Shown here piece after piece: positions 1-35,953 of a stretch of 35,953 nucleotides of DNA. The stretch is taken from positions 1-35,953 of the forward strand of contig LLZO01000343.1 of NCBI GenBank assembly GCA_001567545.1. Direction: 5' to 3'. Every line of letters starts with the position of its first letter. Position 1 is the first letter of the stretch. The notes beneath the pieces are model-generated. The model ran no database searches. It was not told the DNA's origin and saw only the letters and a list, made by a program, of their open reading frames with translations. Origin of the DNA: Candidatus Tepidiaquacellales bacterium OLB5. GTDB taxonomy: Bacteria > Bacteroidota > Ignavibacteria > Tepidaquicellales > OLB5. The position numbers were made by a program, and so were the translations under genes.

Positions 1-61
1 TTTTTGCCCCTATAACAGCAATAGTTTCAGTATTTTCCAGAATTTCTTTGATCAAATTCAT
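1..61 (-). CDS. CoA-binding domain protein, 5' end only
   Basis: Leftward gene cut by the window edge; only the first 20 codons are visible, from the ATG at 61-59. The residues (MNLIKEILENTETIAVIGAK) match the start of the CoA_binding_2 / YccU family, in which a short helix leads into a Rossmann strand ending in a glycine-containing turn (TIAVIGA). An AAGGA sequence lies about 9 nt upstream of the ATG on the minus strand and could be the ribosome binding site. It is divergent from the nif3 remnant at 338. Family members bind CoA-type nucleotides, but their physiological role is poorly known. With so few residues, other Rossmann proteins cannot be excluded. Confidence 0.55.
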   Translation of the reverse strand, partial: MNLIKEILENTETIAVIGAK

Positions 62-280
62 TCAAAATATTCCTTAATTTACATTAATAACATTCTTAAA
101 GTTAAAAATGTTCTGTTTTTTTAAAAATTTGATACTTTTGCTTCATTAACAGGTTAAACAGTTAATTGCATTGAATTTCAAACATACAAAAACTATTTTT
201 GTATTAATATGATAAGTAATTCAGCAAAATTTCTTATTTTGTACAGACTCAAAGTACTTTTTTTAAAACCAAAATTTTGA

Positions 281-314
281 TGTCCCGTTTATAACAAGGC
301 GGGACATTTTTTTT
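281..314 (+). terminator. Rho-independent terminator with no visible gene upstream
   Basis: TGTCCCG (281-287) pairs perfectly with CGGGACA (300-306) across a 12-nt loop and is followed by an unbroken T run (307-314). The T run is on the plus-strand side only. The preceding gene (1-61) runs the other way, so the terminator ends either a short RNA from 62-280 or a gene that has been lost. Confidence 0.75.
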
Positions 315-337
315 ATATACAGGCTATAGAAAATAAA

Positions 338-979
338 TTGGCAAACGCAGCAGGTACGGCACAAAAATATTTCGGTAAAGCTAATATTAAAAGCATAAAA
401 TATGTATCACCGGTATATGCAAAGAAGTTCAAGGTAGTGGTTTTTGTTCCGCTTGAATCTGCCGATGAGCTTTCGTTTAAAATGGCTTCTGCCGGAGCAG
501 GCAATATTGGAAAGTACTCCCTTTGTTCATTCAGAACGAAAGGTATCGGCACCTTTATGGGATCGCGTACTTCGAACCCGGCAACAGGAACACCCGGAAA
601 GTTTGAAATGACTGAAGAAATAAGGCTTGAAATGATCTGCCCACGGGAATCACTTGATAAAGTTATAAATATAATATATGCATCACATCCATACGAAGAG
701 CCGGCATGTGAAATTTATCCGGTAATAGTTAAAGAAACACAGCTGCATAAAGATACAGCTTTAATTGAGCTTAAAAAACCTGTAATTTTAAATGATGTAA
801 TGAAAAAGATGAACAGGAAAATTGAATTACCCGGCATGAACATTAAAGCATTCAGTAAAAAGTATAAAAGGATATTTATCGATCTTGCCGGAAAAACTGA
901 ATTCAGCATTACCCCTGCAAAAGAAAAAACACTGGTAATCAAAAAAATCAATAATATAATTAATATCGAAGTAATATGA
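338..979 (+). CDS. Truncated Nif3/YqfO-family protein (PII-like insert plus part of the C-terminal domain)
   Basis: Residues about 30-135 closely match the PII/CutA-like insert domain of YqfO-type Nif3 proteins: KVVVFVP, AGAGNIGKYSLCSF, GIGTFMGS, NPATGTPG, EEIRLE, ASHPYEEPACEIYP. Residues 140-213 resemble the first part of the C-terminal Nif3 half (KPVILNDVMKKMNRKIELPG), then end without the distal metal-binding region. The whole N-terminal half, including its HH-type metal ligands, is absent: intact proteins have about 370 residues, this one 213. The frame is open back to 281 but has no ATG; TTG at 338 is the best available start and is weak. The next gene overlaps at ATGA (976-979). In related genomes, from memory, nif3 sits directly before the zinc-ribbon gene and rnhA, so this is the nif3 locus after loss of the 5' half. 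Metal-centre function is unlikely; the PII-like domain may still fold. Confidence 0.7.
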   Translation: MANAAGTAQKYFGKANIKSIKYVSPVYAKKFKVVVFVPLESADELSFKMASAGAGNIGKYSLCSFRTKGIGTFMGSRTSNPATGTPGKFEMTEEIRLEMICPRESLDKVINIIYASHPYEEPACEIYPVIVKETQLHKDTALIELKKPVILNDVMKKMNRKIELPGMNIKAFSKKYKRIFIDLAGKTEFSITPAKEKTLVIKKINNIINIEVI

Positions 980-1707
980 GCATGAAGGAAAGAATACTGC
1001 TGCTTTACAAGCTGAACAAGATAGATAAGGAGCTTAGCGAGCTTATCAGCCTGCGTGGTGATATACCTGCAAAGATAGAAGACCTCAGTTCAGAAAAAAA
1101 ACAGCTGGATGAACGTGCCAATGAATTACGGGCTGAGCTAGGCGATATTGAATCAGCAGAAAGCAATGTTCAGGCAGAAAATGATCAGCTGCTTGTAAAA
1201 ATTGAAAAGAACGATGAGCTGCTGCGTTCTGGTGCAGTGAAATCAAACAAAGAGTATGATGCCCTGGCTAGAGAGATAGAAGACGCAAACATTAAGATAC
1301 GTGAAAATGAAAAAGCAGCCAAAGAAGATAATTCAGCAAGGAAATCAGCAATAGAAAACGAGCTGATACTTATTGCCGGACAGCTTGAAGATGTTAATGT
1401 TGAGCTTGACCAGAATCTTAAAGAGCTTGATGAGCTGACTAAACAAACGGGTGAAGAAGAAAAAGACCTGCAGGCAGAGCGCGATGAACTGATAAAAAAA
1501 ATAGACCCGGAAGACCTGGCTCATTATGACAGGATTAGCAGCGTAAAATACGGCGAAGCTGTTGCCGTTGTACGCAAAGGTTCATGCCTTGGCTGTTACA
1601 GCTCTATTCCGCCCCAGAAAGCAATTGAAATACGGACTGCCGATAAATTCTACTCATGCGAATCCTGCGGCAGAATTCTGATTGCCGAAGAATTAATAAT
1701 GGCATAA
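976..1707 (+). CDS. C4-type zinc-ribbon coiled-coil protein (COG1579/CT398-like)
   Basis: A 243-residue protein. Residues 1-180 are a long charged helical coiled coil rich in Glu, Lys and Leu, with the heptad character of the COG1579/CT398 family. The C-terminus is a zinc ribbon with two CxxC pairs (C204/C207 and C228/C231) separated by 20 residues. Family members are often encoded beside nif3, as here, and are thought to be protein- or nucleic-acid-binding adaptors; no enzymatic role is established. The start at 976 overlaps the nif3 stop in an ATGA arrangement, indicating translational coupling; a second ATG at 982 is possible. The stop is 4 nt before the rnhA start. Confidence 0.85.
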   Translation: MSMKERILLLYKLNKIDKELSELISLRGDIPAKIEDLSSEKKQLDERANELRAELGDIESAESNVQAENDQLLVKIEKNDELLRSGAVKSNKEYDALAREIEDANIKIRENEKAAKEDNSARKSAIENELILIAGQLEDVNVELDQNLKELDELTKQTGEEEKDLQAERDELIKKIDPEDLAHYDRISSVKYGEAVAVVRKGSCLGCYSSIPPQKAIEIRTADKFYSCESCGRILIAEELIMA

Positions 1708-1711
1708 TTAT

Positions 1712-2137
1712 TTGAGCAGGATCAAAGTTTATACCGATGGCGCATCACGCGGAAATCCGGGTGAAAGCGGTATCGGTATTATTATTTACAATGAAGACGG
1801 AAGCAAGTTAAAAAGCTGGAATGAGTATACAGGAACCTTAACGAATAACCAGGCAGAGTACCGCGCATTTCTTAAAGCTATTGAGCTTATCAGAGAACTT
1901 AAACTGTCACACAAAATTAGCTTCGTTGAGTTTTTTGCAGATAGCCAGCTATTGGTCAAACAAATGAACCTTGAATATAAAGTTAAAGATGCCGGATTAA
2001 AACAGCTTTTCCTAAAAGCTCAAAAAGATGTAAATTCACTCAGAATTCCCTATAAAATCACACATATTGAGCGAAATTTGAATAAAGAAGCAGATAAGCT
2101 TGCAAACCAGGGAATCGACAACAAAAACATTATTTGA
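1712..2137 (+). CDS. rnhA: Ribonuclease HI
   Basis: A 141-residue RNase H fold that cleaves RNA in RNA-DNA hybrids (R-loops, replication primers). The catalytic carboxylates are all present: D9 in YTDGASRGNPG, E49 in NNQAEYRA, D77 in FADSQLL and D128 in NKEADKLAN. The protein lacks the basic protrusion of E. coli RNase HI and resembles the shorter bacterial/archaeal-type RnhA/YpdQ enzymes. TTG at 1712, 4 nt after the zinc-ribbon stop, is the most likely start because the conserved beta-1 strand (IKVYTDG) begins right after it. It is the last protein gene of the nif3-zinc-ribbon-rnhA unit and is followed by rnpB with its own promoter. Confidence 0.9.
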   Translation: MSRIKVYTDGASRGNPGESGIGIIIYNEDGSKLKSWNEYTGTLTNNQAEYRAFLKAIELIRELKLSHKISFVEFFADSQLLVKQMNLEYKVKDAGLKQLFLKAQKDVNSLRIPYKITHIERNLNKEADKLANQGIDNKNII

Positions 2138-2177
2138 AATAAAATCATAATCCCTCACATCAGGAACTAAAAATCAT

Positions 2178-2185
2178 TATTTTTG
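2178..2185 (+). promoter_or_regulatory. -7 box of the rnpB promoter (TATTTTTG)
   Basis: An exact match to the Bacteroidota -7 consensus TAnnTTTG. It lies 9 nt upstream of the first paired base of the RNase P RNA, the distance expected for a start near 2192. No convincing -33 element was found at the usual spacing. Confidence 0.55.
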
Positions 2186-2193
2186 CATATAAT

Positions 2194-2568
2194 AAAGGGA
2201 AGGCTCAGGCAGCCGCTTTACGGCATTTAGCTGTGAAGAGGAAAGTCCGGACACTTAAGGGCAATGCGCCGCGTGAAAGCGCGGGTACCCTGCTGTAAAG
2301 GCAGGGTAACGGAGCAGTATCACAGAAAATAAACTACCTTTTGGGTTTACCCAAACGGAAAAGGTGAAAAGGCGGTGTAAGAGACCACCCCGGAATGCAG
2401 TAATGTATGCCGAGGATAAACCCCGCAGGAGTGCAAGGCCGCGTATAGTATCATTTTCAGGCTGCCCGCCTGAGACTGCTTAACAGCAGCGTGATACAGG
2501 GTAGGCTGCATAAGATAAATGGCTGCAGGTTTAATTACCAACAGAATCCGGCTTATGAGCTTTCCTTT
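2194..2568 (+). ncRNA. rnpB: RNase P RNA, bacterial type A
   Basis: Catalytic RNA of RNase P, which matures tRNA 5' ends. Universal conserved regions are present in order: GAGGAAAGTCCGGACA (about 2237-2252), the AGAGACCACC segment (2380-2389), the GAGGATAAACC-like segment (2412-2421), and the 3' element ACAGAATCCGGCTTAT (2541-2556). The ends are defined by helix P1: GGAAGGCTCA (2198-2207) pairs with TGAGCTTTCC (2555-2564) with one G-U. The T run right after P1 (2565-2570) probably makes P1 double as the terminator. The 3' end lies only about 5 nt from the stop codon of the convergent O-antigen ligase gene. Short open frames inside this stretch are not genes. Confidence 0.95.
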
Positions 2569-2572
2569 TTAT

Positions 2573-4570
2573 TTATTTTATTTCTGATAGCTTTCTCTTT
2601 AAATCTTCCGCATCCTTATTGTAAGGTTCTTTTTCAAGAATTCTTTCGGCAAATTTTAATGATTCTGTTTTATTACCAATTGAATCATAATATAATGCCT
2701 GTAAATACCAGAATTTAACAGACTGGTATCCTATCGTTTTAATTTCCTCAATTTGTTCAAGAGATTTACTGAACTGTTTATTTTTTAAATAATAATTTGA
2801 AAGGTTTATCCTGTATTCTATATTAATTTTATCCTTATTTAGAACTTCCGTTTTTAAGCGTTCCGCTTCATCTGTGTTTCCGTATTCAAAATATATCAAT
2901 GATAATAAAGCATCACAGGCAATTGGATTTGAATGATTAACCTTTGCTTTTATAATTTCAGCGGCAGCCTGCTTTAGAAGGTCAGACCTGATTTCTTCAT
3001 TTGCAATTTTATTAACAACCGTGTACCTGTAAACTTCTGCGGCAATTGCATACCTATAAACAGGATTTTGCTGCCAAGTGTAGATTGCATAGTTAACCAG
3101 ATTTATTCCTTCTTTAAACCTGTTCAGCCTGAACATTTGCTGACCCTTCAGAAATTCAGTATCCGCAATAAAGTGTTCCAGGGATTTATTAATATTATAT
3201 CCCAGAAAAACAAATACCGGAAGCATGATAATCACAAATACAGCTTTAAATCTTCTGTTTAATTTTAATGTAACTGATTTATTTTCAGCACAACTTCGTA
3301 CCAATATTAATAGTAAGGTAAAATAAAGCATAATTGATAAATCATCAAAGTTAGTAAGCCCGTAAAATATATAACCTGTAAATGAAAGCAGTAATGCAGA
3401 ATAAAAAAATAAATTTCCGGTGATTTTTTCTTTTCTATACTCAGTGATTTTCCGTATGCAAATTATAACAGCCCCAGTTATGACAGAAAGATATCCCGTT
3501 AATGATATAATACCCATAGTACATAAAATCTGCAGGTAATTGTTATGAGCATTATCAACATACCGGTTTATATCGTCGTACCTTAAGCTGTATGAATAAA
3601 ATTCAGAAAAAGCCAGCGGGAAATTCCCGGGTCCCGGACCTGTAACTGGATATTTATAAAATACACCAAGCGCATCCCGCCATATCAGCCAACGCGGATT
3701 ATTAAATGCATCAAAGAATGATTTAATCCTTGCAGAAAATATATTTTCGGGTATTAAAATTATAAATGCAGCAGCAAACAACAGAATAACAGCAAGCATT
3801 AAGATAATTCTTTTTATCAGGATTTTTTTATCATAAAATATAAATGCTGCCGTAATACCAATAACAGCTTCTGCAGCAACGGCAATATATGCTGATCTTG
3901 TTCTTGTAACAATAATTCCGGTTAAAATTACCAAAGGTATTAAATATCTTAATATCTGATTTTTTTTCCCGGATAAGTTAAGCGCTGATATTGGGAGTAC
4001 TATAGCCAGGAAACCTCCGGCAAATACAGCATTTCCTATAAAGCTGACGGGACGTGTATAGCCATGAGGTTGAAGCTCAAACAGGTCAAGGCCCAGCTGC
4101 TGCAAAACGGCATTTAAAGCAACAATAAATGCAGCTGATTCCATTACCAAACACAGCCTGCTTATATTTTTTTTGTTCCAGTTTAATGTACTTGCAAAAA
4201 AATAAACTAAAAATAAGATTATATATGTTAATAATCCTATTTGCCGTTCATACGAGCCGTAATAACTGTTATAATGATTAATTGAAAAAATAAAGGAAAG
4301 CAATACAGCTAAAAATAAAATTATTACAGGAATATCTGTTAAAGGCACAAATTTCCACTTCAGTTCCTTTGAATTTTTACTGAATAAAACTGCAATTGCA
4401 GAAAGTAGAACAAATAAACCTGTAGTTATTATAAGAGCTGTGCTTTTGGGCAGATCAGAATGGCTGAATGTACCTTTAAATATAATTAACGGAACAACAG
4501 CAGCTAAAAGATATAAACCGGCAGCCTGAATGCTTTGAAATTTAAAGCCGGAATCAGCTGATGTTTTCAT
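2573..4570 (-). CDS. O-antigen ligase/polymerase family membrane protein with C-terminal TPRs
   Basis: A 665-residue inner-membrane protein. Residues 1-440 hold about 11-12 hydrophobic segments. A large periplasmic loop around 290-350 carries the Wzy_C/WaaL signature (YPVTGPGPGNFP ... NAHNNYLQILCTMG), including the GxGxG and AHN elements found in O-antigen ligases. Residues about 465-665 are soluble helical repeats that read as tetratricopeptide repeats (for example YYLKNKQFSKSLEQIEEIK and ALYYDSIGNKTESLKFAERILEKEP). Such proteins transfer or polymerise undecaprenyl-linked polysaccharide on the periplasmic face. The start is 3 nt after the mscS stop, so it is probably the last gene of the long leftward operon, together with manC and the glycosyltransferase 9. 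Ligase versus polymerase cannot be decided from sequence. Confidence 0.8.
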   Translation of the reverse strand: MKTSADSGFKFQSIQAAGLYLLAAVVPLIIFKGTFSHSDLPKSTALIITTGLFVLLSAIAVLFSKNSKELKWKFVPLTDIPVIILFLAVLLSFIFSINHYNSYYGSYERQIGLLTYIILFLVYFFASTLNWNKKNISRLCLVMESAAFIVALNAVLQQLGLDLFELQPHGYTRPVSFIGNAVFAGGFLAIVLPISALNLSGKKNQILRYLIPLVILTGIIVTRTRSAYIAVAAEAVIGITAAFIFYDKKILIKRIILMLAVILLFAAAFIILIPENIFSARIKSFFDAFNNPRWLIWRDALGVFYKYPVTGPGPGNFPLAFSEFYSYSLRYDDINRYVDNAHNNYLQILCTMGIISLTGYLSVITGAVIICIRKITEYRKEKITGNLFFYSALLLSFTGYIFYGLTNFDDLSIMLYFTLLLILVRSCAENKSVTLKLNRRFKAVFVIIMLPVFVFLGYNINKSLEHFIADTEFLKGQQMFRLNRFKEGINLVNYAIYTWQQNPVYRYAIAAEVYRYTVVNKIANEEIRSDLLKQAAAEIIKAKVNHSNPIACDALLSLIYFEYGNTDEAERLKTEVLNKDKINIEYRINLSNYYLKNKQFSKSLEQIEEIKTIGYQSVKFWYLQALYYDSIGNKTESLKFAERILEKEPYNKDAEDLKRKLSEIK

Positions 4571-4573
4571 GCA

Positions 4574-5383
4574 TTATTTTTTCAGGTTAACATCCATTTG
4601 CGGAAAAGGTATTGTTATGCCTTCTTTATCAAATTCTTTTTTAACAGCTTCATTCATAAAAAAAGTAAGATCTAAAAGGTCAGTATTTTTTACCCAAACA
4701 CGCGATTCAATATCTACCGAGCTGGCGCCAAGTGATTTTACTCCTATAATATATTCAGGGTCTTTTAGGATTTTATCGTTTGCATCAATTACTCTTTTAA
4801 TGATATTTTTTGCCCTGTCTATATCATCGGAATAACTAATGGAAAAAACCGAATCAATTCTCCGTGTTGGTTCAAGTGAATAATTAACTATTGTACCTGT
4901 AGAAAGAGGTCCGTTGGGAATAAATACTATTTTGTTATCAAGAGTATTTAAAACTGTATTAAAAATTCTCAATTCTTTAACAGTTCCCTTATGACCCTGG
5001 GCTTCAATAAAATCACCTTTACTGAAAGGTTTGTAAATAAGCAGCAGCACTCCGCCTGCAAAATGCTGCAGAGAACCGGAAAGAGCCATACCTATCGAAA
5101 TACCTACTGCTCCTAGAAGCGCAATGAATGATGTCATTTCTATGCCGATCATTCCCATTACGCTGATAAGCAGCAATACTTTAAGAACAACTGAAATCAG
5201 CGTTGTAAAAAACGGCTTTAAAGATTCATCAACTTTTTTTGCCGTTAATATTTTACTGATGAATTTTATTAACAGCTTAATTAGATACAAACCAATTACA
5301 AGAGTTACCAGCGCAAGAGCAAGCTTAGGCAGGTATTCAATTACTTTTTCGGTGATTATTTGTATGGAGTGACTATCAAACAT
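4574..5383 (-). CDS. mscS: Small-conductance mechanosensitive channel, MscS family
   Basis: A 269-residue membrane channel, close to the 286 residues of E. coli MscS. Three hydrophobic helices occur at about 18-45, 60-82 and 85-118; the third is the Gly/Ala-rich pore helix (ALLGAVGISIGMALSGSLQHFAGGVLLL) followed by the beta domain (YKPFSKGDFIEAQGHKGTVKEL ... VFIPNGPLSTGTIVNYS). The C-terminus has the family ending with IPFPQMDV. It releases small solutes when membrane tension rises after osmotic downshock. The ATG at 5383 overlaps the 3' end of the DUF6265 gene by 8 nt, and its stop is 3 nt before the O-antigen ligase start, indicating cotranscription. Confidence 0.92.
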   Translation of the reverse strand: MFDSHSIQIITEKVIEYLPKLALALVTLVIGLYLIKLLIKFISKILTAKKVDESLKPFFTTLISVVLKVLLLISVMGMIGIEMTSFIALLGAVGISIGMALSGSLQHFAGGVLLLIYKPFSKGDFIEAQGHKGTVKELRIFNTVLNTLDNKIVFIPNGPLSTGTIVNYSLEPTRRIDSVFSISYSDDIDRAKNIIKRVIDANDKILKDPEYIIGVKSLGASSVDIESRVWVKNTDLLDLTFFMNEAVKKEFDKEGITIPFPQMDVNLKK

Positions 5384-5852
5384 ACTTTACCTCATTTTCT
5401 GCATAAAAAAATCCACTTTTTTTTGTTTTTCCATCCTTGCCCGGACCTTCTATTACAGCGTGTAAAATTCCGTTCTCGTTGATATATGTTATTTTTTGCG
5501 GAAAATCATGTTCCGGGTTTTCAAATATTGCTGAATTTTCATTTACTTCGGTCAATAAAAATTTTACCGGTGCAGGGTTATGGGCTACATCAGCAATATA
5601 ATAAACTTTCCCTTCAATCAGTTCAATTTTTAATTTTTCGGCAAAAACGGTGTCACCGTTTTTAATGGTTTCACTGCCCCCGGTGTATAAAGTTTCATTG
5701 GTTTTTTCCCAGTGCTCGTAGCTTGTTGAAGTTTCTGACTGGCTTACCCATTTATCAACAATCCATAAAAGTTTCTGCATATCTGCATTATTCTGTGAAA
5801 ATGCCGTTTTTGACATTATTATAAAGATTAATATTAATAAATATTTTAACAT
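5376..5852 (-). CDS. DUF6265-like exported protein
   Basis: A 158-residue protein with a clear signal peptide (hydrophobic core LLILIFIIM, predicted cleavage after AFS). The mature part has features of DUF6265, a small lipocalin-like beta-barrel family: WIVDKWVSQ near the N-terminus, EHWEKTNETLYTGG, FENPEHDFPQKITY, and a final segment with IEGPGKDGKTKKSGFFY. The function of the family is unknown; a barrel binding a hydrophobic ligand is inference. It overlaps mscS by 8 nt and is 23 nt downstream of the glycosyltransferase gene in the same operon. Confidence 0.65.
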   Translation of the reverse strand: MLKYLLILIFIIMSKTAFSQNNADMQKLLWIVDKWVSQSETSTSYEHWEKTNETLYTGGSETIKNGDTVFAEKLKIELIEGKVYYIADVAHNPAPVKFLLTEVNENSAIFENPEHDFPQKITYINENGILHAVIEGPGKDGKTKKSGFFYAENEVKYV

Positions 5853-5875
5853 ACTCAGAAATTTTATATGACAAG

Positions 5876-6999
5876 TTAACTATTTTTCTGTAAAATATCT
5901 TTTATTTTATTTATCACAATATCCGGTTTAATATCAGCCATACAATGTGATCCGAATTTTCTTTCCTCGGGGATCAATGACCTGCATCTGCCTTCCCTGC
6001 AGTGCAGGCAATCTTTTTCTGATTCAATCACAATGCTGTTCGGGTCGTCATATATCTTCCATTCGCCGTTATCATGCTTCTGGAATAATGAAATACTTTT
6101 TAAACCGATTGCTGCGGCAAGATGCCTGGGACCTGAGTTATTTACCAGGCAAAGATCGGATAAAGAAAGTACAGCTCCAAGCTGTCTGATAGTATCCAGC
6201 TTTATTGCTGATATTTTATTCTTTGCAAATTGTAAAATTTCTTCCACAATGTCCCTATCATAACTGTTATAACAGATAATAACTTCAGCAGAAAGATTTT
6301 CTGAAATATATTCGGCAGATGCGGCGAAATATTCAGGCAGCCATATCTTATGAGGCTCACTTGCACCGGGATGAATGCAGACTAACTTTTTCTTCAAATC
6401 TATACCATGATCAAGTAATTTATTTTTAGCTTCAGCACTTTCTGTTTCAGTTACATAATAATACGTTTTAATGTCAAATTCGTTTACCTCATGCGGTTTT
6501 AACAAACCGCAATAATATTTTAAAACACCGATTCCTTTTGCCTGAATATCGGGTGTATCAGTAAGAAGCCATGCAAAAGACTGCTTCTTCTGCCCTATTC
6601 TTTTTTTATTCCTGCTAAAAATGACCATATAATAAGCCTGCTTTGCGGAAAAGTGCAAACTGCGGAATCAAACTTCATTTTCCTAATTTGCCTGATACAC
6701 TTAAGCTCTGCAGCCAGCCGTTTAAAACCTTTAAGTTTTTTTAAAGCATTGCGGTTAAGCTCAAGAATTTCGTCAACGTCAGGATTATTCAGCAGTACCT
6801 GGGATGTAGTTTCAAAACGGGTGTGAAAAATCTCCGGCCCGGGCTCAGTTTGTGCAGAATAATACCGCCGGTGCATTAATAAAACCGTTATCCGGCAATC
6901 CGGAAATTTTTTCTTAAGGGCATGGAGAGCAGGGGTTAACAGAATAAGATCCCCCATCTGGCCTTCAGCCAGAAAAAGTATTTTTTCATTTCCCTGCAA
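5876..6999 (-). pseudogene. Glycosyltransferase family 9 (heptosyltransferase-like), split by a -1 frameshift
   Basis: Two adjacent frames encode the halves of one GT9 enzyme. The first (6999-6595, TTG start) has the N-terminal Rossmann features: ILFLAEGQMGDLILLTPALHALKKKFPDCRI. The second (from about 6600 to 5876) carries the C-terminal donor-binding half: CIHPGASEPHKIWLPEYFA and NNSGPRHLAAAIGLKSISLF. The first frame ends ..LAGIKKE-stop; adding one A to the A7 run (plus-strand T7 at 6601-6607) gives a smooth ..LAGIKKRIGQKKQSFAW.. of about 374 residues, a normal GT9 length. The join is a slippery A-AAA-AAA heptamer in zero frame with a stop one codon later, so programmed -1 frameshifting is conceivable. 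A homopolymer sequencing error or a true mutation is at least as likely. Role: transfer of heptose or another sugar to a surface glycan. A cluster of cysteines near the end (CLHCREGRC) is notable. Confidence 0.8.
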
Positions 7000-7013
7000 T
7001 TATATAATAAATG

Positions 7014-7412
7014 TTAGTGCTGGCACACTTCTGTTAAAACACCACCAACAGACCCGGGTTTAACAAAAGCAATCAGCATATTATCCGAACCTATACGGGG
7101 CTCTTTATTGATAAGCTCGAACCCGTTTTCATCAAGTCTTTTCAGGTCGCTTTTTACATCATCAGATTCATAAGCAACATGGTGAATTCCTTCGCCTCTT
7201 TTTTCTATGAATTTTGATATGGGTGAATCAGCTGAAGTGCCTTCAAGCAGCTCAATTGTTGACTCACCAACTTTAAACTTTATTACATTTACCTTTTGTT
7301 CAGCAACAAATTCCATTTCTGAAGGCTCGCTGCCCAGCAGCTTCCTGTACATTTCTGAAGCAGATTTCAGATCTTTTACTGCAATTCCCAAGTGAGAGAT
7401 TTTATTTATCAT
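7014..7412 (-). CDS. mce: Methylmalonyl-CoA epimerase
   Basis: A 132-residue vicinal-oxygen-chelate (glyoxalase fold) protein of typical length. It interconverts (2R)- and (2S)-methylmalonyl-CoA in propionate and odd-chain/branched amino acid metabolism. Metal ligands are visible: H7 in KISHLGIAV, a His in EGIHHVAYE (about 77), and E128 in the ending GVLTEVCQH. The two beta-alpha-beta-beta-beta repeats are recognisable. Its start overlaps the manC stop by 4 nt (ATGA-type), and the glycosyltransferase starts 14 nt after its stop. The pairing with manC is positional and suggests no metabolic link. Confidence 0.9.
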   Translation of the reverse strand: MINKISHLGIAVKDLKSASEMYRKLLGSEPSEMEFVAEQKVNVIKFKVGESTIELLEGTSADSPISKFIEKRGEGIHHVAYESDDVKSDLKRLDENGFELINKEPRIGSDNMLIAFVKPGSVGGVLTEVCQH

Positions 7413-8497
7413 ATATAATCACTCAATCCCTTTCTTTTTAAATAGTCAACTATTTCTTTAACTTCCTGCGAACGGTCTTTTTTGCATACAAGCAGACCGT
7501 CTTTTGTATCTATAATTATAAGGTCGTCTGCGCCTATAATTCCAACAAAACCTTTTGGGGACATAACCAGGTTGTTATGTGAGTCTTTTATAAAACTATC
7601 CCCTATTACAGCATTGTTGTTCTTATCTTTATTTTTTAACCTGAACACTTCATCCCAGCTTCCAAGATCGCTCCATTTAAGGTCAGCTTTAATAACAAAC
7701 ACATTTTTTGCTTTTTCCATGACACCGTAATCAATGGAAATCCCTTTTATCTCTGCAAACACCTGTTCAAGCACCTGTTTATATTTCTGGGTATGAATTG
7801 ATTTTTCAATTTTTAAAAGCTGGTGATATAAATCCGGCAGAAGTTCGTTCATCTGCTTAAGCATAGTATCAGCCCTGAAAATGAACATACCGCTGTTCCA
7901 GAGAAAATCGCCGCTTTCCAGGAATATCTTTGCGGTTTCAAGTGTTGGTTTTTCTGCAAATGTTTTAACACGGTAAACATTTACATCGCTTCCTTCTGCT
8001 TTAAAAAAAGCATCTTCGATGAACTGTATATAACCGTAACCTGTTTCCGGATGTGAAGGAACTATTCCAAGCGTAACTATTGCATCTTTTTCTTCTACAA
8101 ACTTAAGTCCGGTATTCACAACTTTTGTGAACTCTTCGACATTTTCGATCAGGTGGTCAGCCGGCACAACAAACATTTTAGCTTTTTCATCATACTGTTT
8201 AAGAATTGTTGATGCCAGCCCTATGCAGGGTGCCGTGTTTCTGCCTACAGGCTCTCCTATAATATTTTCTTTGGGAATTCGCGGAAGCTGTTTTTTAACA
8301 AGATCAATATACTGTTTGTTTGTAATAATAAAAACCTGGTCCAGCGGAACAATATCCTTCAGGCGCTTTATTGTAAGCTGAAGCATAGTATCGTTAGAGT
8401 TTGAAATTGGCAGGAACTGCTTTGGAAGCTTAGACGTGCCGTAAGGCCAGAACCTTGCCCCAACTCCGCCGGCCATCACAATTGCATATGATTTCAT
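7409..8497 (-). CDS. manC: Mannose-1-phosphate guanylyltransferase
   Basis: A 362-residue cytosolic nucleotidyltransferase making GDP-mannose from GTP and mannose-1-phosphate, a precursor of GDP-sugars for surface glycans. The N-terminal signature is exact (MAGGVGARFWPYGTSKLPKQFLPI, split here for reading), followed by VPADHLI, GIVPSHPETGYGYI, FAEKPT, WNSGMFIF and SIDYGVMEK. It is the short, single-domain form: the phosphomannose isomerase cupin of bifunctional ManC/AlgA enzymes is absent. It starts 22 nt after the stop of the acidic 622-aa gene. GDP-mannose supply fits with the glycosyltransferase and O-antigen ligase downstream. Confidence 0.93.
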   Translation of the reverse strand: MKSYAIVMAGGVGARFWPYGTSKLPKQFLPISNSNDTMLQLTIKRLKDIVPLDQVFIITNKQYIDLVKKQLPRIPKENIIGEPVGRNTAPCIGLASTILKQYDEKAKMFVVPADHLIENVEEFTKVVNTGLKFVEEKDAIVTLGIVPSHPETGYGYIQFIEDAFFKAEGSDVNVYRVKTFAEKPTLETAKIFLESGDFLWNSGMFIFRADTMLKQMNELLPDLYHQLLKIEKSIHTQKYKQVLEQVFAEIKGISIDYGVMEKAKNVFVIKADLKWSDLGSWDEVFRLKNKDKNNNAVIGDSFIKDSHNNLVMSPKGFVGIIGADDLIIIDTKDGLLVCKKDRSQEVKEIVDYLKRKGLSDYI

Positions 8498-8519
8498 GTT
8501 TTACCTGTAATTCTGTTAA

Positions 8520-10388
8520 TTAATAATCTGCAAATATCTTATCAGGATTGTTTAAGTGCTGAACAAGCACATTAAAATCCTCAGGTTTCCTGCTGGTAAG
8601 CAGCATTTTAAAAGTAAAAATTATATATTTAATTATCTGCTGCACTTCAGGCTCCTGCATATCCATCCGGTAGTCTTTAACATATTTCAAAAACACATAA
8701 GTTACCTCGGCAAGTTTCAATACATCATTATTTTTAATAACAGCGGCAATTTTAGCAATTAATCTTAATGCATTATTCAGTTCGCTGATTCTTTCAAGTG
8801 CTTCAAACCTGCTGTATTCGCCTTTTAAATTGCTGATGCCGGTAAAGCTCTTCTCAAATTCTTTAATAAGATATTTCAGCCTGAAAACCGCTGATTCCAT
8901 TTGTGATTTTTTCAGTTCCTGTTTTTGTGAAGAAGGGAGATAATCAGTTATTTCCGGTTTTTGTTTTAAAATAACCGGTTCGGCTTCTTCAGTATCTGCA
9001 TCAGTTAATGTTTCATTTTCTTCTGCTTTATCTTCTGTTATTAATTCTGTCCCTGTTTCATAATGTTCTGTTGCTTCGGACTCAATTTCTTCCTGATCTT
9101 TATTTATCACTTCAGTATATTCTTTTTCGTCTTCGCCGCTCAACTCAGCTTTCAGCAATTCAATCCTCTCAACAATACTGTCATAATTCAGGTAATCTTC
9201 CCCTTTTATCAGGCTGTTAACAAGTGCAAGCGATGAGTCGAACAATTTTATCCTGTCATCATTCAGAAGCTGCGGACTGCTGATTGACCTGGTAAAATAA
9301 ATATTCATAGTTAAAAATACATCAGCAATAAGATCAAATGAAAGCTGCCTGGAAAGACTTGAAAGCTCGCTGGTTATGCCGAGAATTTCAGTCATACACT
9401 GAAGGCATTTTTCACTAAGCTTGCCGTTATCATCTGTAATACAGTTCTTTGTAACTGTAGCCAGAAGTTTTTCAAGGATCTTTACTTCTTCAAAGAACCT
9501 GGTTTCAAATTTTATATAAGCTTCACTTGTAATGGCCTCTTCTTTAACATGTCCGTTTTCCTGAGAAGCTCCCAGGGGTTTATGAACCTCTATTTCCAGC
9601 TCGGGCAGTTCATCATCAATTATAATTTCATCTTCAGGAATTTCTTCAGCGGTGACCGGTTTTTCTGTTTCAATTTCTGCTGCTTCATCTATTTCAGCCT
9701 TTTCTTCACCTGATTGTAACTCCTCATTGCCTGAAATTTCAACAGATTTATCTGTTTCTTCATTTTCTTCCGGCTCTTTAATAAACACTTTCTCTTCATC
9801 GGTTTCAGGGTTTTCAACTGACTGGCTTATACTTTCAAGCTCAAAAACCTCTGCTTCGCCGGAATAAGTTTCCGGGTTTTCTATCAAAGTTAAGCCGGAA
9901 TCATTTTCTTCCTCAGGTTCTTCAGGAACAGCATCTTCAAGCTCTACAATTTTTGATATGCTGCTGTCTTCATCAGTTTCTATTTTTATTGTATCAGGCT
10001 TTTCAGCATCCGAAATATTCTCTTCTTTTATGCTTTCTGATTCTTCCCCGGTAATATTTTTAATAGATTCCTGTACATTTTCACTTTTATAAAGCTGAAT
10101 TTTTGAGCATATCTTAGTGATGTTGATTTTATCATATTCAAAATTATCTTTAAGGTTAAAAATTGTTACCTGGGATTTATCAATTTTATCGGAAATATAA
10201 AGCAGGTATTTAAATAACAGCTCAAGCCCAGCTGTTCTGCCAATCAGGTATGTTACCTTCATTACATCATCTACAGCTATAATACTGTCTACCAGCTTAT
10301 TTAAGCGGTAATTTTCCCTGAACTCGCTGTTCGGCGAATTAACAACAGTATGAAGCAGGTAATTTATGTAATCTTTTTTAAAATTCAT
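8520..10388 (-). CDS. Unknown 622-aa protein with an acidic linker between helical domains
   Basis: I do not recognise this family. Residues 1-110 form a compact mixed helical domain (YLLHTVVNSPNSEF, TAGLELLFKYLLYISDKID). Residues about 112-285 are low-complexity and very acidic, dominated by Glu, Asp, Ser and Pro, probably disordered. Residues 290-420 and 480-622 are two helical domains separated by a second acidic stretch. They share a pattern (ITSELSSLSRQLSFDLIADVFLTMN and LNNALRLIAKIAAVIKNNDVLKLAEVTYVFLKYV) loosely like four-helix Hpt bundles, but no phosphoacceptor His is visible. There is no signal peptide or membrane segment. It lies between alr (4-nt gap) and manC (22-nt gap), so it is cotranscribed with wall and glycan genes. 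A scaffold or signalling role is only inference. Confidence 0.6.
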   Translation of the reverse strand: MNFKKDYINYLLHTVVNSPNSEFRENYRLNKLVDSIIAVDDVMKVTYLIGRTAGLELLFKYLLYISDKIDKSQVTIFNLKDNFEYDKINITKICSKIQLYKSENVQESIKNITGEESESIKEENISDAEKPDTIKIETDEDSSISKIVELEDAVPEEPEEENDSGLTLIENPETYSGEAEVFELESISQSVENPETDEEKVFIKEPEENEETDKSVEISGNEELQSGEEKAEIDEAAEIETEKPVTAEEIPEDEIIIDDELPELEIEVHKPLGASQENGHVKEEAITSEAYIKFETRFFEEVKILEKLLATVTKNCITDDNGKLSEKCLQCMTEILGITSELSSLSRQLSFDLIADVFLTMNIYFTRSISSPQLLNDDRIKLFDSSLALVNSLIKGEDYLNYDSIVERIELLKAELSGEDEKEYTEVINKDQEEIESEATEHYETGTELITEDKAEENETLTDADTEEAEPVILKQKPEITDYLPSSQKQELKKSQMESAVFRLKYLIKEFEKSFTGISNLKGEYSRFEALERISELNNALRLIAKIAAVIKNNDVLKLAEVTYVFLKYVKDYRMDMQEPEVQQIIKYIIFTFKMLLTSRKPEDFNVLVQHLNNPDKIFADY

Positions 10389-10392
10389 ATTC

Positions 10393-11541
10393 TTAACCGT
10401 TAAGATATACTCTTTCTACCCTGTCAGCTACAGCACAAAGAATTTCATACGGAATTGTACCGCAAATTGAAGCAAGCTTATCAGCTCCAAGCCTGTTTCC
10501 GTTATCATCGCCCATAAGCAGTACATCATCGCCGATTTTAATTTTATATGTTTTCCCCAGCTGAACCATAATCCAATCCATTGTAACTGCTCCTATCTGC
10601 CTGTATAATTTTTTATTGATAGAAACTTTAGCTTTATTGGTAAGCTTCCGCTGGTAACCGTCTCCGTATCCTATTGGCACTGAGCCGATGAACTCCTGTT
10701 TAGCTGCAAAATATTTTCTGTTGTAACTGACACTTTCGCCTGTTTCAATTTTTTTTAAAAAAGTTACCTTTGACTTAAGGTTCATGACCGGTTTCAGCGG
10801 GATCTTATTTCGCACTCCTGTACCCGGATAATACCCGTAAAGCAGAAGCCCGGGACGCACCATATTAAAGTAGGAATCCTTAAGATCAAGAACAGCCCCG
10901 CTGTTGGCTGAATGAATAATTGGTATTTCAATACCGGATTTTTTTAGATCGGCCAGCAGCTTATTGAATCTTTTCAGCTGAAGCCGTGAAAAAGATTTAT
11001 TCTTTTCTTCAGATGCTGCAAAATGTGTAAAAATACCTTCAATCTCAATATGCTTTAAAGCAGATATTTGCTGAATTGTACGGAATGCTCTTTTGTAATC
11101 AAGCCCTATTCTCCGCATCCCGGTATCAACTTCAATGTGTATCTTGAACCTGCTTTTGAACCGGCGGCTGTAATCATTCAGAAATTTTGCTGTATCAAAC
11201 GAAGCCACTGTAGCAGTAAGATTATGTTTATGCAGAATAGAAACATACCTTGCAGGCTCCAGCTTACTGTGTATAAGAGTACCAAATACAAGTATTGGCG
11301 TATTCGGTATAAGTTTTCTGAGTTTAATAGCCTCATCATAATTTGCCACTCCCAGAAAATCTATTCCAAGATCAACCAGCTTCCTGCTGATTGCTTCAAG
11401 CCCGTGCCCGTAAGCATTTGCTTTAACAACACCGCATATCTTTATCTTTCGTTTAGGATATTCGCCGTGTATATGCCGTCTTATCTGCTCTACATTAAAT
11501 GCAAGCTTTGCAAAATCTATTTCTGCGCGTGTTGGGTTCAA
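10393..11541 (-). CDS. alr: Alanine racemase
   Basis: A 382-residue PLP enzyme converting L-alanine to D-alanine for peptidoglycan. PLP-binding K40 sits in GVVKANAYGHG; the TIM-barrel phosphate-binding and substrate regions follow (HIEVDTGMRRIG, GIFTHFAASEE, HSANSGAVL, VRPGLLLYGYYPG). The second catalytic residue, Tyr, is in SVPIGYGDGYQRKL, and the C-terminal beta domain includes MDWIMVQLG, where most family members have MDQ. Length is normal. The start is 6 nt after the aspartase stop and the stop is 4 nt before the acidic 622-aa gene. Confidence 0.95.
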   Translation of the reverse strand: MNPTRAEIDFAKLAFNVEQIRRHIHGEYPKRKIKICGVVKANAYGHGLEAISRKLVDLGIDFLGVANYDEAIKLRKLIPNTPILVFGTLIHSKLEPARYVSILHKHNLTATVASFDTAKFLNDYSRRFKSRFKIHIEVDTGMRRIGLDYKRAFRTIQQISALKHIEIEGIFTHFAASEEKNKSFSRLQLKRFNKLLADLKKSGIEIPIIHSANSGAVLDLKDSYFNMVRPGLLLYGYYPGTGVRNKIPLKPVMNLKSKVTFLKKIETGESVSYNRKYFAAKQEFIGSVPIGYGDGYQRKLTNKAKVSINKKLYRQIGAVTMDWIMVQLGKTYKIKIGDDVLLMGDDNGNRLGADKLASICGTIPYEILCAVADRVERVYLNG

Positions 11542-11547
11542 TTAATA

Positions 11548-12936
11548 TTACAATCCCGGTTTGGTTAGTTTCATCAGGTCTAATACTTTGTTCAGCTCCT
11601 TTTCAGGCATAATATTCTTTGATCTTATCACATCCATAATTGAGCGGTGAGTTTTAACAGCTTCCTTGGCAATTTCGGCTGCTCTTGCATAACCGATTAT
11701 CGGGTTAAGTGCTGTAACTATACTTATTGATTTTTCCGCATATTCCCGGCATTTCTTTTCATCTGCAATAAGTCCGGCAACACATTTATCGTCAAATGCC
11801 TTAAGGGCATTTTTAAGAATTTCTATCATCCAAACTATGTTAAATATCATAACAGGCATCATAACATTTAGCTCCAGCTGACCGGCCTGTGAACACATCA
11901 TAACAGTATGATTGTTACCCATTACCTGGTAAAGTACCTGGTTCATCATCTCTGCCATAGAAGGATTAACCTTGCCGGGCATAATAGATGAACCCGGCTG
12001 TACAGCAGGCATAATTATTTCCGCGAAGCCTGTTGTTGGACCTGAGGCCAGCAGGCGCAGGTCATTTGTAATTTTAGTCATATCAATTGCAAAATTATTT
12101 ATAGCGCTGGATAGCTCCATAAACGGCATCATACTTTGCATTGACTCAAAATAATTTTTGGTAGGTCTAAGTTTTAAGCCGGAAACTTTTGAAAGATTCT
12201 TAGCCATAAGGTTACGGTACTTTGTGTGAGTGTTCAGTCCGGTGCCAACAGCTGTTCCGCCGATACCGAGATCAGCAAGATGTTTCTGTGATGCAAGTAT
12301 CAGGTCATAGTGCCTTGCAACAATTTCGGCATATCCTTCAAATTCCTGCCCAAGAGTTATAGGTGCTGCATCCTGCAGATGCGTTCTGCCGGATTTAATG
12401 ACTTTTGAAAACTGTTTCGCTTTTTTCTCCAGAGTTTTCTGAAAGTGTTTTATAACAGGCATTAGTCTTTGTGCCATTATCAGAGATGCCAGCCTCATTG
12501 CAGTTGGAAAAGTATCGTTGGTTGACTGCGCCATATTTACATGGTCATTGGGATTGATTATTTTATAATCTCCGCGTTTACCTCCAAGTATCTCTATTCC
12601 GCGGTTTGCCAGAACTTCATTGGTATTCATATTATGGGAAGTACCTGCTCCTGCCTGGTATACATCAACAACAAAATGCGCTCTGTGTTTACCGCTTAAC
12701 ACTTCATCAGCAGCTTTAATTATTGCGCCTGCAATTTTTTTATCAAGCAAGCCAAGTTCAGCATTAGTCATTGCAGCAGCTTTTTTAATATAAACATAAG
12801 AATCAACCATAACCGGGTGAGCTTTCCAGCCGCTTACCGGAAAATTTTGAACTGCTCTTTGTGTCTGTACGCCGTAATATGCTTCATAGGGTATTTCGAT
12901 TGCTCCGAGTGAGTCTTTTTCAATTCTGGTTTTCAT
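11548..12936 (-). CDS. aspA: Aspartate ammonia-lyase (class II fumarase/aspartase superfamily)
   Basis: A 462-residue enzyme that reversibly deaminates L-aspartate to fumarate and ammonia. The N-terminus (DSLGAIEIPYEAYYGVQTQRAVQNFPVSG), the Thr-rich substrate loop (GAGTSHNMNTNEVLANRG, NPNDHVNMAQSTNDTFPTA), SGRTHLQDAAPI and the superfamily signature GSSIMPGKVNP (about 317-327) are all present. The choice of aspartase over fumarase rests on AYYG near the start and MPAVQPGSSIMPGKVNP; fumarase activity cannot be excluded. It is the first gene of the long leftward run and faces the DUF4292 gene across a 161-bp divergent intergenic region that must hold both promoters. Confidence 0.8.
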   Translation of the reverse strand: MKTRIEKDSLGAIEIPYEAYYGVQTQRAVQNFPVSGWKAHPVMVDSYVYIKKAAAMTNAELGLLDKKIAGAIIKAADEVLSGKHRAHFVVDVYQAGAGTSHNMNTNEVLANRGIEILGGKRGDYKIINPNDHVNMAQSTNDTFPTAMRLASLIMAQRLMPVIKHFQKTLEKKAKQFSKVIKSGRTHLQDAAPITLGQEFEGYAEIVARHYDLILASQKHLADLGIGGTAVGTGLNTHTKYRNLMAKNLSKVSGLKLRPTKNYFESMQSMMPFMELSSAINNFAIDMTKITNDLRLLASGPTTGFAEIIMPAVQPGSSIMPGKVNPSMAEMMNQVLYQVMGNNHTVMMCSQAGQLELNVMMPVMIFNIVWMIEILKNALKAFDDKCVAGLIADEKKCREYAEKSISIVTALNPIIGYARAAEIAKEAVKTHRSIMDVIRSKNIMPEKELNKVLDLMKLTKPGL

Positions 12937-13097
12937 TAAAACTAATACCTTTCAGATTTAAATATATGAATATGTGAATTTATAGCAAATTTTTGCAGAA
13001 ATCTACTCGATTAAAGTGATGAATTCCTGCAAAATATTAGCTAATTTAACAATTAATTATCATTAGTTATAGAGAAAAATAATTAGTTAACCATAAA

Positions 13098-13937
13098 ATG
13101 AATAAATTATACATATTTCTTACGGCATTTTTTGCTTTATTTTCATTCACAATTTTTTCACAGGAAAATCAGGATTCAACCTTAACACCGGAAGATACTG
13201 TTACTATAACAGAAGATACCCTGCAAACAGTTGAAACTGATCCTGTTAAAATAGAGGTTTCCCGTATTGTAAAAGAAGTCAATACCAGGTCAAAAGAAGT
13301 TGATAATATTATTTCTACCGGAGAGATAAAGATAAAAACTCCGAAGATAGATGAAACCGGTGATATTGAAATTCATGTGAAGAAAAAAGATGACCTTTGG
13401 TTTAAAATAGAAGGTCCGCTTGGAATAGATGCAGCAGTTGCGCATTTTAACCGTGAAAGATTTACATTTTTTGACGACTTAAATGATGTAGTTACTTCCG
13501 GCTCTACTACAATTCTTAACATCGGAACTTTAACCAAGATTCGCTGTACATTTGACGATATGCTTAATTCATTTTCGGGCACAGTCAGGATTTCGAAAGG
13601 AAAAAAGGATGAGCTTGCAATGACCGAAGAAGGGAATATGTATGTGCTTTCTTTAAAGCGCGGCACTATAACAAGAAAATACTGGGTTGATAAGGATAAT
13701 TATTTTGTTTACAAATATCTATACCTCAGCAAAACCGGCAAAACTCTTATTTCTTTTGAATTTTCAAATTTCACTAACTACGGTATAAGTACTTATGCCA
13801 GAAAAGTTGAAATTAGAAGGCCAAAACAGAATGAATACTTCAGGCTGACAATGGAAAATGTAAGCCTCAATCAAAGCTATCTTGATTTTAAAGTTGACTA
13901 TCCTTACGGTGATGTTAAGATCAGGAACTGGAAATAA
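13098..13937 (+). CDS. DUF4292 envelope protein, LolA/LolB-like
   Basis: A 279-residue exported protein. The signal peptide is clear (residues 1-22, ending FTIFSQ) and lacks a lipobox Cys. An acidic Thr-rich linker (25-50) leads to a beta-rich domain of the DUF4292 family: ISTGEIKIKTPKIDETGDIEIHV, DDLWFKIEGPLGIDAAVAHF, SGTVRISKGKKDELAM, and the C-terminal DYPYGDVKIRNWK. DUF4292 proteins have an incomplete barrel like LolA/LolB and are thought to handle lipoproteins or lipids in the periplasm; this is family-level inference. The gene stands alone with a strong terminator 51 nt downstream. Confidence 0.75.
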   Translation: MNKLYIFLTAFFALFSFTIFSQENQDSTLTPEDTVTITEDTLQTVETDPVKIEVSRIVKEVNTRSKEVDNIISTGEIKIKTPKIDETGDIEIHVKKKDDLWFKIEGPLGIDAAVAHFNRERFTFFDDLNDVVTSGSTTILNIGTLTKIRCTFDDMLNSFSGTVRISKGKKDELAMTEEGNMYVLSLKRGTITRKYWVDKDNYFVYKYLYLSKTGKTLISFEFSNFTNYGISTYARKVEIRRPKQNEYFRLTMENVSLNQSYLDFKVDYPYGDVKIRNWK

Positions 13938-13988
13938 TACCTTTCGTAATACTTTATAAAATATTAAAGCCGAATTATCTAAATATAA

Positions 13989-14025
13989 AACAGGTGAATA
14001 TTATTTCACCTGTTAAATTTTTTTT
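13989..14025 (+). terminator. Terminator after the DUF4292 gene
   Basis: A perfect 10-bp stem, AACAGGTGAA (13989-13998) with TTCACCTGTT (14005-14014), a 6-nt loop, and a T tract at 14018-14025. Confidence 0.85.
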
Positions 14026-14079
14026 AAAAGAAAATATCATAGTCATTTATTTTTTGAACTGTAATTATTATTTTTGGCA

Positions 14080-14352
14080 ATGGCAAAAATAAAAACTGAA
14101 TGTGCATGCGGAGCAGTGCATGAATTTGAAGGAGCAGCAGCAAAGTATTTTGAAGGAAACATTCCGGAATACGTTGATTGCAGCGAGTGTCCTGTTTGCA
14201 GTCCCGAGCTTCTGGATAAACCTGAATTACATGAAGATGAGGCTTATAAAGAAGAGGTTGATATAGAAGAGCTGGAAAAAGCACTGGAAGATAATCCTAT
14301 AGCAGATATTGATGAGCTGGATGAAGATTTTAATGAAGAAGAAGAATTTTAA
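14080..14352 (+). CDS. Small Cys-rich protein with an acidic tail
   Basis: A 90-residue protein from the ATG at 14080; an in-frame TTG at 14074 is less likely. The N-terminal half has cysteines at 8, 10, 34, 37 and 40 (ECACGAVHEF ... VDCSECPVC), a likely zinc-binding knuckle pair. The second half is extremely acidic (ELEKALEDNPIADIDELDEDFNEEEEF). I do not recognise a named family. It has no signal peptide. It is flanked by the DUF4292 terminator upstream and a convergent gene downstream, so it is a single-gene unit. A TATTTTTTG sequence at 14048-14056 could be a promoter -7 box with one extra base. Confidence 0.65.
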   Translation: MAKIKTECACGAVHEFEGAAAKYFEGNIPEYVDCSECPVCSPELLDKPELHEDEAYKEEVDIEELEKALEDNPIADIDELDEDFNEEEEF

Positions 14353-14391
14353 ATACCGAAAATTCCTTAATAAAATGTAATTCTGTATAAT

Positions 14392-15834
14392 TTACAGTTC
14401 TTGTGTTTTCTCCTTTAACCACCATTCAAACTCTGAAGTTTTTATAGAATTAAATATCTTTTCCTTTTCTATTTTAGAAATTGTTGTTTTATTCAATTTG
14501 TTAACCAGAAGTATTTTTATAATTTCCGAAAATCTATATTGCCCTTCTGAATTTCTGAACCTGGTATTATTTGTCATAAAATGATTATAGCTATCAAGCA
14601 AATAATACAATTCTTCTGTATAATTTAATTCTAAGTAAGCTGCCATTTTTAATTTATAAAGATTATTTTTTTCGCTTATAGTAGGAGAGGTAATTGCATT
14701 AATGTATTCAAGTGATTTGTTAAAATCTTTCTTCATAAAGCTTAAAAATGCACTGACGTAATTATCTGCCCTTACTCTGAATTCAGGTTTTACCTTATGT
14801 AAATAATTATCAGCAAATTTCTGTAACTTATCAAAGTTTTCCACAGCAAATTTTATTTTAACAATTGAAGTAAACAAGACATCTTCAAGCGGTTCAGTTC
14901 TGCTGAATGAAAACAATCCGTTAGCAAAAATAAAATCTATTAGCAGGTTTAATTGTTTGGCGTATGAATAATAATCCTGAGTACTCATTAATTTTGTCCC
15001 GCTTTTCATAAGCCCAAGAAAATACTGCCATCTTATCATATCAGACAAACATTCAAAATTCTTTTTATAATATTCTATCAGCTCTGTATATATTTCAGGA
15101 TTTTCATATAAATAAAATTGGCAGCGTTTATAGTCGTACTTTATTTTATTTATCAAACCAGAACCGTCATCTGTACATAATTCTGCAAGTTCATCAATAT
15201 TCAGGCAGTCAACTGTCTTTTTTAGAAATTCATAATTTACAGGATACTCAATATGATTGCTGTATAGCTGTACTTTTATATTCGTTACAAAATAGGAAAG
15301 CGAATACATAGGTATATGCATTATTTCTTTTATAGATTTTTCTCTTTTATTTTCCTGATAATGACTTCTTGCATTTAGCCTCTGCAGTAAAATCATTTCG
15401 GGGGCATATTCTTCTCCTAATCCATCATCATACAAAATTTTTCTGCAAATACTTATTTCACTTCTGCATAAATTATTTAAATTCTTATCCAGATAAAACT
15501 GTGCCAAAGTTTTTGAATAAATGTAACTGTTATTAATACTTCTTTCTATAACTGCGAAATTTTTAGCAAGTTTAGTCAGCTCAGAAAATCTTACGTTTAA
15601 CTGTGAAGATGTGTTTTTGCCGTTACTTTTTCCGGATATTTTCATCAGTTTTAATATTTTTTCATCGGTCAGTTTATCTGCTGGATAGTTCGGGTGATAT
15701 TTAGTAACAGCTTTTAACAAAGGTTTCAGGTTTCTGCCGGTATTATGATAAGGAGAAGCAATAAATTTATCAAACCGTTTAAGTTCTTCCAGCGTAAATG
15801 TTTTTAATATTGTTACTAATTTAGATTTAACCAT
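14392..15834 (-). CDS. SPYxN-family helical repeat protein, copy A
   Basis: A 480-residue cytosolic-looking helical protein of unknown function. The first 60 residues hold a motif shared with the copies at 15846-17334 and 33170-34627: LxTFxxEExxxFxxxIxSPYxNxxxxLxPL ... YHPNYPxxKLTDEKI. The remainder is alpha-helical and TPR-like, with a late conserved YLLDSYNHFM segment and a C-terminal EFEWWLKEK. There is no signal peptide or membrane segment. It lies 11 nt downstream of the frameshifted copy B, so the two are a tandem duplication in one operon. I recall similar proteins in Bacteroidota genomes but know of no assigned role. It converges with the Cys-rich gene; no terminator is evident in the 39-nt gap. 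Confidence 0.7.
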   Translation of the reverse strand: MVKSKLVTILKTFTLEELKRFDKFIASPYHNTGRNLKPLLKAVTKYHPNYPADKLTDEKILKLMKISGKSNGKNTSSQLNVRFSELTKLAKNFAVIERSINNSYIYSKTLAQFYLDKNLNNLCRSEISICRKILYDDGLGEEYAPEMILLQRLNARSHYQENKREKSIKEIMHIPMYSLSYFVTNIKVQLYSNHIEYPVNYEFLKKTVDCLNIDELAELCTDDGSGLINKIKYDYKRCQFYLYENPEIYTELIEYYKKNFECLSDMIRWQYFLGLMKSGTKLMSTQDYYSYAKQLNLLIDFIFANGLFSFSRTEPLEDVLFTSIVKIKFAVENFDKLQKFADNYLHKVKPEFRVRADNYVSAFLSFMKKDFNKSLEYINAITSPTISEKNNLYKLKMAAYLELNYTEELYYLLDSYNHFMTNNTRFRNSEGQYRFSEIIKILLVNKLNKTTISKIEKEKIFNSIKTSEFEWWLKEKTQEL

Positions 15835-15845
15835 TACATCAAAAC

Positions 15846-17334
15846 TTAATTGTTTATTAATTCTTCAATTTTTTTTAATAACCATCCTTTGTGTATAAAC
15901 TTTCCTCTGGATGATATTTCAGATCGAATTTTGTTTAATTCAACAGATTCATTTCCGCTATTATATTTCATCAGCTGAATATAGCAATTAAGAAAATCTA
16001 AATTATTTTTCCTGAATAATTCCGATAAATTTTTATTTTTAGCCAGGAAATGCTTATATGAATCTATGAGCGAATTTGCCTGCTCGTTATGTTTAAGCTC
16101 GTAATATATTAAAAGCATCCAGTTTTTAACATCAACTTTAAGATAAAAGTAATCATATTTTATTTTAGAAAACAATGCCAATGCTTCTTCAAATTTACCC
16201 CTGTTAAAATTTATTACCGCAAGGCTGTAATTATACAGATTTTCCCTGTATTCCGGTGCAAGTTCTTTATAATATTTTTTTGTAAAATTTTCCAGCCAGT
16301 CATATTCTTTTAAGTTTAAGGCTGCCATTATAATATTCCTGAATTTATGAATTCTTATATAATCATATTCGTATTTATACAATCCCAGCTTTAATTCGTT
16401 TTTATAAATTTCAAAAAGTTCTTTTCTGTAATAATCTCTTCGGTCTTCATCTATATTATTATTCAGTCTTTTCCAGCAGCATGCTTCAAGGTCAACATAA
16501 AGGTCTCCTTTTACTTCATGGTCAAATAAATCAATATTGTTTTCAAATAATTCTTTAAAGCTTTTATAATATTCATCATTGTTTATATCAAGCTGAGACA
16601 TCATAGAATAATAATATACTGCTATTACAGGGTAAGATTTGCTTTTACTTACTTTAAGATATTCAATTACCGGAGAAAAATTAAAGTTTTCAGATATTAA
16701 TTTCATTAATGTACCCTCAATAGGTGCATTAAATACATATTCATTGGTTCTATAATGTGCCCTGTTCTTAAAAAACTCAGATAAAAAGAATAATAAAAGA
16801 TACTCAGTTTGTTTTAACAGTACTTCAGATGTTTTTTGCTGATAATCTCTGTCAAGCAATAAATTACAGTATTCTTTCTGCATTAACATACTAAAAAGGA
16901 ATTGACCTGAATCTGAATCATATTTTCCGGTAAATAAATTATTTAGATTTTTAAATTGTGAAGAAAATAAATTGTCAAGTTTTCTGGTATTCAGCATTTT
17001 AAGGAATCTTACTTCAGAAAATTTGTTTTCAAATTCATTTTCACCGTTTATATTTTTTAAATATTCAATTGCAAGATTTGTCAAATGAGAAATCAAAACT
17101 TTAATATATCCCCTTTTTTCTCTGTTGTTTTCTGTCCTGTACATTAATCTGTATAGTTTATCTTCAGTCAGTTTTTCACTGGGGTAATCAGGATGATATT
17201 TTTTTAATTATCCTGAATAACGGCTTAACATTTCTTCCAGTGTTTAAGTAAGGAGATGAAATAAATTTTTCAAACTGTTTCAATTCTTCAAAAGAAAAAG
17301 TTTTTAGTATAGTAAACAGTTTAGATGTTTTCAT
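15846..17334 (-). pseudogene. SPYxN-family helical repeat protein, copy B, frameshifted in an A7 run
   Basis: An open frame runs from 17144 to 15846 (432 residues), but the family N-terminus is present just upstream in another frame. From the ATG at 17334 it reads MKTSKLFTILKTFSFEELKQ, then FISSPYLNTGRN, and breaks in an A7 run (plus-strand T7 at 17199-17205). Removing one A gives ..LFRIIKKYHPDYPSEKLTEDK.. and continues into the long frame, matching copy A residue for residue in spacing (LLKAVTKYHPNYPADKLTDEK). The corrected protein has about 495 residues. The C-terminal half keeps the family's LIDSYKHFL and GWLLKKIEEL elements. Either a sequencing indel, a recent inactivation, or initiation at 17144 giving a protein without the SPYxN domain. 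It is 11 nt upstream of copy A. Confidence 0.75.
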
Positions 17335-17489
17335 TCACCATTTAGAAATTTTTAAAAAAAATTTGCATAAAATATGGTAAAAAAATAACAGTTGCAAAAC
17401 CTTTTTAAATCATTGATTATATGTATGATATAGTCATGAAAAAAATATTAATTAAGGAAAAATTCAGGTAATTATTTAAAAAAACTTTC

Positions 17490-17522
17490 TTTGCAGCAGT
17501 GGTAAATTTAGGGTTAACTTTG
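17490..17522 (+). promoter_or_regulatory. Bacteroidota-type promoter of the exported-protein cluster
   Basis: TTTG at 17490-17493 (-33) is followed after 21 nt by TAACTTTG at 17515-17522, an exact TAnnTTTG -7 box. The expected transcription start is near 17528, about 54 nt before the ATG at 17582. Confidence 0.65.
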
Positions 17523-17524
17523 CA

Positions 17525-17558
17525 CACTAAATTTTTTTAGTGCACTAATTGTGCACAA
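17525..17558 (+). promoter_or_regulatory. Hairpin and TTGTGCACAA palindrome at the transcription start
   Basis: CACTAAA (17525-17531) pairs with TTTAGTG (17536-17542) over a T4 loop, and a perfect 10-bp palindrome TTGTGCACAA lies at 17549-17558. Both sit between the -7 box and the ATG, where an operator or a 5' stabilising hairpin would be placed. GTGCAC occurs twice (17541-17546 within TGCAC, and 17551-17556). Confidence 0.45.
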
Positions 17559-17581
17559 CATAAAACTGAAAAAATTTGCGG

Positions 17582-18163
17582 ATGAATTTATTAATATACT
17601 TTTTATATGCAGCGATAATGACAAATGTTTTAATTTCTCAAACAGAAAATTTTTCTCTTCAAAATGAAATATTTAATAAAACATCTTACAATTCATTCAA
17701 TAAAGGAAAACTATATTTAAAGACAAAAAGCAGTAGTGGATTATATATTGGCTTATCGCCTATTTTAAGCTTACGCAGGGAAAACAAACAAACTGTTTTT
17801 ACCGGAGAAGCTGAAATATCAATTTTTTATCTTACTTCAGTAATAAGCGCAGGATTAGAATTTAGTTCAAAAGATAGTAATAATACTGCGTTAAATATTG
17901 GTGTTAAGCAATTAGTCCCTTTCTGGGGTAGTTCAGGTAAATCAGCATTTGCCGTACTGTGTGTAATGCTAGGAATAGGTTATAATTATGATTTTTATAA
18001 AAGCAGTGTCTTTTTTGATATTGGTTTATCTGTTTTGGCTGGGGATAATAAAAAAGGACATGCCTTAATTCTACCAAAAATAAAAATTTACAAAGGCCTT
18101 GACGAAAATAAAACAGGTGCAGTTACTTTTGGTATTTCATATTCTTATCTATTTAAAATATGA
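17582..18163 (+). CDS. Exported beta-barrel-like protein
   Basis: A 193-residue protein from the ATG at 17582; an in-frame TTG at 17576 is less likely. The N-terminus is a signal peptide (LLIYFLYAAIMTNVLIS, cleavage before Q). The mature part shows alternating hydrophobic strands (GLYIGLSPILSL, EAEISIFYLTSVISAGLEF, LGIGYNYDFYKSSVFFDIGLSVL) and ends in an aromatic-rich strand, FGISYSYLFKI, typical of outer-membrane barrels. At about eight strands it would be a small porin-like or lipocalin-like barrel. No family is recognised. It is the first gene after the promoter at 17490-17522. Confidence 0.6.
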   Translation: MNLLIYFLYAAIMTNVLISQTENFSLQNEIFNKTSYNSFNKGKLYLKTKSSSGLYIGLSPILSLRRENKQTVFTGEAEISIFYLTSVISAGLEFSSKDSNNTALNIGVKQLVPFWGSSGKSAFAVLCVMLGIGYNYDFYKSSVFFDIGLSVLAGDNKKGHALILPKIKIYKGLDENKTGAVTFGISYSYLFKI

Positions 18164-18207
18164 ATCTAATATTTTCAAATATATTTTAGCAACGTAACAA
18201 ATTATAT

Positions 18208-18731
18208 ATGAAAAGCAGAATATTGTTAATATTTCTTTTTACCTGCAGTAAAATACTTGGGAATGATCTTCCGGAAGAGTTTACTAAACTGCTGGATAAA
18301 TGTAATTTAATTTTTAATGTGCCCGGAGAAATTGATATGGCTCCGGTAATTTATGATACATTATTTGAACACTCTATAAGATATTACTCAGAAGAAAATA
18401 ATATTGAATTAAAAATTCAAATTATTCCATTGGATACATCAGATAAATACAAGGACCCGAAAATTTTTTGGCAATAAAGGATGGAACATATGAAGACTCT
18501 GATATTATTACCGAACCATTTAATTCAAAAAAAGCGGCATTGGCTGGATTTGAATTAAAAGAAGGAATTTACAATGATAAATATAAATATTGTGTAATAC
18601 TATGGTTACATAAAAATAAATATGCCGGAATATACGTATGTCTTACTGGCAATGATCAATTAAAAATGCTGCAATTCAGCAAAAAATATATACTAAATAA
18701 AGATAAAGTTATTCTCAGGTTTAGATCCTGA
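18208..18731 (+). pseudogene. Exported protein of unknown function, frameshifted in a T6 run
   Basis: The first frame (18208-18477) starts with a short signal peptide (ILLIFLFTCSKILG) and ends DPKIFWQ-stop. The second frame (from 18468 to 18731) continues LAIKDGTYEDSDIITEPFNS and so on. Adding one T to the T6 run at 18464-18469 joins them as ..DPKIFLAIKDGTY.., about 174 residues ending KVILRFRS. The corrected protein is a mixed alpha/beta periplasmic protein with an N-terminal EEFTKLLDKC helix and a pattern ALAGFELKEG ... VILWLHKNKYAGIYVCL resembling small binding or inhibitor proteins; no family is recognised. It lies between the barrel-like gene and the DUF922 protease gene. Confidence 0.55.
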
Positions 18732-18783
18732 ACAAAAACAATAAAACCAGAAGAATGTGAATTATTAACTTAATATTTTAAAA

Positions 18784-19347
18784 ATGAAAAAAATAAAAAT
18801 AATTTCAGCTAGCTTTATAATGATAATATCAACTTTAACCTATACACAGGTAAAACTTACTGCTTCATGGCAGTCAACTGAAACAAATTATTATGACATT
18901 TCAGGTGATAAATTAAGTGATATATATAATAAACTGGAAGGAAAACTAGGCTCCGGAACTTGTGAAGGTTTTTTAAACTATGGGCGTGATTATAATTACA
19001 AACAAAACAATAATATTATAACAGAATTAACTATTTACCCTAAATGCATCATCACTCTTCCCAAATGGTCAAATTATTCTTCTGCCGGGCAGCAGTGTAA
19101 ATCTCATTTCGATAAAGTAGTTGAAGCCTTAAAAAACCACGAAAACGGGCACTGTAAGCTTGTAAAAAAAGTAATTGGAGACCTGGAAAATTATTTAAAA
19201 AACAACCAGGTTAAAACAAATGAAATTTCAAACCTTTTAAATTCTTATGCTGAAAAATTAAATGATGAATATAAAAGTTATGATTCACAAACTGATCATG
19301 GCAGAAAAGATGTTTCTTTTGACAATATACCAAATGAATGTAAATAA
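18784..19347 (+). CDS. DUF922-family predicted secreted zinc protease
   Basis: A 187-residue exported protein with a signal peptide (IISASFIMIISTLTY, cleavage near TQ). Features of DUF922 (PF06037) are all visible: ETNYYDISGDKLSDIY near the mature N-terminus, LTIYPKCIITLPKW, and the zinc motif HENGH (H119, E120, H123) preceded by FDKVVEALKN, then a late YDSQTDHGR segment. DUF922 proteins are predicted Zn-dependent proteases; substrates are unknown. Three to four cysteines (C60, C88, C105, C124) could form disulfides. Its 3' end is followed 10 nt later by the T9SS propeller gene. Confidence 0.75.
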   Translation: MKKIKIISASFIMIISTLTYTQVKLTASWQSTETNYYDISGDKLSDIYNKLEGKLGSGTCEGFLNYGRDYNYKQNNNIITELTIYPKCIITLPKWSNYSSAGQQCKSHFDKVVEALKNHENGHCKLVKKVIGDLENYLKNNQVKTNEISNLLNSYAEKLNDEYKSYDSQTDHGRKDVSFDNIPNECK

Positions 19348-19357
19348 TAAAAAAATT

Positions 19358-20595
19358 ATGATGAAAAAATTACAAATAATAATTTTAATATCTGTCTTAT
19401 CTATCAATTATTCATACAGTGAATTTACTTCTTACAACATCGGTACGACAGCTACATTAAATTCAATTTACTTTATTAACTCATTAACAGGATATTGTAC
19501 AGCTGATAACTCGGGAATATATAGATCAACAAATGGCGGAATTAACTGGTCATTAAATACTGTTGGTTCTTCTGTTAACTGGAAAAGCATTAATTTTATT
19601 AACTCAAATTCCGGTATGGCAGCCGGCAATAACCAGGTTGCTATATATTCAGGGACAGTTTGGACAGTTACCGCTTTAAGCGCAATTTATGATTTACGTA
19701 AAATCCAGATGATAAGCAGTTCAGCAGTTTATGCTCTGTGCAAAAATTTGGCAACAAATGATTATTTATGCTTAAAATCTACCAACAGCGGTATTAACTG
19801 GTCAGCTTATGATATTCCGGGCACAGACTATAAAGATATATTTTTTCTTAACTCAAATACTGGTTTTGCGAGCGGACAGAATGCTACAATTACAAGAACA
19901 ACAAACGGCGGAATAAACTGGAACGAACTTACAGATTTTTCAAACTATATGGGAGATAATGCCCTTAATAGTATAAGGATAAATCCTTCTACAGGATTAG
20001 GTTTTGCTTTAGGTGTTGATCCTTTTTATGCATATAAAACCACAAATCATGGAGCTAATTGGTCCTTAATTTCATTTACATATCCGCAGATAAACGGACT
20101 TACGGTTTCTGGAAACAAGATTTTTGCATGCGGCGACCAGAATTTAATTATCAGATCATCTAATGCCGGAGTAAACTGGACAAGACACACCAGTCCTCAA
20201 TCTAACAGTATAAATTCAATATTTTCCGTTGATACAAATCTGGTTTTTGCATGCGGCAATAATGGAACAGTTTATAAAACAACTAACGGAGGCGGCTCCC
20301 CGGTGGGGATAAACCTGCAGACAACTAATGCCGATGAATATGAACTGCATCAGAATTATCCAAATCCGTTTAATCCAAATACTATCATCAGTTTTAATCT
20401 GCCGGAATCCGGTAATGTAAAATTAACCGTTTTTACAATATGTGGTAAAACAATTTATGAAATTATTGATAAATACTTAAATGCAGGTAATTATAATTTT
20501 GAATTTAAAGCTGGGAATATTTCAAGCGGTGTTTATTTTTATCGATTACAGTCAGGTAGTTATAGCATTACCAAAAAATGATTTTAATTAAATAA
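19358..20595 (+). CDS. Secreted BNR/YCF48-like beta-propeller protein with T9SS sorting domain; end disturbed by a one-base indel
   Basis: Starts at ATG 19358 (or 19361) with a signal peptide (IIILISVLSINYSYS). Residues 25-320 contain repeated blade motifs of the type STNGGINWS / TTNGGINWN / SSNAGVNWT with conserved hydrophobic segments (SIYFINSLTGYC, DIFFLNSNTGFASG), a sortilin/YCF48-like propeller. Residues about 335-410 are a type A T9SS C-terminal domain (NYPNPFNPNTIISFNLPESG ... SGVYFYRLQSGSY). As read, the frame stops at 20579-20581 after SITKK. Restoring one A in the A6 run (20573-20578) gives SITKKMILIK and a stop at 20593-20595, the canonical T9SS ending also found on the two paralogues (KKMILVK). 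The longer frame opening at 19262 overlaps the protease gene and lacks a signal peptide, so it was rejected. Confidence 0.85.
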
Positions 20596-20657
20596 TTTTT
20601 TGTAAAATTTTGCATTATTACTTAAAATTTTACTGTAACAAAATTTAAAATAAATTT

Positions 20658-21428
20658 ATGGACTACATGTTAAACATTACAAATCAACATTTGAAGAAAA
20701 AAAAATTTATAATTAATATAAGCTTATTTGTACTTTTGTTTGTGGGATTATGCAGCTGTCAAGGAATGCCATGGTATCTGGCTATAGAACAACTGGAGGA
20801 CAAAGAAAATGAAGTTAAAAGTATAAAGCAAAAGTTAATAGACAAAGAGAGAGAAAATAATTACTTCCTGAAAACAAATAAAGATATTACAGCTAAAATA
20901 AACAAATGCAGTAATGATATAGCTGAAACAAAATTTTGCCTGGATAAAAATTATGACAAAAAATCTGACTCTTCATTAATTTTTTTCAAAAAAGCTGATT
21001 ATGAAACTCCTAAGGATACTTCTTATTATAGCTGCTGCACTGATTACCGTAAAAGATTTAAATTGAAGGAGGATGAATACGAAACCTGGCAAAAAATTAT
21101 TGACGAAATTTCTTATGATATCAATAATTTAAACAACCGATTTAATGCTTTAACAATTCAAAATGACAGTTTAAACAATCAAATAAATGAAAAAAGAATA
21201 ATCCTGAATAACTGTGAAATTAATCTATACAAACTGGTTGATTCCGATATAGATAAAACAAACGAATTTAGAAAAAGATTCGAAGATACAGAAAAAATTA
21301 TTACTGCAAAAGAATTGACAAAGAATGATAGAATCAAACTTCTTTCAGAACTTGAAGAAACTAAAATTGTATGTCTTCCTGAATTCAGAGAAAGATTTAA
21401 GAGTATGAAAAAAAGAGAAGGTCAATAA
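20658..21428 (+). CDS. Predicted coiled-coil lipoprotein
   Basis: A 256-residue protein (an ATG at 20667 is an alternative start). A basic N-terminus with a hydrophobic segment (INISLFVLLFVGLCSC) ends in cysteines at a plausible lipobox. The rest is a long charged coiled coil (residues about 48-90 and 140-250, for example ENEVKSIKQKLIDKERENN and LNNRFNALTIQNDSLNNQINEKR), with a Cys-containing loop between (YYSCCTDYRKRFKLKEDEYETWQ). It is probably anchored in a membrane facing the periplasm. No family is recognised. It lies between two T9SS proteins, 62 nt after the corrected stop of the first. Confidence 0.6.
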   Translation: MDYMLNITNQHLKKKKFIINISLFVLLFVGLCSCQGMPWYLAIEQLEDKENEVKSIKQKLIDKERENNYFLKTNKDITAKINKCSNDIAETKFCLDKNYDKKSDSSLIFFKKADYETPKDTSYYSCCTDYRKRFKLKEDEYETWQKIIDEISYDINNLNNRFNALTIQNDSLNNQINEKRIILNNCEINLYKLVDSDIDKTNEFRKRFEDTEKIITAKELTKNDRIKLLSELEETKIVCLPEFRERFKSMKKREGQ

Positions 21429-21446
21429 CAAATAAAATTTTTATAA

Positions 21447-21608
21447 ATGAGAATAAAAAAGACAAAGAAAATATCCAAAGGCTACAGACTTAAACCGGAA
21501 ACCCACAGACTGATTGATAAAGTACAGAAAATGATAAAATCTGATTATGACCAGACGCTTTCTGTTTTATGCAATGAATATTTAAAAAATAATTATCAGC
21601 AGAAATAA
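21447..21608 (+). CDS. 53-aa ribbon-helix-helix-like protein
   Basis: A small gene: 53 codons from ATG 21447 to TAA 21606-21608, 18 nt after the lipoprotein stop. The protein is strongly basic at its N-terminus (MRIKKTKKISKGYRLKPETH), then has two amphipathic helices (RLIDKVQKMIKS, TLSVLCNEYLKN). The layout of a beta strand (KGYRLKPE), a helix and a second helix is that of the MetJ/Arc-type ribbon-helix-helix fold found in plasmid and antitoxin repressors. It is followed 28 nt later by a T9SS gene with a good ribosome binding site. It could autoregulate the cluster, but no toxin-like partner is obvious. Confidence 0.6.
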   Translation: MRIKKTKKISKGYRLKPETHRLIDKVQKMIKSDYDQTLSVLCNEYLKNNYQQK

Positions 21609-21636
21609 TTTTCAAAAAATATATAAGGAGAGCAAT

Positions 21637-23199
21637 ATGAAACAATTTACTTCAGCAATTATTTTTTATATGCTGTTAACAGCAGCAGTAAGCAGCCAAA
21701 CATGGCAAGTGCAGTCTAATCCTGCAACTGGTCATGTTATTCAAATACATGCTGTCAGTCAGGATATTGTTTATGCTTCAACTACAACTCAAATTTTAAA
21801 AACAAGCAATGGTGGAACCAACTGGGAGATTGTTCTATCAAAACCATGGAGAAACCTGAAAGGTTTTCAGATAGTAGTTCTGCAAACTGGACAACACAGA
21901 ATTTATACATGGTGGCATACCGGAACTCATTATTATCGTTCCGTTAACGGAGGAATTTCATGGGATTCTGTAGCTGTACCCGGCGGAACAGGATATATGG
22001 AGTTTTTCCATGGCTCCGATGATACTGTTTATTATAATAACTCCGGTCAGGGTGGTACAGGCTTTTTTTTCACAACAAATTCAGGTTCCAACTGGTATAA
22101 CTATAATGCTTCTTACGGAAATATGAATGCAATGAGCAGTATGCATTTTATTAATGGAACTACCGGTTTTGTTAATGGAGGTTCTTCATATACATTTTAT
22201 CATGTTTTGCTTAAAACTATAAATGCGGGGTTTACCTGGACGCCTGTTATGAACAGCGGAACCGATGGATATAGTTCTGGAGGTGATTTCTGGTTTCACC
22301 ATACGGCTGGCATAGGATATCATGTTTCAAATAAAACATATAGAACAAGTAATAATGGTGATAACTGGACTTTATTAAATAATCAGGGCGGCGGAGTTCA
22401 TGCATTATTTATGCATAATGTAGACAGAGGCTGGCTTGGCAAAGGTGGCGGGCTGCTGAAAACAACAGACGGCTGTACTACCTGGGTAAATCAAAATATC
22501 GGTGTATCTAATGTTGATATAAATTCTGTTTCATTTGTTAATTTTAATACAGGCTGGATAGCCGGTGAAAGCGCACACATATTAAAAACTACAAACGGCA
22601 GCGGAGTACTTGCGCCTACAGTGCCTCCGGTTGGGGTTAGTCCGCCAAACAATTCCAACGGACATAGTTTAACGCCTATTTTGGTGTGGAATCCGGTTCC
22701 AACTGCAACCAATTACAGAGTTCAGATTTCAGTCGATCTATTTACAACAATATTGCTTGATTTTGATACAGTTTCTATCACACAATTTCAGGTGCCTTCA
22801 GGTTTTTTAAATCATAACATACAATACTATTGGCGTATAGCCGGAGTAAATATCGGTGGACAGGGTCCCTGGTCTGTTGTATGGAATTTCCGGACAGGAC
22901 TGGTTGGCTTAAACCAAACCGAAAACGAAATACCGGTTCAGTACAGGCTTTATAATAATTATCCTAATCCATTCAACCCCGCTACAAAGATAAAATTTGA
23001 TATCCCTGAACAATCGTTTACAAAAATACTGATATATGATATAAACGGAAAAGAAATATCAATGCCTGTAAATGAACAATTAAACCCCGGAAGCTATGAT
23101 GCGGTTTTTGATGCATCAAAACTTCCAAGCGGTGTTTATTTTTATAAGATAATTTCAGGTAGTTACACAGATGTGAAAAAGATGATACTTGTAAAGTGA
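21637..23199 (+). CDS. Secreted YCF48/BNR propeller protein with fibronectin III and T9SS sorting domains
   Basis: A 520-residue exported protein with an AAGGAG ribosome binding site 8 nt before the ATG. Signal peptide 1-20 (IIFYMLLTAAVSS). Residues 25-320 are propeller blades marked by SNGGTNWE, SVNGGISWD, TNSGSNWYN, NAGFTWT, TSNNGDNWT and TTDGCTTW. Residues about 325-425 form a fibronectin type III-like domain (PPNNSNGHSLTPILVWNPV ... YYWRIAGVNIGGQGPW). Residues 440-520 are an intact T9SS type A domain, NYPNPFNPATKIKFDIPEQS, ending TDVKKMILVK. It is secreted across the outer membrane and probably anchored to the cell surface. A 60-bp segment (22861-22920) is almost identical to 25847-25906 in the chimeric gene downstream. 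A terminator follows. Confidence 0.9.
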   Translation: MKQFTSAIIFYMLLTAAVSSQTWQVQSNPATGHVIQIHAVSQDIVYASTTTQILKTSNGGTNWEIVLSKPWRNLKGFQIVVLQTGQHRIYTWWHTGTHYYRSVNGGISWDSVAVPGGTGYMEFFHGSDDTVYYNNSGQGGTGFFFTTNSGSNWYNYNASYGNMNAMSSMHFINGTTGFVNGGSSYTFYHVLLKTINAGFTWTPVMNSGTDGYSSGGDFWFHHTAGIGYHVSNKTYRTSNNGDNWTLLNNQGGGVHALFMHNVDRGWLGKGGGLLKTTDGCTTWVNQNIGVSNVDINSVSFVNFNTGWIAGESAHILKTTNGSGVLAPTVPPVGVSPPNNSNGHSLTPILVWNPVPTATNYRVQISVDLFTTILLDFDTVSITQFQVPSGFLNHNIQYYWRIAGVNIGGQGPWSVVWNFRTGLVGLNQTENEIPVQYRLYNNYPNPFNPATKIKFDIPEQSFTKILIYDINGKEISMPVNEQLNPGSYDAVFDASKLPSGVYFYKIISGSYTDVKKMILVK

Positions 23200-23228
23200 T
23201 TGTTATTATATTATTTCCGCTTTATTCA

Positions 23229-23258
23229 AAGGGGATATTAAAGTCCCCTTCTTTTATT
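23229..23258 (+). terminator. Terminator after the exported-protein cluster
   Basis: AAGGGGA (23229-23235) pairs with TCCCCTT (23244-23250) over an 8-nt loop, followed by CTTTTATTT. It closes the rightward run that began at 17.5 kb. Confidence 0.8.
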
Positions 23259-23330
23259 TAATACTTAACCATGTTAAGTTTACGAATTAAATAAGATCAA
23301 ATAAACCATTTAATTACTTACCCGCTTTAA

Positions 23331-23729
23331 TTAACAATTCTCAGAATCAAACCTGTAAATTACTGCATTGATTATTGTACTTATATCGCAATCTTCAATT
23401 GGTTTTATCAGGTAGCCATATGCTTTTGCGCTCTTGGATTTTTCTATTGTACTGTTATCGTAATTTCCTGATATATAAATCACGGGAATCTTAAGCTTTT
23501 CTTTTATAATTTTGGCAGTTTCAATGCCATCCAAATCTCCAGCTAATGAAATATCCATGAATATAAGATCCGGCTTTAAAGCTTCTGCTGTTTTAATAGC
23601 CTTTTCCCCTTTTGATTCAATACCTATTGCATCATGTCCCACTCTTCGTATTGTACTAGCAAGATCAAGTGCAATTATTCTTTGATCTTCAACGATCAGA
23701 ATCCTGGCTTTTCTGAATACGTAATTCAT
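23331..23729 (-). CDS. Stand-alone CheY-like response regulator
   Basis: A 132-residue single receiver domain. The acidic pair E14/D15 (ILIVEDQ), the phosphoacceptor D59 (LIFMDISLAGDLDGIETA), the switch Ser (VIYISGNYD) and the conserved Lys (GYLIKPIED) are present. No DNA-binding or enzymatic output domain follows. The GDLDGIE insertion after the Asp is common in receivers paired with HisKA_2 kinases. It begins 10 nt after the stop of the histidine kinase gene, so the two form a two-component operon; the output must be by protein-protein contact. Confidence 0.92.
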   Translation of the reverse strand: MNYVFRKARILIVEDQRIIALDLASTIRRVGHDAIGIESKGEKAIKTAEALKPDLIFMDISLAGDLDGIETAKIIKEKLKIPVIYISGNYDNSTIEKSKSAKAYGYLIKPIEDCDISTIINAVIYRFDSENC

Positions 23730-23739
23730 AATTTTAGAT

Positions 23740-25257
23740 TTAAATTCGGTAATGAGATTTATGTACTAAATCATTGAATTTCATACTGAATTCTATACCT
23801 TCAGTGACATTTATACTTAATTTACCTTCAAGCTGGTCATTCAATGTATTTATCAGCAGGATGCCTAATTTTGAAGGATCCTCAGATGTATAATCTCCCG
23901 AAAATCCGATACCATCATCTTTATATACCAGCTGGTATGAGTTATCTGCATTTCTAAATATCTTTAAATATATATTACCTTCTCTGTTATCAGGGAACGC
24001 ATGTTTTAAAGAATTTGCAAACAGCTCATTTATTATAAGTCCGCAGGGAAGTGCAGTATCTATTGCAAAAAAGATGTCTTCAATATCAATGTGAAGCTTT
24101 ATCCTGTTATTTAAAATTCCAAAGGATAGCAATAGCTGTTTACAAAGATCCTGGGTATAACTTTTAATATTAATTCTGCTGAAATCTTTTGTTTTGTACA
24201 GTTGCATATGAATAAGTGCCATCGAGCGTATTCTGCGCTCACTTGCTCTCAAATATTCAACTGCGGGGCTTCCGGGTATCTTATCGGCTTGAATTCTAAG
24301 CAGACTGGATACTGTCTGCAAATTGTTCTTCACGCGGTGATGTATTTCCTGAAGCATAGTTACTTTTTCTTTAAGTGATCTTTCAAGCTCATCTGTACGC
24401 TCTTTTACACGTTGCTCAAGCGAAAGATTAAGTTCTCTAATTTCATTTTCGATTTTTATCCTGGCGGTTATATCCCTGATTGCTGCTGCAACCAATAAAT
24501 CATCTCCGTGTTCTGCTTTAATAGGTGAAAGTGCAATTTCAATATTGAACTCGCTTCCATCTTTGCGTTTTCCGGTTAACTGTCTGCCTTCACCCATATA
24601 ACGTGTCTTGGGATTTTCCGAAAATTCTTCCCTTAACTTAATATGAGAATTTATAAACTTTTGAGGCATTAATATTTCAACTTTTTGTCCTTCCAGTTCT
24701 TCTTTGCTGTAACCAAATAATTTTACTGTTTGCATATTAACAAGCGTTATTACACCTTTGCCGTTAACAATAACCATTGCATCAGGAGCCGATTCAATAA
24801 GATTTTTGAACTTGCGTTCAGACTGGGTCAATTTGTCTGAGTTATTTTCTGCATAAGTAATATCTTTTGAAATAATGGTAAATCCGGTCAGTTCAAATTC
24901 GGAATTAAAAACAGCAGTAATAACATTATTTAAAATTAATTGATTTCCGTTTTTATTTAAATAAGAGCCTGAAAATTCCATCCTTCCGCTGTTCTTTGCT
25001 TTATACAATAATTTTTCCGGTATATTTTTATTTTTATCTTCCTTTGAAAATAATTCCCTGTAATTTTTACCTGCAACTTCTTTAAAATTATAACCGCTTA
25101 AAATAAATGCTCCCCGGTTCCAGTAAATAATCCTGCCATCAGGATCCAGCAGGATAACTGCATAATCCTGTATATTCTCTAAATATTTATTAAAATCAAT
25201 AAAATTATAAGAAATCGTATTAGTTATTGATCCGGTTTTACCTTTTTTTTCTTTCAT
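23740..25257 (-). CDS. PAS-PAS sensor histidine kinase, HisKA_2 family
   Basis: A 505-residue soluble kinase with no membrane segments, so it senses a cytosolic signal. PAS 1 spans about 25-135 (YAVILLDPDGRIIYWNRGA), PAS 2 about 145-265 (APDAMVIVNGKGVITLVN ... IRDITAR). A coiled coil (265-300) leads to the dimerisation/phosphotransfer helix of the HisKA_2 type (LQEIHHRVKNNLQTVSSLL, H306/H307). The ATPase domain has the N-box (GLIINELFANSLKHAFP, near 400) and G1 box (YKDDGIGFSG). Upstream is a 318-bp divergent region with a TAAATTTG -7 box. The partner is the receiver encoded immediately downstream; the signal is unknown. Confidence 0.92.
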   Translation of the reverse strand: MKEKKGKTGSITNTISYNFIDFNKYLENIQDYAVILLDPDGRIIYWNRGAFILSGYNFKEVAGKNYRELFSKEDKNKNIPEKLLYKAKNSGRMEFSGSYLNKNGNQLILNNVITAVFNSEFELTGFTIISKDITYAENNSDKLTQSERKFKNLIESAPDAMVIVNGKGVITLVNMQTVKLFGYSKEELEGQKVEILMPQKFINSHIKLREEFSENPKTRYMGEGRQLTGKRKDGSEFNIEIALSPIKAEHGDDLLVAAAIRDITARIKIENEIRELNLSLEQRVKERTDELERSLKEKVTMLQEIHHRVKNNLQTVSSLLRIQADKIPGSPAVEYLRASERRIRSMALIHMQLYKTKDFSRINIKSYTQDLCKQLLLSFGILNNRIKLHIDIEDIFFAIDTALPCGLIINELFANSLKHAFPDNREGNIYLKIFRNADNSYQLVYKDDGIGFSGDYTSEDPSKLGILLINTLNDQLEGKLSINVTEGIEFSMKFNDLVHKSHYRI

Positions 25258-25366
25258 TGCTTAGATGTGAAAAAATTATTTCAAAAAACATAACAAGCCT
25301 TTTCAGTTATGTTATTATTTGAAAGAATAAAATTGGATCTTTCTGATTAAATAAATTACAAAAATG

Positions 25367-25374
25367 CAAATTTA
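25367..25374 (-). promoter_or_regulatory. -7 box for the two-component operon (TAAATTTG)
   Basis: An exact TAnnTTTG match on the minus strand 110 nt upstream of the kinase ATG. No clear -33 TTG lies at the usual distance, so support is moderate. The start would be near 25360. Confidence 0.4.
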
Positions 25375-25377
25375 ATA

Positions 25378-25495
25378 ACAATAGATAATTGTCATATTTT
25401 TTGATGATATTTTATGACTTTTATCGTTAGTCTTAAAATTTCAGCTTTTTTAACGATTTTTAAATAATAGTGATTTATTTATTATTATCTATTGT
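25378..25495. repeat. Nested inverted repeats in the 318-bp divergent intergenic region
   Basis: The intergenic stretch 25258-25575 holds no gene. It contains a perfect 12-bp inverted repeat, ACAATAGATAAT (25378-25389) and ATTATCTATTGT (25484-25495), enclosing a 7-bp one, ATCGTTA (25423-25429) and TAACGAT (25451-25457). The outer arm lies just upstream of the minus-strand -7 box at 25367-25374. It could be an operator pair or a degenerate miniature element. Confidence 0.4.
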
Positions 25496-25575
25496 AAAAA
25501 CATAAACTTTAAACTTGTTTTTAATTTAAAAATTAATTATTTCCGCTAATTCCAATTATTAAATTTCAGTTGCTG

Positions 25576-26185
25576 ATGAAAAGAGCTATATTGTTTATCA
25601 TTATTTTCCTGCTGTTTTCAAACCTTCTGTTTTCGCAGAGAATTTTATTTCAGTCAGGATTTGAGAATATACCTCTAGTATTTCCTGACAGCATCCCTGC
25701 AGGCTGGAAAAAACTTGATGTTGACCAGAACAACCCTGTTCTGGGATGGGCAGTTAATGATACCAATCAGCATTTTGGAGGAGATACATCAATATTTAAA
25801 CCCCGGGCATTCAGCGGCAATAAATCTCTTTTTATCTTCTGGCTGGCAGGGTCCCTGGTCTGTTGTATGGAATTTCCGGACAGGATTGGTTGGCTTAAAC
25901 CAAACTAGCAGTGAAATACCATCGTCATTCAAATTATATGATAACTATCCTAATCCGTTTAATCCGGTTACTAATATAAAATTTGATATTCCAAAAAGCT
26001 CATATGTGAAGATAAATATTTACGATGCTTCAGGCAGACTTGTTACTGAATTGGTAAATCAATACCTAAACGCTGGAAGTTACGTGTCACAGTTTACCTT
26101 TTCTGAATATTCAAGCGGAGTATATTACTACAGGATAGAATCCGGCAGCTTCACAGATGTGAAGAAAATGATACTGGTAAAATGA
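25576..26185 (+). pseudogene. Chimeric, broken exported gene: adhesin-like N-terminus joined out of frame to a T9SS domain
   Basis: From ATG 25576 a signal peptide (ILFIIIFLLFSNLLFSQ) is followed by about 70 residues like the start of a cleaved-adhesin/choice-of-anchor domain (FQSGFENIPLVFPDSIPAGWKKLD ... FSGNKSLFIFW). This frame stops at 25906-25908. The next frame carries GWQGPWSVVWNFRTGLVGLNQ, the last strand of a fibronectin III domain, plus a complete T9SS domain (NYPNPFNPVTNIKFDIPKSS ... TDVKKMILVK) ending at 26185. The join at about 25830-25847 loses the rest of the adhesin domain and shifts the frame by one; one T fewer at 25829-25833 would restore it. DNA 25847-25906 is 58/60 identical to 22861-22920, indicating recombination with the paralogue. 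Confidence 0.7.
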
Positions 26186-26205
26186 TCAGATAATAAAATA
26201 ATTTA

Positions 26206-26237
26206 TAAAAAAAGCCCGGATAAACCGGGCTTTTTTT
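26206..26237. terminator. Strong bidirectional terminator
   Basis: AAAAAAAGCCCGG and CCGGGCTTTTTTT form a perfect stem around ATAAA, with A and T tracts on both sides. It serves the rightward chimeric gene and the leftward SUF operon that ends at 26254. Confidence 0.9.
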
Positions 26238-26253
26238 ATTGTGATAGTAATTT

Positions 26254-26724
26254 TTAGAGATTAATTGTTTCTTCTGAAGGGATATTTGTAATTTTTGATA
26301 CAATTGAATCTTCACTTGTCATAAGGTCCTTAATTGTCATATTCTTTAATACCCCATCAACTGCACTCTGAAGCAATTGCCATAATGACCTTATCGAACA
26401 GTCAACTGTATGAGTACAAATACTTTCATTACCGCTGTGGTCACTACAGAATTCAGAATCAAAAAGCTTTCCGCCTAGAGAATCAAGCACATCTTTAACC
26501 AATATATTACCTGCAGGCCGGCTTAAAGTGTACCCGCCAATTTGACCCCGGGAGCTTGCCAGAAATCCGCCAAGCCTTAATGCACGAAGGATTTTTGCAG
26601 TATTGTGAGTAGTTATACCTTCTGCTTTGCTTATCTCGGGGATAGTGAGACCTTTCTCGCTGCCATCTCTGGCAACCCTTAAAAGGCACCTTAATCCGTA
26701 TTCTTCCTGTGTGCTGAACTTCAT
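26254..26724 (-). CDS. Rrf2-family Fe-S-responsive regulator (IscR/SufR-like)
   Basis: A 156-residue transcription factor. The N-terminal winged helix reads MKFSTQEEYGLRCLLRVA ... LTIPEISKAEGI ... TAKILRALRLGGFLASSRGQIGGYTLSRP, typical of Rrf2. Cysteines C93, C103 and C109 (EFCSDHSGNESICTHTVDCS) match the three-Cys cluster ligand pattern of IscR (C92, C98, C104), so it probably binds a [2Fe-2S] cluster and reports cluster status to the suf operon. It is the last gene of the suf operon, 11 nt after brxA, so any feedback would be onto its own distant promoter upstream of sufB. Confidence 0.88.
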   Translation of the reverse strand: MKFSTQEEYGLRCLLRVARDGSEKGLTIPEISKAEGITTHNTAKILRALRLGGFLASSRGQIGGYTLSRPAGNILVKDVLDSLGGKLFDSEFCSDHSGNESICTHTVDCSIRSLWQLLQSAVDGVLKNMTIKDLMTSEDSIVSKITNIPSEETINL

Positions 26725-26735
26725 CGTTTCAGGAA

Positions 26736-27272
26736 TTAATTACCGCTGTATTTCGGAATTTTGGACCCGCATGCCTTTGCATGCAGTATTGCATCATACT
26801 GTTCTTTTGGAACTGACGGACCTTCTTTAACACAATGTTCGTTGAACGCAGCAATAAGCTCATCAGCAACCATTTCAGCGGTTTTGCCTTCTATGTTCAT
26901 TCTCTGCATAAGGAATACAAGTTCGCCCTCTTTAAATAATGCCATATACGGTGATGAAGGCGGTATTCCCGGTAAATATAAGTTCCTTAAATGGTCAACT
27001 GCATCTCTATCCTGACCGGCAAAAACTGTTACAATTCTGTCAGGAATTTTACTGTTCTGCAGAGCAAGTGTTACACCCGGTCTGGCGCTGCCAGCAGCAC
27101 AGCCGCAAACGGAATTTATCATAACAAACGCTGTACCTGTTTTTTCACCCAGGAATTTATCCACATCTGCCGGCGTAAGCATTTCATTGAATCCGGCTGC
27201 TGTTAATTCATCCCTCATGGGCTGAACCGCTTCCGGATCATATATTGGTCCTCTTGTGTTTATCTGAAACAT
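26736..27272 (-). CDS. Bacilliredoxin (BrxA/BrxB, YphP/YqiW family)
   Basis: A 178-residue thioredoxin-fold protein; the family is usually about 145 residues, and the extra length is a C-terminal tail (VPKEQYDAILHAKACGSKIPKYSGN) containing one more Cys. The active site is the characteristic CGC (C56-G-C58) in INSVCGCAAGSARPG. Further matches are YDPEAVQPMRDELTAAGF near the N-terminus, VFAGQDRDAVDHLRNLYLPGIPPSSPYMALFKEGELV, and HCVKEGPSVP. Bacilliredoxins remove bacillithiol from S-bacillithiolated proteins. Its place in the suf operon suggests a link between thiol redox state and Fe-S assembly; this is inference. Confidence 0.88.
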   Translation of the reverse strand: MFQINTRGPIYDPEAVQPMRDELTAAGFNEMLTPADVDKFLGEKTGTAFVMINSVCGCAAGSARPGVTLALQNSKIPDRIVTVFAGQDRDAVDHLRNLYLPGIPPSSPYMALFKEGELVFLMQRMNIEGKTAEMVADELIAAFNEHCVKEGPSVPKEQYDAILHAKACGSKIPKYSGN

Positions 27273-27318
27273 ATATTTTTAGTTTTAATTTATAAATTAA
27301 TAATTATTCAATTTCATT

Positions 27319-27717
27319 TTAATACAGGTTTAGCTGCAGCCTGGCTTCTTCGCTCATCATATGCATTCCCCATGGCGGATCCCATACAACTCTTACATTA
27401 CATTCCGTTACACCCGGAATCGCACGTATTTTTCCTTCAACTTCAGGTGGTAAAGAGCCCGCTACCGGGCAAGCCGGTGAAGTAAGTGTCATTTCAATTT
27501 CTACTTTTCCGTTCTCATCTGTATTTACCGAGTATATAAGACCAAGCTCATATATATTAACCGGGATCTCCGGATCATATACACTTTTTAATGCTTCAAT
27601 GACCGCTTCATTTAAACTGCCTAAAACGGTATTTGCCGCCTGTTCGGTAACTGCGGATTCATTTTTATCAGAAATATTATTTTTTTCTTCTTCTGTCATA
27701 CTATTTTGAAGATTCAT
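27319..27717 (-). CDS. sufT: SufT-like DUF59 (MIP18 family) Fe-S assembly protein
   Basis: About 132 residues. After a charged, probably disordered N-terminal extension of some 35 residues comes the DUF59/MIP18 domain: EALKSVYDPEIPVNIYELGLIYSV, EIEMTLTSPACPVAGSLPPEVEGKI, IPGVTECNVRVVWDPPWGMHMMSEEARLQL. It includes the conserved DPE and the SPACP cysteine. SufT-type proteins help cluster maturation or transfer to targets. The start is uncertain: ATGs at 27741, 27717 and 27699 are in frame; the last follows the sufE stop by one base and may be the true one. No Shine-Dalgarno distinguishes them. Confidence 0.88.
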   Translation of the reverse strand: MNLQNSMTEEEKNNISDKNESAVTEQAANTVLGSLNEAVIEALKSVYDPEIPVNIYELGLIYSVNTDENGKVEIEMTLTSPACPVAGSLPPEVEGKIRAIPGVTECNVRVVWDPPWGMHMMSEEARLQLNLY

Positions 27718-28153
27718 ATTTTGTTTTGTATGCCAGGGCATACATTTTCATTTGTTTTATCATAGCAGCAAGTCCGTTTGCCCTTGTCTGTGCAAGGTGC
27801 TGCTTTAATCCTGTTTTATCTATAAAACCCAGTTCGGAGGATAAAATTTCTTCAGGTGTCCTTCCGTTTAAAACTCTGATCAGTAAAGCAATCAGCCCTT
27901 TGACTATAGTTGAATCGCTATCTGCTTTAAAGTAAATTTTTCCGTCTTCATCCCTTGTAACAACCCAAACACTTGACTGGCATCCTTTTACTTTATTATC
28001 TTCCGTTCTTTTATCCTCCGGAAAGTCCTTAAGCTTTTTGCCAAGCTCAATTATATATTCATATTTATCCTGCCAGCTTTCAAAAAAACTGAATTCATCA
28101 ATAATCTCTTCTTCTGTTTCATGTATGGTTTTATTCATTATAAATTCATTCAT
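27701..28153 (-). CDS. sufE: SufE sulfur-acceptor protein
   Basis: A 150-residue SufE fold. It accepts persulfide sulfur from SufS on C58 (DNKVKGCQSSVWVV) and passes it to SufB. Other family matches are WQDKYEYIIELGKKLKDFPEDKRTEDN, FKADSDSTIVKGLIALL and LRIQ-type helix LSSELGFIDKTGLKQHLAQTRANG. A second in-frame ATG at 28138 is possible. It is separated from sufS by a 59-bp gap containing a GC-rich palindrome, the only sizeable interruption between the core suf genes besides that between sufB and sufC. Confidence 0.93.
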   Translation of the reverse strand: MNEFIMNKTIHETEEEIIDEFSFFESWQDKYEYIIELGKKLKDFPEDKRTEDNKVKGCQSSVWVVTRDEDGKIYFKADSDSTIVKGLIALLIRVLNGRTPEEILSSELGFIDKTGLKQHLAQTRANGLAAMIKQMKMYALAYKTKYESSK

Positions 28154-28159
28154 TCTTTT

Positions 28160-28205
28160 TTGCGAGAAGCGTTAGCTGCGTTTACCCCGCCGGGGAAGCA
28201 ATCTC
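28160..28205. repeat. GC-rich palindromic element between sufS and sufE
   Basis: In an AT-rich setting the 59-bp gap holds CCCCGCCGGGG (near 28183-28193), flanked by GAAGC-containing sequence on both sides (GCGAGAAGCG and GAAGCAATCTC on the plus strand). It can form a small stable hairpin on either strand and may act as a processing or attenuation site between sufS and sufE, or be a short dispersed palindrome. Confidence 0.4.
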
Positions 28206-28212
28206 ATTGTAA

Positions 28213-29460
28213 TTAGCTCAATATTTCAATTGCTTTCTTTAATGCAATTATAAAAACATCAATCTCATCTTTTGTATTATAAAAGGCAAATGAAGCCCTT
28301 ACTGTTCCTGCAATTTTGAACCTGTCCATCAGCGGCTCTGTACAGTGCAGGCCTGTTCTTACAGCAACACCGCTTCCGTCAAGCATTACTCCAATATCAA
28401 AAGCATTCAGACCGTTAACCGTAAATGAAATCACTGATGCTTTGTTCTTTGCGTTTCCAATAACAGATAAACCTTCAATTTCATTCAGCTTTTCAGATGC
28501 ATATGCAAGCAGTTCGTTTTCCGCAGTACTGATATTTTTTAATCCAATTGATTCGATATAATCTATAGCTGCTTTCATTCCAACAGCTCCTTCTACATTC
28601 GGAGTACCGGCTTCAAATTTCATCGGAATATCATTATAGCTTGTACCATTAAAGCTAACCCGGCTTATCATATCGCCTCCTGTCTGGTACGGAGGCATTT
28701 TCTCAAGCAGTTCTGCTTTTCCGTAAAGAACTCCTATCCCCATTGGGCCATACATTTTATGTGATGAAAATACATAAAAATCTGCACCCAGCTCCATTAC
28801 ATCAACAGGCATATGCTGAATTGCCTGCGCCCCGTCAATAATTACAGCTGTTTCGGGATTGTTCAGCTTTGCCAGCTTTATGATTTCCTTTACGGGATTA
28901 ATTGTACCCAGAGTATTGGAAATATGGCAGAGAGATACAATCCTGGTTCTTTTTGAAAGGAGGTTTTGATATTCTTCAATCACCAATTCACCGTTATTGT
29001 TTACCGGGATTACTTTAAGCACAGCTTTTTTCTTTTGGCACAAAACCTGCCACGGTACTATGTTGGCATGATGCTCCATTTCAGAAATAATAATCTCATC
29101 GCCTTCATGTATGTTTTCAAGTCCGTATGAATATGTAATCAGGTTGATTGCTTCGGTAGTTCCGCGGGTAAAAATTATTTCACGTTCACTTGATGCATTA
29201 ATAAATTCTTTAATTTTATTCTTTGCATTTTCATATGCCTCCGAAGCTTTAATGCTGATAGAATATACTCCACGGTGAATATTGGCATTATAGTTCCTGT
29301 AATAATCGCTGAGAGCATTAATAACGCTGTTCGGCTTCTGAGAGGTTGCAGCATTATCAAAGTAGATCAATGGCCTGCCGTTGGAAAGAGTTTCCAGTAT
29401 TGGAAAATCTTTCCTTATCTCATCAACGTCAAATATTTTTTTCTCCAGTATTTCCTGCAT
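28213..29460 (-). CDS. sufS: Cysteine desulfurase SufS
   Basis: A 415-residue class II cysteine desulfurase. PLP-binding K235 is in FSSHKMYGPMGIG, the catalytic persulfide Cys is C373 in AVRTGLHCTEPLM, and the substrate and cofactor regions are standard (YFDNAATSQKP, RGTTEAINLI, EMEHHANIVPW, IIDGAQAIQHMPVD). It takes sulfur from L-cysteine, giving alanine and a persulfide handed to SufE. It follows sufD with a 2-nt gap in the order sufB-C-D-S-E. Confidence 0.96.
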   Translation of the reverse strand: MQEILEKKIFDVDEIRKDFPILETLSNGRPLIYFDNAATSQKPNSVINALSDYYRNYNANIHRGVYSISIKASEAYENAKNKIKEFINASSEREIIFTRGTTEAINLITYSYGLENIHEGDEIIISEMEHHANIVPWQVLCQKKKAVLKVIPVNNNGELVIEEYQNLLSKRTRIVSLCHISNTLGTINPVKEIIKLAKLNNPETAVIIDGAQAIQHMPVDVMELGADFYVFSSHKMYGPMGIGVLYGKAELLEKMPPYQTGGDMISRVSFNGTSYNDIPMKFEAGTPNVEGAVGMKAAIDYIESIGLKNISTAENELLAYASEKLNEIEGLSVIGNAKNKASVISFTVNGLNAFDIGVMLDGSGVAVRTGLHCTEPLMDRFKIAGTVRASFAFYNTKDEIDVFIIALKKAIEILS

Positions 29461-29462
29461 AA

Positions 29463-30761
29463 TTACTTCAGCTTTTCAAATACAAGATGATTAAGATGTT
29501 CGTGAAATGCATCATTTTCTATTGTTTCAAAAATATCATTTGCAAATGCTCTTATAAGCACGGTGCGCGCCATTTCTTCCCCTATTCCGCGTGAGCGCAG
29601 GTAGAACACAGCTTCATCATCAAGCTGCCCGATTGCAGCACCATGAGAACATTTTACATCATCAGCAAATATTTCCAGCTGCGGTTTTGTATCTATAGAA
29701 GCTGTATCAGTTAAAAGTATTGCTTTATTTGACTGGTATGCATTGGTTTTCTGCGCATCTTCTCTTACAAATACTTTGCCGTTAAATACACCTTTGGATC
29801 TGTCATTAAGAACTCCTTTATACATTTCATTGCTCTGGCAGTGAGGTTTGGCATGGTCTATTAATGTATGATTATCAACATGCTGGTTACCTTCGGTCAG
29901 GTATAAGCCGTATAAATTACCGGTACAGTTTTCTGCATCAAGCTTAATATTGGTATCATTCCTGACTATCCCTCCTCCAAGAGTCACGCTGTAATGAGTA
30001 AAAGTTGAATTAGCTGACTGAAGGGCATGTGTTCTGTTAATCTGGAATGAGCTTTCATTTTCCTGCTGTAGCCTGTAAATTTCAACAATTGAACCTTCAC
30101 CAACAGCTATTTCGCTCACTGCGTTCACTAAATTAGCTTCGCTTCCTGTGCTGTGATAACTTTCGATAATTTTTACATTACAGTTCTTACCTGTAATTAT
30201 TATATGCCGTGGCTGGGTAAGGATATTCCTGTCTTTTTCACCGGTAATGTTCAGAAGGTGAATGTGGCCGTTAACTGCAGCATTATCCGGAACAAATATA
30301 ACAGCTCCTTCGCCGGCAAATGCTGTATTTAATGCAGTAAAACCGTTATCAATTTCAGCTATTTTGCCTATATGATCAAGTATTAAACCCGCGTTATTTT
30401 TAATAACATTTTTTAAGCTCTCAATAACAATTCCGGTTTGCTGTTTTTTAATGCTTGAATGCTTTTCGGAATAAATGCCGTTAACAAAAACGATAACGTT
30501 TTCATCCAGGCCTTTAATCATATATTTTTCAACTTCCTTTTTGGAAATGTTAAGATCAGCGCCTTTGGTAAATTCATAGTTAAATAACGGGCTTATATTT
30601 GTATATTTCCAGTCCTCATTTTTTAAGGATGGGAAGCCCAGTTCATCGAATTTAGCTATTGCGCTTTTCCTGAACTGATGAAATGCTGTCGATGCTTCAC
30701 CGTTCATGTTCTCTTCAGCTTTGCGGAAATCTGATATGTATTTTTCTTTAATTGTTTCCAT
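29463..30761 (-). CDS. sufD: SufD, FeS scaffold-complex subunit
   Basis: A 432-residue SufD protein. The N-terminal helical region (FHQFRKSAIAKFDELGFPSLKNEDWKYTNISPL) is followed by the right-handed beta-helix core and the C-terminal SufBD signature: KPHCQSNEMYKGVLNDRSKGVFNGKVFV, then EIFADDVKCSHGAAIGQLDDEAVFYLRSRGI. SufD forms the SufB-C2-D scaffold complex on which clusters are built and is needed for iron entry. It lies 14 nt after sufC and 2 nt before sufS. Confidence 0.95.
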   Translation of the reverse strand: METIKEKYISDFRKAEENMNGEASTAFHQFRKSAIAKFDELGFPSLKNEDWKYTNISPLFNYEFTKGADLNISKKEVEKYMIKGLDENVIVFVNGIYSEKHSSIKKQQTGIVIESLKNVIKNNAGLILDHIGKIAEIDNGFTALNTAFAGEGAVIFVPDNAAVNGHIHLLNITGEKDRNILTQPRHIIITGKNCNVKIIESYHSTGSEANLVNAVSEIAVGEGSIVEIYRLQQENESSFQINRTHALQSANSTFTHYSVTLGGGIVRNDTNIKLDAENCTGNLYGLYLTEGNQHVDNHTLIDHAKPHCQSNEMYKGVLNDRSKGVFNGKVFVREDAQKTNAYQSNKAILLTDTASIDTKPQLEIFADDVKCSHGAAIGQLDDEAVFYLRSRGIGEEMARTVLIRAFANDIFETIENDAFHEHLNHLVFEKLK

Positions 30762-30775
30762 TTTTCTCCGGGTAA

Positions 30776-31540
30776 TTAAACTGCTGCTTCTTCAGTTACT
30801 GGATTTGCAACCCAGTCGTAACCTTTTTCTTCAAGCTCCAGAGCAAGATCTTTGCCTCCAGATTTAACTATTCTGCCGTTAACAAGCACATGAACAAAAT
30901 CAGGAACAATGTAATTTAAAAGCCGCTGGTAATGAGTAACTACAATTACAGCATTTTCTTTGCTTCGGAAAGTATTCACTCCGCTGGAAACTATTTTTAA
31001 AGCATCGATATCCAGCCCTGAATCAGTTTCATCCAGCACAGCAAGCTTAGGCTGCAGCATCTGAAGCTGGAATATCTCATTCCTTTTCTTTTCACCGCCG
31101 CTGAAACCCTGGTTAACAGGGCGGTTAATCAGCTTTTCATCAATTCCCACAACACGCATTTTTTCCTTCATATATTTCAGAAATTGCATTGCATCAAGCT
31201 CTTCATGCCCGTTGTGTTTCCTGATTTCGTTTAATGCTGTTTTCAGGAAAGTTGCATTACTTACACCGGGAATTTCCACAGGATACTGAAAAGCAAGGAA
31301 AACACCTTCCCAGGCTCTTTCTTCGGGAGACATTTCAAGCAGGTCTGTTCCGTTAAGGGAAACAGTTCCGCCTGTTACTTCGTAACCATCTTTTCCTGCA
31401 ATAACATTTGCTAGAGTGCTTTTTCCTGAACCGTTAGGTCCCATAATAGCGTGAACTTCTCCGGCATTTACTTCAAGGTTAATACCTTTCAGAATTTCTT
31501 TTTCTTCTACCTTTACGAAAAGGTCTTTTACAATTAACAT
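30776..31540 (-). CDS. sufC: SufC, scaffold-complex ATPase
   Basis: A 254-residue ABC-type ATPase. Walker A is GPNGSGKST (34-42), the signature is FSGGEKKRNE, and Walker B with its Glu is LAVLDETDSGLD; the D-loop and H-loop (VTHYQRLL) follow. These are the specific SufC variants (SGLDIDAL, GGxKDLALELEEKGYDW at the end). It powers conformational change in the SufBCD complex. It lies 60 nt downstream of sufB and 14 nt upstream of sufD. Confidence 0.96.
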   Translation of the reverse strand: MLIVKDLFVKVEEKEILKGINLEVNAGEVHAIMGPNGSGKSTLANVIAGKDGYEVTGGTVSLNGTDLLEMSPEERAWEGVFLAFQYPVEIPGVSNATFLKTALNEIRKHNGHEELDAMQFLKYMKEKMRVVGIDEKLINRPVNQGFSGGEKKRNEIFQLQMLQPKLAVLDETDSGLDIDALKIVSSGVNTFRSKENAVIVVTHYQRLLNYIVPDFVHVLVNGRIVKSGGKDLALELEEKGYDWVANPVTEEAAV

Positions 31541-31600
31541 TATTTAATATTCCTTTACAATTATATATTATTTTTATTTTTAAATTCTGATTGAACAATG

Positions 31601-33055
31601 CTAGCCAACGCTTCCTTCAAGTGATATACTGAGCAGTTTTTGCGCTTCAACGGCAAATTCCATAGGCAGCTCGCGGAATACATCTTTGCAGTACCCGTTT
31701 ACTATCATGTTTATCGAATCTTCCATAGAAATACCTCTTTGCCTTAAATAAAACAACTGGTCTTCGCCTATCTTGGATGTAGTAGCTTCGTGTTCAACTT
31801 TTGCTGACTGGTTGTTGACTTCAATATACGGGAAAGTATGCGCTCCGCACCTGTCGCCTATCAGCAGTGAATCACACTGTGTGAAGTTTCTGGAATTTTC
31901 AGCATTTTTATGTACTTTAACTAATCCGCGGTACGAGTTATTGCTTTTACCTGCTGAAATTCCCTTGGAGACTATTGTACTTTTGGTATTTTTACCAAGG
32001 TGAATCATTTTTGTACCGGTATCTGCCTGCTGAAAGTTGTTAGTAACGGCTACAGAATAGAATTCACCAATTGAATTATCACCCTGCAGAATGCAGCTTG
32101 GATATTTCCATGTAATAGCAGAACCGGTTTCTACCTGTGTCCACGTTATTTTGGAATTAACTCCCCTGCATGCTCCCCGTTTGGTAACAAAATTATAAAT
32201 CCCGCCTTTGCCTTCCTGGTCTCCGGGATACCAGTTCTGTACAGTTGAATACTTTATTGTGGCATTATCCAGAGCAATTAATTCTACAACAGCTGCATGC
32301 AGCTGGTTTTCATCCCTCATGGGTGCCGTACAGCCTTCAAGGTAGCTTACATATCCGCCTTCATCGGCAATCAATAATGTACGTTCAAACTGTCCGGTAC
32401 CGCTTGTATTTATTCTGAAATAAGTTGAAAGCTCCATAGGGCATCTGACTCCTTTGGGTATATAGCAGAATGAACCGTCACTGAATACTGCGGAATTTAA
32501 TGCTGCATAAAAATTATCGGTATATGGTACAACTGAACCAATATATTTTTTTACCAGTTCGGGATGCTCTTTTACTGCTTCGCTCATTGAGCAGAATATA
32601 ATTCCAAGCTTCGAAAGCTCTTCTTTAAATGTTGTTGTTACCGATACACTGTCAAAAACCGCATCAACGGCTACACCTGATAATCTTTTCTGCTCCTGCA
32701 GAGAAATCCCCAGCTTCTCAAATGTTTTTAAAAGCTCAGGATCTACTTCGTCAAGTGATTTAAGTTCAGGCTTTTTCTTTGGTGCTGCATAATATATTAT
32801 ATCCTGAAAATCTACTGCAGGATATGAAATGTTTGCCCATTTAGGTTCTGATTGTTTTTCCAGTGTTAACCAATGGCGGAAAGCTTTCAGTCTCCATTCA
32901 AGCATCCATTCCGGCTCATTTTTCTTTTCTGAAATTTTCCTTACAATATCTTCATTCAGCCCTTTGGGAAGGGTTTCCATTTCAATTTCAGTTTCAAAAC
33001 CATATTTATAATCTTTAATGGCTAATTCTTCAACATTAGAAAGCTCTGTGCTCAT
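31601..33055 (-). CDS. sufB: SufB, Fe-S cluster scaffold
   Basis: A 484-residue scaffold on which the nascent cluster forms. The typical N-terminus ([26 protein letters not shown] ... [16 protein letters not shown]) and C-terminus ([43 protein letters not shown], split for reading) are present, including the conserved Cys and His/Glu ligands near CGAHTFPY and KVEHEAT. It is the first gene of the operon. The upstream 114 bp contain TAATTTG (minus strand, 33123-33117), one base short of a TAnnTTTG -7 box, so the promoter is plausible but not certain; an Rrf2-type operator should lie here too. Confidence 0.96.
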
Positions 33056-33169
33056 AAATTATTGCTAAAAATTGTATTTTTTTAATGAATTTAAGGTGTA
33101 AGATAACTTATCTGTACAAATTAGTCAAGATTAAAAGAATGGGATAATTTATAGATCTTATTATAGTAA

Positions 33170-34627
33170 TTACAACAGCTTATTTAATTGTGTTCTTACC
33201 CAGGTCATACTCTCTACTTTTTCTGCAGGTAAATTGTCCAGGTCATTTTTAATGTTAAATATATTTTTTTTATCACCTCCCAGGTGAATATTAACAAGTC
33301 TGCTTGTAATGTTAACATAATTTACAAAACGCCCCTTTAAAAATTCCGGAAAATCTTTAACGCTCCCGAGAAAGTGACGGTATGAATCTATAATACTTTT
33401 GCAAAGTTCAAAATTTCCCAGTTCGTAATGTATTTTTATCTGAAGATTCTGTACCCTTAAATGAAAATAAATATCATCAATAGCAACTTTTCCAAGGTAT
33501 TTAAGAGCTTCTTCAAGATTACCTTTTCTGTAATTAAGGTTCCCTTTACATAAAATATAAGCGTTTTCACGCTGATCTTTCGTAACTTCATGTTTAAATT
33601 TTTCGATAAAATTTTCTGCCCACTCAAAATCTTTATGCACTAAAGCTGTTGCGGCTACTGTAACATACGAGTTAAAAGAAAATACATTTCCGTCTTTTGG
33701 GTAAAGGTCATTTTCAATTGAGTATTTTAAAATCTTGTAATGCTCATTTTTATAGAAAGGGTTGCCGTCAAGTGATTTTATTCTAGTATAATTGAAAAGG
33801 AATACATAAATGTATCTTTTATTATGTATTTGAATAGTATCAGAATATTTTCCCAGCAGATCCCTTACTTCATTATAAAGCTTTGCATTATCATCAACCG
33901 AATTATCTATATCTGACTGCATACTTAGCAGCCTTTTAATGATACCTATTACCGGATATTTATCTCGGGGGTGTTTATCAAGAAATTCTATTACTTTATC
34001 CAGAATCAGCAAATGAAATTTATATTCACCGCTGTACCTTCGTATATTAAGATGCAGGGCATAAACCAGCACCATATAAACCAGATAATTAATAAAAATA
34101 TTATATTCCTCAATTATCTGTTCAGAAAGAACTATCTCCCCAAACTTTCGTTCATAAAGTGCTTTGAACAGTTTTTCTGCTCTTGAATAATTGTATTCTG
34201 CAAAAATATATTCTTCATCAATAATCTTTTCATTATTTAACTGCTTAATGGATTCCTTATACTTACTGTTAAAATGTACGGGCAGTTTTCTGTTTACCAG
34301 ATTTTCTAAAATATAAGAGTTTTTGGTATGTATTTTTGTATTAAATTGTTCTGATGCAATAAAATCCAGGGCAAATTCATTCATTTTTGAAAACAGGTCA
34401 CGTATTTTTTTATCCTTAAATTCTTCATTAGGATAAATCACTTTAAAAATTTCCTTTTTGCTTAACTTCTTAAATCCGGGAAAATCTTTCTTCAATAGAT
34501 CATAGAATTTTCTAATTAACAAACTTTTATTAAAATAAGGTGAATTTATGTACTCACCAAACTTTTCAAATTCCTTTTTATTAAAGGTTTGCAGCAATAA
34601 AATTAATTTTAAATCTGAAATATCCAT
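33170..34627 (-). CDS. SPYxN-family helical repeat protein, copy C
   Basis: A 485-residue relative of copies A and B, about 16 kb away. It shares the N-terminal motif (LLLQTFNKKEFEKFGEYINSPYFNKSL ... KDFPGFKKLSKKEIFKVIYP), TPR-like helical pairs in the middle (YRKGNLEEALKYLGKVAIDDIYF), the conserved SIIDSYRHFLG and a C-terminal SMTWVRTQLNKLL that aligns with GWLLKKIEEL of copy B. No signal peptide or membrane segment is present. Function is unknown. It is a single-gene unit upstream of sufB in the same direction, with a 114-bp gap that contains the probable suf promoter. Confidence 0.7.
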   Translation of the reverse strand: MDISDLKLILLLQTFNKKEFEKFGEYINSPYFNKSLLIRKFYDLLKKDFPGFKKLSKKEIFKVIYPNEEFKDKKIRDLFSKMNEFALDFIASEQFNTKIHTKNSYILENLVNRKLPVHFNSKYKESIKQLNNEKIIDEEYIFAEYNYSRAEKLFKALYERKFGEIVLSEQIIEEYNIFINYLVYMVLVYALHLNIRRYSGEYKFHLLILDKVIEFLDKHPRDKYPVIGIIKRLLSMQSDIDNSVDDNAKLYNEVRDLLGKYSDTIQIHNKRYIYVFLFNYTRIKSLDGNPFYKNEHYKILKYSIENDLYPKDGNVFSFNSYVTVAATALVHKDFEWAENFIEKFKHEVTKDQRENAYILCKGNLNYRKGNLEEALKYLGKVAIDDIYFHLRVQNLQIKIHYELGNFELCKSIIDSYRHFLGSVKDFPEFLKGRFVNYVNITSRLVNIHLGGDKKNIFNIKNDLDNLPAEKVESMTWVRTQLNKLL

Positions 34628-34850
34628 TTACTTTCGACAATTTATCATAAAATACTGCATTTAAAGCCAAAAATCCACTAATATTGCATTCCCACAAATC
34701 GACAATAGCGTTTATTTTTCTTTTACATCTAAAAAACAGTTATTATATATTCGTATATCAAAATTGTTGATCTTGAGCGGGGGTTTATTGTAATGGAGTT
34801 TTATATAAAAAATTTAATGGCACTTTCTGAATTGAAAAGCCGGTAATAAT

Positions 34851-35096
34851 ATGCAATTAAAAATGAGTTCAGATTATTCAGTAAAACAAAGGTATTACCT
34901 TGAACCTGAGTTTGGAAGCAGCGGGTGGGTCTTACGTAAAGAAGGCTCCAATATGGTAGTTAAAAAGGCTAAATATAAGCTGATGCTGATTTATTTTGCC
35001 GAAAACATGCTTAATAATAAAAATGCTGAGCTCAGAATTTGTGATTCAAACGGGCTGCTGGAAGATATTATTGATTTTGAAAAAACAAATCATTAG
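34851..35096 (+). CDS. Small DUF2188-like protein
   Basis: An 81-residue soluble protein; a second ATG at 34863 (MSSDYS) may be the start. The pattern YYLEPEFGSSGWVLRKEGSNMVVKKAKYKLMLIYFAENMLNNKNAELRICDSNGLLEDIIDF is split here only by function: a Trp-containing strand pair, a helix with periodic Ala/Met, then a strand ending in DSNG. This is the layout of DUF2188 (W..K.EG....V..K......A......A.L.I.D..G). The match is by pattern only. Function is unknown. It begins after a 223-bp AT-rich gap in which I see no gene or convincing promoter. Confidence 0.5.
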   Translation: MQLKMSSDYSVKQRYYLEPEFGSSGWVLRKEGSNMVVKKAKYKLMLIYFAENMLNNKNAELRICDSNGLLEDIIDFEKTNH

Positions 35097-35224
35097 ATGA
35101 TTTGATTCAGAAATTACAGCTGCCCTATCTAACGGGCGAAACTGATTTTTTTCATAAATTTTTAACTATATTTATGAAAATCGTTTCGCTCTTTTTTATG
35201 AAATTTACTGTAGAGAGGAAATTA

Positions 35225-35473
35225 ATGACAAATTCAATTGATCAGCAGGTAATAGATTTTACAGCAGCTTACACAGGTTCATCGCCCGGTGCAATAAACA
35301 ATTCAACAACCCTGGATAGTCTGGGAATTGTAACTAAACAGGATGTAGTTGATTATGTTACTGAACTTGAAGACAGCTTTGATTTAATGTACGAGGAAGG
35401 TGATGCAAATGGGATTGTAACAGTTGGTGATGCTGCAGCTTTGATTGAAAGAAAATTAGGTGAAAACGGATAG
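35225..35473 (+). CDS. Acyl-carrier-protein-like protein with an atypical helix II
   Basis: An 82-residue protein, start chosen at ATG 35225 because of the GAGGAAATTA ribosome binding site; the frame is open further upstream but has no such site. The C-terminal half looks like an acyl carrier protein: VVDYVTELEDSFDLMYEEG then IVTVGDAAALIERKLG. The motif TLDSLGIV contains the DSL Ser of carrier proteins, but it lies six residues farther from the helix II Phe than in normal ACPs; in an ungapped alignment the Ser position is Lys (TKQD). So either helix II has an insertion or this is a carrier fold without the phosphopantetheine site. A strong terminator follows. No fatty-acid or peptide synthesis genes are adjacent. 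Confidence 0.6.
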   Translation: MTNSIDQQVIDFTAAYTGSSPGAINNSTTLDSLGIVTKQDVVDYVTELEDSFDLMYEEGDANGIVTVGDAAALIERKLGENG

Positions 35474-35491
35474 CTTTAATTAATCTCAGTT

Positions 35492-35520
35492 AAAACCGGT
35501 CTGAAACCGGTTTTTTTTTT
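35492..35520 (+). terminator. Terminator after the carrier-protein-like gene
   Basis: AAAACCGG (35492-35499) pairs with CCGGTTTT (35507-35514), followed by an uninterrupted T tract to 35520. Confidence 0.9.
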
Positions 35521-35561
35521 GCCCTTTTTGAACAAAATTCCATGTTTTCCGGAATTCGGGC

Positions 35562-35680
35562 AAAAAAAACGCAGCAGGTTTTTTCGGAACACTGGGAGCG
35601 TTCGTACTAAAAACGTTAGCCACCCTTACCTAGCTAACTCCTGCTGCAAAATTTTGATTGTATAAAGAACCTGTCTTAAT
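35562..35680 (-). ncRNA. Candidate stand-alone structured small RNA, three-way junction
   Basis: Minus-strand RNA of about 118 nt in a 333-bp region otherwise without a gene. P1: GCAGCAGG (35647-35640) with CCTGCTGC (35578-35571). P2: GTTAGC (35638-35633) with GCTAAC (35620-35615), extended by a U-G and an A-U. P3/P4: UUUUU (35613-35609) with AAAAA (35583-35579) below the hairpin GAACGCU-CCC-AGUGUUC (35603-35587). The P2 loop GGUAAGGG and the P4 loop CCC could kiss. P1 is followed by U8 (35569-35562). The two non-Watson-Crick pairs are G-U on this strand but would be A-C mismatches on the plus strand, which supports minus-strand transcription. I do not recognise a known RNA family: SRP, 6S and common riboswitch motifs are absent. 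Confidence 0.6.
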
Positions 35681-35686
35681 CTGTTA

Positions 35687-35716
35687 CAAATATAATAAAT
35701 TCATTTTATATGTCAA
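35687..35716 (-). promoter_or_regulatory. Promoter of the candidate small RNA (TTGACA - TATATTTG)
   Basis: On the minus strand TTGACA (35716-35711) precedes TATATTTG (35694-35687), an exact TAnnTTTG -7 box, with 19 nt between TTG and the box. This is the best promoter in the window. The start would be near 35680, about 33 nt before P1 of the RNA. Confidence 0.65.
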
Positions 35717-35806
35717 TAGGAAAAATTATGGTATAAATTAGTGAATACGGTGATTTTGTAGATATTTTTATTCCAAAAAAATCAATAAATTTATGAAAAA
35801 TAAATT

Positions 35807-35953
35807 ATGTCTAACGGACCCTCTAAAGAAGACCTGGAATTATACTGGCAAAACAGCCGACAGTATTTTGATGAGCTTGCAAGGCATTACCAGCAGGCTG
35901 ACCCGGAGTATTACAGGAAAAATATTAAGCCGTTCTATGATAACCCTTTCAGA
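35807..35953 (+). CDS. Unknown protein, 5' end only
   Basis: An open frame of 49 codons from ATG 35807 to the window edge, with no stop. The visible part is hydrophilic with many Tyr, Glu, Asp and Gln (LYWQNSRQYFDELARHYQ, DPEYYRKNIKPFYDNP), no signal peptide. Not recognised. It is divergent from the candidate small RNA; the gap contains its promoter region but no clear TAnnTTTG on the plus strand. Confidence 0.55.
   Translation, partial: MSNGPSKEDLELYWQNSRQYFDELARHYQQADPEYYRKNIKPFYDNPFR

Follow-up and report, generated by a model that had tools for sequence, protein, structure and literature searches.

A conserved three-way-junction RNA, apparently a new family, in one lineage of Ignavibacteria

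The lysine riboswitch contains a bulged-G/loop E motif, and helix 95 of 23S rRNA carries a sarcin-ricin/bulged-G motif. On rRNA, the NusB-S10 antitermination complex is nucleated at boxA (PMC10250234), and it has a protective role on long noncoding transcripts too, CRISPR arrays among them (PMC12691694). Here we describe an RNA gene that joins a boxA-like leader element to a putative bulged-G internal loop. The window, that is, the whole stretch of DNA analysed, comprises 35,953 nt and is an entire contig (G000:C343) of Candidatus Tepidiaquacellales bacterium OLB5. The RNA gene occupies its minus strand within a gene-free gap whose reported length of 333 bp was borne out by measurement (stop at 35473 to ATG at 35807), both genes bounding the gap being encoded on the plus strand. 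Elsewhere in the window, SUF iron-sulphur cluster genes lie at 29463-33055 on the minus strand (SufBD at 31601-33055 and 29463-30761, with a third frame between). A reading of the sequence alone had proposed an undescribed structured small RNA in this gap; the Rfam, homologue, covariation and promoter/terminator checks were all favourable, and these sequence comparisons give good support to a new family of structured RNA that belongs to a single bacterial lineage and is not in Rfam.

Organization of the RNA gene

The features of the gene, from promoter to terminator, are the following.

35687..35716, minus strand: promoter, TTGACA (35716-35711), a 16-nt spacer and TATATTTG (35694-35687)
35648..35686, minus strand: untranslated leader of about 35 nt, from the alignment of 14 primary copies
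35664..35670, minus strand: GTTCTTT, boxA-like element, unchanged in 13 of the 14 primary copies
35571..35647, minus strand: structured core of 77 nt with a three-way junction (the covariance model spans 35649-35560)
35640..35647, minus strand: 5' strand of P1, GCAGCAGG, with its partner CCTGCTGC at 35578-35571; both sides changed in 5 of 8 pairs
35615..35638, minus strand: P2 hairpin of 6 bp, GTTAGC (35638-35633) with GCTAAC (35620-35615); both sides changed in 5 of 6 pairs
35632-35621, minus strand: P2 loop of 12 nt, UAGGUAAGGGUG, the same in every copy but L094
35609..35612, minus strand: 5' strand of P1b, UUUU, with its partner at 35582-35579
35605..35608, minus strand: AGUA, opposite GAA (35585-35583), putative bulged-G internal loop, kept in nearly all copies
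35587..35603, minus strand: P3 hairpin, GAACGC (35603-35598) with GTGTTC (35592-35587), loop UCCCA (35597-35593)
35562..35578, minus strand: 3' strand of P1 and U8 tract, intrinsic terminator (T8 at 35569-35562)

The RNA had been credited with its own promoter of ideal spacing; both promoter elements are present and kept in the primary copies of relatives, but the 16-nt spacer is not exactly ideal. Judged from the promoter position, the transcript is expected to start near 35684-35680. The U8 tract described directly after P1 is there, complete copies have a U-rich tract in the same place, and the terminator as well as the promoter is kept across genomes. The leader carries a conserved GTTCTTT that had gone unreported: in the alignment of the 14 primary copies the leader is variable except for this element. 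Conservation of promoter, leader and terminator thus points to a separate stable transcript. An anti-terminator formed by the leader GUUCUUU and the 3' AAAAAAC was rejected because the leader sequence is constant while its partner varies.

The same GTTCTTT recurs in the rRNA leaders of four genomes (G000, G002, G008 and G013), about 150 nt upstream of the 16S gene. The element can be called boxA-like in that its GTTCTTT core is identical to the sequence in the organism's own rrn leader, an assignment that consists of one 7-mer plus its conservation; G003 has GTTCATTT. No GTTCTTT was found near the RNase P RNA or SRP RNA genes. The rRNA leaders themselves (L101-L104, upstream of 16S) display a TTGAC...TTTG promoter together with the boxA-like element ACGTTCTTTCAACA, kept across two genera.

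Fold and covariation

The proposed P1 of 8 bp was recovered intact. The other two hairpins exist but are shorter than had been drawn, P2 having 6 bp instead of 8 and the P3/P4 arm of about 12 bp being a single helix of 6-7 bp. The three-way junction is also present, although it consists of P1, P2 and an overlooked helix, P1b, which extends P1 past P2. This helix was found by a scan of all column pairs, in which 35611:35580 is U-A 10 times, C-G 8 times and A-U once; it also appears in single-sequence folds of L065, L078, L093 and L094, and in L078 has one additional base per strand. Between P1b and P3 sits AGUA/GAA, which on its sequence match we take to be the bulged-G (sarcin-ricin/loop E) motif; AGUA lies opposite GAA between two helices in most copies, with 3' CAA in L088 and L093.

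Base pairs were counted over 20 distinct aligned sequences in an alignment fitted to the covariance model. Standard pairs filled 95.4% of cells, and both sides had changed in 17 of the 28 proposed pairs, including 6 of 7 in P3 when its outer pair 35604:35586 is counted. The observed covariation score was reached by 0 of 500 shuffles, sliding the partners destroyed the covariation, and a MAFFT alignment of 14 copies, made before model fitting, gave the same answer. As a phylogeny-aware null, substitutions were redistributed on the tree, in place of R-scape; here the seven best of 4,095 column pairs all fell within the structure, just two pairs were individually at E≤0.05, and 35611:35580 remained below significance, probably owing to few change events. 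The covariance model with covarying pairs that the sequence-only reading had looked for was therefore obtained, for P1, P2 and P3. The loops are invariant and the stems vary, diverged paralogues retain the same loops, and selection on the fold is strong.

The 90-nt core folds at −31.2 kcal/mol as against −22.7 kcal/mol for shuffles and is more stable than 195 of 200 dinucleotide shuffles (z=−2.44); no folding excess over shuffles was seen for the region's plus strand (z=−0.24). Counted across the alignment of copies, there are 33 G-U cells and 5 A-C cells, in agreement with the earlier observation that wobble pairs favour the minus strand, which is therefore the RNA sense. A kissing contact between the loops had been suggested as well: CCC in the P3 loop (35596-35594) can pair with GGG in the P2 loop (35625-35623) in 100% of cells, but the contact is unproven because no copy displays a double change.

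Distribution and genomic context

By DNA search the element was located in every one of the other 12 members of the genus and, outside it, in two more genera of the family; the search also gave diverged second copies sharing just the segment from P1 to the terminator. Covariance model R1 found 25 copies or fragments in all 15 sampled genomes of the family (Ignavibacteria), which supplies the homologues anticipated in related genomes; copy numbers of one to five per genome (maximum five, in G009) are not those of a many-copy repeat element. No convincing match was obtained with R1 in 29 sister-family genomes or, outside the family, in a class sample of 391 genomes, nor with model R2 outside the family in a phylum sample of 396 genomes (the samples overlap). 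The weak outside matches that were read out (L096, L097, L099, L100, L111, L112, L119 and L120) proved to be simple terminators, AT-rich sequences or partial matches without stems, and, with so many genomes searched, matches at such E-values are no more than chance would give. When 84,980 species genomes were scanned for an exact pattern, 23 stretches were returned, 22 of them from Ignavibacteria/Chlorobiota MAGs; the other (L056, Roizmanbacteria) is without the stems and appears to be a chance hit. No match came from the phage, plasmid and viral collections.

Seven genomes have a core of 77 nt that is 100% identical to that of the window, with flanks 46-81% identical, and in the three of these for which the neighbouring protein was measured it is 48-52% identical. 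In the assembly of G007 the RNA gene is split between two contigs (L049 at the end of C132 and L040 at the start of C241, with an overlap of about 59 nt), and a core shared identically by co-occurring species may be the reason.

The primary copy occupies a related locus in 14 genomes, divergent from a membrane-protein gene and, in most of them, with a convergent small acyl-carrier-like gene opposite; L034, L037 and L078 likewise face convergent genes. Since the primary copy and several others are so placed, the earlier statement that the RNA is not a leader is supported. Extra copies are found at unrelated loci. In L016/L078, L033 and L038/L039 promoter elements abut P1, and the transcribed unit therefore extends from P1 to the terminator. 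Four copies (L032, L035, L036 and L094) lie 8-28 nt downstream of a stop codon. L035 and L032 represent an orthologous extra copy, placed just after an Omp28-like gene in G011 and apparently in G006 too, as that gene's apparent 3' UTR and terminator. The genes downstream of the copies are convergent or unrelated and include no recurrent family except at orthologous loci, so the recurrent same-direction downstream gene expected of a riboswitch is missing.

The family had not been recognised from the sequence, and Rfam 15 gave no match at the gathering score for the window copy and nine loci with other copies. SRP RNA, or a replacement for it, was rejected as an identity, RF00169 having located SRP RNA elsewhere in each of the seven genomes tested. 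The 6S RNA model RF00013 had no match either, but it also misses a Bacteroides control genome; the fold here differs from a long hairpin with a central bubble. No tRNA or tmRNA was found, and none of the papers covered by the literature search combined 'Ignavibacteri', 'small RNA' and 'sRNA'. An RNase P class A RNA lies in the window at 2197-2570 on the plus strand (195.8 bits).

Possible roles and comparison with known RNAs

We consider it probable, on sequence evidence, that the gene encodes an independently transcribed, housekeeping-type, protein-binding RNA acting in trans. A housekeeping job is suggested by its presence in 15 of 15 genomes, its conserved promoter and its rRNA-like leader element; a trans-acting, protein-facing RNA is favoured by the placement of the invariant positions in loops and junction and by the free variation of the stems, and the invariant loops and the type of motif would fit protein binding. 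Counting against this interpretation are its narrow distribution, in one family of uncultured bacteria, and the four extra copies that resemble 3' UTRs and leave room for a cis role.

The main rival is a base-pairing regulatory sRNA, which we regard as rather unlikely; its P3 loop (CUCCCA) or P2 loop would pair with mRNAs, ribosome-binding sites being one possible place, and the GGG/CCC contact would mask the seed until needed. The separate promoter and terminator, the multiple copies, the C-rich apical loop and the invariance of the loops would all suit such an sRNA. However, complements of the P2 loop (13-mer, at most one mismatch) in G000 and G008 matched the RNA gene alone, this search gave no target recurrent across the genus, and the conserved positions, which include the junction and the bulged-G loop, cover far more than a seed. 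A cis-acting element, whether riboswitch, attenuator, specialised terminator or 3'-UTR stabiliser, is less probable still: the 3' strand of P1 doubles as a terminator and four copies closely follow stop codons, as such an element might, but the convergent genes facing the primary copy and three others, the lack of a recurrent downstream family apart from orthologous loci, and the several copies that start at their own promoter as a transcript without a gene all speak against it, and a plain terminator would not retain a 12-nt loop and a covarying three-way junction. That the locus is a chance hairpin, a simple terminator pair or a repeat element is hardly credible; the single-sequence fold exceeds shuffles just moderately (z about −2.4), but the covariation contradicts this reading, as do family-wide conservation, compensatory changes, a conserved promoter and the presence of 1-5 copies per genome instead of many.

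If the RNA is indeed a protein-binding, trans-acting one, RNA polymerase would start near 35682, the boxA-like element would recruit the NusB-S10 machinery as on rRNA, and the leader may then be trimmed. The stable core of about 85-90 nt (P1, P2, P1b, the bulged-G-type loop and P3) would form a rigid scaffold that binds its protein partner via the invariant P2 loop, the junction and the bulged-G surface, and the extra copies at mRNA 3' ends would provide this module as part of 3' UTRs. More tentatively, it could be a lineage-specific housekeeping RNA, made in the manner of an rRNA-type stable transcript, with a promoter of similar type and a boxA-like leader, and forming the core of a ribonucleoprotein in translation, ribosome assembly or transcription. 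Structured RNAs usually have an important function when they are as strongly conserved as this one, which is identical over 77 nt where a neighbouring protein has drifted to about 50%. For this family a covariance model is already available, the gene is delimited and the predictions are clear; natural experiments are offered by the paralogues located at the 3' ends of mRNAs.

Among described systems, SRP RNA, RNase P RNA and 6S RNA resemble this RNA in being independent transcription units with a conserved fold and family-wide presence, but their sequence and structure are unmatched here, and SRP RNA and RNase P RNA are located elsewhere. The purine and lysine riboswitches share the helical layout of a three-way junction and possible kissing loops; unlike them, the present element has no Rfam match and no consistent downstream gene, and several of its copies stand alone. 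The AGUA/GAA internal loop adjoining a short helix recalls helix 95 of 23S rRNA, whereas the hairpin beyond the motif is longer here and ends in UCCCA; the resemblance would be that of a common three-dimensional module and not homology. The rRNA operon leaders with boxA, in the same genomes, share GTTCTTT and a similar type of promoter, but in place of an rRNA operon the leader described here precedes one short RNA that ends at an intrinsic terminator.
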